Shown here: piece after piece, positions 1 to 64,000 of the stretch
Numbering within the stretch: position 1 is the first letter of the stretch
How the letters are laid out: every line of letters starts with the position of its first letter
From: Streptomyces lunaelactis
GTDB lineage: Bacteria > Actinomycetota > Actinomycetes > Streptomycetales > Streptomycetaceae
Assembly (NCBI RefSeq): GCF_003054555.1
Contig: NZ_CP026304.1
Span: 5,518,001-5,582,000, forward strand
Direction: 5' to 3'
Length of the DNA: 64,000 nucleotides
Position numbers and translations under genes: made by a program
Notes under the pieces: generated by a model
What the model was told of the DNA's origin: nothing
The model's database searches: none
Seen by the model: the letters and a program-made list of their open reading frames with translations, nothing else

Positions 1-324
1 GGCGCCCGCCTCCGCCTCCAGCACGTGCCGCGCGCGCAACCGCGGCCTGCCGAACCGCCCCGGCTTCATCGTGTGCACATCGACGATCCTCAACCCCCTG
101 TTCAGGTAGGCCACATCGATGGAGAAGCGCATCCGGAAGGTGTGCACGCTGTTGCACGGGGTCAGCAGGATCGCGCCCTCGATCCCGTCCCGCCCGAGCA
201 GACCGCGCCGCCGCGCTCCGTACGAAGCGGCGATCTCGACCGGCACCGGCACCGGCGCACTCGCGTCCCGTCCGCTGATCCTCAACACCCCTGTGCCATT
301 TCGCCATTGACGATCTCGACCCAT
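1..324 (-). CDS. DUF192 family protein, 3' end beyond the window
   Basis: Reading the minus strand from the ATG at 324 gives 108 codons with no stop up to the window edge, so the C-terminus is missing. The reading contains EIAASYGARRRGLLGRDG, then TPCNSVHTFRMRFSIDVAYL and VDVHTMKPGRFGRPR, the arrangement expected of the DUF192 fold (small beta-barrel proteins of unknown function, often exported). A GTG at 288 is an alternative start; neither has a strong ribosome binding site. The gene is divergent from the prepilin peptidase, 41 bases away, a pairing seen near Streptomyces pilus-like genes. Function is unknown. Confidence 0.75.
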   Translation of the reverse strand, partial: MGRDRQWRNGTGVLRISGRDASAPVPVPVEIAASYGARRRGLLGRDGIEGAILLTPCNSVHTFRMRFSIDVAYLNRGLRIVDVHTMKPGRFGRPRLRARHVLEAEAGA

Positions 325-365
325 GGACGTAGACCGTACCGGCCGCGCCCCTTACGCTCGCTGCC

Positions 366-1094
366 GTGTACGCCACGCTGATCGCCGTCGCCGCCCTGTG
401 GGGTGCCGCCGCCGGGCTGCTCGTCCCGCGCGCCGCGTACCGGCTCTCCGTCGAGCCGGAGGAGGCCTGGCGCGACACCTGCCCCGCCGGGCACCCCTTC
501 GCCGGGCCCGCCGGGGGCTGGCTCGGCGGCGGGCAGTGCGCCCCCACGCACCTCCCCGGACACCTGCTCGTCCCCGCCCTCACCGCCCTCTCCTGCGTCG
601 CCCTCGCCGCCGCCACCGGCCCCCGCCCCGAGCTGGCCGTCTGGCTGCTGCTCGCCCCCTTCGCCGTACTGCTCGCCCTCGTCGACCGCAACGTCCACCG
701 TCTGCCCGACCGGCTGACCCTGCCGCTCGCCGCCGCGGCCGCCGTGCTCCTCGGGCTCGCCGCGCTGGCCCCCGGCGACGCGGGCTCCTGGCCCACCGCG
801 CTGCTCGGCGGGATGATCCTCGGAGCCTTCTACTTCCTGCTCTTCCTGATCCACCCGAACGGCATGGGTTTCGGCGACGTCAAGCTCGCCCTCTCGCTCG
901 GCGTCGCCCTCGGCTGGTACGGCTGGACGGTCCTCTTCACGGGTGCCTTCGCGGGCCTGCTGCTGGGTTCGCTGTACGGGCTCGGGCTGATGATCCTGCG
1001 CCGCGCGGGCCGCAAGACCGCGATCCCGTTCGGGCCGTTCATGATCCTGGGCGCGCTGGCCGGACTGCTGCTCGGCGGCCTGGCGGCGGCCTGA
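366..1094 (+). CDS. Prepilin peptidase, A24 family (TadV/PilD-like)
   Basis: A 242-residue polytopic membrane protein with a GTG start. It carries the aspartyl protease signature GFGDVKLALSLG (about residues 157-168) with the catalytic Asp of the GxGD motif; the partner Asp is probably in VDRNVHRLPD (about 107-116). Such enzymes cleave the leader of type IV pilin or Flp-type precursors at the cytoplasmic side of the membrane. An N-terminal Cys-containing stretch (DTCPAGHPF then GGQC) looks like a remnant of the zinc/methyltransferase domain of full-length PilD, so N-methylation cannot be assumed. No pilin gene is visible in the window. The first membrane segment follows the GTG closely, supporting this start. 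Confidence 0.85.
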   Translation: MYATLIAVAALWGAAAGLLVPRAAYRLSVEPEEAWRDTCPAGHPFAGPAGGWLGGGQCAPTHLPGHLLVPALTALSCVALAAATGPRPELAVWLLLAPFAVLLALVDRNVHRLPDRLTLPLAAAAAVLLGLAALAPGDAGSWPTALLGGMILGAFYFLLFLIHPNGMGFGDVKLALSLGVALGWYGWTVLFTGAFAGLLLGSLYGLGLMILRRAGRKTAIPFGPFMILGALAGLLLGGLAAA

Positions 1095-1280
1095 GGCGCC
1101 GCAGCGCACCCGTGACGCCGCTCAACTTGCCTGTCAGGCACGACTACTGGTGCCGATCTCGAGCGGATTGGGTGGGCCAGGGGGCCCATGACCCCCGCAG
1201 GTTGGCCGCCTACCCTCGGGCACCCGTCAGCCAACGAAACCGACAGGACGCAGCACTCCCCGCCATGGACAATTGTTCTC

Positions 1281-1685
1281 ATGGATTCCATTGACGCGAA
1301 GCCGGTCAACCTCACCGAAGCGCTTGCCTCCTTCGACGATGTCTACAGCCCCCGCATCGTGGCCCGGATGAACGACTACGACGTACGGATCGCCCACACC
1401 GCCGGCGAGCACGTCTGGCACGTCCACGAGGACACCGACGAGTTCTTCCTCGTCCTCGACGGCCGGTTCGACGTCGCTCTGCGCGCCGCCGACGGCACCG
1501 AGTCCACCGTCGAACTGCACAAGGGCGACACCTTCGTCGTACCGAAGGGCGTCGAGCACAAGCCCTCGTCGCCCGGCGGCTCGATCCTCATGTTCGAGCC
1601 GTCCGGTACGAAGTCGACGGGCGACCGGCACGACGGTGACATCCCCGACCACGTCGACAGCACCACGGGACACGCCCTTTCATGA
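1281..1685 (+). CDS. Small cupin-domain protein
   Basis: A 134-residue protein starting at the ATG in 1281. It shows the two cupin motifs: HVWHVHEDTDEFFLVLDGRF, with the metal-binding His-X-His and Glu, and GDTFVVPKGVEHKPSSPGG, with the third His. It is a single-domain beta-barrel that probably binds a metal; the substrate cannot be inferred. The upstream base sequence has no clear Shine-Dalgarno. It ends 88 bases before the DUF2079 start in the same direction. It could be an enzyme or a small-molecule sensor. Confidence 0.8.
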   Translation: MDSIDAKPVNLTEALASFDDVYSPRIVARMNDYDVRIAHTAGEHVWHVHEDTDEFFLVLDGRFDVALRAADGTESTVELHKGDTFVVPKGVEHKPSSPGGSILMFEPSGTKSTGDRHDGDIPDHVDSTTGHALS

Positions 1686-1773
1686 CCGGCGCCCTGCCCG
1701 GCCGACGACGCGCTTCCTCATCGGGGCAGTCAAGCCCGTCCAGCGTCAGGGTGCCCGTCTAGCATCTGGACGC

Positions 1774-3318
1774 ATGCGGACATTTTCTGACAAAGTGGCG
1801 ATTCGGCGAGGTGTACTACGGTCCCTCATCCCCGCCCCCTCGCCGGAACCCGGATCCCGCCCGCTGCCGCTTCCCGCCGCCCTCCTCCTGGGCTGGGCGG
1901 CGCTCTTCCTGCTCTACGCCACCGTCGCCGTACGCCGCCACACGCTGCTCCGCACCACCGGTTACGACCTCGGCATCTTCGAACAGGCCGTACGCGCCTA
2001 CTCCCAATTCCGGGCGCCCATCGTCCCGTTGCGCGGTGACCACTTCAATCTGCTCGGCGACCACTTCCACCCCGCGCTCGCCGTCCTCGCCCCCCTCTAC
2101 CGCCTCTGGCCGTCCCCCCTCTGCCTCCTCCTCGCCCAGTCGGCGCTGCTCGCCCTCGCCGTCGTACCGCTCGCCCGCTGGGCCCTGCGGGAGCTCGGCC
2201 GCCGCCCGGCGCACGTCATCGCCGTCGGCTACGGCCTGAGCTGGGGCATCGCATCGGCCGCCGCCTTCGACTTCCACGAGGTCGCGCTCGCCGTACCGCT
2301 GCTCTCCTTCGCCCTGGAGGCCCTCGGCCGCCGACGCTTCGGCCCCGCCGTCGCCTGGTCTGCCCCGCTGGTCCTGGTCAAGGAGGACCTGGGCCTCACG
2401 CTCGCCGCCCTCGGCTGCTACGTCGCCTGGAAGGGCCCGCGCCGCCTGGGCGTCGTCACCGCCGCGGCCGGTCTGCTCGCCTCCGCCGTCGAGATCAAGC
2501 TGCTGCTGCCCGCCTTCAACCCGGCGGGCGGATACGCGCACGGCGGCAATCTCGCCGAGGACACCCACAGCTCACTGCTCACCACCATCGCCTTCGCCCC
2601 GCTCGACGCGCTGCGCCCCGACATCAAGGCCATGACCCTCATCCTGGTCTTCGCCCCGTCGGCGCTGCTGGCGCTGCGCTCCCCGCTCGCGATCCTCGCC
2701 GTGCCCACGCTCGCCTGGCGGATGCTGTCGCAAGTCGGCTTCCACTGGGGCACGTCCTTCCACTACAGCGCCGTCCTGATGCCCATCGTCCTCGCCGGCC
2801 TCATCGACACGCTGCGGCACTGGCGCGGCACGGACCATCCGCTCGCCGCCCGCCATGTCCGCGCCTCGCTCGTCACCGTCCTCGCCGTGACGCTCGTCAT
2901 GCTGCCGTCGTTCCCCCTCGCCCAGGTGGCCCAGCGGGCCACCTGGCATACGACGCCCCACATCAAGGCGGCCCGCTCGCTGCTCGACCGGATCCCGGAC
3001 GGAGCGACGGTCGCCGCCTCCAACCGCTTTGTCCCGCAGCTCACTTCACGCTGCGAGGTCGTTCTCTTCCCGGCCTTCCCGGTCGACGCGCGGCTGTACG
3101 AGTACGACAAGACGCGGCTGCCCCGCCCCACGGCCGAGTGGATCATCCATGACCGCAGGGCGCCGGAGGCGTGGCCGTACCCCTCGGGCCACTGGCCCTA
3201 CCCGCCCGAGCAGCAGCAGGCCGAACTGGCCGCCGCGCAGGAGAAGTACGGCTATGTGCGCGTCGCCCGGCGCGACGGCATCACGCTGTTGCGCCTCAGG
3301 CATGAGGACCGACCGTGA
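1774..3318 (+). CDS. DUF2079 family integral membrane protein
   Basis: A 514-residue protein with about ten hydrophobic segments. The TTGYDLGIFEQAVRAYS stretch near residue 65 followed by HFNLLGDHFHP is characteristic of DUF2079, a family related in layout to membrane glycosyltransferases of the GT-C type; its activity is unknown. The ATG at 1774 is preferred because reading further upstream overlaps the cupin gene and gives an uncharacteristic Arg-rich stretch; a GTG at 1795 is also in frame. A soluble C-terminal part (about residues 415-514) follows the last membrane span. The gene overlaps the next, HxlR-like frame by 17 bases. Confidence 0.8.
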   Translation: MRTFSDKVAIRRGVLRSLIPAPSPEPGSRPLPLPAALLLGWAALFLLYATVAVRRHTLLRTTGYDLGIFEQAVRAYSQFRAPIVPLRGDHFNLLGDHFHPALAVLAPLYRLWPSPLCLLLAQSALLALAVVPLARWALRELGRRPAHVIAVGYGLSWGIASAAAFDFHEVALAVPLLSFALEALGRRRFGPAVAWSAPLVLVKEDLGLTLAALGCYVAWKGPRRLGVVTAAAGLLASAVEIKLLLPAFNPAGGYAHGGNLAEDTHSSLLTTIAFAPLDALRPDIKAMTLILVFAPSALLALRSPLAILAVPTLAWRMLSQVGFHWGTSFHYSAVLMPIVLAGLIDTLRHWRGTDHPLAARHVRASLVTVLAVTLVMLPSFPLAQVAQRATWHTTPHIKAARSLLDRIPDGATVAASNRFVPQLTSRCEVVLFPAFPVDARLYEYDKTRLPRPTAEWIIHDRRAPEAWPYPSGHWPYPPEQQQAELAAAQEKYGYVRVARRDGITLLRLRHEDRP

Positions 3319-3625
3319 CCCTCCCCCTGTCCGCTTTTGGAAGCCGCTCATCCTGTGGGCGCTGCACGACGGGACGTACCGCTTCGGGGAGCTGAAGCGC
3401 CATGTGTCCGGCGTCAGCGAAGAGATGCTGATCCAGCAGCTGCGCGAGCTGGAGGCCGACGGTGTCGTGCACCGCGAGGTGTACCGGGAGGTCCCGCCGC
3501 GCGTCGAGTACTCCCTCACCGAACTGGGCCAGGCGCTCAACACCGCGCTGCTGCCGCTCGGCGAGTGGGGCGACACCTTCATGAGGCAGATTCTCGCCAA
3601 TAAATCGAAGGAGCCGGCGGCCTGA
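3302..3625 (+). CDS. HxlR-type winged-helix regulator, N-terminally truncated
   Basis: The 107-residue reading is nearly pure HxlR domain: WKPLILWALHDGTYRFGELK, then SEEMLIQQLRELEADG, then REVYREVPPRVEYSLTELG, the helix-turn-helix and wing. Family members normally begin about 20 residues earlier with a conserved Cys-Pro and a first helix. Here the frame is preceded by only MRTDRDPPPVRF, and the start codon lies inside the end of the DUF2079 gene. The part that carries the redox or ligand-sensing Cys is therefore missing. It may be translationally coupled to the gene upstream, or it may be a decaying gene whose 5' end was deleted. DNA-binding residues look intact. Confidence 0.7.
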   Translation: MRTDRDPPPVRFWKPLILWALHDGTYRFGELKRHVSGVSEEMLIQQLRELEADGVVHREVYREVPPRVEYSLTELGQALNTALLPLGEWGDTFMRQILANKSKEPAA

Positions 3626-3839
3626 CGGACAGTCTGTCGAACACACCGTCAATGTCACGCCCGTGACCGGGGGTCCCTCGTGGGAGGGGCGGCCTCCCAG
3701 CAGGCGTACAGGCCCGGAACCAGCCACTTTCCGGACCCTCGAGACGGTCACCCCTCCGTCCGCCGCATTCGGAGCGTAGTTACGGCATGGCGTGGCACCC
3801 GCCATCACTCACGAAGGGTTATGGTGGAAACCCCCCCTC
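3626..3839. other. Intergenic region without a recognised gene
   Basis: About 210 bases between the HxlR-like gene and a strong hairpin. Short open frames exist but their composition and lack of ribosome binding sites do not support them. I see no RNA gene or repeat here. Confidence 0.5.
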
Positions 3840-3880
3840 GGGCCGGTCCGTATCCCCCCCCACGGACCGGCCCGTTTTAT
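3840..3880 (+). terminator. Strong hairpin followed by a T-rich tail
   Basis: A perfect 12-bp stem (3840-3851 with 3862-3873) with a C-rich loop is followed by gttttat. It lies between the end of the HxlR-like gene and the convergent aldo/keto reductase gene. Unusually for Streptomyces it has a run of T on the plus strand, so it should stop rightward transcription. Confidence 0.75.
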
Positions 3881-3918
3881 GTCCCGGGGTTGCTCCGGAC
3901 TCTCCGACGGGCTCTCAG

Positions 3919-4956
3919 TCAGCTCCGTCCGGCCCAGATGTTGGTGCCCTCGGTGTCCACCGCGAAGGTGTCGATCTCCTTCAACTCCTCGGCGCTCAGA
4001 ACCGGTCCGGCCAGCGCCGCGACATTCTCCTCGAGCTGCTTCACGCTGGAGGCCCCGATCAGCGCGGAGGTCATCCGCTCGTCGCGCAGCACCCAGGCGA
4101 TCGCCAGCTGGGCCAGCGACTGACCGCGCCGGACGGCGATGTCGTTCAGCCCGTTCAGCCGCCGTACGACCTCGTCGGAGAGCAGCTTCGGGTCCAGGGA
4201 CTTGCCCTGCGTGGCCCGCGAGCCCTCCGGAATGCCCTTGAGGTACTTGCCGGTGAGCAGGCCCTGCGCCAGCGGCACGAAGGAGATGCAGCCCATGCCG
4301 GCGCTCTCCAGCGTGCCGAGCAGTCCGTCGTCCTCGATCCAGCGGTTGATCATCGAGTAAGAGGGCTGGTGGATGAGGGCGGGTACGCCCATCTCCTTCA
4401 GCAGCCGGGCCGCCTCGGCGGTCTGCTCCGCGTTGTACGACGAGACACCCACGTACAGCGCCTTGCCCTGCTGCACGGCGGAGGCCAGCGCACCCATCGT
4501 CTCCTCGAGCGGGGTGTCCGGGTCGAAGCGGTGGGAGTAGAAGATGTCGACGTAGTCCAGACCCATCCGGTCCAGGGACGCGTCGAGCGAGGACAGCAGG
4601 TACTTTCGCGAACCCCACTCGCCGTACGGCCCGGGGTGCATGAGATAGCCCGCTTTGGTCGAAATGACCAGTTCATCGCGGTATGGGATGAAATCCTGGG
4701 CAAAGATCTTGCCGAAGTTCAGCTCGGCGGAGCCGGCCGGCGGGCCGTAGTTGTTCGCCAGGTCGAAGTGCGTCACACCCAGGTCGAAGGCGCGGCGCAG
4801 GATCTCGCGCTGCGAGTCCAGGGTGCGGTCGTCGCCGAAGTTGTGCCAGAGGCCGAGGGAGAGGGCGGGCAGCTTGAGCCCGGAGCGGCCGGTACGCCGG
4901 TACTCCATCGACTCGTAGCGGTCCGCGGCGGCTCGGTAGTAAGGGGAGTCAGTCAC
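3919..4956 (-). CDS. Aldo/keto reductase, YghZ/MgrA-like
   Basis: A 345-residue TIM-barrel oxidoreductase. Visible motifs are FDLANNYGPPAGSAE with the catalytic Asp and Tyr, VISTKAGY with the Lys, YVDIFYSHRFD with the His, and the C-terminal NADPH-binding part containing ALIGASSVKQLEEN. Length and the early GSAELNFGKI and DPDTPLEETM stretches resemble E. coli YghZ, a glyceraldehyde-3-phosphate/methylglyoxal reductase, so detoxification of short aldehydes is likely but not proven. The GTG start at 4956 is chosen because AAGGAGGG lies 6-7 bases before it. It is divergent from the cis-prenyltransferase gene. Confidence 0.9.
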   Translation of the reverse strand: MTDSPYYRAAADRYESMEYRRTGRSGLKLPALSLGLWHNFGDDRTLDSQREILRRAFDLGVTHFDLANNYGPPAGSAELNFGKIFAQDFIPYRDELVISTKAGYLMHPGPYGEWGSRKYLLSSLDASLDRMGLDYVDIFYSHRFDPDTPLEETMGALASAVQQGKALYVGVSSYNAEQTAEAARLLKEMGVPALIHQPSYSMINRWIEDDGLLGTLESAGMGCISFVPLAQGLLTGKYLKGIPEGSRATQGKSLDPKLLSDEVVRRLNGLNDIAVRRGQSLAQLAIAWVLRDERMTSALIGASSVKQLEENVAALAGPVLSAEELKEIDTFAVDTEGTNIWAGRS

Positions 4957-5062
4957 GCATCCCTCCTTATCACGGACTTGTGACAGGCCGGGTTGGGTGG
5001 CTGTGGCCCGTGCGCAGTAGTGTGGCGGCCTCGGGGACTGCCGCATGGAGGGGTTAAGAACA

Positions 5063-5824
5063 GTGAACCTGCGCGACCTGGTGTACGGGCTCTACGCACG
5101 CCGGGTGGAAGGCCGCCTCGACCACGCCCAGGTGCCGAAGCACATCGGCGTCATCCTCGACGGAAACCGTCGCTGGGCGAAAGCGTCGGGCGGTACGGCC
5201 GAGCAGGGACACAAGGCCGGCGCGAGCAAGATCCAGGAGCTGCTGGGCTGGTGTGCCGAGACCGATGTCGAGGTCGTCACCCTCTGGCTGCTGTCCACGG
5301 ACAACCTGGACCGTCCCGACAAGGAGCTGATCCCGCTCCTCGGCATCATCGAGAACGCGGTACGCGACCTCGCATCGGACGGCCGCTGGCGGGTGCACCA
5401 CGTCGGCACGCTGGATCTGCTGCCCGCCCGCACCCAGTCCGTACTGAAGGAGGCCGAGCAGGCCACCGTCGGTGTCGACGGGATACTCGTGAACGTCGCC
5501 GTGGGATACGGCGGCCGGCAGGAGATCGCCGACGCCGTCCGCTCCCTCCTGCTGGAGCACGCCAACAAGGGCACGAGCTTCGAGGAGCTCGCAGAGATCG
5601 TCGATGTCGAGCACATCTCGGAGCACCTCTACACCCGTGGCCAGCCCGACCCCGACCTGGTCATCCGTACCAGCGGCGAGCAGCGGCTGTCCGGATTCAT
5701 GCTCTGGCAGAGTGCCCACTCGGAGTACTACTTCTGTGAAGTCTTCTGGCCGGCGTTCCGCAAGGTCGACTTCCTGCGTGCGCTGCGCGACTATGCCGCG
5801 CGCCACCGCCGCTACGGCAACTGA
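5063..5824 (+). CDS. uppS: Isoprenyl (cis-prenyl) diphosphate synthase
   Basis: A 253-residue undecaprenyl/polyprenyl diphosphate synthase family enzyme. It has HIGVILDGNRRWAK with the catalytic Asp, the central LSTDNLDRP, and the C-terminal PDPDLVIRTSGEQRLSGFML and EYYFCEVFWPAF motifs. It condenses isopentenyl diphosphate units with an allylic primer in cis configuration for cell wall lipid carrier or a shorter product; streptomycetes usually have more than one such gene, so the chain length is uncertain. The GTG at 5063 is preferred over the ATG at 5045 because GGAGGGG lies 9 bases before it. A PhoH gene follows in the same direction. Confidence 0.88.
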   Translation: MNLRDLVYGLYARRVEGRLDHAQVPKHIGVILDGNRRWAKASGGTAEQGHKAGASKIQELLGWCAETDVEVVTLWLLSTDNLDRPDKELIPLLGIIENAVRDLASDGRWRVHHVGTLDLLPARTQSVLKEAEQATVGVDGILVNVAVGYGGRQEIADAVRSLLLEHANKGTSFEELAEIVDVEHISEHLYTRGQPDPDLVIRTSGEQRLSGFMLWQSAHSEYYFCEVFWPAFRKVDFLRALRDYAARHRRYGN

Positions 5825-6129
5825 CCTCCTGGTGGGTCCCCCGTAGCGGGGATCACCTGCTGTTCATCCATGCGTCGTCATATGCCATGGCATGGCTGCG
5901 CGTGTTCGAGGGCATACCCCTTTCAGGTCGACGTCCGATCCACGAACGTCGTATCTCAGTGAGCGGCCGAGATCGCTCACCCGGGAGGCCCTTTGCACAC
6001 GAAGGACCGCACTCCTAGTGCGGACACCGCGGAGGGCCGGAGTTCGGCCCGTGCATCGTGGCCCGAGCCCGGCCCCATCGCGCGCGACGCCGTCGCACCC
6101 CGACCTCATCCGAGGGGGTACGTCCTTCC
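5825..6129. other. Intergenic region with several small palindromes
   Basis: About 305 bases between the prenyltransferase and the PhoH gene. It contains a perfect 12-base palindrome ATGCCATGGCAT at 5882-5893, a GTGAGCG/CGCTCAC inverted repeat, and a CCGCACT/AGTGCGG inverted repeat nearer the PhoH start. No gene with a credible start was found. These could be promoter or operator elements for the downstream gene. Confidence 0.5.
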
Positions 6130-7452
6130 GTGGTGAACAGCACAAAGCGCCGCATGCCCGACAGGCGCACCTACGTTCTCGACACCAGTGTCCTGCTGGC
6201 CGATCCGAGCGCCCTGACCCGCTTCGACGAGCACGAAGTCGTGCTCCCGATCGTGGTGATCACGGAGCTGGAGGCCAAGCGGCACCATCCGGAGCTCGGA
6301 TACTTCGCCCGGCAGGCGCTGCGCCTGCTGGACGACTTCCGTATCCGGTTCGGCCGCCTCGACGCCCCCATCCCGCTGGGCGACCTCGGCGGCTCGCTGC
6401 GCGTCGAGCTCAATCACTCCGATCCCGGCGTCCTTCCGGCCGGCTTCCGATTGGGGGACAACGACTCACGGATTCTGGCGGTAGCGCGAAATCTGCAGGC
6501 CGAGGGGTACGACGTCACCGTCGTCTCCAAGGATCTGCCTCTCCGTATCAAGGCCTCGTCCGTAGGCCTGCTGGCGGAGGAGTACCGGGCAGAGCTGGCC
6601 ATCACCGACTCCGGCTGGACCGGAATGGCCGAACTGCCCCTTTCTGCCGAACAGGTGGACCTGCTGTATGGCGAGGAGACGCTGTACGTCCCCGAGGCGG
6701 CGGACCTTCCCGTCCACACCGGTCTCGTCCTCCAGTCCGAGCGCGGCAAGGCGCTGGGCAGGGTCTCGGCCGAGGGCAACGTCCGGCTGGTGCGCGGCGA
6801 CCGGGAGGCCTTCGGCATCCACGGCCGCAGCGCGGAGCAGCGCATCGCCCTCGATCTGCTCCTGGACCCGGAGGTCGGCATCATCTCGCTCGGCGGCCGG
6901 GCCGGCACCGGCAAGTCGGCGCTGGCGCTCTGCGCGGGTCTCGAGGCGGTGCTGGAGCGCAGGCAGCATCAGAAGGTGATGGTCTTCCGGCCGTTGTACG
7001 CGGTCGGCGGGCAGGAGCTCGGCTATCTGCCGGGCACCGAGGCCGAGAAGATGAGCCCCTGGGCCCAGGCGGTCTTCGACACCCTCTCGGCCGTGGCGGG
7101 CCGTGAAGTGATCGAGGAGGTACTGGGGCGCGGCATGCTCGAGGTCCTGCCGCTCACCCATATCCGTGGCCGCTCGCTGCACGATGCGTTCGTCATCGTC
7201 GACGAGGCCCAGTCGCTGGAACGGAACGTCCTGCTGACCGTTCTGTCCCGTATCGGAGCGAATTCCCGGGTCGTCCTGACGCATGACGTGGCACAACGGG
7301 ACAATCTGCGCGTCGGCCGGTACGACGGAGTCGTCGCCGTGGTCGAGAAGTTGAAGGGCCATCCGCTCTTCGCGCACGTCACCCTCACTCGCTCCGAGCG
7401 CTCGCAGATCGCCGCGCTCGTGACCGAAATGCTGGAGGAAGGCCAGATCTAG
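6130..7452 (+). CDS. PIN domain-PhoH ATPase fusion (PhoH2/YlaK type)
   Basis: A 440-residue two-domain protein. Residues about 1-140 form a PIN nuclease: [33 protein letters not shown] and [12 protein letters not shown] supply the acidic metal ligands. Residues about 215-440 form a PhoH P-loop ATPase with Walker [13 protein letters not shown] and Walker [12 protein letters not shown]. Homologues in mycobacteria are RNA helicase/RNases, sometimes regulated by a small upstream antitoxin-like gene; none is evident here. GTG at 6130 is preferred, 11 bases after GAGGGGG; a second GTG at 6133 is also possible. A large hairpin follows the stop. Confidence 0.9.
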
Positions 7453-7471
7453 TACGGAATAAGGCAGTTGG

Positions 7472-7509
7472 CGCCGCCCGGCAGAGCGCAAGAGCGTAGC
7501 CGGGCGGCG
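7472..7509 (+). terminator. Hairpin terminator after the PhoH gene
   Basis: An 11-bp perfect GC stem (7472-7482 with 7499-7509) with a 16-base loop begins 20 bases after the stop codon. There is no T tract, as is common in Streptomyces. Confidence 0.65.
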
Positions 7510-7842
7510 TCGTGCTGTCCGCAGGTTTCCGTAAAACACCTGGCCCAAACAGGGTGTGAGCTTTCACACGCAACGAAGAATTGCCTTGCGGCGTCTGCTT
7601 CCGGCAGAGTCTTGCTTCCGTCAGGCCCCGCATACGGCACACCCGCACCTCCAGAGGTGCACAGCACCACACAACTCAAGACTTGCCGTCGTATGCCGCC
7701 CGCGAGCAACATGCGGCACTCCCGTCAAGGGAGTTGCCCACCGGGCCCGCGCCTCCCGTGACCAAGCAACGGGGAGGCCAGCGTCAGGGGCACGATTGCG
7801 CCCGCGAGGTCACCCATGCGGGGGTTGCTGGAAGGAAACCGT
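7510..7842 (+). promoter_or_regulatory. Long hairpin-rich leader before a cell-wall hydrolase gene
   Basis: No gene is supported in these 333 bases. Three compact inverted repeats follow one another: GCACCTC/GAGGTGC at 7645-7660, a nine-pair stem with one bulge at 7715-7738, and GCCTCCC/GGGAGGC at 7751-7778, the last ending 64 bases before the start of the transglycosylase gene. Streptomyces cell-wall hydrolase genes are often controlled by structured leaders such as the cyclic-di-AMP riboswitch, but I could not match that consensus. The region is therefore described only as a candidate structured leader of unknown class. Confidence 0.4.
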
Positions 7843-8529
7843 GTGAGCCGGATCTCGGTCCGGGGGTTCGCCGTGGCATCAGCCACCGCGGTCACCACCG
7901 TTGGCGCCGTCGTGGGCGTCGCGTCGGGCAACACCCTGCCCGCGGGCGACGATCTCGAGGCGGCCGCAGCCGACGCGACGCTCCTCGCGGACATACCCAT
8001 GGGCCAGCAGGCCCAGGTTCAGGTCTCGTCCCTGACGCAGCAGGCCGACGCACAGGCCGCTGCCGCCGACGCGGCCGCGAAGAAGTCCGCCGAGGAAGCC
8101 GCCCGCATCTCGGCCGCGAAGACCGCCGAGGCGAAGAAGGAAGCCGCCGAGGACGAGGCCGAGCGCGAGGCCGAGGAAGCGCGCGCCAACCGCGATGCGG
8201 TGCGCGACGCCTCCAGCTTCTCCGCGCAGGGCTCCTACACCGTCGCCGAAGTCAAGGCGATCGCACGGCAGATGGTCCCCGCCGACCAGTTCCAGTGCTT
8301 CAGCAACATCGTGGACCACGAGTCCACCTGGAACTACCGCGCACAGAACCCCTCTTCCGGTGCGTACGGTCTCGTCCAGGCACTGCCCGGCTCGAAGATG
8401 TCCTCGGCCGGCGACGACTGGCAGACAAACCCGGCAACCCAGATCAAGTGGGGCCTGAACTACATGAACAGCCGTTACGACAGCCCTTGTGGCGCGTGGT
8501 CGTTCTGGCAGGCCAACCACTGGTACTAA
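7843..8529 (+). CDS. Secreted lytic transglycosylase (SLT-like domain)
   Basis: A 228-residue exported protein. An N-terminal hydrophobic signal segment (about residues 5-30) is followed by an Ala/Glu/Lys-rich, probably coiled-coil, linker (about 60-125). The C-terminal domain has FSNIVDHESTWNYRAQNP with the catalytic Glu, SGAYGLVQALPGSKM, and CGAWSFWQANHWY at the very end. This is the transglycosylase-like fold shared with resuscitation-promoting enzymes and acts on peptidoglycan outside the cell. GTG at 7843 is chosen because GGAAGGAA lies just upstream; the ATG at 7816 lacks a binding site. It is preceded by a long leader. Confidence 0.88.
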   Translation: MSRISVRGFAVASATAVTTVGAVVGVASGNTLPAGDDLEAAAADATLLADIPMGQQAQVQVSSLTQQADAQAAAADAAAKKSAEEAARISAAKTAEAKKEAAEDEAEREAEEARANRDAVRDASSFSAQGSYTVAEVKAIARQMVPADQFQCFSNIVDHESTWNYRAQNPSSGAYGLVQALPGSKMSSAGDDWQTNPATQIKWGLNYMNSRYDSPCGAWSFWQANHWY

Positions 8530-8712
8530 GCGGCCCCGGGGAAGTCCGGGCGGCGTCGCGGGCCGATGGCTGTCGCCTGGCTGCGTTGTCGTCAGTCGCC
8601 GACGCTCCGCGTGGACTCCTTCCTCCGCCTTGCCAGACTCGGCCCTCGCCCCGCTCCTTCACCCACCCGGACTTCCCCGACACCGCTTAGGCCCGGCCGA
8701 CGCTCAACTTCT

Positions 8713-8747
8713 CGGAGCCCCCCACCGTCCTACGGTGGGGGGCTCCG
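8713..8747. terminator. 16-bp perfect hairpin terminator
   Basis: Bases 8713-8728 pair perfectly with 8732-8747 around a three-base loop. It lies after the transglycosylase gene and before the transporter gene, and should terminate the former. Confidence 0.85.
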
Positions 8748-8808
8748 TGCGTGTACGGTCGGGTCGGAAGGGCTCCCGGGGGGAGTGGTGGGGGGAAGAG
8801 GGAAGATC

Positions 8809-10146
8809 ATGTCGAGACTGCCAGGATGGCTCGCGGGGCTGGGTGCCGGGCTGACCCGGATAGGGGAGCAACTGGACGAGCGCCGCAGCGAGGTCGCGGC
8901 CGACGATGTGCCCGTCGTCGCGCCGCCCGCCTCGCCCGCGCCGGACAGCGTCCCCGTGCCACCCTCGTACGCCCCCGCCGTCGCGGCCAGGCCCGACCCG
9001 GTCGCCGCGATCCCCTGGGGCATGCGCGTCGCCGCCGAGGCCGGCTGGCGGCTGCTCGTACTGGCAGGCACGCTCTGGGTGTTGATGCGGGTCATCAGCG
9101 CCGTACAGCTGGTCGTCCTCGCCTTTGTCGCCGCGCTGCTCGTCACAGCGATGCTCCAGCCCACCGTGGCCCGGCTGAAGCGGCTCGGCCTGCCGCGCGG
9201 GCTCGCCACCGCCGTCACGGCGATCGCCGGCTTCGTCATCATGGGCCTGGTCGGCTGGTTTGTGGTCTGGCAGGTCATGGACAACCTGGACAACCTCTCC
9301 GACCGGGTCAGGGACGGTATCGAGGAGCTCAAGCGCTGGCTTCTCGACAGCCCCTTCCATGTCACCGAGTCGCAGATCAACGACATCGCGAAGAACCTCA
9401 GCGACACCATCGGGACCAACACCGAGGAGATCACCTCGGCCGGTCTGCAGGGTGTGACCGTGATGGTGGAGCTGCTGACCGGCATCCTGCTGGCGATGTT
9501 CTCCACGCTCTTCCTGCTGTACGACGGGAAGCGCATCTGGCACTGGGTGCTCAAGCTCGTACCGGCGCAGGCCCGTGAGGGCGTCGCCGGGGCCGGGCCG
9601 CGTGCCTGGCGGACGCTGACGGCCTATGTGCGCGGCACGGTGATCGTGGCGCTGATCGACGCGATCTTCATCGGCCTCGGCATCTACTTCCTCGATGTCC
9701 CGATGGCCGTGCCGCTGGCCGTCTTCATCTTCCTGTTCGCGTTCATCCCGCTCGTCGGCGCGGTCATCTCGGGCGCGCTCGCGGTGGTCGTCGCGCTGGT
9801 CACCCAGGGCGTGTTCACCGCGCTGATGGTGCTCATCGTCGTCCTCGCGGTGCAGCAGCTCGAGGGCCATGTGCTGCAGCCCTTCATCCTGGGCCGCGCG
9901 GTCCGTGTGCACCCCCTCGCGGTGGTCCTCGCGGTCGCGGCGGGCGGGCTGACCGCGGGGATCGGCGGCGCGGTGGTGGCGGTGCCACTGGTGGCGGTGA
10001 CGAACACAGTGGTCGGCTATCTCCGGGCGTACAGCAAGGAACAGGCCCTGCGCGACGCGCCGCCGCCGCACGGCGCGACGGCGGTGGAGGTGGCGCCTAC
10101 TCCGGCGCCGACGGGTCAGCCGGCTCCGGCGAGTCAGCCGGAGTAG
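8809..10146 (+). CDS. AI-2E family transporter (PerM/TqsA-like)
   Basis: A 445-residue membrane protein of the AI-2 exporter superfamily. A hydrophilic N-terminal stretch (about residues 1-75, rich in Pro and Ala) precedes roughly eight membrane segments. The C-terminal half has FAFIPLVGAVISGALAV and LQPFILGRAVRVHPLAVVL, the typical family signature. The substrate is unknown; members export autoinducer-2 or act as ion/permease proteins. The ATG at 8809 follows AGAGGGAAG. The C-terminus is Pro/Ala-rich and its last 50 bases overlap the convergent Uma2 gene. Confidence 0.87.
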   Translation: MSRLPGWLAGLGAGLTRIGEQLDERRSEVAADDVPVVAPPASPAPDSVPVPPSYAPAVAARPDPVAAIPWGMRVAAEAGWRLLVLAGTLWVLMRVISAVQLVVLAFVAALLVTAMLQPTVARLKRLGLPRGLATAVTAIAGFVIMGLVGWFVVWQVMDNLDNLSDRVRDGIEELKRWLLDSPFHVTESQINDIAKNLSDTIGTNTEEITSAGLQGVTVMVELLTGILLAMFSTLFLLYDGKRIWHWVLKLVPAQAREGVAGAGPRAWRTLTAYVRGTVIVALIDAIFIGLGIYFLDVPMAVPLAVFIFLFAFIPLVGAVISGALAVVVALVTQGVFTALMVLIVVLAVQQLEGHVLQPFILGRAVRVHPLAVVLAVAAGGLTAGIGGAVVAVPLVAVTNTVVGYLRAYSKEQALRDAPPPHGATAVEVAPTPAPTGQPAPASQPE

Positions 10147-10783
10147 CTGTAGCTGCCCGGGCCTTGCGCTCCCCGGCCTGCAGAAGGGCCGTGACATCGA
10201 GGGTGACCTTGGCGCCGATGGAGTCGGGCAGGGTCGCCTGGTGACCTCGGGCGTGGAGGGTGTGGTTCTCGTACGTGGCCTCGCCCGGAACCGGGTCCGT
10301 AAGGAGGTGGACGCGGTCGTTCTTGCGGTCGACGATCACGTAGACGGGGATGGCGGCCTCGGCGTAGGCGGCGACCTTGTTCTTGAGGTCGTTGTTGTAG
10401 TTGCTGGAGGTGACCTCCAGAACCAGGCGGAAGCAGGCGGGGTCGTAGGAGTTGTTCTCGATGAGGTGCTCGTCGAAATCGGCGTCCACCACGACGAGGT
10501 CGGGGATCGCGTAGTCCTCGGGTCCGGTCGGCAGCCAGAGACCGATGGCCTGAAGTACCTCAGTCTCCCCGTCGTCCAGGCCCGCTGTGATAAAGGGCCG
10601 CATGAGCTTGGTGAGTGCCCGGGCGTGGGGGCCGTCCGCTGGTGGCGCCACGATGATGTTGCCTCCGATGATCTCGACGCGGTAGCCGGGGAGCCGCTCC
10701 ATCAGCTCGTTCGCTGATTCGAGCAGGGTCGGCGGCTCGTCGTCGTCGCAAGGCATGTGGTGCTCGACTGCTGCGGCGGACAT
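10097..10783 (-). CDS. Uma2/DUF820 family restriction-endonuclease-fold protein
   Basis: A 228-residue protein with the Uma2 pattern: a start helix with ELMERLPGYRVEIIGGNI, then AIPDLVVVDADF, then FRLVLEVTSSNYNNDLKNK and a conserved AYAEAAIPVYVIVDRKN. The E-V-T-S and downstream Lys form the PD-(D/E)XK-like active site. These proteins are abundant in streptomycetes and cyanobacteria and their targets are unknown. AGGAGG stands 4 bases before the ATG. The 3' end overlaps the transporter gene tail to tail. A second Uma2 gene lies at 50788-51369. Confidence 0.85.
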   Translation of the reverse strand: MSAAAVEHHMPCDDDEPPTLLESANELMERLPGYRVEIIGGNIIVAPPADGPHARALTKLMRPFITAGLDDGETEVLQAIGLWLPTGPEDYAIPDLVVVDADFDEHLIENNSYDPACFRLVLEVTSSNYNNDLKNKVAAYAEAAIPVYVIVDRKNDRVHLLTDPVPGEATYENHTLHARGHQATLPDSIGAKVTLDVTALLQAGERKARAATATPADSPEPADPSAPE

Positions 10784-10879
10784 GGCGCCTCCTGTTGGCT
10801 GGTGTCGAGACCATCATCGTAGGCCGGTACGCCGTTCCGTGTCCGGTGCGCGACTGGCCGCCCGAACGGGTGAACGGAC

Positions 10880-10916
10880 AAGGGCCCCGCTGACGATCAC
10901 GTCGGCGAGGCCCCTT
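10880..10916 (-). terminator. Imperfect hairpin after ahpD
   Basis: An inverted repeat of about 15 pairs with one or two bulges (10880-10895 with 10900-10916) lies 15 bases beyond the ahpD stop. It should end the ahpC-ahpD transcript. Confidence 0.6.
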
Positions 10917-10930
10917 CGTACGCGTACGGA

Positions 10931-11464
10931 CTACTCGGCCAGGACCGCTTCCGCGTCCAGCGTCGTGCCCACCGCCTGGATCACCGCGGCGATCTTGAAC
11001 GCCTCCTGGATCGTCTCGCGGTCCACGCCCGCCTTGCGGAGCACCTGCTCGTGCGAGTCGAGGCACTGGCCGCAGCCGTTGATCGCCGAGACCGCCAGCG
11101 ACCACAGCTCGAAGTCGACCTTCTCCACGCCCGGGTTGCCGATGACGTTCATCCGCAGACCGGCGCGCAGCGTCCCGTACTCCGGGTCCGACAGCAGATG
11201 CCGGGTCCGGTAGAAGACGTTGTTCATCGCCATGACGGCCGCGGCCGACTTGGCCGCGGTGTACGCCTCCGCGGAGAGGTTCGCCTTGGCCTCCGGCTCC
11301 AGCTCGCGCAGCACCTTCGGCGAGCGCGAGGCGATCGCGCAGGACAGGACGGTGCCCCAGAGCTGCTGCTGCGGCAGCTCGCTGTTGCCGATCACCGAAC
11401 CGAGGTTCAGCTTCAGGTCCTTGGCGAAGTCCGGTACCGCGGACTTGAGTTCATCGAGAGACAT
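10931..11464 (-). CDS. ahpD: Alkyl hydroperoxidase AhpD
   Basis: A 177-residue AhpD-like protein with the catalytic [19 protein letters not shown] motif (CXXC plus His, about residues 129-147). It reduces peroxides and recycles oxidised AhpC through its thiol pair in the cytoplasm. It follows ahpC by only 6 bases and must be co-transcribed with it. As in other actinomycetes the pair faces oxyR, which is expected to regulate it. Confidence 0.95.
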
Positions 11465-11470
11465 ACCGGA

Positions 11471-12025
11471 TCACTCGCCCGAGAGCAGCGCGACCGGGTC
11501 CAGGGTGTTCTCGCCCTTGGTCCAGTTGCACGGGCACAGCTCGTCGGTCTGCAGGGCGTCGAGCACCCGCAGGACCTCCTTGGGGTTACGGCCGACGGAG
11601 CCGGCGGTCACCATGGTGAACTGGATCTCGTTGTTCGGGTCGACGATGAAGACGGCGCGCTGCGCGAAGCCGTCCTCGCCCTCGATGCCCAGGTCGCGCA
11701 TCAGCTCGTGCTTGGAGTCGGCCAGCATCGGGAAGGGCAGGTCACGCAGGTCGGCGTGGTCCTTGCGCCAGGCGTGGTGGACGAACTCGGAGTCGCCGGA
11801 GAAGCCGAGGATCTGGGCGTCACGATCGGCGAACTCGTCGTTCAGCTTGCCGAAGGCGGCGATCTCGGTGGGGCAGACGAAGGTGAAGTCCTTGGGCCAC
11901 GCGAAGACGACCTTCCACTTGCCCTCGTAGGACTTGTGGTTGATCTCCGCGAACTCCTTGCCGCTCTCCAGCGAGACACAGGCAGTCAGTTCGAAGGTGG
12001 GGAACTGGTCACCGACAGTGAGCAC
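11471..12025 (-). CDS. ahpC: Peroxiredoxin AhpC
   Basis: A 184-residue typical 2-Cys peroxiredoxin. The peroxidatic Cys is in DFTFVCPTEIAAFGKL (about residues 46-61) and the resolving Cys in DELCPCNWTKG near the C-terminus. It reduces hydrogen peroxide and organic peroxides and passes electrons from AhpD. GTG at 12025 is used because AAGGAG lies 7 bases before it; an upstream ATG at 12112 would run through the promoter of oxyR. Divergent from oxyR with about 130 bases between. Confidence 0.95.
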   Translation of the reverse strand: MLTVGDQFPTFELTACVSLESGKEFAEINHKSYEGKWKVVFAWPKDFTFVCPTEIAAFGKLNDEFADRDAQILGFSGDSEFVHHAWRKDHADLRDLPFPMLADSKHELMRDLGIEGEDGFAQRAVFIVDPNNEIQFTMVTAGSVGRNPKEVLRVLDALQTDELCPCNWTKGENTLDPVALLSGE

Positions 12026-12155
12026 TCGGTCTCCTTGTACAGAGGAATTCCCTTGTGGGGTCTTCCAGGGGGTTGGACGGAGCTCGATCCTGGCACGGAG
12101 TGCATTGATCACAGAAATAGCTAGACTCGGTCATCGCGATCGGAGGTGCCTATCA
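12026..12155. promoter_or_regulatory. ahpC-oxyR divergent promoter region
   Basis: The 130-base gap holds promoters for both ahpCD and oxyR. Around 12105-12142 it is unusually A/T-rich for this genome (a stretch reading gatcacagaaatagctag), a plausible place for OxyR binding and for the oxyR minus-10 (TAGACT at about 12123). The assignment rests on the known OxyR control of ahpCD in Streptomyces; no perfect OxyR consensus is visible. Confidence 0.45.
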
Positions 12156-13139
12156 GTGGCCATCAGTAATGTCGTCAATGCCGTCCATCCCGGACAGCGG
12201 GCAGGCGGACGGGGCAAGCAGCCCAGCCTCGCCCAGCTGCGCGCCTTCGCCGCCGTCGCCGAGCATCTGCACTTCCGGGACGCGGCAGCCGCGATCGGGA
12301 TGAGTCAGCCCGCGCTCTCCGGGGCCGTATCGGCCCTGGAGGAGGCACTCGGTGTCCAGCTGCTGGAGCGCACGACCCGCAAGGTGCTGCTCTCCCCGGC
12401 CGGTGAGCGGCTCGCGGTCCGGGCCAAGGCGGTGCTGGACGCGGTCGGCGAGCTGCTGGAGGAGGCCGAGGCGGTACGCGCCCCGTTCACCGGGGTGCTC
12501 CGGCTCGGTGTGATCCCGACCGTCGCCCCCTATCTGCTGCCGACCGTGCTGCGGCTGGTGCACGAGACGTACCCCGCGCTCGATCTCCAGGTCCACGAGG
12601 AGCAGACGTCCTCGCTGGTGGAGGGACTGGCGGGCGGAAGGCTCGATCTGCTGCTGCTCGCCGTGCCGCTCGGGATGCCCGGCGTGAGCGAGCTGCCGCT
12701 GTTCGACGAGGACTTCGTCCTGGTCACGCCCGAGGACCACTGGCTGGGCGGGCGCCAGGACATTCCGCGCGAGGCGCTGCGGGAACTGCATCTGCTGCTG
12801 CTCGACGAGGGCCACTGCCTGCGCGACCAGGCCCTCGACATCTGCCGGGAGGCCGGGCGTACCGAGGGTGCCGCGGTGTCCACGACCGCCGCCGGTCTCT
12901 CCACCCTGGTGCAGCTGGTCGCGGGCGGGCTCGGGGTGACGCTGCTGCCGCGTACGGCGGTCGACGTGGAGACGGGCCGGGGCGGCGGGCTGCAGACGGC
13001 GTACTTCGCCGAGCCGGCCCCCGCACGCCGGATCGCCCTGGCGATGCGCGCGGGGGCGGCACGCCAGGGCGAGTTCGGGGAGTTCGCGCAGGCGCTGCGG
13101 GTCGCGATGCGGGCGCTGCCGGTGCGGGTGCTCGGCTGA
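12156..13139 (+). CDS. oxyR: LysR-type peroxide regulator OxyR
   Basis: A 327-residue LysR protein. The N-terminal helix-turn-helix is SLAQLRAFAAVAEHLHFRDA followed by GMSQPALSGAVSALEEALG. In the effector domain LLLDEGHCLRDQALDIC carries the two Cys (about ten residues apart) that form the redox switch of OxyR. Its position opposite ahpC-ahpD confirms the assignment. GTG at 12156 follows GGAGG by 9 bases. It senses hydrogen peroxide and probably regulates ahpCD and itself from the shared intergenic region. Confidence 0.95.
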   Translation: MAISNVVNAVHPGQRAGGRGKQPSLAQLRAFAAVAEHLHFRDAAAAIGMSQPALSGAVSALEEALGVQLLERTTRKVLLSPAGERLAVRAKAVLDAVGELLEEAEAVRAPFTGVLRLGVIPTVAPYLLPTVLRLVHETYPALDLQVHEEQTSSLVEGLAGGRLDLLLLAVPLGMPGVSELPLFDEDFVLVTPEDHWLGGRQDIPREALRELHLLLLDEGHCLRDQALDICREAGRTEGAAVSTTAAGLSTLVQLVAGGLGVTLLPRTAVDVETGRGGGLQTAYFAEPAPARRIALAMRAGAARQGEFGEFAQALRVAMRALPVRVLG

Positions 13140-13165
13140 CGGCTCCGTACGACAGCTCCCTGCGA

Positions 13166-15562
13166 CTACTCCGTACGCAGGCCCTCCGGGCGCATCATGC
13201 GCCACAGCGGCGGCAGGCTGAGCACCGTCACCAGCAGGATCACCGCGGCTCCCACGCCGGCCATGGGCACGAAGACCCACCAGTCGGTCACCTGCTTGGC
13301 GGTCAGCTCGAGCATCGCTGCGCCGAGGCCGAGTCCGCCCGCGACGGCCACGGCAGTGCCGAGCACGACGGGCACCGCGGTCTGCCACAGCACCGACCAG
13401 GCGAGCGTGGCCCGGCGGGTGCCGAAGGCGACCAGCACCGACAGCAGGCGCCTGCGCTCCCGCAGCTGCTCGATCTGCGAGACGAGCATCGAGGCGGCGA
13501 TCAGCGCCATCGTCGCGGTCGCGCCGATCAGCAGACCCTTCTGCACGCTCGCGTACTGGCTGTCCCGCTCGATCCTCTGGAGCGACCGGACGCGCATGGT
13601 GGGATCGATACGGGCAGCGGTGTTGCGTACGTACTCACGGGCCTCCGGCACGCTCTCATCGACCTGGACCATGGCCTGGGTGTCGGCGTTGGGGAGTCTG
13701 TCCGCGTCGACCGCGCCCGGCGTGGCGAAGATGCCGTAGTGCTCCGTGCCGGTCGGGTCGGGGCGGGCCGTGACTGTGCGAGCGTCCTTGGGCAGCGTCC
13801 AGAGCGCGGGCTTCGAACCGTCGTACGCGGAGTCCGAGTTGAGGTTCACCGGCTTGCCCTTGCGGGCGGTCCGGTCGATCCAGTCGTTCTGCTCGCGGTC
13901 GCTCCTGGTGTGGACGACGAAGGTGTCGCCGTCGGCGCAGGACGAGATCCGCGCCAGTTCGCGCAGGGTCGCGCAGTCGCCGACCGTCAGCGTGGTGGTG
14001 GGCTGGATGTCGGAGGCGGCCACCGGCTCCGGGCTGTGCACATAGCTCTCGACCGTGCCGATGACACTCCGTACGCCCTTGGTGTCCCGGAACTGCTTGA
14101 TCATCCGGTTGGCCAGCTCACCGCTGGGGAAGTTGGCCGAGATGTTGAGCTGAGCCCGCTGCGGGTCCTGGCCCGTCGTCTTGTTGAAGTCGTCGTGGAT
14201 GCCGGCGAAGAGCATCTGCAGGGCGATCGCGCCGGCCACGGCGACCGTGATGCCGGTCACCGCACGGGTCGCCGCGCCGCTGCTCAACTGGATCCTGCGG
14301 GTGGCCAGTTGCCAGGGCACCGGGCCGCCGCGCAACCGGCGTACGACCGCCTCGACCACCCAGGGCAGCAGCGCCGCCAGACCGACCAGCACGAGCACCG
14401 CGCCGCCCGCGATGGGCCAGGGGTTGACCGCATCGGTTTTGCCGTCGACGGTGCCGGTCCTCAGCAGGAGGGTGAGACCGGCCGCAGGCATCAGCAGCCG
14501 CCACCACAGGCGGCGGGCGCGGGGCGTGGCGTCGCGTACGACGCCGAGCGGCTCGATCGCCACGGAACGCAGCGCGAGAAGCGTGACGAGGACCGCGGAG
14601 GCCGGCACGGCCAGCAGGATCAGCAGACCGAGCGCGGGCACCGGGACGACATCGGCGGGGAAGGCGCTCAGGCCCCAGAGCCGTACGGAACCGGCGAACT
14701 CGCGGGCCACGGCGAAGACGCCGATGCCGACGACCAGCCCGAGCACCGAGCCGAACAGGGCCTCGCCGGCGGCGATGCGCCGGGTCGTCCGGGTGTCCGC
14801 GCCGACCAGGCGCAGCGCGGCGAGCCGGCGGTCGCGTCGGTCGCCGCCGAAGCGGACGGCGGTGGCGATGAAGATGGCCACCGGCACCAGCAGGACGACA
14901 CAGATGAGGACGATCAGGACGATGAGGACGGGGTCCATCGGCCGCGCCGCCTCGGAGTAGCCGTAGGCGTCCGTCCTGTGGCCACCGTTGCCGGTGGTGA
15001 GCGTCGAACTGCCGGCGTAGAAGCGGAGTTCGCCCGGATCGAGCAGGCCGGCGTCGCCGATGGCGCCGACCGTGCGGTAGGCGAGGCGCTCCTTGAGGAG
15101 TCTGCCCCCGGGGGAGTCGAGCAGCGCGCCCAGGGCCGGCGAGACGAGCATCTCGCCGGGCCCGGGGAGGCCGGTCACGCCGGGCGGCAGCGGCGGGTGC
15201 GCGCCGTCCGGGCGCAGCAGTTCGCCGTTGACCGTCTCCGTGCGGAACTCGGTGCCCCCGTCCGCCCGCACCAGGGTCCTCTCGGAGCGCTCGACCGTCT
15301 TGTCGGTCATCTGGCCGGCCGGTGTGCGCGCGGCGCCGCGCTGCTCGCGGCTGTCCATGAGCTCCGGCACGGAGGAGGCGATGAGGAGCAGCGCCACGCC
15401 GAGCCCGACGCCGACGGCGGTCAGCGCGGTGCGGGCCCGGCCCTCGCGGCCGCCGGAGGCGCCGAAGCGTATGCCGAGACCGAGGTCGCGCAGCCGGACG
15501 CCGATGCCGCGGGGCTGCGGGGCGGGGCTCGTCGCCGTGTCCCGCCGGTCGAGGAGCGTCAT
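13166..15562 (-). CDS. FtsX-like ABC transporter permease
   Basis: A 798-residue protein with two FtsX-type blocks. There is one membrane segment near residue 50, a first extracytoplasmic domain, then segments between about 210 and 430, a second soluble domain and three C-terminal segments. VRFGGDRRDRRLAALRLVGA in the middle and REQRRLL-like RRRLLSVLVAFGTRRATLAW near the end are the conserved cytoplasmic loops. The ATG overlaps the stop of the ATPase gene by 4 bases (ATGA), so the two are coupled. MacB/LolCDE-like relatives move lipids, peptides or antibiotics or confer resistance; the substrate is unknown. It ends facing oxyR, tail to tail. Confidence 0.87.
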   Translation of the reverse strand: MTLLDRRDTATSPAPQPRGIGVRLRDLGLGIRFGASGGREGRARTALTAVGVGLGVALLLIASSVPELMDSREQRGAARTPAGQMTDKTVERSERTLVRADGGTEFRTETVNGELLRPDGAHPPLPPGVTGLPGPGEMLVSPALGALLDSPGGRLLKERLAYRTVGAIGDAGLLDPGELRFYAGSSTLTTGNGGHRTDAYGYSEAARPMDPVLIVLIVLICVVLLVPVAIFIATAVRFGGDRRDRRLAALRLVGADTRTTRRIAAGEALFGSVLGLVVGIGVFAVAREFAGSVRLWGLSAFPADVVPVPALGLLILLAVPASAVLVTLLALRSVAIEPLGVVRDATPRARRLWWRLLMPAAGLTLLLRTGTVDGKTDAVNPWPIAGGAVLVLVGLAALLPWVVEAVVRRLRGGPVPWQLATRRIQLSSGAATRAVTGITVAVAGAIALQMLFAGIHDDFNKTTGQDPQRAQLNISANFPSGELANRMIKQFRDTKGVRSVIGTVESYVHSPEPVAASDIQPTTTLTVGDCATLRELARISSCADGDTFVVHTRSDREQNDWIDRTARKGKPVNLNSDSAYDGSKPALWTLPKDARTVTARPDPTGTEHYGIFATPGAVDADRLPNADTQAMVQVDESVPEAREYVRNTAARIDPTMRVRSLQRIERDSQYASVQKGLLIGATATMALIAASMLVSQIEQLRERRRLLSVLVAFGTRRATLAWSVLWQTAVPVVLGTAVAVAGGLGLGAAMLELTAKQVTDWWVFVPMAGVGAAVILLVTVLSLPPLWRMMRPEGLRTE

Positions 15563-16245
15563 ACGGCGTGCTCCAGGTCGCGGGACCTTCCATCGCGTAC
15601 GACGATCTCGCGGTCGGAGTAGGCGGCGACCCGCGGCTCGTGCGTGACCAGCACAACGGCGGCGTTCGCGGAACGGGCGGCGTCGGTGAGCAGCTCCATG
15701 ACCCGCTCGCCGTTGAGGGAGTCCAGGGCGCCGGTCGGCTCGTCGGCGAAGATCACCCGCGGTGAGGTGACCAGCGCACGGGCGACGGCGACGCGCTGCC
15801 CCTGCCCGCCGGAGACCTCGCCGGGCCGCTTGTGCCCGACATCGGCGACCTCGAGGCGCTCCATCCACTCCAGGGCGGTGCGCTCGGCGGACTTGCGTTT
15901 GGCGCCGTTGAGCCGGAGCGGCAGGGCCACGTTCTCCGTACAGCTCAACTCCGGTACGAGCTGCCCGAACTGGAACACGAACCCGAACTCGGTACGGCGC
16001 AGGCTGCTGCGCTCCGCGTCCGACAGCTCGGTGAGCTCGCGCCCGCCGTACGTGATCGATCCGGCGTCGGGACGCACGATCCCGGCGAGGCAGTGCAGCA
16101 GGGTCGACTTGCCGGAGCCGGAGGGCCCCATGACGGCGACGACCTCGCCGGGGTGGATGGAGAAGGAGGCGCCGTCGAGGGCGGGAGTCGTCCCGTACGC
16201 CTTGTGGACGTTGTCGGCGACGAGGAGGGAGCCTGCGGGGGTCAC
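15559..16245 (-). CDS. ABC transporter ATP-binding protein (LolD/MacB type)
   Basis: A 228-residue nucleotide-binding subunit with Walker A MGPSGSGKSTLL (about 39-50), Q-loop in FVFQFGQLVPELS, signature VSGGQGQRVAVARAL, Walker B VIFADEPTGALDS and switch His in VLVTHEPRVA. It belongs to the family that partners FtsX-like permeases. The GTG start overlaps the PadR stop by 4 bases (GTGA) and its own stop overlaps the permease start, giving a tightly coupled three-gene operon. Confidence 0.93.
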   Translation of the reverse strand: MTPAGSLLVADNVHKAYGTTPALDGASFSIHPGEVVAVMGPSGSGKSTLLHCLAGIVRPDAGSITYGGRELTELSDAERSSLRRTEFGFVFQFGQLVPELSCTENVALPLRLNGAKRKSAERTALEWMERLEVADVGHKRPGEVSGGQGQRVAVARALVTSPRVIFADEPTGALDSLNGERVMELLTDAARSANAAVVLVTHEPRVAAYSDREIVVRDGRSRDLEHAV

Positions 16246-16766
16246 GTGCGTACCTCCGTGGCGAGCTGGTCGAGCCGGGTGGCGGTCAGTTCCAGCCAGC
16301 GCAGATCGGCTTCCAGGTGGAAGAGGGCGTGATCGCAGATGAGCTGGTCGGCGAGGTCGCCGCGGCGCTTGCGGTCGGTGAGGATCCGCATCAGCCGCAG
16401 ATGCTCGGCGCGCTGTGTATCGAGCAGATCAGCGGCACTGCGCCCGGTCAGCAGGGCGAGGACGACCTTGGTGTAGAGGGTCGACTGAAGATACGGCTCG
16501 GGCCTCTCGGGCTGCGCGAGCCACTGGGCGACATCGGTGATCCCGGCGTCGGTGATGGCGTACCGCTTACGTTCGGGCCCGCCGCCGGCTTCTATGCCGT
16601 CGACCTCGACGAGGCCATTCTTGAGGAGCCGGGACATGGTCGAGTAGACCTGCCCGTAGTGGAGCGGCCGGTCGTGGCCGAACTTCTCGTCGAAGGCGCG
16701 CTTGAGGTCGTAGCCGTGGCGCGGGCCGGACTCGAGGAGTCCGAGCAGGGTGTGACCGATGGACAT
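16242..16766 (-). CDS. PadR-family transcriptional regulator
   Basis: A 174-residue PadR protein. The winged helix comprises LGLLESGPRHGYDLKRAFDE, HYGQVYSTMSRLLKNGLVEV and KRYAITDAG, followed by a C-terminal helical dimerisation part. As first gene of the PadR-ATPase-permease operon it most likely represses its own operon until the transporter's substrate, or a related compound, binds it. Two direct copies of a palindromic sequence lie 16-41 bases before its start, which fits autorepression. Confidence 0.9.
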   Translation of the reverse strand: MSIGHTLLGLLESGPRHGYDLKRAFDEKFGHDRPLHYGQVYSTMSRLLKNGLVEVDGIEAGGGPERKRYAITDAGITDVAQWLAQPERPEPYLQSTLYTKVVLALLTGRSAADLLDTQRAEHLRLMRILTDRKRRGDLADQLICDHALFHLEADLRWLELTATRLDQLATEVRT

Positions 16767-16782
16767 GCGCGGCACTCTACAC

Positions 16783-16807
16783 GGTGTGTATACCCGGTGT
16801 GTATACC
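16783..16807 (-). promoter_or_regulatory. Tandem operator-like repeats before padR
   Basis: GGTGTGTATACC occurs twice (16783-16794 and 16796-16807), spaced 13 bases, each with a central GTATAC palindrome; a weaker variant gcgtatat follows. They lie directly upstream of the padR start where a promoter must be, so they are probably the PadR operator. Confidence 0.65.
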
Positions 16808-16830
16808 TGGCGCGTATATCGATGTTTTCA

Positions 16831-16870
16831 GCCCGTCCGGCGATTGGGGACACGGCCGAAGGCCGTACGG
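16831..16870. repeat. Dispersed intergenic repeat, copy 1
   Basis: This 40-base sequence matches 31097-31136 at 36 of 40 positions. The core CCGGCGATTGRGG also occurs at 32940-32952. It belongs to the family of short dispersed repeats found between Streptomyces genes. Confidence 0.7.
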
Positions 16871-16894
16871 GGGGCTGGGGGCTCGCCCCCAGGA

Positions 16895-17107
16895 CTACCC
16901 CGCCTCCGGTGGCTTCGGCGGGCGGCCCCGCCGTGGGATCGGGCGGGCACCCCCCGGCAGCCGGCCCGCTTCGGCCAGGGCCCGCCGGAGGATGAACTCG
17001 ATCTGCGCGTTCGCGCTGCGCAGCTCGTCCGACGCCCACCGCGCCAGCGCCTCGTACACCGCCGGGTCCAGCCGCAGCAGCACCTGCTTCCGCTCGGCCG
17101 GCGTCAC
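16895..17107 (-). CDS. Ribbon-helix-helix (Arc/CopG-like) DNA-binding protein
   Basis: A 70-residue protein starting at the GTG in 17107. LLRLDPAVYEALARWASDEL followed by RSANAQIEFILRRALAEAG is a beta-strand plus two-helix ribbon-helix-helix fold. The C-terminus is basic and Pro-rich. The GTG overlaps the stop of the preceding 29-residue frame by 4 bases (GTGA), so translation is probably coupled. A longer 115-residue reading from 17242 lacks a ribosome binding site and starts inside the operator-like palindrome. It could be a repressor of its own unit or an antitoxin without a visible toxin. Confidence 0.72.
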   Translation of the reverse strand: MTPAERKQVLLRLDPAVYEALARWASDELRSANAQIEFILRRALAEAGRLPGGARPIPRRGRPPKPPEAG

Positions 17108-17193
17108 TGGTGCAGCGTGCCCGTGTTGAGTACCGGCTGCGGTGCGGGCATCTCCGGCAGGTCGTCCACGGTTGTTGTGCTGGTGGCAGCCAT
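17104..17193 (-). CDS. 29-residue peptide gene coupled to the RHH gene
   Basis: ATG at 17193 is preceded by GGGGAGCGACC, a good ribosome binding site, and opens 29 codons that read MAATSTTTVDDLPEMP then APQPVLNTGTLHQ, ending in a TGA that overlaps the GTG of the RHH gene. The frame is too short for ordinary gene finders. The ribosome binding site here, and its absence from the RHH start, indicate that the peptide is translated first. It may be a leader that sets RHH translation or a small protein in its own right. Confidence 0.5.
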   Translation of the reverse strand: MAATSTTTVDDLPEMPAPQPVLNTGTLHQ

Positions 17194-17240
17194 GGTCGCT
17201 CCCCGTTTCCGCGGCCGGCGGCAGCCGCCGGCCATCTAGC

Positions 17241-17256
17241 AAAGTGATAACACTTT
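17241..17256 (-). promoter_or_regulatory. Perfect palindrome, probable RHH operator
   Basis: AAAGTGATAACACTTT is a 6-bp perfect inverted repeat around ATAA, strikingly A/T-rich for this genome. It lies 48 bases before the 29-residue frame, where the promoter should be. On the minus strand TTGCGA and TATCAC are placed about 15 bases apart across it, a possible minus-35/minus-10 pair. RHH proteins bind such short palindromes. Confidence 0.6.
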
Positions 17257-17472
17257 AGCTTTCATCGCAACCCTCCGCGCCTCTCGTGAGTCGGTTCCAG
17301 CAGACAGGGTGCTGATTGTCACGTCCGGAAAAGACCGGATCGATGGCCCTTTGTCTGTACGAGCGGTGTTAGCTTTCTGAGCTGATCAGGCTCAGCCAGG
17401 GCTGATTCCGGGTCGATTCCAGGTCGATTCCGGCGAGCAACGACAGAAAACGACGAGCGGAGCAACGAAGCG

Positions 17473-19692
17473 ATGGGCCGAGCGGAAGCGCGACAGGCCC
17501 GGCAGCGCGGGGCGCGCCGGGCGAAGAAAGCCAAGCCCACCGGCATACGGCGCTTCTTCACCTGGAGGAAGCTGCTCGGCACCTTCTTCGGCCTCTGCCT
17601 GCTGGCGATGGGCGCGTTCTTCGTCGTCTATCTGCTCGTCCCGGTGCCCTCGGCGAACGCCCAGGCCGAGATGCAGAGCAACGTCTACAAGTACAAGGAC
17701 GGCAAGATCCTCACCCGCACCGGCGCGGTCAACCGCGAGATCGTCGGTCTGGAGAAGATCCCCAAGGACGTCCAGAACACGTTCGTCGCCGCCGAGAACA
17801 AGACCTTCTTCAAGGACTCCGGAATCGACCTCAAGGGCACTGCCCGAGGCCTGCTGAACACCGTCACCGGCAAGGGCAAGCAGGGTGGCTCGACGATCAC
17901 CCAGCAGTACGTCAAGAACTACTACCTGAACCAGGACCAGACGGTCACCCGCAAGCTCAAAGAGCTGGTGATCTCGCTCAAGGTGGACCAGAAGAAGGAA
18001 AAGAGCGAGATCCTCGCCGGGTACATCAACACCAGCTACTACGGCCGCGGCGCGTACGGCATCCAGGCCGCGGCCCAGGCGTACTACGGCGTCGACGCCT
18101 CCAAGCTGAACGTCGCCCAGGGCGCGTACCTCGCCGCCCTGCTGCAGGCCCCCAGTCAGTACGACTACACGGTCGCATCGGACACCGGCAGGAAGCTGGT
18201 CACCGAGCGCTGGAACTACGTGCTCGACAACATGGTCGAGGAGGGCTGGCTCGACTCCGGCAAGCGCGCGGGCCTGAAGTTCATCGCGCCGAAGGCGCCG
18301 AAGGCCGCCCCCGGGATGGAGGGCCAGACCGGTTATCTCGTCGAGGCGGCCAACGCCGAGCTGGAGCGCCAGGGCATCGGCGAGGACGAGATCAAGGCCG
18401 GCGGCTGGACGATCACCCTCAACATCGACGAGAAGCGCCAGAAGGCGCTGGTCAAGGCGGTCGACAAGCAGCTCGAGGAGAAGCTCGAGCGCAAGGGCGA
18501 CAAGGCGGACGCGACCGTGCAGGCGGGTGCGACCTCGGTCGACCCGGAGACCGGCCATGTCGTCGCGCTCTACGGCGGCATCGGCGCCACCGAGCACTGG
18601 CTCTCCAACGCCACCCGCCGCGACTACCAGCCCGCCTCGACCTTCAAGCCCGTCGTCCTCGCCTCGGCCCTGGAGAACGGGTCCGTGACCCAGGACGACG
18701 AGACGATCGGCCTCAACACCAAGTACGACGGCACCAGCAAGCGGCCCGTGGAGGGCAGCGACACCCCCTTCGCGCCGGAGAACGAGGACGACCGCGACTA
18801 CGGGACGGTCAGCGTCCAGCGGGCGACGAACAGCTCGATCAACTCCGTCTTCGCGCAGATGATCGTGGATGTCGGCCCGGACAAGGTGAAGGAGACCGCG
18901 CTCGGCCTCGGTATGAAGGACGGCAAGGGCTGGCCCGAGCAGCCCGCCATGTCACTCGGCACGATGGGCGCCTCCACCTGGGACATGGCCGCGGTGTACG
19001 CGAGCCTCGCCGACCACGGCAAGCAGGTCACGCCGTCGATCGTGAAGTCCGCCGAGCACCAGAGCCGTACGGCCGAGGCGACGAAGTCGATCGGCGACCA
19101 GGCCATCAGCCGTGAGGCGGCGGACACCACGACCTCGGCCCTGACGGGCGTCGTCAGGAGCGGCTCGGGCGTGAACGCGGCCGGCGACTACGAGGCGGCG
19201 GGCAAGACCGGCACCTCGGAGAACAACCGCTCGGCCTGGTTCGTGGGCTACACCCCCAAGCTCGTCACCGCCGTCGCCCTGTTCGGCGAGGACCCCAAGG
19301 GTGGGCAGGTCACGCTGACCGACACGGTCAACCCGGGCCGCGCCAACGGTGGTGGCGTCCCGGCCAGGATCTGGAAGCAGTACACCGCCGGCGCACTCGG
19401 CAGCGGCGACCAGTCCGCCGAGTTCGACCTGGAGGTCGGTGAGATCGCGACCGAGGCCCCGGACCCGACGCCGACTCAAACCCCGACCGAGACGCCCACG
19501 AGCACCCCGACGCGGAAGCCCGACAAGCCGACCAGGACGCCGACACACAAGCCCACCCGCACCCCGACGGACGACCCGACGCAGACACCGACGAACACTC
19601 CGTCGGATCCGACCAACACGCCGACGGACCCGGCCGACGGTGACCCCGGTGGCAACGAAGGCGATCCGGGCGACCGCCTGCCCAAGCCCTGA
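17473..19692 (+). CDS. Class A (bifunctional) penicillin-binding protein
   Basis: A 739-residue bitopic membrane protein with a basic cytoplasmic N-terminus and a membrane anchor near residues 35-58. The glycosyltransferase domain (about 70-250) has FVAAENKTFFKDSGID with the catalytic Glu and QGGSTITQQYVKN. The transpeptidase has the serine motif ASTFKPVVLA, the SxN motif in NSSINSVFAQ and AAGKTGTSENN. It polymerises and crosslinks peptidoglycan. The tail after about residue 655 is a low-complexity Thr-Pro-rich repeat ending with Gly/Asp, perhaps spanning the wall. It lies divergent from the RHH unit. Confidence 0.95.
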   Translation: MGRAEARQARQRGARRAKKAKPTGIRRFFTWRKLLGTFFGLCLLAMGAFFVVYLLVPVPSANAQAEMQSNVYKYKDGKILTRTGAVNREIVGLEKIPKDVQNTFVAAENKTFFKDSGIDLKGTARGLLNTVTGKGKQGGSTITQQYVKNYYLNQDQTVTRKLKELVISLKVDQKKEKSEILAGYINTSYYGRGAYGIQAAAQAYYGVDASKLNVAQGAYLAALLQAPSQYDYTVASDTGRKLVTERWNYVLDNMVEEGWLDSGKRAGLKFIAPKAPKAAPGMEGQTGYLVEAANAELERQGIGEDEIKAGGWTITLNIDEKRQKALVKAVDKQLEEKLERKGDKADATVQAGATSVDPETGHVVALYGGIGATEHWLSNATRRDYQPASTFKPVVLASALENGSVTQDDETIGLNTKYDGTSKRPVEGSDTPFAPENEDDRDYGTVSVQRATNSSINSVFAQMIVDVGPDKVKETALGLGMKDGKGWPEQPAMSLGTMGASTWDMAAVYASLADHGKQVTPSIVKSAEHQSRTAEATKSIGDQAISREAADTTTSALTGVVRSGSGVNAAGDYEAAGKTGTSENNRSAWFVGYTPKLVTAVALFGEDPKGGQVTLTDTVNPGRANGGGVPARIWKQYTAGALGSGDQSAEFDLEVGEIATEAPDPTPTQTPTETPTSTPTRKPDKPTRTPTHKPTRTPTDDPTQTPTNTPSDPTNTPTDPADGDPGGNEGDPGDRLPKP

Positions 19693-19712
19693 CCCTCGGC
19701 GCTCGACAGCGT

Positions 19713-19756
19713 GACTGTGCCCGCGGCACCCGGTTTCCGGGTCCGCGGGCACAGTC
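19713..19756. terminator. Bidirectional hairpin between convergent genes
   Basis: A 14-bp outer stem (19713-19726 with 19743-19756) continues after one bulged C into a 6-bp inner stem around TTT. It separates the penicillin-binding protein gene from the convergent catalase gene. Confidence 0.88.
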
Positions 19757-19776
19757 GTATGCCGGGATGAGCCGCC

Positions 19777-21240
19777 TCAGCCGCCGTTCACCTTGTTGGC
19801 GATACGGTCGCCCAGTTCCTTGTCGATATTGCGCCAGTACTGCAGCGCCCGGTCCAGGACCGGCGGGGTGACACCACCGAGCAGATGCCCGCTGACGTTG
19901 GACACCAGCCGCTCACGAGCGGCGTCGTCCAGCACCTGGCGGACCATGGTGCCCGGCTGGCCCCAGTCGTCGTCCTCGCGGTGCAGCGTGTACGCCTCGC
20001 GCACCATCTCGCCCGCGGCCGCCCAGCCCGCCGGCTCGCCGAAGGCAGGCACATCGGCCGCCGGACCGCCGTAGGAGTTCGGGGCGTAGGGGCGCGCCGT
20101 GTTGGCGGGCTCGTACCGCATCGGTCCGTCCTTCGCGTACGAATTCACCTGCGAGCGCGCCCTGTTGGGCGGCAGCTGCGTGTAGTTCGGACCGATCCGG
20201 TAGCGGTGGGTGTCGGGGTACGAGAAGAGCCGGCCGAGCAGCATCTTGTCCGGCGACGGGCCGATGCCCGGTACCAGGTTCGAGGGCTCGAAGGCGGCCT
20301 GCTCGATGTGGATGAAGTAGTCCTCCGGGTTCTTGTTCAGGGTCATGCGCCCGACCTCGATCAGGGGGTAGTCGCCGTGCGGCCACACCTTGGTCAGGTC
20401 GAAGGGGTTGAAGCGGTAGTCCGCCGCGTCGGCGAACGACATGATCTGGACGTTCATGGTCCAGCTCGGCGCGTTCCCGGAGGCGATCGAGTCGTACAGA
20501 TCCCGGCGGTGGACATCGCCGTCCTTGCCGGCCAGCTCGTCCGCCTCCGCCTGCGTGAGGAAGTCGACGCCCTGGTCGGTCTTCATGTGGTACTTCACCC
20601 AGAACTTCTCGCCCGCGCCGTTGACCCACAGATAGGTGTGCGAGCTGTAGCCGTTCATGAAGCGGTACGACTTCGGGATGCCGCGGTCGCCCATGAGCCA
20701 CGTCACCATGTGCGCGGACTCGGGGGACAGCGTCCAGAAGTCCCACTGCATGTCGTTGTCGCGCAGCCCGCTGTCGGGGCGGCGCTTCTGCGAGCGGATG
20801 AAGTCCTGGAACTTCTGCGGATCACGGACGAAGAAGACCGGTGTGTTGTTGCCGACCAGGTCGTAATTGCCGTGCTCCGTATAGAACTTGAGCGCGAAGC
20901 CGCGCGGGTCGCGCCAGGTGTCGGGTGAACCCTGCTCTCCGGCGACCGTGGAGAAACGGGCCAGCATGTCGGTGCGCCTGCCCGGCTGGAAGAGGTCGGC
21001 CTTGGTGAACTGGCTGACGTCATTGGTTACTTCGAAGGTGCCGTACGCCCCCGCGCCCTTCGCGTGGACCACCCTCTCGGGGACCCGTTCGCGGTTGAAC
21101 TGGGCCATCTTCTCGATGAGGTAGTGGTCCTGGAGAAGGATCGGGCCGTCGGAGCTGATGGTGAGCGAATGCTCGTCGCTCTCCACCGGGATGCCGGCGT
21201 TATTGGTCGTGTAGGGAGCCTTCGGGGATGACTCGGTCAC
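19777..21240 (-). CDS. Clade 3 haem catalase
   Basis: A 487-residue catalase of small-subunit length. The distal His is in [18 protein letters not shown] (about residues 50-68), the Asn in [17 protein letters not shown], and the proximal haem-ligating Tyr in [14 protein letters not shown] near 338-351. It dismutates hydrogen peroxide in the cytoplasm. GTG at 21240 follows GGGAGGA. It lies tail to tail with the penicillin-binding protein gene and 125 bases from the 3' end of the SpoIIE gene, both on the minus strand. Confidence 0.96.
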
Positions 21241-21365
21241 GAGCGTCCTCCCGTCGATAGTGGGATTTGTGGTCGCTTCGGCCGCGTGCCCCAGTCAACC
21301 CCTCCGACATCCCGTCGGCAACACTTGGACAGAGTCCAGATCTGGCCCGAGTACGAGCTGCCCCG

Positions 21366-23231
21366 CTACGGGCCGGTGGGCAGCTCGAACCAGACCACCT
21401 TGCCGGTCGACAGACGGGTGGCTCCCCACCGTCTGGCCAGCCGGTTCACCAGGAAGAGCCCGCGTCCTCCCTCGTCCGTGTCCCGCGCCCGCCGCTGCCG
21501 CGGCAGCTGCGGAGAGTCGTCGCCGACCTCGCAGCGCAGTACGTCCGTACGCAGCAGCCGCAGGGTCACGGGGCGCTCGGCGTACCGCACGGCATTGGTC
21601 ACGACCTCGCTGACCAGCAGCTCCACCGAGTCACTGAGCTCCTCCAGGCCCCAGCGGGCGAGCGCCCGGCGGGCGAGGCGGCGGGCCCTTCCGGGAGCCG
21701 CGTCCTCGGGCTCCAGGAACCAGTAGGCGACATCGCTCGGCGCGATCCCGTCGAAGCGGGCCGCGAGCAGCGCGATGTCATCGTCCCGGTCGCCCGGGCC
21801 GAGCACGTCCAGCACGTCGTCGCAGAGCGCCTCCAGCGGCGGCGAGTGGTCGGGACCGGTGAGCTGGGCGGTGGCGGCGAGCCGCTCCCGCAGCTGCTCG
21901 ATGCCCGTCCACACGTCGCGCAGCCGGGACTCGACCAGACCGTCGGTGTACAGCAGCAGGGTCGCGCCGGCCGGGGCGTCCAGCTCGACGGCCTCGAAGT
22001 CGACCCCGCCGACGCCGATGGGCGCGCCGGGGGGTACGCGCAGCACCTCGGCCCGCCCGCCCAGGTGCAGCAGGATGGGCGGCGGGTGGCCCGCGTTGGC
22101 GATGGTGATGCGGTGCGCGACGGGGTCGTACACGGCGTACAGGCAGGTCGCCATCCGGTCGGTGCCGAGCCGCTGGGCCTGCTCGTCCAGATGGTGCAGG
22201 ACCTCCTGCGGCGGCAGATCGAGCCCGGCCAGGGTCTGCGCCGTGGTGCGCAGCTGGCCCATGATCGCGGCGGAGGTCATGGAGTGCCCCATGACATCGC
22301 CCACGACGAGGGCCACCCGGCTGCCCGGCAGCGGGATCGCGTCGTACCAGTCGCCGCCGACGCGGGCGGTCTCGGCGGCCGGCAGATAGCGGGACGCCAG
22401 CCGTACGCCGGTGGGCTGCGGGAGCGAGTCGGGCAGCATCGTGCGCTGCAGCTCGTCGGCGATGTACGCCTCGCGGCCGTAGAGCACGGCCTTGTCGATG
22501 CCGAGCGCGGTGTGCGTCGCCAACTGCGCGGCCACCAGCAGGTCGTTGGGCTCGAAGGCGGGCCGGTCGGGCCGGCGGAGGAAGACGGCCGCGCCGATCA
22601 CACGCCGCCTGCCACGGAGCGGGGCGAGTATCGCGCGATGTCCGTTCGGGACGACGCGGTCGGCGCCGAGGAGCTCGGGCAGGGCCTGCCGGGCGGCCGC
22701 GGAGTCGCCGAATACGGGCCGCACCCCGCGCAACACCTCGGAGAGCGCACCACCGGACCGCACCTCGCACAGCTCGGCGGCCGGGGCGAGATCGTTCTGC
22801 GGGTCGAGGACCGTGATGGGTACCCCGGTGCCGAGATCGGCGTCCTCACCGGTTAAACGCAGCCGGTCGGTGCGGCGCAGCCGCAGTACGAACGGCGAGA
22901 CGGGCCGCTCGTCGCCCACCGGCAGAGGATCGCGGAGATAGACGAGGATCGCGTCGGAGAAGGTCGGCACGGTGGCCCGGCACAGCCCGAGGACGATCTC
23001 GTCCAGATCGATGCCGCGCGCGATCCGCCGGGTGGCGGCCCCCACGAAACGCAGCCGGTCCCCCTCGCGCCGCGCGGTCCCGGCGAGATCCTGCACCGGC
23101 GGCCCGGCCTGCGGCCCGGCCGGCGCGGGCACACCCGCTGGCCCGCCCGCCTGCGACCGCGGCCGGGTGCGTTCCTGCGGCCGGGCAGCCAAGGGCTGCC
23201 GGCCTTCGTGGGAGGTGGGCTGCTCCGTCAC
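21366..23231 (-). CDS. SpoIIE-type protein phosphatase with GAF-like and HATPase domains
   Basis: A 621-residue signalling protein. Residues about 60-245 look like a GAF sensor. About 265-470 is a PP2C-type SpoIIE phosphatase: ARVGGDWYDAIPLPGSRVAL, VGDVMGHSM, NAGHPPPILLH and LLLYTDGLVESR provide the metal-binding Asp residues. The C-terminal 130 residues are an anti-sigma-like HATPase: SELLVSE-type VELLVSEVVTNAVRYA and GGRGLFLVNRLARRWG. Such Streptomyces proteins combine kinase and phosphatase modules to control anti-anti-sigma factors; partners cannot be named from this window. A poorly conserved Pro-rich N-terminus makes the GTG start at 23231 uncertain. Confidence 0.9.
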   Translation of the reverse strand: MTEQPTSHEGRQPLAARPQERTRPRSQAGGPAGVPAPAGPQAGPPVQDLAGTARREGDRLRFVGAATRRIARGIDLDEIVLGLCRATVPTFSDAILVYLRDPLPVGDERPVSPFVLRLRRTDRLRLTGEDADLGTGVPITVLDPQNDLAPAAELCEVRSGGALSEVLRGVRPVFGDSAAARQALPELLGADRVVPNGHRAILAPLRGRRRVIGAAVFLRRPDRPAFEPNDLLVAAQLATHTALGIDKAVLYGREAYIADELQRTMLPDSLPQPTGVRLASRYLPAAETARVGGDWYDAIPLPGSRVALVVGDVMGHSMTSAAIMGQLRTTAQTLAGLDLPPQEVLHHLDEQAQRLGTDRMATCLYAVYDPVAHRITIANAGHPPPILLHLGGRAEVLRVPPGAPIGVGGVDFEAVELDAPAGATLLLYTDGLVESRLRDVWTGIEQLRERLAATAQLTGPDHSPPLEALCDDVLDVLGPGDRDDDIALLAARFDGIAPSDVAYWFLEPEDAAPGRARRLARRALARWGLEELSDSVELLVSEVVTNAVRYAERPVTLRLLRTDVLRCEVGDDSPQLPRQRRARDTDEGGRGLFLVNRLARRWGATRLSTGKVVWFELPTGP

Positions 23232-23517
23232 GCTTGGGATTCCGTCCGTCCGGGCCGGTTGTGCGATGCAATCGCCTCGTGAGGCGGTATACCCGCTCTG
23301 CGGGCGTCGCCGACAGGGTGGCAGGCATCCCGCACAGCTCCACCCCCTTGCGATGACTTACGGTCAGGCCGTGCGCTGCGCTCAATGGTTGCTCAAGCCT
23401 GATGGATGCTCAAACGGCGCAGCCTTGCGGACGACGATCCTACGTTTGCCCCCTGGGGGCGCATCAAGAGTCTCACGAGGTCGTATGCGCCGGAGCGCGT
23501 TCCCGGACCGGAATCAG

Positions 23518-24246
23518 TCACTTCGCGAGGGGCAGTGGATTGAGCTCTCCCAGCGTCCTGGGGAGGCGGCTCTCCTCGAGACAGCCCATGTCCGTGGCGA
23601 GTTTCACAGCGACGGAGTACATGAGTCGGACGATGGCTTCAGGAGCCTGCTCCTCCCGGCCGCTCCGCGCCAGCCTGAAGCTCATCATGTCCACCCCCAG
23701 CACCGTGTCCTCATTCTCTCCGGCGCCCTTGGGACAGTGGAACTCCAGCCGACCCGAAAGGGAGGAGGCGCTGGCGTACGGGTAACGCGTTGTTTTCTTC
23801 CCGGCGCCGGAGACGTCGTACACCGACCAGTGGTCGTCACTCGCCCAGTCCTGGTCGCCCGGCCTCAATTCCACCCAGCGTGCCGAGAGCTGGATGCTTC
23901 CGCTGGTGTGCTCGTCCTCGGCCTGTGCGGCGCACAGATACGCGCGCGTCTTCGGCTTCCCGGTCCGCGGCGACGCCTTCAGCTCGGCGGCCGCCGCGGC
24001 GACCGTCACGACGTCCTCCGAACCCACCTCGTCGATCTCGCTGTAGGTCGACGAGGAGGTCAGCCCCTCCAGGGCGTCGCCAGCCGCGGTATTCAGCACA
24101 CCGCCGCAGATCGCCGTAGCCGGTAGCGCCTGCGGCGGTGACGGGGTGTCCTCTGTGCCCTCGGACGAGCCGGAGCAGGCGCTCAGCGCCAGCGCCAGTG
24201 CGACGGAGGGTAGCGAGCGCCGGTACTGACGCATGGGGAAAGGCAT
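23518..24246 (-). CDS. Secreted lipoprotein of unknown function
   Basis: A 242-residue protein whose N-terminus is a lipoprotein signal peptide: basic RQYRR, a hydrophobic stretch, then the lipobox LSAC with the acylated Cys at about residue 24. No further domain is recognised. There are three more Cys after the lipobox. ATG at 24246 follows AAGGTGG; a second ATG four codons downstream is possible. It begins 13 bases after the stop of the large gene before it on the same strand, so it is in the same operon and probably works with it at the cell surface. Confidence 0.7.
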   Translation of the reverse strand: MPFPMRQYRRSLPSVALALALSACSGSSEGTEDTPSPPQALPATAICGGVLNTAAGDALEGLTSSSTYSEIDEVGSEDVVTVAAAAAELKASPRTGKPKTRAYLCAAQAEDEHTSGSIQLSARWVELRPGDQDWASDDHWSVYDVSGAGKKTTRYPYASASSLSGRLEFHCPKGAGENEDTVLGVDMMSFRLARSGREEQAPEAIVRLMYSVAVKLATDMGCLEESRLPRTLGELNPLPLAK

Positions 24247-24259
24247 CCGGACCACCTTG

Positions 24260-26617
24260 CTAGGACGGGGTGGGGGTGGGTAGCGCACCGAGATTCTCCT
24301 CGTTCCCGCTCCCCCGGGTGTAGCCGATGTTCTGGGCCTGAATCAGCGTCTCTTGCAACCGCCGGTAGTCACCATCAGGCCAGGCGGGCGAAGCGTCCGC
24401 GCGTTCCAGTAGGGAGTAGGCGGGCTGCCAGGAGGAGTTGTTGCCCCTCTCGAACACGTCCTTCGCCTCCGAGTGGTACTTCCCAGAATTGTCCCGGTGC
24501 TGCGATTCCGCGTATTTGTCCAGGTTGGATTCGATGAGTCCGCCGGTGACCCCCTCGACCCCGTCGGCGACGATGGGAACTACGGTTGCGGCGGCGCCCG
24601 CCGCGGGAGAGGGAACCAGCGAGAAGGCACCGCCCGTGGCCAGGCCAACGATCATCTTGTCCCGCTCGATACGCGCGTCGATCGCCTTGTTGTACTTCTC
24701 GTCGGCCGCCACGCCCTCGGCCTTGATCTCCTGGGCGCGTGACGTGTCCAGGATTCCGTGGACCTCAGCCCCTGTCCGGAGCGTGGTCTCCGCGCTGGTG
24801 GCGTCCAGGTCGCCGTCGGCCTCGATCGTCGGCGGGTACTTCTCCATCAGCGAGGTGCTGTATGCCTGCTGAGCCGTGCTCAGATCCGCGTAGGCGTCAG
24901 GGTCCTGCCCGAGGGTGCTCAGGAACGGCGTCAGCGACTTGCCGTCGAAGTGCGCGCGCTCATCGAGGTTCGCTCGGCCGCCGTTGTCCATCGCGTACAG
25001 CGACTTCTCGGCGCCACCGTTGAGCCCCCAGTTGATGTCGTCGATGTACGCCGCGCCGATCCGTCCCAGGCTGTCCCCGATCCCCTCCTGCTTCGCCAGC
25101 AGTTCCGCCCCGCTGAGCCCCGTCTGCTTCTCGTCCTTGTACTCCGGGTCCTGCCCGTACCGCTCCACGACCTTCTCGGCGACCGCCGCCGTGTCCGCGT
25201 CCCGGTGCAGCTGCGGCGGGTTGGCGTCGTATGCCGCGCCCTTCGTGGCCGACTCCAGCGCATGTCCCAGCGAGTCGTATCCCGCGATCCCGTTCGCCTT
25301 CTGAGTGGCGTGGTCCTCCGGCCATTCGCGGCCCTCGGTGAGGTAGTCGAAGTTGCTGTCCGAGCCGAGGAACTCGGTGGATGCTTCGGCGTTGTGGCCG
25401 AGGGCCTCCATGAAGCCCGTCATCGGGTCCCGGCCGCCGTCGTTGTCGGCGCCGAAGTGCAGGTGCTCGTAGCCGCCCGAGCGGTCCCACGGAAGGACGT
25501 CCTCGCGGCTCACCCTGCGCTGCAGGCCGCCGTGCTCGTCCTTCGTGTTCTCCTTCTCGTACGCGATGAGCTCCCGGCCGTAGTCGGTCAGGAAGTCCTG
25601 CTCGTACGTGCCGTGGCGCATCAGGTTGCTCATGACCTGGAAGCCGTACACGGGGTGCTGACTCGGGGTTCCGACGTCCTTGCCCCCGGCCGCGATCATT
25701 TCCTTCTTCCAGGTGTCCATGCCCTGGCTGTCCGACTGGGTCGCCGTTGCGAACGTGTTCCCCAGTTCGGTCTCCAGCGCACCCAGAAGCTTCATTCGCT
25801 CCTTCTGCTCGTCCGACAGGCCCTGCCGGGACCGCGGGTGCACATAGAACTGCTGGTCGTTCGCCAGGGCCGCGTAGAGGCTGAGCCCCTTCTCCGCACC
25901 CACCGACTTCGCGAAGCTCTCCGCGAACAGCGGGTCGTTCCTGTTGTTCTTCAAGTAGCCGTTCAGCCGGGCGAGTTCGGTGTTGGTCGCCTTCGTACCC
26001 TTGGCGTAGATGTCCGCGGCGTCCTTCGCGTCCGCCATGGACTTGGCGGCCTGGTCCCGGTCTTTGTACGACTTCCCGCCGGCGAAGCCGTGGTCGGTCT
26101 GGTCGACCAGCGCGTTCAGCACCTGCGCCGCGGTGCTGTCGCTCGTGGTGGCCGCGTTGAGGATGCGCTCGACCTCGTCGCGCAGATTCTCCGCGTCGTG
26201 GGGGGTGTGCTCGGGCACACTGGTGCCCTTGGCCGCGCGGTCGGGGTGGATGTTCATGGTGACCGTGAAACCGCCGCCGCCGGTGCTCGTCACCGTGAGG
26301 TTCTTCTTCAGGCCGCGGTCGAGCGCGTCCTTGAGCTGCCCCTGGTAGCCGATCAGCTCATCGCGGCAGTCCTGGAGGATGTTGCGGATGGAGGTCGCCT
26401 GGGTGACGGCGTCGGCGAATTCCAGCGCGGTCTTGGAGATGAACTCCCGGGTGACCTTGGCGTTGTAACCGGCCCAGTCCGCCTTCTCCGCCCGCTTCTT
26501 CAGCTGCGTGTCCGCGTCGGTCTTCAGCGACTCGAGCTTTGCGATCATCCCCGTCCAGTCGGCGACGGCCTCACCGAGCTGGGTAAAGCTGCCGAAGCGC
26601 AGCGCTTCCAGATTCAT
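24260..26617 (-). CDS. Large WXG100-cassette protein (DUF6571-like)
   Basis: A 785-residue protein, mostly helical and charged, starting at the ATG in 26617 that overlaps the preceding stop by 4 bases. It begins MNLEALRFGSFTQLGEAV then DWTGMIAKLESLKTDAD, and reads as long helices (about 1-130), resembling an ESX/LXG-like N-terminus, followed by a large soluble part. One Ala/Gly/Val-rich hydrophobic patch lies near residues 665-695. It resembles actinobacterial proteins grouped as DUF6571, found beside WXG100-like genes. Role unknown; it could be a type VII secreted substrate or part of a surface complex. Confidence 0.65.
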   Translation of the reverse strand: MNLEALRFGSFTQLGEAVADWTGMIAKLESLKTDADTQLKKRAEKADWAGYNAKVTREFISKTALEFADAVTQATSIRNILQDCRDELIGYQGQLKDALDRGLKKNLTVTSTGGGGFTVTMNIHPDRAAKGTSVPEHTPHDAENLRDEVERILNAATTSDSTAAQVLNALVDQTDHGFAGGKSYKDRDQAAKSMADAKDAADIYAKGTKATNTELARLNGYLKNNRNDPLFAESFAKSVGAEKGLSLYAALANDQQFYVHPRSRQGLSDEQKERMKLLGALETELGNTFATATQSDSQGMDTWKKEMIAAGGKDVGTPSQHPVYGFQVMSNLMRHGTYEQDFLTDYGRELIAYEKENTKDEHGGLQRRVSREDVLPWDRSGGYEHLHFGADNDGGRDPMTGFMEALGHNAEASTEFLGSDSNFDYLTEGREWPEDHATQKANGIAGYDSLGHALESATKGAAYDANPPQLHRDADTAAVAEKVVERYGQDPEYKDEKQTGLSGAELLAKQEGIGDSLGRIGAAYIDDINWGLNGGAEKSLYAMDNGGRANLDERAHFDGKSLTPFLSTLGQDPDAYADLSTAQQAYSTSLMEKYPPTIEADGDLDATSAETTLRTGAEVHGILDTSRAQEIKAEGVAADEKYNKAIDARIERDKMIVGLATGGAFSLVPSPAAGAAATVVPIVADGVEGVTGGLIESNLDKYAESQHRDNSGKYHSEAKDVFERGNNSSWQPAYSLLERADASPAWPDGDYRRLQETLIQAQNIGYTRGSGNEENLGALPTPTPS

Positions 26618-27075
26618 CGGCGCTGGTCCCTGTCGTCGAAGCCGGCGTCCAGTTCGGAGATCTTGCTGAAGGCGGTGAGCGCCCGTTCCTCGTCGTTGCG
26701 GTGGGCCTTGTTCGAGTACTCGAGGTGGTTGGAGATGTGGGCGCACGCGTCCAGCAGAGTGCGCACCTGCGCGTCCCAGTGCGCGGCGACATGGGCCAGC
26801 GCGCCGCCCACCTCGAAGTCGGCCTTCAGGCCGGTCGCGGCCTTCTCGCTGCTGGACTTGGCGTGCTTGCCGTCCGTCTCGAGACGGTCGAAGAGCTTGT
26901 GCGCCTCGTCGCCGATGGCGGCCAGCGACTTCTGGTTGACCTTCAGGTCGGCCTCGCCGCCCGTACCGGGACCGCCGCGACCGCCGTTCCCGTCGTCGAG
27001 TTGGTTGAGCCGCATCTGTGTGCTCTGCTGTCCGGCCGCATCGGCCTTCAGCTGCTCCCACTCGTCCCACGCCAC
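26614..27075 (-). CDS. WXG100-like small helical protein
   Basis: A 153-residue protein with no signal peptide. It opens with AWDEWEQLKADAAG and after a Gly-rich linker (about residues 30-45) has two long amphipathic helices, as in WXG100/ESX proteins. Trp-Asp-Glu-Trp near the start and HWDAQVRTLLDACAHI later are consistent with this fold, though the exact W-X-G turn is not clear. The GTG at 27075 follows GGGAG by 7 bases and is preferred to the ATG at 27117. It is first in a three-gene operon. Confidence 0.6.
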   Translation of the reverse strand: MAWDEWEQLKADAAGQQSTQMRLNQLDDGNGGRGGPGTGGEADLKVNQKSLAAIGDEAHKLFDRLETDGKHAKSSSEKAATGLKADFEVGGALAHVAAHWDAQVRTLLDACAHISNHLEYSNKAHRNDEERALTAFSKISELDAGFDDRDQRR

Positions 27076-27175
27076 AGCAGTACTCCCGTATGCCGAATGA
27101 TCAGGGGAAGCTAGCAACGGGGGGTTTCAGTGATGTTTCCGTATCCTCACGCACCCTGCTGACGTGCGCGGACGC

Positions 27176-27856
27176 TCACGACGTCAGCTGCTGCGCGGGC
27201 GTGTGACCCCAGTCCGCGGGCAGCTGGGGCACCTGCCACGCCGGGTCCGGGCGCCAGTGTTCCCAGCCGGCGGAGAACGGGGCTGCCCAGGCGCGGATCT
27301 CCTCGACCGCCGCCCGGCCCGCCTCGCGGACCCTGCGTGCCTTCCCGGCGTCCATCAGGCCGACCCGCTGCGCCTGGTCGAACTCGTCCTCGTCCAGCCA
27401 GTGCCAGCTGCGGTCGGGGTGCACCGCGATGTCCAGGAAGTGGTCCTCGGAGTCGATGCCGCCCGCCCAACGGGTGCGCGGCTCCTCGAGGTTGACGTAC
27501 CAGTTCTTGAACCGCCAGCCGCGCTCCCAGAACAGCCAGACCGACCACGCATCGCCGGGGCGTGCCAGCTTCAGTACGCCCGTGCCGAACCAGTGGGCGC
27601 GGGCGGTGGTGCGGGGCGCGGTGTAGCGGGTGGCGAGCGGCTCCTGGTGGACCGGCGTGCCGTCGGCGAGGACCGGCTTCACGCACTCCGTGCCCGGTGC
27701 CATCCAGGCCGCGAGCAGCTCCTCGGTGTCCTGCACGACGGTCACGGGGCGGCAGATGTGGACGGTACCGCCCGACAGGTCCGGGGCATGGCCGCGGTAG
27801 CGCCAGAGGATGTGGTCCCCGGGCGTCCAGCGTGAAATGCGTTCCGTACCTGTCAT
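27176..27856 (-). CDS. DUF402 protein (FomD-like)
   Basis: A 226-residue protein with the DUF402 beta-barrel: WLFWERGWRFKNWYVNLEEP, then DHFLDIAVHPDRSWHWLDEDEFDQA. Acidic residues in this stretch bind a metal in characterised relatives, which act as nucleotide hydrolases (FomD hydrolyses a cytidylyl intermediate). A long C-terminal helix follows. Single gene; no operon partners are evident, since the minus-strand gene before it is separated by a promoter-sized gap. Confidence 0.8.
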   Translation of the reverse strand: MTGTERISRWTPGDHILWRYRGHAPDLSGGTVHICRPVTVVQDTEELLAAWMAPGTECVKPVLADGTPVHQEPLATRYTAPRTTARAHWFGTGVLKLARPGDAWSVWLFWERGWRFKNWYVNLEEPRTRWAGGIDSEDHFLDIAVHPDRSWHWLDEDEFDQAQRVGLMDAGKARRVREAGRAAVEEIRAWAAPFSAGWEHWRPDPAWQVPQLPADWGHTPAQQLTS

Positions 27857-27915
27857 GAGCAGATCTTACGGACTACGGCCGGTGCCCCGCTGCGACGCAG
27901 GTCACGGCCGCCGTC

Positions 27916-29310
27916 TCACGGGCGCGTCATACGCAGCACGTCAAGCGCCTCGTCAAGCTGCTCCAGGGTCAGTGCTCCACGCTCCACATAGCCGGACTCG
28001 AGGACGACCTCGCGGATCGTCTTCCGCTCGGCCAGCGACTTCTTGGCGACCTTCGCCGCCTCCTCGTAGCCGATGTACTTGTTCAGCGGGGTGACGACGG
28101 ACGGCGAAGACTCCGCGTACTCACGGGCCCGCTCGACATTCGCGGTGATTCCGTCGACGGTACGGTCCGCCAGCAGCCGGGATGCGTTCGCGAGGAGCCT
28201 GACCGACTCCAGCAGATTCTTGGCGATCACCGGGAGCATCACGTTCAGCTCGAAGTTCCCGGCGGCGCCGGCCGTCGCGACCGTGGCGTCGTTGCCGGTC
28301 ACCTGGGCCGCCACCATCAGTACGGCCTCCGGGATCACCGGGTTGACCTTGCCGGGCATGATCGAGGAGCCGGGCTGGAGGTCGGGGAGGCTGATCTCCG
28401 CGAGGCCCGTGCGCGGGCCCGAGGCCATCCAGCGGAGATCGTTGGAGATCTTGGTGAGCGAGACCGCGACCGTACGCAGCTGGCCGCTCGTCTCGACGAG
28501 ACCGTCGCGCGCGCCCTGCGCCTCGAAGTGGTCACGGGCCTCGGTCAGCGGCAGTCCGGTCGCGCGGGCGACCTCGGCGATGACCGCGGCCGAGAAGCCG
28601 GGCGGGGTGTTGATTCCGGTGCCGACCGCCGTACCGCCGAGGGGGAGTTCGGCGAGGCGGGGGAGCGAGGACCTGAGGCGCTCGACGCCGTACCGGATCT
28701 GCGCGGCATAGCCGCCGAACTCCTGGCCCAGCGTCACCGGGGTCGCGTCCATCAGATGCGTACGGCCGGACTTGACGACATCCGCGAACTCGGCGGACTT
28801 GCGCTCCAGCGAGGCCGCCAGATGCTCCAGCGCCGGGATCAGATCGCCCGTCACGGCGGCCGTCGCCGCGATGTGGATGGAGGAGGGGAAGACGTCGTTG
28901 GACGACTGGGACGCGTTCACATGGTCGTTGGGGTGCACGTCGCGGCCGAGGCGCTCGGTGGCGAGGGTCGCCAGGACCTCGTTGGTGTTCATGTTGGACG
29001 ACGTGCCGGAGCCGGTCTGGAAGACGTCCACCGGGAAGTGCTCGTCCCAGCGGCCATCGGCGACCTCCGCGGCCGCGTCGGCGATGGCTCGCGCGATGTC
29101 CTTGTCGAGCACGCCGAGTTCGGCGTTGACCTGGGCGGCGGCGGCCTTGATCTGTGCCAGGGCCTCGATGTGGGCCCGCTCGAGCCGCTGCCCGGAGATG
29201 GGGAAGTTCTCCACGGCCCGCTGGGTCTGGGCCCGCCACTTCGCGTGCGCGGGCACCCGCACCTCACCCATGGAGTCGTGCTCGATCCGGTACTCGTTCG
29301 CGTCGGTCAT
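27916..29310 (-). CDS. fumC: Class II fumarate hydratase
   Basis: A 464-residue fumarase of the aspartase/fumarase superfamily. It has [16 protein letters not shown] near residue 95, the TGxxVxNSQSSND-like [30 protein letters not shown], and the superfamily signature [12 protein letters not shown]. It interconverts fumarate and malate in the tricarboxylic acid cycle without an iron-sulfur cluster. The ATG at 29310 follows GGGAGG. A class I, oxygen-sensitive fumarase is encoded about 1.8 kb away, so the strain has two forms. Confidence 0.96.
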
Positions 29311-29455
29311 CGGTGTCGTACCTCCCGGAAAGGTGAGCACTTGTCTTGTTTTATCTATTCCCAAGTGCGCTACCCGCCAGTAAATACCCCAGGTGCCGCT
29401 TTCTTTCCGGGGGACGACTCACGTACCCCCGAGCGGCCCAAACCGGGGAGGCGCA

Positions 29456-31015
29456 ATGCTGCATCTCTTTGGGGGACAACCCCCAAGCCCCCGAACCACC
29501 AGACGAAGACTTCGCTGTACGGTCGCGGCCGCCGCCGCACTGGCGGCGGCACTTGGCGGAATGGCGGCCACGACCACGGGCGCCCAGGCCGACGAGGCCC
29601 GTACCGCCGTAGCCGCCGCACCCCTGCCGCCCGAGCTGGAGTCCATCCGCGCGGCCGAAGCCACCAAGCTCTACGGCAGCCCCGCCGAGCGCCCGCTCGC
29701 CGACCGCAGGACCGGCCTGATCTCGCTCGGCGACAGCGAGATCTCCGGCGAAGGGGTGGGCACGTACGAGCCGGGCACCAACGGGCCCGACAACTGGTGC
29801 CACCGTTCGCCCGACGCCGCCATCCACCGCACGGGCATCGCCGCGGACGTGACGTACAACGTCTCCTGCTCCGGCGCGTACAGCGGAAACATCCGGATCG
29901 GCGGCTCGAAGCAGTACGCCGACGAACTCGTCCAGAGCGACAGCCTCGCCATCAAGGCCCGCAACACCCGCATCAAGATGGTGCTGTTGGTGGCCGGAGC
30001 CAACGATGATCTGCAGTTCGGTCCGGTGATGACCGACTGCGTCGTGCGCTATGTGACCTTCCAGGGCCCGTGCGAGCCCAAGTACGCCCCCGGCTGGCAG
30101 GCGCGCGTCGACGGACTCGTCCCCAAGGTCGAGCAGACCGTACGGGACCTGCGCACCGTGATGCACGACGCCGGATACGCGGACGGCGACTACAAGCTGG
30201 TCGTCATGGGCTACCCGAGCCCCATCGGCCCGGACTTCCGCGACAACCCGCACTTCCCCGGCAAGCTGATCTGCGGTGGGATGGGCTACGACTCCGACAC
30301 CGTCTGGGGCCGCAACACCGCGGTCCCCGCCTTCGAGCGCGGTATGCGCGGGGCCGCGGCGGCCACCGGGGCCGTGTACCTGGACAACTCCCGCCTCTTC
30401 CACGGCCATGAGGTCTGCATGGAGGACAGCTGGGCACGCGGTCTTTACATCGACCTCTCCAAGCCGGGCCTGCCGGACGCCAATTCGGTGCGCCAGTCCT
30501 TCCATCCCAATGTGCGCGGGCATGCCGCTTTCGCGTCCTGCCTGACCCAGCTGTACGACTCCGGTCTGCGTGAGGCGAGTTGCGCGGACGTGGCGTCCAC
30601 GGGGAAGCCGGCGCTGTACGCGGGCGCCTGGGACGACGCGTACAAGCCGCTGAGGAACGAGGCGACGGGCTCCTGTGCGGACGTCTCGGGAGCGGTCAGC
30701 CGTAACGGCACCGGGGTCACCGGGTGGGACTGCCACGGCGGCCGCAACCAGGGCTGGTGGTACGACGCGGCACGCAGGTCCCTGCACACGGAGCTGACGC
30801 AGGACCGCTGCCTGGATGTGCCCGGGGCGAGATACCAGGCGGGGGTGGCCCTGATCGTGTGGGACTGCTCGGGGGCGGCGAACCAGCGCTTCGTACGGGA
30901 GTCGGGGACGGTACGGCCGGAGGCGGCGGCGGGGTTGTGCGTGACGCTGGCGTCGGGGAGGGAGGCGGTGCGGCTCCAGGCGTGCTCGGGCGCGGCGAAC
31001 CAGCGGTTCGGGTAG
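29456..31015 (+). CDS. Secreted SGNH-fold hydrolase with C-terminal ricin-type lectin domain
   Basis: A 519-residue exported enzyme. The signal peptide is basic (TRRRLR before a long hydrophobic Ala run, Tat-like) and probably cleaved after AQA near residue 45. The SGNH/GDSL domain spans about 75-370, with LGDSEISGEG (nucleophile Ser), VAGANDD (Asn) and SFHPNVRGHAAF (catalytic His). The C-terminal 130 residues carry repeats with NQGWWYD, ANQRFV and ANQRFG, the Q-x-W type of ricin B lectins that bind carbohydrate. It is a lipase/esterase acting on a sugar-bound or polymeric substrate. ATG at 29456 follows GGGGAGG. Confidence 0.85.
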   Translation: MLHLFGGQPPSPRTTRRRLRCTVAAAAALAAALGGMAATTTGAQADEARTAVAAAPLPPELESIRAAEATKLYGSPAERPLADRRTGLISLGDSEISGEGVGTYEPGTNGPDNWCHRSPDAAIHRTGIAADVTYNVSCSGAYSGNIRIGGSKQYADELVQSDSLAIKARNTRIKMVLLVAGANDDLQFGPVMTDCVVRYVTFQGPCEPKYAPGWQARVDGLVPKVEQTVRDLRTVMHDAGYADGDYKLVVMGYPSPIGPDFRDNPHFPGKLICGGMGYDSDTVWGRNTAVPAFERGMRGAAAATGAVYLDNSRLFHGHEVCMEDSWARGLYIDLSKPGLPDANSVRQSFHPNVRGHAAFASCLTQLYDSGLREASCADVASTGKPALYAGAWDDAYKPLRNEATGSCADVSGAVSRNGTGVTGWDCHGGRNQGWWYDAARRSLHTELTQDRCLDVPGARYQAGVALIVWDCSGAANQRFVRESGTVRPEAAAGLCVTLASGREAVRLQACSGAANQRFG

Positions 31016-31050
31016 CCGAGCGTTTCCGGGGCTCCGCCCCGGACTCCGCG

Positions 31051-31115
31051 CCTCAATCGCCGGCGGGGCTTGAGGTTGCCGGTCCGGCAACCTCAAGCCT
31101 GTCCGGCGATTGAGG
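31051..31115. repeat. Large inverted repeat between convergent genes
   Basis: Two 32-base arms (31051-31082 and 31084-31115) are complementary at 29 of 32 positions around a single base. Each arm is a copy of the dispersed CAATCGCCGG-type intergenic repeat. The structure sits between the lectin-hydrolase gene and the convergent class I fumarase gene and must form a very stable hairpin, likely serving as a bidirectional terminator. Confidence 0.85.
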
Positions 31116-31149
31116 ACACGCCCGAAGGCAGTACGGCCCGCCGCAGGCG

Positions 31150-32817
31150 CTACGCCGGCCCCGGCCCCCGCACGGGGATCGACGTGAACGTCGGCGCCGG
31201 TGCCGGCTCCGTGAAGAAGTCATTGCCCTTGTCGTCCACCACGATGAACGCCGGGAAGTCCTCGACCTCGATCCTCCACACCGCCTCCATCCCCAGCTCC
31301 TCGTACTCGACGACCTCGACCTTCTTGATGCAGTCCTGCGCCAGCCGCGCCGCGGGCCCGCCGATCGAGCCGAGGTAGAAGCCGCCGTGCGTCCCGCACG
31401 CGTCCGTGACCTGCTTCGAGCGGTTGCCCTTGGCGAGCATGACCTTGGAGCCGCCCGCCGCCTGGAACTGCTCGACGTACGAGTCCATGCGCCCGGCCGT
31501 CGTCGGGCCGAAGGAACCGGACGCGTAGCCCTCGGGCGTCTTCGCCGGACCGGCGTAGTAGACCGGGTGGTCCTTCAGGTACTGCGGCATCTCCTCGCCC
31601 GCGTCGAGCCGCTCCTTGATCTTGGCGTGTGCGATGTCGCGGGCGACGACTAGCGGGCCGGTGAGGGACAGCCGGGTCTTCACCGGGTACTTGGTGAGCT
31701 CCGCGAGCACGTCGTCCATCGGCCTGTTGAGGTCGACCCGGACGACGTCCTCCGCCTCGTCCAGGTGCTCGTCCGTCGTCTCCGGCAGGAAGCGCGCCGG
31801 GTCGGTCTCCAGCTGCTCCAGGAACACACCCTCGGCGGTGATCTTCGCGGTCGCCTGGCGGTCGGCCGAGCACGAGACGGCGATCGCGACGGGCAGCGAG
31901 GCGCCGTGCCGCGGCAGCCGGACCACGCGTACGTCGTGGCAGAAGTACTTGCCGCCGAACTGCGCCCCGATGCCGATCTTCTGGGTGAGTTCGAAGACCT
32001 TCTCCTCCAGCTCCTTGTCCCGGAAGCCGTGGCCGGTGGGGGAGCCCTCGGCGGGCAGCTCGTCGAGGTAGTGCGCGGAGGCGTACTTCGCGGTCTTCAG
32101 CGCGAACTCGGCGGACGTGCCGCCGACGACGATGGCCAGGTGGTACGGCGGACACGCGGCCGTACCCAGCGAGCGGATCTTCTCCTCCAGGAACTTCATC
32201 ATGGAGGCCTCGTTCAGGACCGCCTTCGTCTCCTGGTAGAGGAACGACTTGTTGGCGGAGCCGCCGCCCTTCGCCATGAAGAGGAACTTGTACGCGCCGC
32301 CGTCGGTGGCGTACAGCTCGATCTGGGCGGGGAGGTTGGAGCCGGTGTTCTTCTCCTCCCACATGGTGAGGGGAGCCATCTGCGAGTAGCGCAGATTGAG
32401 CTTGGTGTACGCGTCGTAGATGCCGTGCGAGAGGGCTTCCTCGTCGCCGCCTGCCGTCAGCACGTTCTGGCCGCGCTTGCCCATCACGATCGCCGTGCCG
32501 GTGTCCTGGCACATGGGGAGCACGCCGGCGGCGGCGATGTTCGCGTTCTTGAGCAGGTCGAGCGCGACGAACTTGTCGTTGGACGAGGCGTCCGGGTCGT
32601 CGATGATGCGGCGCAGCTGCGCGAGGTGGGCGGGCCGCAGATAGTGCGAGATGTCGTGCATGGCCTCGGCGGCGAGGGTGCGCAGCGCCTCGGGCTCGAC
32701 CGTGAGGAACGTACGCCCGTCGGCCTCGAAGGTGGAGACACCCTCGGAGGTCACCAGCCGGTACGGGGTGGTGTCCTCTCCCAGCGGGAGCAGATCGGAG
32801 TACTGAAACTCTGGCAT
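31150..32817 (-). CDS. Class I (iron-sulfur) fumarate hydratase
   Basis: A 555-residue fused-domain hydro-lyase like E. coli FumA/Fum[18 protein letters not shown] carries one cluster Cys, [17 protein letters not shown] another, and SCSADRQ the third; [16 protein letters not shown] marks the C-terminal beta domain. It hydrates fumarate with a [4Fe-4S] cluster and is oxygen-labile. The ATG at 32817 is used because GAGGA lies 9 bases before it, whereas the ATG at 32826 directly abuts that sequence. It is the second fumarase in the window. Confidence 0.95.
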
Positions 32818-32930
32818 TGCGGCCATTCCTCACTCGGCAGACAGCGGCGCTGACGTCCATTGGCAGCGCGCCCTCCAGCGTAGAGCGGGGTTGGCCGACG
32901 CTGTCTGTGAGGTAAGGCTCAGTTGGAGTT

Positions 32931-32984
32931 CAAGCCTCGCCGGCGATTGAGGCGCGGGGCTCCGGGGTGGAGTCCCGGAGCCCC
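32931..32984. repeat. Dispersed intergenic repeat, copy 3, with hairpin
   Basis: CAAGCCTCGCCGGCGATTGA at 32931 matches the same core at 31094. It continues into a perfect 11-bp stem (32956-32966 with 32974-32984) with a 7-base loop. The hairpin lies between divergently transcribed genes rather than after a gene, so it is not an ordinary terminator. Confidence 0.75.
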
Positions 32985-33050
32985 GGTTCTGGAAGCCGCG
33001 CCGCCCTGGACCTCTAGTCGCGATCTATCGCGTTTCGCTACCCTGGATCC

Positions 33051-33737
33051 GTGGACCTCGACAAGAATCATTCAGCGGCCTCCGGCCGCGGGCACTCCCA
33101 GAAGCCGGTCGCCCCCGCGGAACCCCGCGACGCCATCCGTGCCTCCGATGCCGACCGCGACCGGATCGCCGACATCCTCCGGGACGCCCTCGCCGAGGGC
33201 CGGCTGGACCCCGAGGAGCACTCCGAGCGGATCGACGCCGTCTACCGTGCCAAGACCGTCGGTGAACTGGAGCCACTGGTGCGGGACTTGCCCGCGACAA
33301 CCGGCCACGCCGATGCCACGGCGTACGCGTACGGCCCCGAACAGCCCTCCGGCCCCGCCGAGAATCTGGTCGCCGTCTTCTCCAGCTCCACCCGCAAGGG
33401 CCGCTGGCGCGTCGGTGGTCGTACCAACGCCTTCTCGATCTTCGGCAGCATCGAGATCGACCTCACCGAGGCGCTCTTCGGGCAGCGGCTGACCGTCATC
33501 AACGCGACCTCCATCTTCGGCAGCGTCGAAGTCCGCGTACCCGAGAACATCTCGATGCGCGGCAGCGGTACCGGGATCTTCGGCACCTTCGACGTCCTCA
33601 CCCTCGAGGCCGCCGACCCCGAGGCCCCGGTCGTCGTTGTGAACGGGTACTCGGTTTTCGGCAATGTCGAGGCCAGGCCCAAGCGGGGCAGGCGGATCGC
33701 GGATCTCCACGACCGCCTGCGTAAACACCTCGGCTGA
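33051..33737 (+). CDS. DUF1707 and LiaF-like (DUF2154) domain protein
   Basis: A 228-residue soluble protein. Residues about 28-85 are DUF1707: IRASDADRDRIADILRDALA and EGRLDPEEHSERIDAVYRAK, an N-terminal motif of many actinobacterial proteins. Residues about 105-215 form a repeated beta structure with FSIFGSIEIDL, TSIFGSVEVRV and YSVFGNVEARP, like the C-terminal domain of LiaF/VraT-type cell-wall stress proteins. No membrane segment is seen. GTG start. It is followed by a WhiB gene. Confidence 0.82.
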   Translation: MDLDKNHSAASGRGHSQKPVAPAEPRDAIRASDADRDRIADILRDALAEGRLDPEEHSERIDAVYRAKTVGELEPLVRDLPATTGHADATAYAYGPEQPSGPAENLVAVFSSSTRKGRWRVGGRTNAFSIFGSIEIDLTEALFGQRLTVINATSIFGSVEVRVPENISMRGSGTGIFGTFDVLTLEAADPEAPVVVVNGYSVFGNVEARPKRGRRIADLHDRLRKHLG

Positions 33738-33888
33738 CGGCTGCGCCCCGGAGCGCTTTCCGGCCGTGAACGCCCGTGTGCAATTCCGCACACCGGAAGT
33801 CCGTGCCACTCAGTGCATAGGCGCACGCACAGCGGGTAGGGAGTGCTGCATCGTCTCTCGCTCGCGAAGCCGTCGTCAGGAGTAGACC

Positions 33889-34242
33889 GTGCTGCAACTG
33901 CCGCATCAGTCCTTGCAGGTAGCCGCCCTTCCGCCCCAGCGAATTCCTGCTCGGGAAGATCAGGCCGGACCCTGGCACGCGGAGGCGGTGTGCCGTCGGG
34001 ACGAAGCCGGACTGTTCTTCGCCCCGTCCAAGGAACCTACGGCCGCGCGGCTGTCGCGCGAGGAGGCCGCGAAACGGGTCTGCGCCCGCTGTCCTGTGAT
34101 GGTCGAGTGCCGGGAGCACGCGCTGCTCCAGCCCGAGCCGTACGGAGTGTGGGGCGGGCTGACCGCGGCCGAGCGCCGTGTGGTGCTGGCCCGGCGCAGG
34201 CGGCGCGAGGTGGAGCTCAAGAAGTCGGCGTCCGCGGCCTGA
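33889..34242 (+). CDS. WhiB-family iron-sulfur regulator
   Basis: A 117-residue Wbl protein. The four cluster Cys are C35, C65, C68 and C74 (VCRRDEA, then RVCARCPVMVECRE), followed by the GVWGGLT turn and the basic RRRRREVELKK tail that touches DNA. Such proteins bind a [4Fe-4S] cluster and usually act by contacting the principal sigma factor. GTG at 33889 follows AGGAG. The order fumarase, DUF1707, WhiB, glpX suggests the wblI locus of S. coelicolor, an inference from gene order only. Confidence 0.9.
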   Translation: MLQLPHQSLQVAALPPQRIPAREDQAGPWHAEAVCRRDEAGLFFAPSKEPTAARLSREEAAKRVCARCPVMVECREHALLQPEPYGVWGGLTAAERRVVLARRRRREVELKKSASAA

Positions 34243-34258
34243 TTCCTCGCGTACGCAC

Positions 34259-34299
34259 GGGAAGGGGCGCTCCCACCGCACATGGGGGCGCCCCTTCCC
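34259..34299. terminator. Bidirectional hairpin between WhiB gene and glpX
   Basis: A perfect 12-bp stem (34259-34270 with 34288-34299) encloses a second small stem. It separates two convergent genes. Confidence 0.88.
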
Positions 34300-34321
34300 G
34301 TAGCCGCGACTGTGGCGGCTG

Positions 34322-35353
34322 CTACTTCGCGCGGTCGAAGTCGATGGCGCTGTACGCACGCAGCTTGGAGAGCCGGTGCGTCGAGTCGATCTGGCGGATC
34401 GTGCCGGACTTGGAGCGCATCACCAGCGACTGGGTGGTCGCGGTCTCCGCGCGGTAGCGGACCCCGCGCAGCAGCTCGCCGTCCGTGATGCCGGTGGCGA
34501 CGAAGAACACGTTGTCGCCGCTGACCAGGTCGTCGGTGTGCAGGACCCGGTCCAGGTCGTGCCCGGCGTCGAGCGCGCGGCGGCGCTCGGCCGCGTCCGT
34601 CGGCCAGAGCTTGCCCTGGATGGTGCCGCCGAGGCACTTGATCGCGCAGGCCGTGATGATGCCCTCGGGCGTGCCGCCGATGCCCATCAGCATGTCGACG
34701 CCGGTGCCTTCGCGCACGGCCATGATCGCGCCGGCGACATCGCCGTCCGAGATGAACTTGATGCGGGCGCCGGTCTCGCGGATCTCCTTGACGATGCCCT
34801 CGTGGCGGGGGCGGTCCAGGATGACGACGGTGACGTCCTCGGGCGAGGAGTTCTTGGCCTTGGCGACCCGGCGGATGTTGACCGAGACAGGGGCGTTGAT
34901 GTCGACGACATCCGCGGCCTCGGGGCCTGTGACCAGCTTGTCCATGTAGAAGACCGCGGACGGGTCGTACATGGTGCCGCGGTCGGCGGCGGCGAGTACG
35001 GCGATGGCGTTGGGCATGCCCTTGGCGTTGAGCGTGGTGCCGTCGATCGGGTCGACGGCGATGTCGACCTCGGCGCCGGTCCCGTCGCCGATCCGCTCGC
35101 CGTTGAACAGCATGGGGGCTTCGTCCTTCTCACCCTCGCCGATGACGACGACGCCGTTCATCGAGACGGTGGAGACGAGGGTCCGCATGGCCTTGACGGC
35201 CGCGCCGTCCGCGCCGATCTTGTCGCCGCGGCCGACCCACCGGCCGGCGGCCATGGCGGCGGCTTCGGTGACCCGGACGAGCTCCAGGGCCAGGTTGCGG
35301 TCGGGGGCCTCGGGAGAGACCTCGAGCTGGGACGGAAGACTGTGCTCGGTCAT
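34322..35353 (-). CDS. glpX: Class II fructose-1,6-bisphosphatase
   Basis: A 343-residue GlpX enzyme with [20 protein letters not shown] carrying the metal-binding Asp residues, [14 protein letters not shown] near the start, and [20 protein letters not shown] in the C-terminal half. It hydrolyses fructose 1,6-bisphosphate in gluconeogenesis, and actinomycetes rely on this class. It is divergent from a DUF4245 gene, an arrangement conserved in actinobacteria. Confidence 0.96.
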
Positions 35354-35468
35354 CGGAGCGCACCTTTCTGTACGACGACGGCCGGAAAAGAGGGTGCTGC
35401 GACTCTATCGGTACGTCGACAAAATGAGCAGAGGGCCCCACGTTTGAGCACGCGCCCTTGATGCGACG

Positions 35469-36002
35469 ATGGGGCACGTGGCAGGTATGCGAGGCAGACA
35501 GACGATGCGGGACATGGTGCTGTCGATGGCGGTGATCGGCGCCGTCGTCGCAGTGATCTACGTGTTCATTCCGCACGACGAGAAGGCGGATCCGGTCAAG
35601 GCGGTCGACTTCCGGGTGGAGCTGCTGACGGCGCGGCGCGCGGCGCCGTATCCGGTGGCGGCACCGGAGGGACTTGCGAAGGGGTGGAAGCCGACGTCGG
35701 TCTCGTACGAGCGCGCCGACTCGGATGCCTGGCACCTGGGCTTCCTGGACCCGGACGGCGAGTACATCGCGGTCGAGCAGTCCACGGCGCCCGCCGGGAA
35801 GTACATCCCGAAGGTGAGCCAGCAGGCGCGGGAGACCGGGAAGACGCAGCAGGTCGCTGGTGAGACCTGGCAGCGGTGGGAGGGCCCGAAGTACGACGCG
35901 CTGGTGCGCGAGGACAAGGGCTCGACGACGGTGATCACAGGTACGGCGTCGCCGGAGCGGCTGGCGCAGATGGCTGCCGCGCTGGAGACGAAGCAGCCCT
36001 GA
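35469..36002 (+). CDS. DUF4245 membrane-anchored protein
   Basis: A 177-residue protein with one N-terminal membrane segment (about 18-36, DMVLSMAVIGAVVAVIYVFI) and an exported soluble domain with WKPTSVSYERADSDAWHLGF and VAGETWQRWEG. It is the DUF4245 family, regularly encoded beside glpX; its function is unknown. The start is uncertain: ATG 35469, GTG 35478 and ATG 35487 are all in frame, and none has a strong ribosome binding site. Confidence 0.82.
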   Translation: MGHVAGMRGRQTMRDMVLSMAVIGAVVAVIYVFIPHDEKADPVKAVDFRVELLTARRAAPYPVAAPEGLAKGWKPTSVSYERADSDAWHLGFLDPDGEYIAVEQSTAPAGKYIPKVSQQARETGKTQQVAGETWQRWEGPKYDALVREDKGSTTVITGTASPERLAQMAAALETKQP

Positions 36003-36064
36003 CGTCCCTGACGTCCCTGACGCCCTGAAACCGTCAGGACATCCTGACGTCCTGATGAACGGCG

Positions 36065-36100
36065 AAGGCCGCCGCACCCGGAACCGGGTGCGGCGGCCTT
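36065..36100. terminator. 17-bp perfect hairpin between convergent genes
   Basis: AAGGCCGCCGCACCCGG at 36065 pairs with its exact complement ending at 36100 with almost no loop. It separates the DUF4245 gene from the convergent nitroreductase gene. Confidence 0.9.
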
Positions 36101-36118
36101 CTGCCAGCCCGTACGGGC

Positions 36119-36709
36119 TCAGACGGTGGTGACGACCTCTTCGTAGGCCAGCCGCGGGGAGCGCGGGAACGACGCGTCCTCGGCCGGCTTGCCGATGTTG
36201 ACGATCATCAGCGGGGTGTGGTCGTCGTCCAGGAACTCCTTCTGGACGCCGGCGAAGTCGAAGCCGGTCATCGGTCCCGCGGCGAGGCCGGCGGCGCGGA
36301 CGCCGACGATGAAGTACGCGGCCTGCAGGGCGGCGTTGAAGCCGGCGGCCTGCTCGCGGGCCGGGCGCTCGGCGAAGAACATGTCCTTGGCCTGCGGGAA
36401 GGCCGGGAACAGGGCCGGGAGCTCCTCGTGGAACTCGTTGTCGGCGGCGAGGATCGCGACCAGCGGGGCGGTGGCGGTCTTCGGCTGGTTGCCCTCGGCC
36501 ATGTGCTGGACCAGGCGCTCACGAGCCTCGTCGGAGCGGACCAGGACCATGCGCAGCGGGCTCTGGTTGAAGGCGGTGGGGCCGTACTTGACGAGGTCGT
36601 AGATCGCCTGGACCTGCTCCTCGCTCACCGGCTCGTCGGTGAACGCGTTGGCGGTACGGGCCTCACGGAAGAGGAGGTCCTGGGCGGCGGAGTCAAGTGC
36701 GAGGGTCAT
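36119..36709 (-). CDS. Nitroreductase-family oxidoreductase (malonic semialdehyde reductase RutE-like)
   Basis: A 196-residue flavoprotein of the nitroreductase fold. The FREARTANAFTDEPVSEEQV start, YGPTAFNQSPLRMVLVRS, GVRAAGLAAGPMTGFDFAGV and MIVNIGKP are typical of the RutE/HadB group that binds FMN and reduces malonic semialdehyde to 3-hydroxypropionate. A broader nitroreductase role is possible. It ends near the DUF4245 terminator and is followed upstream by the xse genes in the same direction. Confidence 0.87.
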   Translation of the reverse strand: MTLALDSAAQDLLFREARTANAFTDEPVSEEQVQAIYDLVKYGPTAFNQSPLRMVLVRSDEARERLVQHMAEGNQPKTATAPLVAILAADNEFHEELPALFPAFPQAKDMFFAERPAREQAAGFNAALQAAYFIVGVRAAGLAAGPMTGFDFAGVQKEFLDDDHTPLMIVNIGKPAEDASFPRSPRLAYEEVVTTV

Positions 36710-36833
36710 GCTGGCGTACCTTCCGGGGGGTGCAGAGGATCTTTACGACCGCTCCAACCGCATCCCGATAGATTAAATTTCAACAATGTGCCGATGGTGA
36801 CCCGACTCACACCGGAAATGACCTCTGACCTGC

Positions 36834-37076
36834 TCAGTCTTCGGTGGTCCCGGCGGCCGCGCCTTCGCCGTCACCCTCGGAGAGCGCCGCGTCCAGGCGG
36901 GCGCGGGCGCCCTCGAGCCAGTGGCGGCAGACCTTCGCCAGCTCTTCTCCGCGCTCCCAGAGAGCCAGCGACTCCTCGAGCGTCGTGCCGCCCGCCTCCA
37001 GGCGGCGTACGACCTCGATCAGCTCGTCCCGCGCCTGCTCGTAGCCGAGCGCGGCCTCTTCCGTCTTGGCAGCCAT
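36834..37076 (-). CDS. xseB: Exodeoxyribonuclease VII small subunit
   Basis: An 80-residue helical protein, the normal length for XseB, with [40 protein letters not shown] and a final acidic tail. Several small subunits coil around XseA to make exonuclease VII, which degrades single-stranded DNA in mismatch and crosslink repair. ATG at 37076 is chosen over 37106 on length. It follows xseA after 110 bases. Confidence 0.93.
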
Positions 37077-37186
37077 GCGATCCACCCTATGTGTGAGGTC
37101 CGACAACCAGGCTCACCCGGAGACCCGGGCCGCTCGTCCGGCGTTCGCCCGGAGACCCGGCGCGCTCGGCCGGCGGTCATCGGCGC

Positions 37187-38395
37187 TCACCCGGTGACCC
37201 GCACTGCGAACTCGCCCTCCGAGACCCGTGCCCGCAGCTCGTCGCCCGCCGCGACGTCCTCCGGTGAGCGGACCACCGCCCCGTCCGCCCGCTGCAGCAC
37301 CGCGTACCCCCGCTCCAGCGTCGCCGCCGGTGACAGCGAGACCACCCGCGCCCGGGTGTGCGCCAGCTCCGACTCCGCGCGGTCCAGCAGATGGCCCAGC
37401 ACCCGCCTGCCGCGGGCGACCAGCGCGTCGACCTCCGCCTCGCGCGCGTCCACCATCCGCTGCGGGTGCTCCATGGCCGGCCGGGCCAGCGCGTGTGCCA
37501 GTCCCCGCTCCTCGCGGTCGAGCAGCCCGTGGACGGTACGCAGCGCGCGGTCGCGGAGCTGCCGCACCCGGTCCAGCTCCTCGCCCACGTCCGGTACGAC
37601 CTTCTTCGCCGCGTCCGTCGGCGTGGACGCCCGCAGGTCCGCAACCAGGTCGAGCAGCGGCGCGTCCGGTTCGTGCCCGATCGCCGACACCACCGGCGTG
37701 CGGCACTCGGACACCGCACGCACCAGCTGCTCGTCCGAGAACGGCAGCAGATCCTCCACGCTGCCGCCGCCGCGCGCCACGATGATCACGTCCACGTCCG
37801 GGAGTTCGTCCAACTCCTTGACGGCCTGGACGACTTGGGCCACCGCGTGCACGCCCTGCACGGCCACATTGCGCACCTCGAAGCGGACGGCGGGCCAGCG
37901 CCGCCGCGCCATCTCCAGGACGTCGTGCTCGGCCGCCGATGCCCGGCCGCACACCAGACCCACCCGGTGCGGCAGGAACGGCAGCACCTTCTTCCGGTCG
38001 AGCGCGAACAGCCCCTCGGCCCCCAGGGTCCGCTTCAACTGCTCGAGGCGGGCGAGCAGTTCACCGATCCCCACCGGCCTTATCTCCACGGCACGCAGCG
38101 ACAGCTGCCCCCGCGGGGCGTACCACTCAGGCTTGGCGTGGACGACGACGCGCGCGCCCTCGGCCACCACGTCCGCGACCGCGTCGAAGACCTGCCGGAA
38201 GCAGGTGACGCTCACGGAGATGTCGTACGAGGGGTCCCGCAGCGTCATGAAGACGACCCCGGCGCCCGGCCGCCGGGACAGCTGGGTGATCTGCCCCTCC
38301 ACCCAGACCGCCCCGAGCCGCTCGATCCACCCTCCGATGAGCCGTGACACCTCGCCGACCGGCAGGGGAGCTTCCGCGGACGTGTTGAGAGCCAT
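37187..38395 (-). CDS. xseA: Exodeoxyribonuclease VII large subunit
   Basis: A 402-residue nuclease subunit. The N-terminal OB-fold (about 15-110) includes [20 protein letters not shown]; the catalytic core has [20 protein letters not shown] and [29 protein letters not shown]; the C-terminal half is a long coiled coil ending in [13 protein letters not shown]. With XseB it forms exonuclease VII. ATG at 38395; divergent from ispH with about 160 bases between. Confidence 0.95.
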
Positions 38396-38553
38396 ACGAG
38401 CGAGCGTATCGGCCGCGTACGACAAAGCCCCCACAACAAGCCCCCCACAAGAGAGCCGCTGGCCATCGCGTCCGTCCGTCGCTCGCGTCCGGCCTCGGTC
38501 TTCCGCCTGTGGGTGATCTCCTGCCTCTCCGACGCGGCCTTACGATGGGGGGC

Positions 38554-39549
38554 ATGACTGCTACGACTCCTGCCCGACGCGTCCTGCTCGCCGCTCCCCG
38601 TGGCTACTGCGCGGGCGTGGACCGTGCCGTGATCGCCGTGGAGAAAGCCCTTGAGCAGTACGGGTCGCCGATCTACGTCCGCCACGAGATCGTCCACAAC
38701 AAGTACGTCGTACAGACCCTGGAGAAGAAGGGCGCGATCTTCGTCGACGAGACGGCGGAGGTCCCCGAGGGGTCGATCGTCATGTTCTCCGCGCACGGTG
38801 TCGCCCCGGTCGTCCACGAGGAGGCCGCGGAGCGCAAGCTCGCGACCATCGACGCGACCTGCCCGCTGGTCACCAAGGTCCACAAGGAAGCCGTCCGTTT
38901 CGCCGGTGAGGACTACGACATCCTGCTGATCGGCCACGACGGCCACGAGGAAGTCATCGGTACGTCCGGCGAGGCCCCCGAGCACATCACGCTGGTCGAC
39001 GGCCCGGAGGATGTCGCCAACGTCGAGGTGCGCGACGAGTCGAAGGTCGTCTGGCTCTCCCAGACCACGCTGTCCGTGGACGAGACCATGGAGACGGTGG
39101 ACGCGCTCAAGACCAAGTTCCCGCAGCTGATCTCCCCGCCGAGCGACGACATCTGCTACGCCACGCAGAACCGCCAGATCGCGGTGAAGCAGATGGGCGC
39201 CGAGGCGGATCTGGTCATCGTCGTCGGCTCGAAGAACTCCTCGAACTCCGTCCGCCTCGTCGAGGTGGCGCTGGGCGCGGGCGCACGCGACGCGCACCTG
39301 GTGGACTTCGCCGCGGAGATCGACGAGACCTGGCTGGACGGAGTCTCGACGGTCGGTGTCACCTCCGGTGCCTCGGTCCCCGAGGTCCTGGTCGAGGGCG
39401 TACTGGAGTGGCTGTCGCAGCGCGGCTTCGAGGACGTCGAGATCGTCAAGGCGGCCGAGGAGTCCATCGTCTTCTCGCTCCCGAAGGAGCTCCGCCGCGA
39501 CCTGCGCGCGGAGGCGGCCGAACTGTCCGGTAAGCAGTCCGGCAAGTAA
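38554..39549 (+). CDS. ispH: 4-hydroxy-3-methylbut-2-enyl diphosphate reductase
   Basis: A 331-residue IspH/LytB enzyme with the three cluster Cys in [22 protein letters not shown] and [10 protein letters not shown], and the substrate-binding [10 protein letters not shown] and [12 protein letters not shown]. It performs the last step of the non-mevalonate (MEP) pathway, producing isopentenyl and dimethylallyl diphosphate, the substrates of the prenyltransferase at 5063. ATG at 38554 follows GGGGGG. It stands alone, followed by ppgK. Confidence 0.97.
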
Positions 39550-39639
39550 CCGTGCTCCAGGCTGTGGCGCAGGCCGTGACGCAGGCCGTGCCCCGGGCCG
39601 GGGAAGTGACTGTCAGCGGCTGCCCGTAACGTTGTGTCC

Positions 39640-40380
39640 ATGAACGTGTTCGGAGTGGACATCGGCGGATCCGGCATCAAGGGCGCACCCGTGGACCTTG
39701 AGCGCGGCGACCTGACGCAGGAGCGCCATAAGGTACTGACCCCACATCCATCGACCCCCGACGCCGTGGCGGAGGGCGTTGCCGCGGTCGTCGAGAACTT
39801 CGGCTGGTCGGGCCCGGTCGGCATCACCTTCCCCGGAGTCGTCACGAGCGGGGTCACTCGCACGGCGGCCAATGTCGACAAGGGCTGGGTCGACGTGGAC
39901 GCGTCGAAACTGCTCGGGGACCGGCTCGGGGGGCTGCCCGTCACCGTTCTCAATGACGCGGACGCCGCGGGCGTCGCGGAGATGACGTTCGGGGCGGGCC
40001 GCGGCCGCAAGGGCACGGTGATCCTGCTGACCTTCGGTACGGGCATCGGGAGCGCGGTCTTCATCGACGGCCGCCTGGTCCCGAACACCGAGCTGGGCCA
40101 TCTCGAGCTGCACGGCCACGACGCCGAGAAGCACGCCTCCACGAAGGTCAAGGAGGACGAGGGCCTGAGCTGGCACCACTGGACCCGTCGGGTGCAGAAG
40201 TACCTGGCCCATGTGGAGATGCTGTTCTCGCCGGAGCTGTTCATCATCGGCGGCGGTGTGAGCCGCAAGGCGGACAAGTTCCTGCCGCTGATCGAGGGCA
40301 TCAGAGCAGAGATCGTCCCGGCGGAGCTGAAGAACAACGCGGGGATCGTGGGCGCGGCGATGGCTGCGGCGGGCAGATAA
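39640..40380 (+). CDS. ppgK: Polyphosphate glucokinase
   Basis: A 246-residue ROK-family sugar kinase. GVDIGGSGIKGAPVDL is the phosphate-binding loop, VTVLNDADAAGVAEM supplies the catalytic Asp, and LLTFGTGIGSAVFIDGRLV the second phosphate motif. The length and IIGGGVSRKADKFLPLI near the C-terminus are typical of actinobacterial enzymes that phosphorylate glucose with polyphosphate or ATP. The ATG at 39640 is used; a GTG six bases earlier is in frame. Downstream of ispH, same direction, separated by 90 bases. Confidence 0.93.
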   Translation: MNVFGVDIGGSGIKGAPVDLERGDLTQERHKVLTPHPSTPDAVAEGVAAVVENFGWSGPVGITFPGVVTSGVTRTAANVDKGWVDVDASKLLGDRLGGLPVTVLNDADAAGVAEMTFGAGRGRKGTVILLTFGTGIGSAVFIDGRLVPNTELGHLELHGHDAEKHASTKVKEDEGLSWHHWTRRVQKYLAHVEMLFSPELFIIGGGVSRKADKFLPLIEGIRAEIVPAELKNNAGIVGAAMAAAGR

Positions 40381-40440
40381 CGGGGGCCGGGCAGCAGGGC
40401 CCCTTCGGAGGGTCGGCCGGCCGCGCCCGCTGACTCGGCT

Positions 40441-41013
40441 TCAGGCGCGGCGCGTCGGCGGACCCGGGCGGCGGCGCTGGCGGCGGCTCATCATCCGTAC
40501 CTTGCGTACGCAGGTGATCAGCCCGGCCACCAGCGTGCCGCCGTACAGCCAGCCCGCGTGCACGGCGAGGGCGGTGACCACGGCCATCGTCTGCCCGCCG
40601 AAGCCCCCGGTCCCGCCGGCGATCGGCACGATCCCGACCGCGAAGGCGATCGGCACACTGATCGGCGCGGTGACCAGGTCGGCCTCCCGCACCCAGAGCG
40701 CGGTGAGTGCGCTGACGGGCAGGAACAGCATTCCGTAGACCACGGCGGAGCCGTCGAGGAGCAGCCAGTCCAGGCAGCCGAGCGCGAACATCGTCGAGGC
40801 TGCGAACAGTCCGCCGCCGAGCCCGGTCAGCCGGGGCTTGGGCAGTCGGCGCAGCGCGAGCACCACGGGGGGCACGGCCCGCGCGGGCCGTGCGGGCACC
40901 CGGTACACGCTCGCGGTCTCGGCGATCGCGCCCTGGGGAGCGACGTCCACGGGGGAAATAGGGGTCTGCGGCCGCTGCCGGCGCTGCGGGTGACTTGTCC
41001 TGTGCTGCTCCAC
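40441..41013 (-). CDS. DUF6542-like membrane protein
   Basis: A 190-residue protein. A basic, Pro-rich N-terminal region (about 1-65) precedes four hydrophobic segments with LFAASTMFALGCLDWLLLDG, SVPIAFAVGIVPIAGGTGGF and MAVVTALAVHAGWLYGG, and a basic C-terminal tail. It matches the DUF6542 family, usually encoded beside ychF in streptomycetes; function unknown. GTG at 41013 is chosen as the first start after the promoter-like sequence; a longer frame upstream overlaps the ychF promoter region. Confidence 0.7.
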   Translation of the reverse strand: MEQHRTSHPQRRQRPQTPISPVDVAPQGAIAETASVYRVPARPARAVPPVVLALRRLPKPRLTGLGGGLFAASTMFALGCLDWLLLDGSAVVYGMLFLPVSALTALWVREADLVTAPISVPIAFAVGIVPIAGGTGGFGGQTMAVVTALAVHAGWLYGGTLVAGLITCVRKVRMMSRRQRRRPGPPTRRA

Positions 41014-41198
41014 TCGACCAACGTAGGTCGCGAGGTGGGAGGAATCAGGCACGGGACACGCCCTTTGGTGGACCTTGGCGTTGAGTTCGACTCCCGGCTC
41101 CCGTCGCTGCCCCGCTCGACCCGCCCGTAAACTGGGGGATCGGCCCACCTCCGGGCCGTACGGCCATCAGCCAGTCCTCACTTCAGGAAGTCGCCAAC

Positions 41199-42287
41199 GT
41201 GTCGCTCACGATCGGAATCGTCGGCCTGCCGAATGTCGGCAAGTCGACCCTGTTCAACGCCCTGACCAAGAACGACGTGCTGGCGGCCAACTACCCGTTC
41301 GCCACGATCGAGCCGAACGTCGGCGTCGTCGGCGTCCCCGACCCGCGCCTGGCCACGCTCGCCGGGATCTTCGGCTCGCAGCGGATCCTCCCCGCCACGG
41401 TCGACTTCGTCGACATCGCCGGCATCGTGCGCGGCGCGAGCGAGGGCGAGGGCCTGGGCAACAAGTTCCTGGCGAACATCCGTGAGTCGGACGCGATCTG
41501 CCAGGTCATCCGTGCCTTCAAGGACGAGAACGTCGTGCATGTCGACGGCAAGGTCTCGCCGAAGGACGACATCGAGACGATCCACACCGAGCTCATCCTC
41601 GCCGACCTCCAGTCGGTCGAGAAGGCGGTGCCGCGCCTGACGAAGGAGTCCCGCCTCCAGAAGGACAAGGTGGCGGTCCTGGCGGCGGTCGAGGAGGCCC
41701 AGAAGATCCTCGAGGAGGGCACCACGCTCTTCCATGCGGGCATCACCGCCGGCACCGAGAAGGGCCGGCTCCTGCACGAGCTGCACCTGCTGACCACCAA
41801 GCCGTTCCTGTACGTCTTCAACGTCGACGAGGACGAGCTGGTCGACGAGGACTTCAAGAACGACCAGCGGGCGCTGGTGGCCCCGGCCGAGGCCATCTTC
41901 CTCAACGCCAAGATCGAGTCCGAACTGATCGAGCTGGACGACGACGAGGCGCTCGAACTCCTCCAGTCGATGGGCCAGGAGGAGCCGGGCCTGGCCACGC
42001 TGGGCCGCGTCGGCTTCGACACGCTGGGCCTGCAGACGTACCTGACGGCGGGCCCGAAGGAGACCCGCGCCTGGACGATCAAGAAGGGCGCGACGGCTCC
42101 GGAGGCGGCCGGTGTGATCCACACCGACTTCCAGAAGGGCTTCATCAAGGCGGAGGTCATCTCCTTCGCCGACCTGGTCGAGACGGGCTCGGTCGCGGAG
42201 GCGCGCGCGAAGGGCAAGGCGCGTATGGAGGGCAAGGACTACGTCATGCAGGACGGCGACGTGGTGGAGTTCCGCTTCAACGTGTGA
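41199..42287 (+). CDS. ychF: Redox-regulated ATPase YchF/OLA1
   Basis: A 362-residue GTPase-family protein. IGIVGLPNVGKSTLFNALTK is the P-loop, FVDIAGIVRGASEGEGLGN the switch II region, FNVDEDE replaces the usual NKxD so that ATP is preferred, and the C-terminal TGS domain ends in MQDGDVVEFRFNV. It interacts with ribosomes and stress responses. GTG at 41199 follows AGGAAG by 7 bases. It is the last clearly core gene before the accessory segment. Confidence 0.96.
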   Translation: MSLTIGIVGLPNVGKSTLFNALTKNDVLAANYPFATIEPNVGVVGVPDPRLATLAGIFGSQRILPATVDFVDIAGIVRGASEGEGLGNKFLANIRESDAICQVIRAFKDENVVHVDGKVSPKDDIETIHTELILADLQSVEKAVPRLTKESRLQKDKVAVLAAVEEAQKILEEGTTLFHAGITAGTEKGRLLHELHLLTTKPFLYVFNVDEDELVDEDFKNDQRALVAPAEAIFLNAKIESELIELDDDEALELLQSMGQEEPGLATLGRVGFDTLGLQTYLTAGPKETRAWTIKKGATAPEAAGVIHTDFQKGFIKAEVISFADLVETGSVAEARAKGKARMEGKDYVMQDGDVVEFRFNV

Positions 42288-42333
42288 TCGTTTCGTTACT
42301 GCACGCTAGGTGATTCGTCAAGCGTGCAGGTCG

Positions 42334-42367
42334 GAAGGGGTCGGGCTCTGGTGAGTCTGACCCCTTC
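42334..42367 (+). terminator. Hairpin terminator after ychF
   Basis: A 9-bp stem (42334-42342 with 42359-42367) is followed by tgtatt. A smaller GCACGCT/AGCGTGC stem at 42301-42327 precedes it. Both fall just after the ychF stop. Confidence 0.7.
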
Positions 42368-42396
42368 TGTATTCCCGTGCTGACTTGGTGACCTGG
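42351..42396. repeat. Left copy of a direct repeat bracketing the accessory segment
   Basis: TTCCCGTGCTGACTTGGTG at 42372-42390 is identical to 50750-50768. Flanking bases also match (gagtcYgRccccttct before it, acctgg after it). The copy lies immediately downstream of ychF. See the finding on the bracketed segment. Confidence 0.75.
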
Positions 42397-42452
42397 GGGC
42401 GCCCCGTGGCGGGCGCCAGTGGTGTTCTGGTGAGCGGTTGAATGCAGATTGT

Positions 42453-42494
42453 TACTTTCATTGGACGCTTGATATTCTGCGCCCAATGAAAGTA
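42453..42494. promoter_or_regulatory. Inverted repeat over the start of the HTH-nucleotidyltransferase gene
   Basis: TACTTTCATTGG (42453-42464) and its exact complement CCAATGAAAGTA (42483-42494) flank an 18-base spacer. The second arm includes the ATG at 42486. A minus-10-like GATATT stands at 42471-42476 in the spacer, 10 bases before the ATG, so the mRNA is probably leaderless and the encoded HTH protein could block its own promoter. Confidence 0.7.
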
Positions 42495-43076
42495 TCGCCG
42501 AGTCTGCTGCCCATCCTCCGGTCCCGTATGCAAGGCGAGCTCCTCGCGCTCGTGCTCCTGCATCCGGAACGCGAGTACAGCATCACCGAACTAGCCGCTG
42601 ACGTCGGAGTGACGCCTACCGCTGTCCTGCGGGAGGTTGACCGGTTGGCCGACGGTGGCATCCTGACCGATCGGCGAGTGGGGCGCAGTCGCCTCGTCAA
42701 GGCTCGCACGGATACTCCGCTGTACCGTCCGCTGAGCGAGCTCATGTCTGTCTCTTTCGGCCCCGTGCCAGTGCTCACCGATGCGCTGGCGGGACTCGAA
42801 GGCGTGGAGCGCGCCTATATCTACGGCTCTTGGGCCGCTCGGTACAACGGTGAGCCGGGGCCGCCGCCTGCCGATGTGGATGTCCTCGTTGTGGGTGACC
42901 CCGATGCCGACGCGCTCTTCGACCTTGCCGAGGAGGCGTCCCGACGCCTGCGTCGTGAGGTCAACGTTCATCGGGTCTCCGTCGAGGCGTGGGAGGCCCG
43001 TACGGACGATCCGTTCCTCACCGGCGTTCGCGAACGTCCGCTGGTCCAGCTGAACCTTGACCTGGAGGCGCAATGA
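42486..43076 (+). CDS. Winged-HTH plus nucleotidyltransferase (MNT) protein, antitoxin candidate
   Basis: A 196-residue fusion. Residues about 1-85 are a winged helix (REYSITELAADVGVTPTAVL and LADGGILTDRRVGRSRLVKA). Residues about 100-196 are a minimal nucleotidyltransferase with IYGSWAARYNGE and the Asp-X-Asp of PADVDVLVVGDP. In MNT/HEPN systems the nucleotidyltransferase modifies and neutralises the HEPN ribonuclease. The stop overlaps the ATG of the HEPN gene by 4 bases. A long inverted repeat covers its start. A frame opening at 42438 is rejected since it lies in the promoter. Confidence 0.85.
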   Translation: MKVSPSLLPILRSRMQGELLALVLLHPEREYSITELAADVGVTPTAVLREVDRLADGGILTDRRVGRSRLVKARTDTPLYRPLSELMSVSFGPVPVLTDALAGLEGVERAYIYGSWAARYNGEPGPPPADVDVLVVGDPDADALFDLAEEASRRLRREVNVHRVSVEAWEARTDDPFLTGVRERPLVQLNLDLEAQ

Positions 43077-43378
43077 CGCGCTGGAACCAAGGGCGGTCGA
43101 CGGTTGACGCGCTCATCGCCAGTGGTGGGCTTGAACGCGTACCCGCTTCTCAGCAGGCCGCCGAAGCGGAACTGGTCCGGGCGCGCACGCATGTAGGCTC
43201 CGCGCGGCAGTTGGCGGCCACGGACCCGGAGGGTGCGTACACGCTGGCCTACGACGCCGCGCGCAGAGCGTTGGCCGCGGTATTGCAGAACCAGGGACTG
43301 CGCGCGACCAGTCGTGGTGGCCATACCGCCCGGAGCTCGTCCATGGCGACCCGCTGCTCGAGGGCTTCGGCAACGTAG
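43073..43378 (+). pseudogene. HEPN toxin gene, 3' part replaced
   Basis: The frame opens at an ATG overlapping the MNT stop (ATGA). Its first about 83 residues match HEPN proteins of this family (ERVPASQQAAEAELVRA, GAYTLAYDAARRALAAVLQN, LRATSRGGH). After Gly-Gly-His the reading becomes an Arg/Ser-rich stretch of about 18 residues and stops. The DNA there (43327-43404) is the reverse strand of another antitoxin gene. The C-terminal HEPN helix with the Rx4-6H ribonuclease motif is gone, so the toxin is probably inactive. The partner gene appears intact. Confidence 0.8.
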
Positions 43379-43404
43379 GCGGAGAAACCGCCCGGCCCGT
43401 CATG
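43327..43404 (-). pseudogene. Fragment of an antitoxin gene fused to the HEPN gene
   Basis: Read on the minus strand the fragment gives GPGGFSAYVAEALEQRVAMDELRAVW. The intact antitoxin at 48700-48951 has GPGGFSAYVAEALEQ and RVAMDKLREIV at its centre, so this is a 25-30 residue internal piece of a related gene. It has no start or stop and ends against the DyP gene. It shows that a rearrangement between two toxin-antitoxin loci took place here. Confidence 0.8.
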
Positions 43405-43405
43405 G

Positions 43406-45670
43406 TCAGCCGGTCAGTGACTTCCACATGGTGAGCGGGCGGTCCTCCACCGTGATCTGGTCCTCGTGAGCACTGCCGTCGCGGATCACGATGATCCGGT
43501 ACTTGTCCTGGTGGAACACCCAGAACAGGCTCAGGCCATTGATCCGCTGCATGTCCGGTACCGCGAGGAACTCGTCGACCCGCGTGATTCCGGCGAGCGA
43601 GCGCCACAGGTCGAGCCCGCGGTCCCCGCGTTCGAGGGCGTCCTGGTGCATCGCGCCGTCGGCGACCGAGATGAGACGGTATACCTGACGGCCCATCATC
43701 GTGTGGAACACCCAGTAGTAGCTCTTGCCGCCCACCCGCTGCATGTCGGGGACCGGCAGGAAGGCATCCACCCTTTCGATGCCGCTGAACGAGGCCCAGG
43801 CGGAGAGCTGGCGGTCCGGCAGGTCGATCGCACCGGCCTGCTCGGGCGGGAGCCCGGATTCCGCGCCGTCGGCGATCGAGATCCGCCGGTAGACCTGACG
43901 GCCCTCAGCGGTGTGGAACAGCCAGAACCGGCTGCGGCCGTTGATCCGCTGCTCGTCCGGTACCGGAAGGATCGCGTCGACCTTGGTCACCCCGGCGTAG
44001 CACGGCCAGGTGGTCAGCGGCCGGTCGGGGCGCTCGCGGACGTCCAGGTGCTCGTCGCCGTCGGCGATGGAGATGGTCCGGCAGACCGGGCCGACGCTGC
44101 CCGTTCCGTACGCCCAGTACCAGCTCTTGCCCTTGTCCCGCTGGAGGTCGGGGATGGGCAGGAAGGAATCCGTCGGGCGGACGTCGCTCGGCAGCTTGTC
44201 GGTGAGTCGGCCGTCGCCGAGGTGCCGCAGCGTGGTCAGCGACGGTACGAAGGCGTAGACCGACCCCTCGGTGGCGACGAACTGGCTCAGGCTCAGCTCG
44301 GTGGTGGTGCCGGGGGTCTCGTAGCTGACGGTGCCGGCGGCACCGACCATCGCGTCGGGGCCCGGCTTCTTGGGCCGGTTGGGCGGGAAGGCGGTGCTGT
44401 CGATCCAGGACTTCTGGATGAACTCGAACTGCTGCACAAGGTCCGACTGGTAGCAGACGAACAGGAGGCCGCGCGGCGAGTCGGGCCCGCCGGGCCCCTC
44501 CGAGGCGGGGTCGAACGGCGCGCCGTACGGGGCGCCGCGGCGGATGATCCGGCGGCGGTCCATCACCGGATTCTCGTCGAGCGGAGGGTGTCCGGGCTCT
44601 TCCTGCAGTCCGTCCCGGGGGTTGGACTTGCGCAGGTGCGAGAAGAGCGGGGTGGTGTAGCCCTCCGGGTCGTTACGGAAGCCGAAGTCGTTGTCCTCGC
44701 CGGCCAGGGCGCTGGAGGGCATGTCGGCGTTGGGGCACTTGGCAACCGGGGCGCCGGAGCGCCAGCGGCCGACGAAGCGGGCGGCCAGCCACTCGCTGGT
44801 CGCCTCCGCCGGTACCACCTTGGCCTTCTTGAGCACTTTCAGCTGGACGCCGACCTGTGCCCAGAAGCCCGGGACGTCCTGGGCGAGCCGACGCACCACC
44901 TGGAAGGTGCCGTTGCCGGCCCAGTCGGGTGCTTCGTGCGGCCCGCCGTCGACCCGGTCGTGACCGAGGACGAACTCTCCGGCCGGGATCAGCCGGGTGC
45001 CGTGCTTGCCCTTGACGTACTCGGGTTTGGCCGGGTCCGGCTCGTCGAAGCCGAGCACGCCGGGTTCGCTGACGCCGTCCTTGAAGCCGAAGTGCTCCTT
45101 GCCGCGGCGGGTGCCCGGCAGCGTGGCGCCGTTCTGCTGAAAGACGATCACGATCTTGGCTTGGGCGCATGCCTCGCGCTGCTCGGTGACCGCCGTGTGG
45201 AGGTCCTGAACGGTGTCGGAGGCGACGGTGAGGACGGCGTGGACGGTCTGGCCCTTGCCGTCGCCGAAGAGCCAGTTCTCCGGTGAGCTGTCGCCGGTGT
45301 CGCCCAGCGCCCGCTTGTCCGAGCCCTGCTTGAAGGCCTCCAGGCCGCTGCCCGCCTTGGCCGAGGGCAACGGGTCCTTGCCGGTCAGCTCCCGCAGCCC
45401 CTCGTACGTGAAGCTGACATTGAGCCACGTGGCCTTCAGTGCTTTCGGGTCATCGCCGCCCGAGGCCTCCCTGGCCTTGCGGAAGGCGGCGTTGAACGTC
45501 GCCACCTGTCTGGTGGTGGAGACTTGTGGTTCCAGTCGCTTGACCCAGGTCCGTGCCCGCGCCGCGTCCTCGAACTTGAGGAACAGCAGCGTCATCTGGT
45601 CCTTCTTGAAGCCCGCGATCACATCGCCCTGGATGTCGTCGCTCTCACGCAGTTTCAGATCGTTCGGCAT
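43406..45670 (-). CDS. DyP-type peroxidase with a C-terminal four-repeat domain
   Basis: A 754-residue protein, much longer than ordinary DyP peroxidases (300-450). The first about 455 residues are the DyP domain with the haem-site motif FGFKDGVSEPGV and, later, RRIIRRGAPYGAPFD and FVCYQSDLVQQFEFIQKSW. Residues about 500-754 hold four tandem repeats of 57-70 residues sharing VDAFLPVPDxQR, GKSYYWVFHT, YRxISIADG and DRxLxxWxSLxGI. No signal peptide is visible. The enzyme oxidises substrates with hydrogen peroxide; it is divergent from a secreted copper-radical oxidase that produces hydrogen peroxide. Confidence 0.88.
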   Translation of the reverse strand: MPNDLKLRESDDIQGDVIAGFKKDQMTLLFLKFEDAARARTWVKRLEPQVSTTRQVATFNAAFRKAREASGGDDPKALKATWLNVSFTYEGLRELTGKDPLPSAKAGSGLEAFKQGSDKRALGDTGDSSPENWLFGDGKGQTVHAVLTVASDTVQDLHTAVTEQREACAQAKIVIVFQQNGATLPGTRRGKEHFGFKDGVSEPGVLGFDEPDPAKPEYVKGKHGTRLIPAGEFVLGHDRVDGGPHEAPDWAGNGTFQVVRRLAQDVPGFWAQVGVQLKVLKKAKVVPAEATSEWLAARFVGRWRSGAPVAKCPNADMPSSALAGEDNDFGFRNDPEGYTTPLFSHLRKSNPRDGLQEEPGHPPLDENPVMDRRRIIRRGAPYGAPFDPASEGPGGPDSPRGLLFVCYQSDLVQQFEFIQKSWIDSTAFPPNRPKKPGPDAMVGAAGTVSYETPGTTTELSLSQFVATEGSVYAFVPSLTTLRHLGDGRLTDKLPSDVRPTDSFLPIPDLQRDKGKSWYWAYGTGSVGPVCRTISIADGDEHLDVRERPDRPLTTWPCYAGVTKVDAILPVPDEQRINGRSRFWLFHTAEGRQVYRRISIADGAESGLPPEQAGAIDLPDRQLSAWASFSGIERVDAFLPVPDMQRVGGKSYYWVFHTMMGRQVYRLISVADGAMHQDALERGDRGLDLWRSLAGITRVDEFLAVPDMQRINGLSLFWVFHQDKYRIIVIRDGSAHEDQITVEDRPLTMWKSLTG

Positions 45671-46046
45671 GCTCTCTCCCGGCGGATCGGCCCGCCCGGT
45701 AGTTGCGGACTGTAATCGCCACTATACGTAATGTAGTCATGAAGATACGGAGCGTAGCCAGGCGTTTCCGGTGATCGGGCTGCCCGACACCCGCCCGGGG
45801 AGCCGGGTTCCCCCATCGGTCCCCCTGTGCCACACGGCTGCTGAGGTGCTCTCAGATGGCAGGGCTCACCCACCTGCTGCCCTCGGCGCGACATCGCGCA
45901 TGCTGTGACGCAAGACTGATACCCGTCACTGTGCGTGAACGGGGACCGCGCCACCGCGGCCTCTCCCTCGGCCGTCGTCCCGTCGGAGCCGGTGACCTGC
46001 GCTCGCTCTCTGTCCCCTGCGCAGCTCTCCCTCCCGAAGGAGTCGT
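45671..46046. promoter_or_regulatory. Divergent promoter region between DyP peroxidase and copper oxidase genes
   Basis: No gene is supported in these 376 bases. At 45721-45737 an A/T-rich near-palindrome (actatacgtaatgtagt) contains, on the minus strand, TATAGT as a candidate minus-10 for the peroxidase gene, 50 bases before its start. The oxidase start at 46047 has AAGGAG 5-10 bases upstream. A shared regulator could control both genes from here. Confidence 0.4.
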
Positions 46047-47972
46047 ATGTCCCGCACGAATCCTCCCGTGACCGCACGTCGACGACTCGCCACGGCGATC
46101 TCGGTCTGCGCCGTCACCGCGATGGCCGTATCCACGGCCCTGGCGGCTGCCGGCCCGGTACTCGCACACCCCGGTCACGGAGATCGCGGCGAGGACTTCC
46201 CGGCCGCCCCCGCCTCCCGGGCCGCGACCGCTCCGATCAAGGCCGACCCGGACGAGACGGCGGCGCTCGGCAAGGAGCACGCAGAGGAGCACGCCCGGAC
46301 CAGGATGGCGATCGCCGGCGTCGGGGAGTACCCGCAGACCACCCGGACCGAGCGGCTCAAATCGCTGACCGACTCGCAGGCCACGGGCAATGCCGCCTTC
46401 GATGCCGCCGAGTTCGGCAGGTTCCGGGACTACTTCCAGTCCCCGGACTTCGCGGCCCACATCGCGATGCTCCCCACCGGCAAGGTGCTGCTGTTCTCCT
46501 TCGAACGGATCGAGACCAACCCGCAGAAGGAGCCCGCGCCCACCGACACCATCGGCAAGGAGAACGCCGGCCGCGCTTTCCTCTGGGATCCGAAGCTCGG
46601 CACCGGCCCCACGGCGTTCAAGGAGGTAAAGCCGCCGGTCGTCAACATGCCCGACGGCAAGAACGAGCCCCGCCCGGCCCCGTTCTTCTGCGCCGGCCAC
46701 TCCTACCTGCCGAACGGGATGCTCGGCGTGTTCGGCGGCAACCTCGGCGGCAACGGCGGCAGCGGTGCCAAGCTGTCGCTGGTCTTCGACCCCTGGCAGG
46801 AGGAGTGGTACCTGAACCAGGACATGGCGGTCGGCCGCTGGTACCCGTCCGTGGTCACCGGGGCCGACGGGCGGCAGGTGATCATGTCCGGCCAGTCGGA
46901 GCTCGGCTGGGGCACCCCCACCTCGATCGTGGAACGCTTCCCCGCCCAGAGCGTCCCGGTGCCCGTCGACAAGACGGCCAAGCCGATCGGGTGGCCGGTG
47001 GAACGCCTCAAGACCGAAGCCCCGTTCAAGTGGGACTATCCGCACCTGTTCTCGCTGCGCGACGGGAAGATCTACGGTCTCGGCCGTGCCTCGGACCAGC
47101 AGTGGCTCTTCGACACCCTCAGCGACACCAAGAGCGACCTGCCGCCCCGCCCGGACGGCAAGAAGCGCAACTACGGCTCCGCCGTCCCGCTGCCGGCCGG
47201 CTTCAGGGGCCCCGACTCGGTTCTGGTCCTCGGCGGCGACCGCGACGACCCGAACACCTACCGCTTGGCCGGCGGCAAGTGGGCCACTGAGAAGCCCCGC
47301 GCCTTCGGTCGCACCCAGGACGACACCCTGCTCCTGCCGAACGGGAACCTGCTCACCGTCAACGGGGCCTTCGACATCCGCGACTACGGCAACGGCGACA
47401 AAAACCCCAACGCCGACCTGAAGTACCGCCAGGTCGAACTGCGCGACGAGAACGGGGACTGGAAGCTCGGCCCCGCTCAGCGACTGCCGCGCGGCTACCA
47501 CTCCAACGCCGTAGTGCTCCCGGACGGCCGGATCATGATCACCGGCGACGAGCTCCAGCAGCTCGCCAACGACCCCGACATCACCGACAGCATGAACGGC
47601 AGCATCGAGATCTACGAGCCGGCCTACCTCCACCAGGGCAGCCGCCCCAGTCTCGGCCTGATCTTCAACCCCAGCGTCGGCTACGACGAGAAGATCACGG
47701 TGAGCACCAATACCCCCAACGACGTCACCCGCGCCGTCCTGCTGGCTCCGACCACCGCGACCCACTCGGTCAATACCAGCCAGCGTCACCTCGAGCTGCG
47801 CATCAAGAGCCGCAGTGGCAACTTCCTGGAGCTCCAGGCCCCGCCGTCCGCCGCTGCGGCCCCGCCCGGCCACTACATGCTCTTCCTCCTCAACGAGGAG
47901 GGCGCGCCGAGTGCGGCAGGCTGGGTCCAGCTCAAGCCCCCCACGGCCGGTGCCACACGCGGCAAGCCGTAG
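46047..47972 (+). CDS. Secreted copper-radical oxidase (galactose oxidase/GlxA-like)
   Basis: A 641-residue exported protein with a signal peptide (RRRL, hydrophobic stretch, cleavage near residue 40) and a HPGHG stretch after it. The Kelch-type propeller carries FFCAGHSYLPNGMLGVFGGN (the Cys that crosslinks to a Tyr in this family), GRWYPSVVTGADG, and PRGYHSNAVVLPDGRIMITG with the copper-binding Tyr-His. The C-terminal DUF1929 domain has ATTHSVNTSQRHLEL with the other His ligand. It should oxidise alcohols or aldehydes to release hydrogen peroxide. In S. lividans a GlxA-type oxidase and a DyP peroxidase (DtpA) work together. Confidence 0.87.
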   Translation: MSRTNPPVTARRRLATAISVCAVTAMAVSTALAAAGPVLAHPGHGDRGEDFPAAPASRAATAPIKADPDETAALGKEHAEEHARTRMAIAGVGEYPQTTRTERLKSLTDSQATGNAAFDAAEFGRFRDYFQSPDFAAHIAMLPTGKVLLFSFERIETNPQKEPAPTDTIGKENAGRAFLWDPKLGTGPTAFKEVKPPVVNMPDGKNEPRPAPFFCAGHSYLPNGMLGVFGGNLGGNGGSGAKLSLVFDPWQEEWYLNQDMAVGRWYPSVVTGADGRQVIMSGQSELGWGTPTSIVERFPAQSVPVPVDKTAKPIGWPVERLKTEAPFKWDYPHLFSLRDGKIYGLGRASDQQWLFDTLSDTKSDLPPRPDGKKRNYGSAVPLPAGFRGPDSVLVLGGDRDDPNTYRLAGGKWATEKPRAFGRTQDDTLLLPNGNLLTVNGAFDIRDYGNGDKNPNADLKYRQVELRDENGDWKLGPAQRLPRGYHSNAVVLPDGRIMITGDELQQLANDPDITDSMNGSIEIYEPAYLHQGSRPSLGLIFNPSVGYDEKITVSTNTPNDVTRAVLLAPTTATHSVNTSQRHLELRIKSRSGNFLELQAPPSAAAAPPGHYMLFLLNEEGAPSAAGWVQLKPPTAGATRGKP

Positions 47973-48307
47973 GCCACCGACGAGACGGCTTGGCGGGAGG
48001 AAACCGGGTCCTGGCAAACGGGCGGCGGTCCGGCCAGTCCGCAGACAGTCCGCAGGGCAGCCGTAAACGCCCGTCGCAGGCCAACGCAGCCAAACGGGCA
48101 AATGCCTGGTCAGGGCCCTGAGCGGGGCTCCGCCGCAGGTCAGGAATGGGCCGCAGACATTCCGCTTCCACGTCTGACGTTCCATCAAACGTGGCGCCTG
48201 GCCCGCTTGCTGGCGGGTCGGGCGCAGGTGCCTGTCCGCGGGGAGTCCTCGTCCGCAAAGTGCTGTGGCTGACGGCCGACCTGGTTGGCGTGGCTGTGGT
48301 CGGCGCC
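47973..48307. other. Intergenic region without a recognised gene
   Basis: About 335 bases between the copper oxidase stop and the 3' end of the PIN toxin gene. There is a CCCGC/GCGGG hairpin near 48210 that could end either convergent transcript. Otherwise nothing is recognised; the short frames here have no ribosome binding site. Confidence 0.5.
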
Positions 48308-48700
48308 TCAGACCTTGACGACCTCTACGGAAGGGCCGCACAGGAGCGTCAGGTCCTCGGGGTCGGAAGTGAGGACGGTGACCGGCTGGGGCGCGTTGCG
48401 GGCGATGACGGCGAAGGCGGCGTCGATGGCGTACTTGTGGCCGTGGAGACGATGGGCGCGAAGGAGGGTGGCGGCTTCGTCGGTGACCGCTCTGGTGACG
48501 TCGTGAACGTCGACGCGGGAGAGGACCCACTTGATGCGGGCCGGGTGGATCCGCTCGTAATCGGCCTCAAGAGTGGTCATGGCGCTGGTGGCCACGCGGA
48601 TACCTTCCTCTGCTGCCGCCTGGACCAGCGCTACGACGGTGCGGTCCTTGCGGTAGAGCTTGGAGAGTCCTTCGCTGTCGAGCAGCAGGGTGCCGGGCAT
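48308..48700 (-). CDS. PIN-domain toxin (VapC-type)
   Basis: A 130-residue PIN nuclease. LLLDSEGLSKLYR contains the first acidic residue, TSAMTTLEADYER the Glu, and KYAIDAAFAVIARN and TSDPEDLTLL the later Asp residues, as in VapC toxins that cleave tRNA or rRNA. Its ATG overlaps the stop of the antitoxin gene by one base (TGATG). The pair is complete and probably functional. It lies in the accessory segment bracketed by direct repeats. Confidence 0.88.
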   Translation of the reverse strand: MPGTLLLDSEGLSKLYRKDRTVVALVQAAAEEGIRVATSAMTTLEADYERIHPARIKWVLSRVDVHDVTRAVTDEAATLLRAHRLHGHKYAIDAAFAVIARNAPQPVTVLTSDPEDLTLLCGPSVEVVKV

Positions 48701-48951
48701 CAGGCGGCGGCACCGCCGACCTGTCGGTGGTCATGGCGCAGCAGCGCGCGGGCGGCCTCGACCTCCTCGCGGGTGAGCTCGTCATTGTCGGTCTCGAAGT
48801 CGGCGACGATCTCCCGAAGCTTGTCCATGGCGACCCGTTGTTCCAGGGCTTCGGCAACGTAGGCGGAGAAGCCACCGGGCCCGACATGGGCGCGTACGGC
48901 CTCGGCAAGGTCCTCGGGCAGGCTGATGGAGTACTTTCTGCTACTGCTCAT
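48700..48951 (-). CDS. Antitoxin of the PIN toxin pair
   Basis: An 83-residue protein opening MSSSRKYSISLPEDLAEAV, a ribbon-helix-helix DNA-binding start, followed by GPGGFSAYVAEALEQRVAM and an acidic C-terminal tail (ADFETDNDELTREEVEAARA) that probably wraps the toxin. It should repress its own promoter; a TAGGAT at 48958-48963 on the minus strand is a possible minus-10. A fragment of a related gene is found at 43327-43404. The longer frame from 49074 is rejected. Confidence 0.85.
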   Translation of the reverse strand: MSSSRKYSISLPEDLAEAVRAHVGPGGFSAYVAEALEQRVAMDKLREIVADFETDNDELTREEVEAARALLRHDHRQVGGAAA

Positions 48952-49111
48952 GGTGTCGATCCTACCGACGGTCGTAACTCTGTGGGTGCGCATGGCAGTG
49001 CGGGGGAGGCGGCTCGCCTCGGAGCGCGAGCTGATCGATCCCGACCATCGGCGGTCGGTTTCACCACTACGCACTGGACGGGGTGACCGCTTGGACGTCG
49101 CGTGAAGCTGA

Positions 49112-50062
49112 TCAGATCTGCCTGCTCTCGGTCCACGCTCGGAGTTTCTCCGGGTTGCGGACCGCCCAGATGCGGGTGATGCGGTCTCCGGCGAGGCCGA
49201 AGGCGGCCACGGTCACGGTGACACCGGTGTGCTGGGCGACCAGGCCGGGCCGGCCGTTGACCGTCCGCTCCAGGAGCGTCAGTCCAGGGGCCTTGTCGGC
49301 GATGTGGATCAGGTACTCGGCGATACGCCTGCTGCCCACGACCGGGCGCAGGACGGTGCCGACCAAGCCACCGCCGTCGGCGACCATCGCGGCGTCGGGG
49401 TCGAGGAGGCCGACCAGGGCCTCGATGTCCCTGGCCTCCCACGCCTCCTTGAAGTGCCGCACCAGACCGGCCTGCCCGGCCGCCGGAACCGCCGGAGCCT
49501 GCGCGGCCCGGATGCGCCGACGGGCCGAGGACGCCAGCTGCCGGCAGGCCGCGGGCGTCCGGCCGACGATCTCGGCGACCTCGGCGAAGGGGTAGCGGAA
49601 GACGTCGTGCAGGATGAACGCCACACGTTCGGCCGGCGTCATCGACTCCAGTACGACGAGGAAGGCCATGGTCACCGACTCGTCCAGGGTGATCCGGTCG
49701 GCGGGGTCGGCCGGTTCGGCTCTGCCGCCGGCCCGCCCGCTGATCCACTCCGTACGGTCGGGCAGCGGCTCGGGTATCCATGCGCCGACGTAGCGCTCGC
49801 GCCGGGCCCGCGCCGAGCCGAGCACGTCCAGGCAGACGCGGCCGGCCACCGTCGTCAGCCAGGCGCCGGGCGACGCGATGTCCTCCTGCTGCTGCCCTGA
49901 CATCGCGTACCAGCGGGCGTAGGTCTCCTGCACGGCGTCCTCGGCCTCGGTCAGCGAACCGAGCAGCCGGTAGGCAAGATTGATCAGCTGGCGCCGCTCG
50001 CCGACGATCGTGTTCAGGCCGGGCTCGGACCGGTCGTGCGCCGGCTCGGACGGTGTACTCAT
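49112..50062 (-). CDS. ECF41-type RNA polymerase sigma factor
   Basis: A 316-residue sigma factor. Region 2 is AYRLLGSLTEAEDAVQETYA with WLTTVAGRVCLDVL; region 4 is LESMTPAERVAFILHDVFRY and FAEVAEIVGRTPAACRQL. A SnoaL-like C-terminal domain follows (about 205-316) and ends with the ECF41 motif IWAVRNPEKLRAW. In this group the C-terminal domain acts as a built-in regulator in place of an anti-sigma factor. Divergent from a small membrane protein gene; a palindrome lies between them. Confidence 0.92.
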   Translation of the reverse strand: MSTPSEPAHDRSEPGLNTIVGERRQLINLAYRLLGSLTEAEDAVQETYARWYAMSGQQQEDIASPGAWLTTVAGRVCLDVLGSARARRERYVGAWIPEPLPDRTEWISGRAGGRAEPADPADRITLDESVTMAFLVVLESMTPAERVAFILHDVFRYPFAEVAEIVGRTPAACRQLASSARRRIRAAQAPAVPAAGQAGLVRHFKEAWEARDIEALVGLLDPDAAMVADGGGLVGTVLRPVVGSRRIAEYLIHIADKAPGLTLLERTVNGRPGLVAQHTGVTVTVAAFGLAGDRITRIWAVRNPEKLRAWTESRQI

Positions 50063-50135
50063 GGTCGCGGCCGCTCCCTGGTTCTTCTCGTCCGCTTCCG
50101 TCCCTCCCCGCTACGGCGAAACACCGCACTGGACT

Positions 50136-50158
50136 GTGAGGTTGACGCTTCACCTCAC
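50136..50158. promoter_or_regulatory. Palindrome between the sigma factor and membrane protein genes
   Basis: GTGAGGT (50136-50142) and ACCTCAC (50152-50158) form a 7-bp perfect inverted repeat with a 9-base spacer, central in the 172-base divergent gap. ECF41 factors usually control a neighbouring gene, but I could not match their published promoter consensus here, so the site may bind a different protein. Confidence 0.45.
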
Positions 50159-50234
50159 ATTTCGCGGGCCCGCGTCGTCGGACTGCCGAGAGGCTACCGA
50201 TCCATCGCCGCGAGGCAGAAGCGAGGACCACATC

Positions 50235-50642
50235 ATGGCCGTACAGACGACGACAGCACCGGGCAGGTTCACGTTCCTGCACGTCGCGATCGCCTTGCAG
50301 ACCTTGGCCCTCTTCTTCCAGGGGGTCACCGCCGGAATGCTGCTGTCCTCGTCCCTCGGCGCGGTACTGCACGACGTCGGATCGCGCGTGATGTACGGCG
50401 CGTCGATGTTGTACGTGCTCGCCGCGATCTTGGCATGGCGTCCGGGCGGCGGGTCGCCACGCCCCATCCTGTACGCGTCCGGCTTCCTCGTGCTCGCCTC
50501 GGTGCAGGTGGTCCTTGGCATCGCGCACATACCGTCGCTCCATGTCCCCCTGGGCATCCTGATGTTCGGCCTGAGCGTGCTGGCACTGGGCCAGGCGCTG
50601 TCCACCGCCCCGGGCGTCAACTCACTGCGACGTACCCCGTGA
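50235..50642 (+). CDS. Four-helix integral membrane protein of unknown function
   Basis: A 135-residue protein with four hydrophobic segments (about 15-38, 48-68, 78-98 and 100-122). The first is FLHVAIALQTLALFFQGVTAG. No enzyme motif is seen. ATG at 50235 follows GAGGA. Its position opposite an ECF41 sigma factor gene suggests it may be one of that factor's targets. A perfect hairpin follows 60 bases after the stop. Confidence 0.7.
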   Translation: MAVQTTTAPGRFTFLHVAIALQTLALFFQGVTAGMLLSSSLGAVLHDVGSRVMYGASMLYVLAAILAWRPGGGSPRPILYASGFLVLASVQVVLGIAHIPSLHVPLGILMFGLSVLALGQALSTAPGVNSLRRTP

Positions 50643-50702
50643 CGCCCTACCAAGCACCGAGCCGTTTTCACGACTCCCCATCACCTTGCTGCTTCGAGTC
50701 GT

Positions 50703-50722
50703 GGGGGCGCGGCGGCGCCCCC
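50703..50722 (+). terminator. Perfect 8-bp hairpin terminator
   Basis: GGGGGCGC (50703-50710) pairs with GCGCCCCC (50715-50722) around a four-base loop. It ends the membrane protein gene. Confidence 0.7.
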
Positions 50723-50729
50723 TGGAAGA

Positions 50730-50777
50730 TGAGTCCGGCCCCTTCTTCGTTCCCGTGCTGACTTGGTGCTGACCTGG
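50730..50777. repeat. Right copy of the direct repeat bracketing the accessory segment
   Basis: TTCCCGTGCTGACTTGGTG at 50750-50768 repeats 42372-42390 exactly. The wider match runs over about 46 bases with few differences and one three-base insertion. It lies 10 bases before the 3' end of the Uma2 gene. Confidence 0.75.
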
Positions 50778-50787
50778 AAGCGCTGTG

Positions 50788-51369
50788 TCAGTCGCTACGA
50801 CCCGGCGCGAGTTTGTCCAGATCGAGGCTGATCTCGAATGGAAGGGACCGCTTGAGCGTGTGGCGGAAGATTCCTGCTGGTGCGTACGACCCGGTCGGCT
50901 CGTCGAGCTCGTAGACGTGCACGGCGGGAACCGTGTCCTCGTCCTCGATGCACCAGTAGTGCCGGATTCCCGCCTCGGCGTACTTGCGCAGCTTTACTGT
51001 CCGGTCGCGGTGGGCGGACTCGGGGGAGACGACCTCGATGACCAGTTGGACGTCTTGCGGGGCGAACCAGGTGCAGTCAGGGTCATACGGGGCCGTGGTC
51101 ACCACGAGGTCCGGCTCCGGGCGGTTGCGGGCATCGAGGCGGATGGTCATCTCCCGACCGACCCTGAATCCCGCGGGGGCCTGTGCCCTGAGGGCAAGCG
51201 TGAGGTCGGTGACGATCTCTCCGTGCCACCAGCGCTGGGGCGACATCATGAAGACGAGCGCTCCGTCGATCAGCTCGGTGTGGCGCGGCGCTTCCGGGAG
51301 GCGGTCCAGGTCCTCCGCGAACCAGCCTTCCGCGCGTGGCGGACGCATCCAGTCGGGCAGTTCGGTCAC
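50788..51369 (-). CDS. Uma2/DUF820 family protein, second copy in the window
   Basis: A 193-residue Uma2 protein: LPEAPRHTELIDGALVFMM, RPEPDLVVTTAPY, VQLVIEVVSPESAHRDRTVK and KYAEAGIRHYWCIEDED give the endonuclease-fold core with the usual Asp, Glu and Lys. It is not closely similar to the one at 10097-10783 apart from these motifs. Target unknown. GTG at 51369; no good ribosome binding site is seen. Confidence 0.85.
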   Translation of the reverse strand: MTELPDWMRPPRAEGWFAEDLDRLPEAPRHTELIDGALVFMMSPQRWWHGEIVTDLTLALRAQAPAGFRVGREMTIRLDARNRPEPDLVVTTAPYDPDCTWFAPQDVQLVIEVVSPESAHRDRTVKLRKYAEAGIRHYWCIEDEDTVPAVHVYELDEPTGSYAPAGIFRHTLKRSLPFEISLDLDKLAPGRSD

Positions 51370-51439
51370 GGCTCAACCGTAGCGACTCGGGGAGGACCGG
51401 GCCACGAGATCGTCAGTGGCGGATCCATCGCGTACGGGA

Positions 51440-51471
51440 AAGGGGCCGGGCTCATTGAGTCCGGCCCCCTT
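51440..51471. terminator. GC hairpin between two minus-strand genes
   Basis: AAGGGGCCGG (51440-51449) pairs with CCGGCCCC-CTT (51461-51471) with one extra C. It lies after the stop of the downstream-numbered monooxygenase gene. Its right arm resembles the sequence preceding the direct repeat core at 50730. Confidence 0.6.
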
Positions 51472-51498
51472 CCGCTGTCCTCCTCCATTTCACGAGGA

Positions 51499-51795
51499 TC
51501 AGGGGAGCTTGGCCGCCAGGACATCCACCGGGCGGATGTCCGGGGCCGAGCTCAGCATCGCCTCCGCCACCTCCATCAGGGCGGCTGCGATCCGTCCCTG
51601 CAGATGGGCCGTGCGGCCCTCCTCGTCCTCGAAGGTGTCGAAGATCCCGAACGTGGTGGCGTTCTCCCGGAACGCGAACCAGGTGACCGTGTGCTCCTCG
51701 GCCCGGGCCAACTGCAGGGCGTCGCGCAGCAGGCTCTCGACCTTGTCCGCGTACTCGGGCTTGGCTTCGATGCGGGCCAGCAGTCCGATGTTCAT
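51499..51795 (-). CDS. Antibiotic biosynthesis monooxygenase-fold protein
   Basis: A 98-residue ABM-domain protein: LLARIEAKPEYADKVESLLR, EEHTVTWFAFRENATTFGIF and DTFEDEEGRTAHLQG show the ferredoxin-like dimeric fold. Such small enzymes oxidise quinols or degrade haem, or are of unknown role. ATG at 51795 follows GGAG by 8 bases. It is divergent from the GlxA-type regulator 116 bases away, which may control it. Confidence 0.82.
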   Translation of the reverse strand: MNIGLLARIEAKPEYADKVESLLRDALQLARAEEHTVTWFAFRENATTFGIFDTFEDEEGRTAHLQGRIAAALMEVAEAMLSSAPDIRPVDVLAAKLP

Positions 51796-51911
51796 GGCAT
51801 CACTCCGTGGGTCGGCTTCGGTGTCCCCGGTGTCGGGTTCACCCTCAAACCTAGGGTCGCGACCGCCTCCACCCCAGTGTCGCAAACGACTCATCCGATA
51901 CGGTTTCCGTC

Positions 51912-52874
51912 ATGGACGTGGCAGTGCTGGCATACGACGGTGTGTTCGACTCCGGACTCTCGGCGATCCTTGATGTGCTCGACGGCGCCAACGCGATGCG
52001 GGAGGAGCTTCCGCATCCGCCGCCCGGCTGGCGGGTCACCACCGTCGGCTTCCGGCGCCGGGTGCGTACCGGCGCCGGGCATGTCGTGGCCACCGCGCCC
52101 GTGGCCGCGGTGGAGCGGGCCGATCTGCTGCTGGTGCCGGCGCTCGCCGAGCGGCGGCCCGACGCGCTCGTCGCCCATGTCTCCGGGCCCGCCTCGGCCG
52201 CGGTGCGGGGTCTGGTGGCCGATGCGCGCGGGCGCGGTACGCCCGTCGCGTCGGCCTGTACGGGCACGTTCCTGCTGGCCGAATCGGGGGTGCTCGACGG
52301 GCGGACGGCGACCACGAGCTGGTGGCTGGCGCCGGTCTTCCGCAAGCGCTATCCGGCGGTCACGATCGACGAGACGAGGATGGTGGCCACGTCGGACGGC
52401 GTCACGACGGCCGGCGCGGCCTTCGGTCATGTCGACCTCGCGCTCGCGATCGTACGAATGACCAGCCCCGCGCTGGCCGATCTCGTCGCCCGCTACCTGG
52501 TGGTCGACGAGCGGCCGTCCCAGTCGGCGTACACCATCCCGGGCGCGCTCGCGCAGAACGATCCGGTCGTCGCCGCCTTCGAGCGCTGGGTCCGGCTGAA
52601 TCTCGACGAGCCGTTCAGCGTCGGCGACGCGGCGCGCTCGCTCGGTGTCAGCGAGCGCACCCTCCAGCGGACCGTACGCCGCGTGCTCGGCACGTCTCCC
52701 GTGCGCTTCGTCCAGGACCTGCGCGTCGAACAGGCCTCCCACCTGCTGCGGACGACGGATCTGTCCCTGGACTCCATCGCGCGCAAGGTCGGCTACGAGC
52801 ACGCGAACACCCTGCGGATCCTGCTGCGTGAGCGGACGGGCAGCACGGCGGGGACTCTGCGCGGCGGCCGCTGA
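51912..52874 (+). CDS. GlxA-family AraC transcriptional regulator (DJ-1/PfpI plus AraC HTH)
   Basis: A 320-residue regulator. The N-terminal DJ-1/PfpI-like domain (about 1-190) has SACTGTFLLAESGVLDGRTA with the nucleophile-elbow Cys, and TSWWLAP. The C-terminal AraC-type domain (about 215-320) has FSVGDAARSLGVSERTLQRT and DSIARKVGYEHANTLRILLR. It senses an unknown small molecule and likely regulates the divergent monooxygenase gene. Confidence 0.9.
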   Translation: MDVAVLAYDGVFDSGLSAILDVLDGANAMREELPHPPPGWRVTTVGFRRRVRTGAGHVVATAPVAAVERADLLLVPALAERRPDALVAHVSGPASAAVRGLVADARGRGTPVASACTGTFLLAESGVLDGRTATTSWWLAPVFRKRYPAVTIDETRMVATSDGVTTAGAAFGHVDLALAIVRMTSPALADLVARYLVVDERPSQSAYTIPGALAQNDPVVAAFERWVRLNLDEPFSVGDAARSLGVSERTLQRTVRRVLGTSPVRFVQDLRVEQASHLLRTTDLSLDSIARKVGYEHANTLRILLRERTGSTAGTLRGGR

Positions 52875-52951
52875 TCCCGACTTGGAGCCCCCGTCATCGC
52901 GTGTGGGTTGTGTTACTCGACTCTCTGGAGGACAGTTCGTACCGAGCAGTA

Positions 52952-52968
52952 AGTTTGGAGTTCAAACT
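52952..52968 (+). promoter_or_regulatory. Operator-like palindrome before the thiolase gene
   Basis: AGTTTGGAGTTCAAACT is a 6-bp inverted repeat directly before the thiolase ribosome binding site. A related 17-base sequence lies upstream of the HxlR gene at 54208-54224, so both may be bound by the HxlR protein. Confidence 0.5.
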
Positions 52969-52980
52969 GAGGAGGCTGTC

Positions 52981-54144
52981 GTGCGGGACGCGGTGATCGT
53001 CGAGGCGGTTCGTACACCGGTGGGCAAGGGCAAGCCGGGAGGTGCGCTGCACGAAGAGCGCCCCGTGGACCTGCTGGCCCGGACACTTCAGGCGCTCGTC
53101 GAGCGGGCCGGGATCGATCCCGCGCTGGTCGACGACGTCATCGGCGGCTGTGTGACCCAGGTGGGCGACCAGTCGCTCAACATCACCCGCAACGCGGTGC
53201 TCGCCGCCGGCTTCCCCGAGAGCGTGCCGGGCATGACCGTGGACCGGCAGTGCGGCTCGTCCCAGCAGGCCGCGCACATCGCGGCGCAGGGCGTGATCAG
53301 TGGGGCGTACGACATCGCGATCGCGTGCGGCGTTGAGTCGATGTCCCGGGTGCCGATGGGGTCCAATGTGCTGCCGGGCAGCGACCCGTTCGGCGTGCGG
53401 CTGGGCGAGAGGTACCCGGGCGGGCTGGTCGGTCAGGGGATCAGCGCGGAGCTGATCGCGGCGCGCTGGAAGCTCGCGCGCGAGGAGCTGGACGCCTTCG
53501 CGCTGGAGTCGCACCGGCGTGCGGCCGGCGCCTGGGAGCGCGGGGAGTTCGACCGGGAGGTCGCCTGGACCGGGCAGCGGGACGAGAGCGTACGGCCGGG
53601 CACCACGGCCGAGGCGCTGGCGGGGCTGAGGCCCGCGTACTACGACCCGGCGATGGAGCAGCGGTTCCCCGAGATCGGCTGGCGCGTCACGGCGGGCAAC
53701 AGCTCACCGGTCAACGACGGCGCGGCGGCGCTGCTGATCATGGGTGCGGATGTGGCGGAGCGGCTGGGGCTGCGGCCGCGCGCCCGGTTCCACTCGTTCG
53801 CGGTGGCCGGGGACGATCCGCTGCTGATGCTCACCGCGATCATGCCGGCGACGGAGAAGGTACTGGCCAGGGCAGGGCTGACGACCGGGGACATCGATGT
53901 GTACGAGGTGAACGAGGCGTTCGCGTCGGTGGTGCTCGCCTGGCAGCGGGAGACGGGCGTCGACGCGGACAGGCTCAATGTGCGCGGCGGGGCGGTCTCC
54001 ATCGGTCATCCGCTGGGCGGCAGCGGGGCGCGCATCATGACGACGCTGCTGCACAACCTGGAGGACAGGGGCGGGCGTTACGGGCTGCAGACGATGTGCG
54101 AGGCGGGTGGTCTGGCCAACGCGACGATCATTGAGCGCCTGTGA
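52981..54144 (+). CDS. Acetyl-CoA acetyltransferase (thiolase)
   Basis: A 387-residue thiolase. The nucleophile Cys is in TVDRQCGSSQQAAHIAAQG (about residue 89), the His in VYEVNEAFASVVLAWQ and the C-terminal Cys in MCEAGGLANATIIERL; NVRGGAVSIGHPLGGSGARI is the active-site His stretch. It catalyses thiolytic cleavage or condensation of acyl-CoA. GTG at 52981 follows GAGGAGG. Downstream lies an HxlR regulator gene. Confidence 0.93.
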   Translation: MRDAVIVEAVRTPVGKGKPGGALHEERPVDLLARTLQALVERAGIDPALVDDVIGGCVTQVGDQSLNITRNAVLAAGFPESVPGMTVDRQCGSSQQAAHIAAQGVISGAYDIAIACGVESMSRVPMGSNVLPGSDPFGVRLGERYPGGLVGQGISAELIAARWKLAREELDAFALESHRRAAGAWERGEFDREVAWTGQRDESVRPGTTAEALAGLRPAYYDPAMEQRFPEIGWRVTAGNSSPVNDGAAALLIMGADVAERLGLRPRARFHSFAVAGDDPLLMLTAIMPATEKVLARAGLTTGDIDVYEVNEAFASVVLAWQRETGVDADRLNVRGGAVSIGHPLGGSGARIMTTLLHNLEDRGGRYGLQTMCEAGGLANATIIERL

Positions 54145-54207
54145 GGGGGACGGGTGGTGGGGCGGCGGCGGCCCGGGTGCGGGGCGTCGGCCGCCCTCCG
54201 TCCGGAA

Positions 54208-54224
54208 CGTTTGAATTCGCAACT
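54208..54224 (+). promoter_or_regulatory. Operator-like site before the HxlR gene
   Basis: CGTTTGAATTCGCAACT shares GTTTG-A-T and AACT at matching positions with the palindrome before the thiolase gene (52952-52968), 21 bases upstream of the HxlR start. Confidence 0.45.
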
Positions 54225-54244
54225 GACCGTCTGGAATGAGCCAC

Positions 54245-54655
54245 ATGTCGACGAGCATCCAGCCCCGAGAGTGCTCCATCGCCGATGCGCTCGGCCTCGT
54301 GGGTGAGCGCTGGACGCTGCAGGCCGTACGCGAACTGACCCATGGCGTCCACTGCTTCGACCGGATCGTCCGCAACACCGGGGCGTCCCGCGACATCCTC
54401 ACGGCCCGGTTGCGCAAGCTGGAGGCGGCGGGTGCGGTCCGGCGCGAGCAGTACAACGTGCACCCGCCGCGGTACGAGTACCACCTCACCCCGGCGGGCG
54501 GGGAACTCGGCGACGTACTGCTCACGCTGATGAAGTGGGGCGACCGGCACCTCAACCCCGAGGATCCGCCCGTGAGGTGGCAGCACTCGTGCGGCGAGGC
54601 GGCCCGCAAGGGGGCGCACTCGCCGACGGGCCGCGGGGTCCTGACGGCCGAATGA
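54245..54655 (+). CDS. HxlR-family transcriptional regulator
   Basis: A 136-residue HxlR protein, intact in contrast to that at 3302. RECSIADALGLVGERWTLQA carries the conserved N-terminal Cys, then GASRDILTARLRKLEAAGAV and REQYNVHPPRYEYHLTPAGG form the helix-turn-helix and wing. The C-terminal about 35 residues include another Cys. ATG at 54245 is chosen over 54236 on ribosome binding site spacing. It probably regulates itself and the thiolase gene upstream. Confidence 0.9.
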   Translation: MSTSIQPRECSIADALGLVGERWTLQAVRELTHGVHCFDRIVRNTGASRDILTARLRKLEAAGAVRREQYNVHPPRYEYHLTPAGGELGDVLLTLMKWGDRHLNPEDPPVRWQHSCGEAARKGAHSPTGRGVLTAE

Positions 54656-54733
54656 TCCCGTCGGCTGGTCCCGCGCCCGTCTCCACCAGCACATGCCCTG
54701 GTCGTACGTCGGCCGTCCGCGGCGCCGCCGGCG

Positions 54734-54880
54734 ACAGTGCGCGTCGAACGAGTAGAACCGGTCCGCCCATTCGGGCCTCAGAATGGCTTCGAGCAAAGCC
54801 ATCGAGCGGCACACGTCGCAAAGTACGGGTATCCCGGGCAGTCGCCGAGCACCATCGTGTACGGTCACGCGCTGATCCAA
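54734..54880 (-). pseudogene. Remnant of a DUF-type actinobacterial protein gene
   Basis: The minus strand reads IPVLCDVCRSMALLEAIL then RPEWADRFYSFDAHC, a stretch that strongly recalls the conserved N-terminal part of a group of Streptomyces proteins of unknown function (order: V-x-x-R-C-x-x-L-x-x-L-E-A, then PEW-x-x-R-Y-x-SFDA). After DAHC the reading becomes Arg-rich and unlike any protein. The remainder of the gene is missing; no start is assured. Confidence 0.4.
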
Positions 54881-54917
54881 CCGCAGAGGTGTGGATCACC
54901 CACAGGAGGCATCAACG

Positions 54918-55571
54918 ATGAGTGGAACGCACCCCGCAGCCGACGATCCGACCGGCTGGTTCGAGCGCGTCTACGCCGAAGGGGCCGGCGGGCGGCGGGC
55001 GATGCCATGGGACCAGGCGGGGCCCTTCGGCATGCTCAGGGAGTGGGCGCGGGTCCGCGAGGTGCGCGGCGGCGGACGGCGGGCGCTGGTCGTCGGGTGC
55101 GGCCTCGGCCGCGATGCCGAGTTCATCGCCGGACTCGGCTTCGACACCGACGCCTTCGACATCTCCGCCACCGCCATCCGTACCGCCCGCAGCCGCTTCC
55201 CGGATTCGTCGGTGCGCTACCAGATCGCCGACCTGCTGAACCCGCCTCCGGAGTGGGACGCGGCCTTCGACCTGGTGGTGGAGTCGCACACGGTGCAGGC
55301 ACTTCCGGAACCCCTCAGGAGCGAGGCGATCGCCAACGTCGGTCCCATGGTCCGGCCGGGCGGGACGCTCATCGTCTTCGCCGCCGTGCACGACGCCGCG
55401 GCCGTCCCGTCCCAGGGGCCGCCGTGGCCGCTGACCCGTACCGAGATCGACGCATTCGCGGCCGCCGCGGGGCTCGCGCCCGTGGACATCGAGGAGCTCG
55501 AGGATCCGGACGGTCCGCCCGTACACCGCTGGCGCGCGGAGTTCCGCCGGCCCGAGTCCGACCAGGCGTAG
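54918..55571 (+). CDS. SAM-dependent class I methyltransferase
   Basis: A 217-residue methyltransferase resembling thiopurine-S-methyltransferase-like proteins. ALVVGCGLGRDAEFIAGLGF is the SAM-binding motif I, DAFDISATAIRTAR the second, and FDLVVESHTVQALP the motif around the target pocket. The substrate is unknown. ATG at 54918 follows AGGAGG by 8 bases. It precedes a cupin gene by 43 bases. Confidence 0.9.
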   Translation: MSGTHPAADDPTGWFERVYAEGAGGRRAMPWDQAGPFGMLREWARVREVRGGGRRALVVGCGLGRDAEFIAGLGFDTDAFDISATAIRTARSRFPDSSVRYQIADLLNPPPEWDAAFDLVVESHTVQALPEPLRSEAIANVGPMVRPGGTLIVFAAVHDAAAVPSQGPPWPLTRTEIDAFAAAAGLAPVDIEELEDPDGPPVHRWRAEFRRPESDQA

Positions 55572-55614
55572 TCCGACCTGTGCATTGACCATGTGCCCGG
55601 CAGCGAGGAGAGAC

Positions 55615-56097
55615 ATGTCGTACCCGGACCCGAAGTACCTGGACGGCAGTGGCGAGATCACCGCGGAGTTCCGTCCCGCGGACACCCCCGCGAATCTGGT
55701 GGCCAGGAGCGGCAGCCGTACGCACTATCTGGCCACCACCGCTTCCACGGGCGGGGAGTTCGGGCTCTACCGGATGGACATGGCCCCCAAGGCCGGTGGC
55801 CCGAAGACGCACTTCCACAGGTCCATCTCGGAGTCCTTCTTCATCCTCGAGGGGACGGTGCGGCTCTACAACGGCGACAGCTGGATCGACGGCACGGCCG
55901 GCGACTTCCTGTACGTCCCGCAGGGCGGGCTGCACGCCTTCCGCAACGACTCGGACGCCCTCGCCTCGATGCTGCTGCTCTTCACGCCGGGGGCGCCGCG
56001 CGAGGAGTACTTCGAGAAGGTCGCCGAGGTCGCGAGCGAGGGGTCGCCCGAGGAGCAGGCGGAGTTCTTCATCAAGCACGACACCTACTGGACCTGA
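55615..56097 (+). CDS. Cupin-domain protein
   Basis: A 160-residue single cupin: HFHRSISESFFILEGTVRLY holds the His and Glu metal ligands and GDFLYVPQGGLHAFRNDSD the third His. It may be a dioxygenase-like or isomerase-like enzyme or a binding protein. ATG at 55615 follows GAGGAGAG. Its last 13 bases overlap the 3' end of the convergent threonine-synthase-like gene. Confidence 0.85.
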   Translation: MSYPDPKYLDGSGEITAEFRPADTPANLVARSGSRTHYLATTASTGGEFGLYRMDMAPKAGGPKTHFHRSISESFFILEGTVRLYNGDSWIDGTAGDFLYVPQGGLHAFRNDSDALASMLLLFTPGAPREEYFEKVAEVASEGSPEEQAEFFIKHDTYWT

Positions 56098-57188
56098 GGC
56101 GCCAGGCCCGTCTTGAGGCCCGCGCCGCAGAGCGGGACGACCGCCGTGCGGTCGGTCCAGGTGCCGGCCGCCGCCCAGCACGCGACCCCGGTCGACTCGA
56201 CGAAAAGACCGCGTGCGGCCAGGTCCAGCTGCGCCGCCCGGATCTGATCCTCCGTCACCGTGAGGAAGGTGCCGCCCGACTCGCGTACGGCACGCAGGAT
56301 CTGGCGGGCGCGCGGCGGGCGCGGGATGGCGATGCCCTCGGCGAGCGTGGGCCTGGCCGGCGTCGCGCTGTCGTCGAGGAGTTCCTCGGCGCCGGCGTGG
56401 AAGGCCGCGGCCAGTGGCGAGACCGCTTCGGCCTGGACCGCGATCAGGGCGGGGCGCTCGGCGATCAGGCCGTGGGCGTGGAGTTCGGCGAGGGCCACGG
56501 CCGCGCCGAGGAGCAGGGTGCCGTTGCCGACGGGGACGACGATCGCCTCGGGGAGCCGGCCGCCGAGGTCCTCCCACAGCTCGTAGACGTACGTCTTCGT
56601 GCCGTGCAGGAAGTACGGGTTGAAGACATGGCTCGCGTAGAAGGTGCCGGGGGTGTCGGCGGCCGCGCGGGCGGCCAGGGCGGTGGCCTCACGGTCGCCG
56701 GTGACGAGTTCGAGGTGCGCGCCGTGCGCCCGGATCTGCTCCACCTTCTTGGCGGAGGTGCCCTCGGGTACGTACACCGTGCAGTCCAGACCGGCCCGTG
56801 CGCAGTACGCGGCGACGGCCGTGCCCGCGTTCCCGCTGCTGTCGGCGATCACGCGCTTCGGCGCGAGCCGGCGGGCGAGCTCGGCCAGCATCACCGCGCC
56901 GCGGTCCTTGAAGGAGAGCGTCGGCATCAGGAAGTCGAGCTTCACGGAGACGGTGGGCGTGAGCGGAACGAGCGGGGTGCGGCCCTCGCCGAGGGAGACG
57001 GCGGGCGCGGAGAGCGGCAGCGCCTCCTCGTACCGCCACAGTGAACCGACCCGGCCGGCAAGGGACTCGCGGGCTACGGGCGCGGCGCTGAAGTCCAGGT
57101 CCCAGGGGCCGCGGCAGTCGGGGCAGCGCCAGGCGAGCGACTCGACGGAGGATCCGGTTCCGCAGTCGGGGCAGCGGTAGGAGGTCAT
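56085..57188 (-). CDS. Threonine synthase-like PLP-dependent enzyme
   Basis: A 367-residue fold-type II pyridoxal phosphate enzyme. A zinc-ribbon-like N-terminus (YRCPDCGTGSS and WRCPDCRGPW, about 4-30) precedes the catalytic domain with SFKDRGAVML containing the PLP Lys, DSSGNAGTAVAAYCARAG and VVPVGNGTLLLGAAVAL. This is the threonine synthase/dehydratase group; the exact amino acid substrate is unclear. ATG at 57188; tail to tail with the cupin gene and divergent from the subtilase gene. Confidence 0.9.
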   Translation of the reverse strand: MTSYRCPDCGTGSSVESLAWRCPDCRGPWDLDFSAAPVARESLAGRVGSLWRYEEALPLSAPAVSLGEGRTPLVPLTPTVSVKLDFLMPTLSFKDRGAVMLAELARRLAPKRVIADSSGNAGTAVAAYCARAGLDCTVYVPEGTSAKKVEQIRAHGAHLELVTGDREATALAARAAADTPGTFYASHVFNPYFLHGTKTYVYELWEDLGGRLPEAIVVPVGNGTLLLGAAVALAELHAHGLIAERPALIAVQAEAVSPLAAAFHAGAEELLDDSATPARPTLAEGIAIPRPPRARQILRAVRESGGTFLTVTEDQIRAAQLDLAARGLFVESTGVACWAAAGTWTDRTAVVPLCGAGLKTGLAPQVQ

Positions 57189-57378
57189 GGTTCGCCAGCA
57201 TGGCAGTTGTGTGGCGCACGTGTTACGGCACCTCCCAAGCTCTTGTGTGTTTCCTATGGATCCGCCAATCTTTCGCTCGACAGGCGAGACACGGGCACAG
57301 GGGCTTCAGCTGTTCGTTGTCATGTGCCTGTCGTGCTACCCCCACAGCAACGCACCACCAATGAGGAGGACCCCTCAC

Positions 57379-58953
57379 ATGTCTGTGATGCGTACTTCGC
57401 AGCGAAGACTCGCCGCGGCAAGCGCAATAGCCGTCGCCGCGCTCGCGCTCGGCACGGTATCCGCACTCCCGGCCACCGCGGTCGAGGCGGCTCCGGAAGG
57501 CGTCGTCCAGAACGCCGGCGCACCCGGAGCCATTGCGGACAGCTACATCGTCACGCTCGACGAGTCCGCGGCCGACGCCGGTTCCGCGGCGGGCAAGGCG
57601 CTCGCCAAGGAATACGGCGCGAAGATCAAGACGACGTACAACGCCGCGCTGAACGGCTACGCCGTCGAGCTCTCCGCGGCCCAGGCGAAGAAGTTCGCCG
57701 CGGACCCGGCTGTCGAGTCCGTCGTGCAGAACCGCGTCTTCAAGGCCAATGGCACCCAGCCGAACCCGCCGTCCTGGGGTCTCGACCGGATCGACCAGAG
57801 GGCCCTTCCGCTGAACCAGAGTTACACCTACCCGGACGCCGCGGGCGAGGGCGTGACCGCGTACATCATCGACACCGGTGTACGGATCACCCACAGCGAC
57901 TTCGGCGGCCGGGCGTCGTACGGCTATGACGCCATCGACAACGACAACACCGCGCAGGACGGCAACGGCCACGGCACGCACGTCGCCGCCACCGTCGCCG
58001 GGTCCTCGTACGGCGTGGCCAAGAAGGCCAAGGTCGTCGGCGTCCGGGTGCTCAACAACGCAGGCTCGGGCACGACCGCGCAGGTCGTCGCCGGCATCGA
58101 CTGGGTGACGCAGAACGCCGTCAAGCCGGCCGTCGCCAACATGAGCCTGGGCGGCGGCATCGACTCCGCCCTCGACACGGCGGTGCGCAACTCCATCGCT
58201 TCCGGCATCACCTACGGTGTCGCGGCGGGCAACGACGGCGCCAACGCCTCCAACTACTCGCCCGCGCGCGTGGCCGAGGCCATCACCGTCGGCTCCACGA
58301 CCAGCACCGACGCGCGCTCCAGCTTCTCCAACTACGGCGCCGTGCTGGACATCTTCGCCCCGGGCTCGTCGATCACCTCGGCCTGGAACACCAACGACTC
58401 CGCGACGAACACCATCTCGGGCACGTCGATGGCGACGCCGCACGTCGTGGGCGCGGCCGCGCTCTATCTGGCGGCGAACAGGACCGCGACCCCGGCCCAG
58501 GTCTCCACGGCCCTGACCACCGCCGCCACGAGCGGCGCGGTGGGCAACCCGGGCAGCGGCTCGCCGAACAGGCTGCTGTACGTCGGCACCGGTGACACCC
58601 CGCCGCCGGGCAAGAAGTTCGAGAACACCGCGGACTACGCGATCAGCGACTTCGCCACCACCGAGTCGCCGGTCACCGTCAGCGGCGTCACCGGCAACGC
58701 GCCTGCGACGCTGAGCGTGCCGGTCGACATCAAGCACACGTACATCGGCGACCTGAAGATCGACCTGATCGCCCCGGACGGCACGGTCTACGGTCTGAAG
58801 GCCTACGGGACCGGCGGCAGCACGGACAACGTGAACACCACGTACACGGTGAACGCGTCGTCGGAGGTCGCGAACGGCACCTGGAAGCTGCGGGTCAGCG
58901 ACAACGCGGCAGTGGACGTCGGCAAGATCGACTCCTGGGCTCTGCAGTTCTGA
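57379..58953 (+). CDS. Secreted subtilisin-family (S8) serine protease with I9 and P domains
   Basis: A 524-residue exported protease. A signal peptide (about 1-35) is followed by an I9 inhibitor propeptide (about 55-135, DSYIVTLDE). The catalytic domain has the Asp in [10 protein letters not shown], the His in [14 protein letters not shown] and the Ser in [15 protein letters not shown]. After a PPPG linker the C-terminal about 110 residues are a proprotein-convertase P domain ([20 protein letters not shown]). ATG at 57379 follows GAGGAGG. It is a typical Streptomyces extracellular protease. Confidence 0.96.
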
Positions 58954-58988
58954 GGTTGTGAGTCCTGAGCTCTGAGCTCCGAACTCCC

Positions 58989-59025
58989 GGAAGGGGGCGG
59001 TCGCCGACGGCGGCCGCCCCTTTCC
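58989..59025. terminator. Hairpin between convergent genes
   Basis: A 12-bp stem with one G-T pair (58989-59000 with 59014-59025) stands 36 bases after the protease stop, before the convergent repeat-protein gene. Confidence 0.85.
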
Positions 59026-59038
59026 GCGTTGCTCCCGC

Positions 59039-59590
59039 TCAGCCGAGCAGCCGACGCATGACGGGAACGGGCAGGGTGGGATTCGCGGCGGCGCACGCGG
59101 CGAGCTCGTCGTCGTCCAGCAGGGCGAGCAGCCGGTCGGCCGGAAGCCGCGGATGACGGGCGGCCGTGGCCCGGACCGACCGGTCCTGATCGCGGGTGAG
59201 CCGGTCGGCGACGGCAGGGGTGAGACCGGGGTCGAGGGTGGCCGGCAGGCGTACGAGCGGATCCTCGGCGTCGGCGAAGGACCCGGCGAGACCGGCGAGC
59301 TCGGCACGGATGATCCATTCCGGGTCGTCCACGAGCCGTCCGCGCTGCTCCCCGTCGATGTGCGGGTTCTGCGTGAATGCCGCGCGCACCCGGAGCTCCG
59401 GGTGCCCGGCGATCGCGTCCACCACCTCCTCCGGGAACTCCCGTCGGTCCGTGCACAGCGGGGACCGGACGGCCTCGTACTCCGGCTCCAGCAGCCGCAG
59501 CAGTACGTCGACGGGCGCGGCCGGATTAACCGCGACTCCCTCCAGCGCGGCGGTCATCCGGTCTCGTCCCGCGGCTGCTGCCGGCTGCAT
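59039..59590 (-). CDS. Leucine-rich variant (LRV) repeat protein
   Basis: A 183-residue helical repeat protein. Repeats include HPELRVRAAFTQNPHIDGEQ, DPEWIIRAELAGLAGSF and QDRSVRATAARHPRLPADRL, each ending in Leu and hydrophobic positions, as in LRV/HEAT-like solenoids. Such proteins mediate protein contacts; no partner is visible. ATG at 59590 is preferred because a GGGGGACGGA stretch precedes it; the ATG at 59557 is in frame too. Confidence 0.75.
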   Translation of the reverse strand: MQPAAAAGRDRMTAALEGVAVNPAAPVDVLLRLLEPEYEAVRSPLCTDRREFPEEVVDAIAGHPELRVRAAFTQNPHIDGEQRGRLVDDPEWIIRAELAGLAGSFADAEDPLVRLPATLDPGLTPAVADRLTRDQDRSVRATAARHPRLPADRLLALLDDDELAACAAANPTLPVPVMRRLLG

Positions 59591-59671
59591 TCCGTCCCCC
59601 GCCTCCCGACGCGTATGATCCGCGCGCCTGTTCGTTCGACCCCCCCGATCCCGACGAGGAGCACCGTACCC

Positions 59672-60805
59672 GTGGACCCATCCACCCAGGGCTGGCAGCC
59701 GCATCCGCAGTACGCCCCCAGACCGCCGGTCAACGGTCTCTCCATCGCCTCCCTCGTCCTCGGGATCGTCTGCTGTCTGCCCCCGCTCGGTCTCGTCCTC
59801 GGGCTGATATCCCTCTCGCAGATCAAGAAGAAGGGCGAGCGCGGCAAGGGCATGGCCGTCGCGGGCACCGTCCTGTCCTCCCTCAGTACGGCGCTGCTGG
59901 CCGTCGCGCTCGCCACCGGTGGGATCGGTGAGGCCTGGGACGGCTTCAAGGAGGGCATGGACAAGGCGTCCCGCTCGCGCAGCACCCTGGATCTGCGCAA
60001 GGGCGACTGCTTCAACCTCCCAGGCAGCGGCGCGGTGGAGCGCGAGACGACGGACGTCGAGGTCGTGGACTGCGCGAGCGAGCACGAGGCGGAGGTCGCC
60101 GGAGGCTTCAAGGTCCGCGGCTATGAGACCTATCCCGGTGAGAGCCGGCTCGACTCGCTCGCCGACACGCGCTGTCAGGAGGTCAACGACGGGTACGCGA
60201 TGGATCCCTGGGCCGTGCCGAAGGGGACCGAGATGTACTACTACCTGCCGACCAAGGAGAGCTGGCGGCTCGGCGACAAGATCGTCACCTGCGCCTTCGT
60301 CATCGACGGCGGCGTGGTCCAAGGCTCCGTACGGCGCGATGCCAAGAGCCTCGACGACCATCAACTCGTCTATCTGAAGGCGGAGTCGGCGATCGCGAGT
60401 ACCGAGTACGCCGTGCCGGAGGAGGACTTCGCCGACAACGCCGAGGGGTACCGGGACTGGGCCCGGCAGACCTCCGTCGCGCTGGCCGAGCAGGCGGGGG
60501 TCCTGCGCGGGCACTCCTGGCCGGGGGCCGCGGCAGGGCCGGCGGAGGAGCGGGCGAAGGAGTACGAGCGGGCGCGCGTCCACTGGGACAAGGCCGCCCG
60601 CGCGCAGGACGAAGACGCCTTCTGGACGCACTCCTACGACGGCCAGGACACGCTGGAGCGGACGACGGAGATCTCGGTGCGCGGGCCGCTCGGGCTCGAA
60701 GCCACCCCGCCGGCGGACGAGACGGACGAGACGGATGCTCCAGTGGACGAGAGCGGCGGTCCGGCGGAAGAGACCGGGGTGCCCGCGGAAGAGACCGGCG
60801 CCTGA
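59672..60805 (+). CDS. DUF4190 and septum-formation-domain membrane protein
   Basis: A 377-residue protein. The N-terminus is Pro-rich, then two membrane segments (about 22-45 and 62-84) separated by LGLISLSQIKKKGERGKGM, the DUF4190 signature. The exported remainder has a Cys-containing septum-formation domain (GDCFNLPG, VEVVDCASEHEAEVAGGF and a later RCQEV and TCAF). The last 25 residues are acidic Thr/Pro/Glu repeats. It may be involved in cell-wall or division-related processes; no direct evidence. GTG at 59672 follows GAGGAG. Confidence 0.8.
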   Translation: MDPSTQGWQPHPQYAPRPPVNGLSIASLVLGIVCCLPPLGLVLGLISLSQIKKKGERGKGMAVAGTVLSSLSTALLAVALATGGIGEAWDGFKEGMDKASRSRSTLDLRKGDCFNLPGSGAVERETTDVEVVDCASEHEAEVAGGFKVRGYETYPGESRLDSLADTRCQEVNDGYAMDPWAVPKGTEMYYYLPTKESWRLGDKIVTCAFVIDGGVVQGSVRRDAKSLDDHQLVYLKAESAIASTEYAVPEEDFADNAEGYRDWARQTSVALAEQAGVLRGHSWPGAAAGPAEERAKEYERARVHWDKAARAQDEDAFWTHSYDGQDTLERTTEISVRGPLGLEATPPADETDETDAPVDESGGPAEETGVPAEETGA

Positions 60806-60870
60806 GCCACCGACAGCCCAGGCACCGGCCTCGTCCGAGTCCCGCCCCGCTGGACAGGCCCAGGCCCTGT

Positions 60871-60937
60871 CTAGGGCGTGTTTTGGAAGTCCCGCCCGCC
60901 CTGCGGGCGGACGGCGCTACTTCCAAACACGCCCTAG
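60871..60937. mobile_element. 67-bp miniature inverted-repeat element (MITE)
   Basis: The ends GGGCGTGTTTTGGAAGT and ACTTCCAAACACGCCC are inverted repeats differing by one T, and each is bordered by CTAG, so a 4-base target duplication of the IS5-family type (YTAR) is plausible. The centre contains its own CCGCCCGC/GCGGGCGG hairpin. No transposase is encoded. The element lies between two convergent genes and its right-hand CTAG gives the stop codon of the chitinase. Confidence 0.75.
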
Positions 60938-62301
60938 CGGCGGGAGAGGCCGCGGTCGACGGCGGTCATCAGCTCGCCGTCGGCCGTGTCGCCGTCCAGG
61001 GACCAGAACATCGCGCCGCCCAGGCCCCGTTCACGGATGTACGAGGTCTTGGTGCGCAGTACCTGCGGGTCGTCGTACGTCCACAGGGTGGTGCCGTCGA
61101 AGAGCCACGCGTGGCCGTTCCGGCGGTCCCGGTGCACCGTGTACGTCCCCGAGTCGGCGAGCTTCTTGAGGGCCTTGTAGTCCTCGTAACCTGCCGCCCA
61201 GGTGGCGGGCGCGGGCGCGCTCGCCGGCTGGTTGAGGCCGTCGCCGCCGCCGGTCACGCCCGTCCAGCCCTGGCCGTAGAAGGGCATGCCCATCACCAGC
61301 TTGCGGGCGGGAGCTCCGCGGTCGCGCCAGGCGTCGACGGTCTGGTCCACGCTGAAGTCGTTCCTGGCGTAGAGCGCGGACTGCTGCGCCGTGGTCTTCT
61401 CGCCCGAGACATGGAAGTCGTAGCCCTGGAGGTTGACGAAGTCCAGATCGCGCATGATCTTGCGGACCTCGAAGCCCGCGTCGATCTTGGCCGGGGCGGT
61501 CGGCACGAAGGCGGTCAGCTCGTAGTGCTTGCGCTTCTTGAGGGAATTGGCGTACGCGTCGAGCTGGGTGCGGAACTCCCGTACCAGCGCGGTGAAGTTC
61601 TGCTTGTCCTCCGGCCGGAAGACGGTGTCCGTGTCGCCCGCCGATCCCGGCCACTCCCAGTCGAGGTCGACGCCGTCGAAGAGTCCGGCGGCAGCGCCGG
61701 CGCCGCCGCGTGCTCCGTCGAGAGGCAGATTGCCCTTGATGTAGAGGTCGATGCAGGAGGACACGAACGCCTTGCGGGAGGCCGGGGTGCGGGCCGCGTC
61801 CGAGAAGTGCGTGGACCAGCTCCAGCCGCCGAGGGAGATGAGCACCTTGAGGCCGGGGTACCTGGCCTTGAGCTCGCGCAGCTGGTTGAAGTTGCCGGCG
61901 AGGGGCTGCTCGGCGGTGTCGGCGACGCCGTCCACCGAGTCGGCGGCCTCCAGCGGCCGGGCGTAGTCGGCCCAGGCGTCCGCCTCGCCGGGAACACTTC
62001 CGGTGAAGCACTTGCCCTCGGCGTTCACATTGCCGAAGGCGTAGTTGATGTGGGTGAGCTTGCCGGCCTGCCCGCTGGTGTCCATGTCCTTGACCTGGAA
62101 GTCCCGGCCGTAGACACCCCATTGGGTGAAGTATCCGACGCGCTTGTACGAGGGCTTTCCGTGGCTGCTGCTCTCGCCCTGGGCGCCCTGGGCGTCCTGG
62201 GCGTTCTGGGCGGAGGCGCTGGGTGCGAGGGCGGCGAGGAGGGAGAGGGAGCAGGCGGCAACGGCCGCCCTGACAAGGGATCTTCGGCAGTTTCGACGCA
62301 T
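60934..62301 (-). CDS. Secreted glycoside hydrolase family 18 chitinase
   Basis: A 455-residue exported chitinase: signal peptide with cleavage near ASAQ (about residue 31), then YKRVGYFTQWGVYGRDFQV. FDGVDLDWEWPG holds the DxxDxDxE catalytic motif (Glu at about residue 209), and GLGGAMFWSLDGDT closes the barrel. It hydrolyses chitin outside the cell. The stop TAG lies in the edge of a MITE. The promoter contains a DasR-type site; the start is leaderless or nearly so. No chitin-binding domain is present. Confidence 0.95.
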   Translation of the reverse strand: MRRNCRRSLVRAAVAACSLSLLAALAPSASAQNAQDAQGAQGESSSHGKPSYKRVGYFTQWGVYGRDFQVKDMDTSGQAGKLTHINYAFGNVNAEGKCFTGSVPGEADAWADYARPLEAADSVDGVADTAEQPLAGNFNQLRELKARYPGLKVLISLGGWSWSTHFSDAARTPASRKAFVSSCIDLYIKGNLPLDGARGGAGAAAGLFDGVDLDWEWPGSAGDTDTVFRPEDKQNFTALVREFRTQLDAYANSLKKRKHYELTAFVPTAPAKIDAGFEVRKIMRDLDFVNLQGYDFHVSGEKTTAQQSALYARNDFSVDQTVDAWRDRGAPARKLVMGMPFYGQGWTGVTGGGDGLNQPASAPAPATWAAGYEDYKALKKLADSGTYTVHRDRRNGHAWLFDGTTLWTYDDPQVLRTKTSYIRERGLGGAMFWSLDGDTADGELMTAVDRGLSRR

Positions 62302-62308
62302 GGTCAGG

Positions 62309-62337
62309 AAACTATTGGTCTGGACCATTCGGGTCAA
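62309..62337 (-). promoter_or_regulatory. Chitinase promoter with embedded DasR-type site
   Basis: On the minus strand TTGACC (62332-62337) and TAGTTT (62309-62314) are spaced exactly 17 bases. The spacer holds TGGTCCAGACCA (62316-62327), a near-perfect match to the DasR-responsive consensus TGGTCTAGACCA. The start codon begins only 8 bases downstream of the minus-10. DasR would block RNA polymerase until chitin-derived amino sugars relieve it. Confidence 0.88.
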
Positions 62338-62486
62338 TGGGTTGACGGGGATTGGTGGCCGTACTCGCGGTAAACGCCTGCGTAAAGGCAAGTCATCACT
62401 TCGAGTGAAACTTTGGCCCACGCTTGCTATCAACAACCCACGGTTGCCAGGCTGTTGCTGTCTGTCAACCTGTTGGGAGTGGGCCA

Positions 62487-63239
62487 GTGACATTCGGTGA
62501 GCAGCCCGCCTATCTGCGCGTTGCGAGCGATCTCCGCGAGAAGATCGTCAACGGCTCGCTGCCGCCGCACACCCGGCTTCCCTCGCAGGCCCGCATCCGC
62601 GAGGAGTACGGCGTCTCCGACACCGTCGCCCTCGAGGCGCGCAAGGTCCTGATGGCGGAGGGCCTGGTCGAGGGCCGCTCCGGCTCCGGTACGTATGTCC
62701 GCGAGCGGCCCGTCCCGCGCCGTGTCTCCCGCACCGGCTACCGCCCGCCGTCCGGCGCCAACCCCTTCCGCCAGGAGCAGGCGGAGGAGGACGCCCGGGG
62801 CACCTGGGAGTCCAGCAGCGAGCAGGAGGAGGCGGGTCCGGAGATCGCCGACCGGCTCGGCATCCCGTTCGGCGACCGCGTGATGCGTACGCGCTATGTC
62901 TACCGGGACGCGGGCGAGGTGATGATGCTCTCCACCTCCTGGGAGCCCTTGGAGGTCACCGGGCGCACCCCGGTGATGCTGCCGGAGGAGGGCCCGCTGG
63001 GCGGCTGCGGGGTCGTCGAGCGGATGGCCGCCATCGACGTCGTCGTGGACAACGTCGTGGAGGAGGTCGGCGCGCGGCCGGGGCTGGCGGAGGAGCTCCT
63101 GACGCTCGGCGGCGTACCGGGCCATGTGGTCATGGTCGTCGAGCGGACGTACTACGCGTCGGGGCGGGCGGTCGAGACGGCCGACGTCGTCGTCCCGGCG
63201 GACCGCTACCGGATCGCATACCACCTGCCGGTGAAGTGA
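62487..63239 (+). CDS. GntR-family regulator with UTRA domain
   Basis: A 250-residue HutC-subfamily GntR protein. The winged helix is PAYLRVASDLREKIVNGSLP, RLPSQARIREEYGVSDTVAL and LVEGRSGSGTYVRERP; the UTRA ligand domain follows (about 90-250, MRTRYVYRDAGEVMMLSTSW and VERTYYASGRAVETADVVVP). GTG at 62487 follows GGGAG. Divergent from the chitinase, but the chitinase operator is a DasR site and this protein is not evidently DasR, so its target is not clear. The A/T-rich region before it has GTTG/CAAC repeats. Confidence 0.88.
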   Translation: MTFGEQPAYLRVASDLREKIVNGSLPPHTRLPSQARIREEYGVSDTVALEARKVLMAEGLVEGRSGSGTYVRERPVPRRVSRTGYRPPSGANPFRQEQAEEDARGTWESSSEQEEAGPEIADRLGIPFGDRVMRTRYVYRDAGEVMMLSTSWEPLEVTGRTPVMLPEEGPLGGCGVVERMAAIDVVVDNVVEEVGARPGLAEELLTLGGVPGHVVMVVERTYYASGRAVETADVVVPADRYRIAYHLPVK

Positions 63240-63428
63240 GCCCCGATGCGGGGAAATGACCGGTAGCCGAACAGGACGTCCGATGACCGTGATCACGAGT
63301 TAACGCCCGCTCCCGTCCCGTAACGCCCGGGCAATCGCCCGCCGCGTCCGACTGTCATGTCCGGCTCCTACCTTCCCGTCCGTACGTGCCCTGCCCCCGC
63401 ACACGGACCGACGAACGGGAAGTCACCG

Positions 63429-64000
63429 ATGACGGACACCGCCACATCTGTCACCAGGACGCCGGACGAAGAGCGTCAGCCGCCGCCCAAGCGCAGTTAC
63501 GCCAAGCTCGCCGCCGACGAAAGCCGCGAGGATTACTCGCTGCGCTATGCGCCGCACTCCTTCCGCCGGTGGTCGCCCTCGATGGTCGCGGGCACCGCGC
63601 TCGGCGGCATCGCCTATCTCGCGGACTTCGCGATCGGCGCGTCGATCGTCTTCACCTACGGCTTCACCAGCGGTCTCGCCTCGATCCTCACCGCGGCGGT
63701 GATCATCTTCCTCACCGGGATCCCGATCGCGCGGGCCTGTGCGAAGTACGGCCTGGACATGGATCTGGTCACCCGCGGCGCGGGCTTCGGCTACTTCGGC
63801 TCGACGCTGACCTCGCTCATCTACGCCTCGTTCACCTTCATCTTCTTCGCTCTCGAAGGCTCGATCATGGCGCAGGCCATGCATCAGGCCGTCGGGCTGC
63901 CCGTCGAGATCGGTATCTGCTCACCACGCTGATCGTCATCCCGATCGTCTTCAAGGGGATGGGCGCGCTGGCGAAGGTGCAGGCCTGGACCCAGCCGGTC
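63429..64000 (+). pseudogene. NCS1-type (purine/cytosine/allantoin) permease, frameshifted
   Basis: ATG at 63429 opens a permease N-terminus: a hydrophilic start of about 40 residues, YSLRYAPHSFRRWSPSMVAG, then membrane segments with GGIAYLADFAIGASIVFTYG. The frame ends at a TGA (63930-63932). A base missing between 63913 and 63914 explains it: in the shifted frame YLLTTLIVIPIVF, then KGMGALAKVQAWTQPV run on to the window edge, matching the next permease segments. This is a real frameshift or a sequencing error. The rest lies beyond the window. Confidence 0.85.

Follow-up and report, generated by a model that had tools for sequence, protein, structure and literature searches.

Two associations between copper-radical oxidases and heme peroxidases were known before this work: fungal oxidase–peroxidase gene pairs and, in Streptomyces, a functional link between GlxA and the DyP peroxidase DtpA. 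The closest published pair found is fungal, and it is a nearer precedent for the locus described here than GlxA/DtpA. In Colletotrichum, genes for a class II peroxidase and a copper-radical alcohol oxidase stand head to head, and the oxidase becomes active when its peroxidase partner oxidizes it by one electron (PMC9770985). In the available portion of that report, this Tandem Peroxidase/alcohol oxidase (Perox-AlcOx) pair is conserved across species of Colletotrichum and Magnaporthe, is head to head in all fungi named, has both partners predicted as secreted, and includes a peroxidase of the peroxidase-catalase superfamily; a hemopexin-fold or lectin tail goes unmentioned there (PMC9770985). 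A fungal glyoxal oxidase was reactivated most efficiently by a peroxidase together with its substrate (PMC10928124), and in white-rot fungi glyoxal oxidase is coupled to lignin peroxidases (PMC4968546). In Streptomyces lividans, GlxA and DtpA are functionally interdependent; DtpA, a Tat-exported DyP encoded in a separate copper-trafficking cluster, is needed for GlxA maturation and has also been proposed to remove the H2O2 that GlxA makes (PMC4736821).

We analyzed a stretch of 64,000 nucleotides from Streptomyces lunaelactis (hereafter the window) that encodes a DyP and a copper-radical oxidase side by side. Like the Perox-AlcOx genes, these encode a heme peroxidase and a copper-radical oxidase and remain paired across species. 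In contrast to the fungal arrangement, the bacterial pair is divergent in 18/50 cases and tandem in 32/50, its peroxidase is a DyP, the DyP in the window carries a propeller tail, and a signal peptide is seen (by eye) on the oxidase and none on the DyP. The white-rot system likewise joins a copper-radical oxidase and heme peroxidases through extracellular H2O2, as expected here, but it is fungal, extracellular, and built on peroxidase families other than DyP (PMC4968546). The bacterial pairing appears to have arisen independently of the fungal one; such separate origins would point to a general need of copper-radical oxidases for a peroxidase. In a search covering part of the literature, the titles and abstract openings among the matches listed describe no bacterial pair of a DyP and a copper-radical oxidase, no DyP with a lectin tail, and no DyP with a hemopexin-fold tail. 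A bacterial pair with a D-type DyP and a hemopexin-fold or lectin tail, spread through Streptomycetaceae, therefore seems to be new.

Identity of the paired genes

The first-pass annotation of the window had reported a divergent DyP/oxidase pair over a 376-base intergenic region, and this arrangement is confirmed. The features of the peroxidase gene are:

43406..45670, minus strand: D-type (class V) DyP peroxidase gene, 754 aa, without signal peptide
44219..45670, minus strand: DyP catalytic domain, residues 1–484
45077–45079, minus strand: codon of D198, catalytic Asp
44636–44638, minus strand: codon of H345, proximal His
44540–44542, minus strand: codon of R377, distal Arg
43406..44218, minus strand: C-terminal tail, residues 485–754, a four-bladed hemopexin-fold propeller by structure prediction

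Catalytic residues were assigned by alignment of the window DyP to 2d3q, 4au9, and 7anv, and D198, H345, and R377 are retained in all 69 DyP sequences compared, the window's among them. The predicted fold is a dimeric alpha+beta barrel near D-type structures. By catalytic residues and fold the enzyme is assigned to D-type (class V), and with these residues intact it is predicted to bind heme and to act as a peroxidase.

The oxidase gene and its features are:

46047..47972, plus strand: secreted copper-radical oxidase gene, galactose/glyoxal-oxidase type, not GlxA, 641 aa
46047..46166, plus strand: probable signal peptide, residues 1–40 (by eye)
46689..46691, plus strand: Cys215, partner in the expected Cys-Tyr cross-link
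46842..46844, plus strand: Tyr266, expected cross-linked radical Tyr
47496..47501, plus strand: Tyr484-His485, copper ligands
47763..47765, plus strand: His573, copper ligand

Ligands were assigned by alignment to galactose oxidase and the 4unm secreted protein; the set C215, Y266, Y484, H485, and H573 is complete in 69/70 oxidase sequences, including the window's. A C-terminal galactose oxidase (GO)-like E-set domain is also present (PF09118, 77.9 bits; cut-off 25). These data identify a copper-radical oxidase (AA5/galactose-oxidase type) with intact catalytic residues, for which H2O2 formation is predicted. The subfamily is sparse in the class: only 2/276 genomes, that of the window and one congeneric genome, have a match at E 1e-50, and the idea of a wide spread through the class was dropped on this count. 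DyP relatives at E 1e-40 occur in 22/276 genomes of the class, the window's own counted. Directly upstream of such oxidases, and divergent from them, there is often a small gene whose start looks signal-like by eye; of two such families, the first occurs at 18 loci (L101–L104, L107, L109, L110, L122–L124, L126, L129, L134, L140, L142, L146–L148) and the second at nine (L125, L127, L130, L132, L133, L136, L137, L144, L145).

Neither gene belongs to the established streptomycete system. The window oxidase scores 151.2 bits against the GlxA model (NF052501; equivalog cut-off 800) and the window DyP 32.4 bits against the DtpA/EfeB class I model (TIGR01412; cut-off 428), ruling out both identities; GlxA itself belongs to another oxidase subfamily. 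The host genome encodes its own GlxA elsewhere (1118.5 bits), as well as two TIGR01412-type class I DyPs with twin-arginine signals by eye, one between efeO-like and efeU-like frames and the other after a CopD-like frame (frames by eye). The window pair is thus an addition to the known system and no version of it. The first-pass annotation had held the two proteins to be distinct from DtpA and GlxA, which these scores bear out, and had offered GlxA/DtpA as a parallel, which holds in part: both cases involve a copper-radical oxidase and a DyP in a streptomycete, and a functional oxidase–DyP link does exist. The likeness is loose, however, as DtpA is Tat-exported and its gene lies in a cluster separate from that of GlxA (PMC4736821), and the host has GlxA and Tat-type DyPs elsewhere.

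Between the two genes, the following features were located:

45671..46046, no strand: shared intergenic region of the divergent pair, 376 bp
45866..45871, plus strand: TCACCC block, identical in 9/9 aligned window-type intergenic regions
45914..45931, plus strand: (C/G)ACTGA-gap-GTCACTG block ahead of the oxidase gene, retained in window-type loci

The conserved blocks would fit a shared control region. The longer block, in which a short gap separates the two parts, is altered and shortened in L075 and L076. Allowing up to two mismatches, it is found in just 13/70 oxidase upstream regions, nine of them window-type loci, and no promoter motif shared by every such oxidase was found.

Conservation of the pair in Streptomycetaceae

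A sample of 394 Streptomycetaceae genomes was surveyed. The DyP tail was found in 47, oxidases (E 1e-60) in 76, and DyPs (E 1e-80) in 73; in 43 of the 47 tail-bearing genomes, the tail lies at most 15 kb from an oxidase. DyP scores are bimodal with a gap, with 61 places at or above 456 bits (the window included; hereafter close DyPs) and 17 at or below 323 bits. Fifty of the 61 close DyPs lie within 1.8 kb of an oxidase, measured between alignment edges, whereas none of the 17 lower-scoring DyPs has one within 15 kb; chance adjacency of the two genes is thereby ruled out. Among the 50 linked pairs, 18 are divergent and 32 are in tandem with the oxidase first, and one (G236) contains a decayed oxidase. 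At the genome level, the oxidase is present in 55/58 genomes that encode a close DyP; the corresponding hypergeometric value (~9e-46) ignores relatedness and is therefore not to be read as a probability.

Each gene also occurs without the other. Eleven of the 61 close DyPs have no adjoining oxidase, including one in G026, where both genes are near contig ends and adjacency cannot be judged, and 3/58 genomes have the DyP without any oxidase. Of the 85 oxidase places, 35 lack a close DyP; 26 of these were inspected with the window DyP as query (E 1e-5, by which a class I DyP could be missed), and 24 have no detected class V-like DyP in the stretch fetched, about 8 kb per side where the contig allowed. 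Across the oxidase tree, DyP presence switches eight times or more, so this DyP is dispensable to the oxidase. At the other two of the 26 inspected places, L141 and L143, a DyP of a more distant subfamily directly adjoins the oxidase, upstream and on the same strand, and cslA-glxA-type genes converge on the window-type oxidase (L141 3626–11827; L143 6328–14173). The glxA gene was recognized by a GlxA match in L143 and a Pfam GlxA domain in L141, and the cellulose-synthase-like gene by Pfam in L141, with the same family in L143; these neighbors hint at a hyphal-surface glycan.

Gene contexts were compared for 49 linked loci over ~7–8 kb per side, the fiftieth pair (L158) being left out. The loci fall into 28 contexts when at least two flank families must be shared, 29 when at least three must be, and 12 when one suffices, numbers that are approximate because ORFs were called by a simple GC3-based script. 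The flanks are preserved in one group of 18 tandem loci, and the window has no flank family in common with its eight nearest divergent relatives. Inherited synteny is ruled out as the whole explanation for many loci, given 28 contexts for 49 pairs, though 18 loci do share flanks and the one-family rule leaves 12 contexts. Tree distances are concordant between DyP and oxidase (Mantel Spearman 0.69 over 43/50 pairs, 0/2000 permutations as high; 0.96 within the nine window-type pairs), as expected if both genes are transferred or inherited jointly. The divergent arrangement forms one clade in the DyP tree (19 rows, SH-aLRT 90; one row, L111, is without an adjoining oxidase) and two in the oxidase tree; both trees are quick reconstructions with some long branches, and one or two inversions are both compatible with them.

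The first-pass annotation had named a neighborhood survey of other genomes as the main test of its proposal, and the pair is indeed conserved: 50/61 close DyPs adjoin an oxidase, and 49 of these pairs occupy about 28 contexts. In Streptomycetaceae, the oxidase and DyP genes constitute a genuine two-gene module that is conserved over many contexts and in two arrangements. As few natural partners of bacterial DyPs are known, a DyP clade with a recurrent enzyme partner in ~28 contexts is of interest; the recurrent oxidase provides a direct handle on the purpose of the DyP.

In the window, the pair lies in a segment of its own:

42391..50768, no strand: accessory segment carrying the pair; relative G648 (L177) lacks it at the corresponding site between its ychF and Uma2 genes
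42372–42390 and 50750–50768: 19-nt direct repeat at both segment ends, identical copies

The segment spans 8.4 kb between ychF and the Uma2 gene. The 19-nt repeat extends as a longer, imperfect repeat and adjoins hairpin-like sequence downstream of ychF. In G648, ychF is followed directly by the Uma2 gene, with a single repeat copy (L177, about 3150–3260) and no segment. Other content of the segment includes a winged-helix and nucleotidyltransferase-like gene (42438–43375; Pfam matches below cut-off) and, after it and just before the DyP, a short frame that by eye resembles a cut-off HEPN-type partner and has no Pfam match.

The C-terminal tail of the peroxidase

Structure prediction confidently places the DyP tail among four-bladed beta-propellers of the hemopexin fold. 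The fold comparison was made by VIA-align over Foldseek's own top 1000; in a whole-protein VIA search of the window DyP the tail was barely covered. In structural alignment, plant PA2-type hemopexin-fold albumins (PDB 6ix1, 3s18, 3oyo, and 3lp9) have 13–14% identity to the tail. The albumins are plant seed proteins whose solved chains, of ~225 residues, have no enzyme domain, whereas the window propeller is the tail of a DyP. No Pfam family, hemopexin included, matches the tail at E up to 10 with HMMER filters on; the tail thus has a hemopexin fold, yet is not a member of the Pfam hemopexin family.

In related DyPs, a lectin takes the place of the propeller. Bulb-type lectin (PF01453) exceeds its cut-off of 32.4 bits in the tails of L117 (35.3), L120 (32.7), and L159 (34.1); it falls below the cut-off in L154, L157, and L158 and has no match in L139 and L151, so that three of the eight lectin-like tails scanned pass. 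Tails judged lectin-like by eye are those of L139, L149–L152, L154, and L156–L158, which have no Pfam match, a match below cut-off, or lie outside the scan. The L158 tail also resembles the end of a lectin-like bacteriocin model, below cut-off. The related DyPs of L118, L121, and L122 are tail-less. Mainly because of the lectin exchange, we infer that the propeller would bind sugar. The swap suggests a way to place a peroxidase on a polymer, with potential uses in lignin or glycan chemistry.

Similar propeller repeats, apparently of one domain family, occur without a DyP in L113 (7077–8399, behind a PLAT domain) and alone in L114 (4132–5010), L115 (6996–8111), and L116 (7989–9020); those of L113–L115 match no Pfam family above its cut-off, and L116 lies outside the scan. 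In L112 (7257–8378; G195), an in-frame loss has removed most of the catalytic domain from a DyP of window type, leaving a remnant of 373 aa that keeps the start and the tail, with no window-type oxidase within 15 kb.

Cellular location of the partners

The oxidases of the window and of the relatives looked over have a signal peptide by eye. The window DyP, by comparison, begins shortly ahead of its barrel domain, and the reading frame is open for just 29 codons before the IQGD motif; the protein therefore cannot carry a signal peptide, and a hidden upstream start with a signal is ruled out as well. No Tat signal was found on it. Among the 44 propeller-tailed DyPs, the window's included, none of the 42 examined begins with a hydrophobic stretch (their 15-residue means reach 1.09 at most, or the N-terminus has no room for one), L081 and L082 being left out because the motif was not located. 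The compartment problem raised by the first-pass annotation, namely that a peroxidase without a visible signal may not meet the oxidase, is hence a real one.

Other DyPs of the family differ. Those of L118, L153, and L155 have 15-residue means of 1.85–2.06 together with a twin arginine, and those of L157 and L158 have a similar Tat-like start by eye; the L118 DyP adjoins an intact oxidase and the L158 DyP a decayed one. These N-termini suggest that the DyP is probably exported by Tat in a side branch. Hitchhiker Tat export by way of the oxidase signal is unsupported, as a twin arginine is absent by eye in several oxidases paired with propeller DyPs (among them L077, L078, L101, and L102). The window DyP shares its class with SaDyP1 and SaDyP2, streptomycete class V DyPs of S. 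avermitilis whose expression in S. lividans led to no secretion (PMC8395514). SaDyP1, at ~49.4 kDa including its tag, is too small for a propeller-like tail, and in the available part of the report a linked oxidase is unmentioned for either protein (PMC8395514). Most likely, DyPs of the window branch are cytoplasmic and meet H2O2 that diffuses back, or are released by lysis or another route.

Possible functions of the pair

By family, copper-radical oxidases make H2O2 and DyPs use it. A module in which H2O2 likely links the two enzymes is, in our judgment, the best explanation of the pair, at somewhat better than an even chance. The secreted oxidase would release H2O2 as it oxidizes an alcohol or an aldehyde, perhaps one carried by a glycan; the D-type DyP would consume that H2O2, and its propeller tail, which relatives exchange for a lectin, would probably hold the peroxidase on a sugar polymer. 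Several observations stand against this reading: the oxidase is often without a close DyP (35/85) and the DyP at times without an oxidase (11/61 places), none of 42 propeller-tailed DyPs has an export signal, only 12 contexts remain under the one-family rule, and the S. avermitilis class V DyPs were not secreted in S. lividans (PMC8395514). As the pair persists while its neighbors often change, the oxidase and the DyP probably work together, which is open to direct test.

Alternatively, the DyP may act mainly as an activator, taking one electron from the resting Cu(II) form of the oxidase to give the tyrosyl radical, with H2O2 removal secondary. Activity assays and EPR show that the head-to-head Perox-AlcOx pair does this (PMC9770985), a fungal glyoxal oxidase regains activity with a peroxidase and that peroxidase's substrate (PMC10928124), and the gene layout in the window is that of the fungal pair. 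Activation would, however, need contact between a DyP without an export signal and an oxidase that by eye has one, and as the main role of the DyP it appears unlikely. A bolder combination of ideas is doubtful as well: a self-activating bacterial couple, independent of fungi, in which a glycan-tethered DyP would both reactivate and feed on the secreted oxidase at the hyphal surface, the DyP reaching the outside by a novel route and its tail representing a new carbohydrate-binding family.

By analogy with the proposal for DtpA and GlxA, the DyP could instead aid maturation of the oxidase, for example via copper redox state. GlxA maturation in S. lividans does require DtpA, but DtpA is Tat-exported and encoded in a copper-trafficking cluster (PMC4736821), whereas the window DyP is D-type and signal-less. 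No copper gene was recognized among the nine flank frames scanned near the pair, the host already has two Tat-type class I DyPs, and many such oxidases have no adjoining DyP, all of which make a maturation role quite improbable. That the two genes are simply a small transferable cassette with products in unrelated processes is very improbable: flanks vary in most loci outside the group of 18 and the window segment is absent at the same site in one relative, but exactly these two genes are kept in ~28 contexts and two arrangements, with lectin-tailed and tail-less DyPs also paired and, in two genomes, a DyP of another subfamily, a retention of both genes that is difficult to account for unless the pair is under selection.

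More distant class V DyPs (~43% identity) were seen in L161–L164. Frames of ~610–630 aa near these four genes resemble a thiamine-diphosphate oxidase by eye, and frames of ~710 aa near those of L161 and L164 an amine-oxidase-type flavoenzyme; these surroundings are perhaps another oxidase–peroxidase neighborhood.
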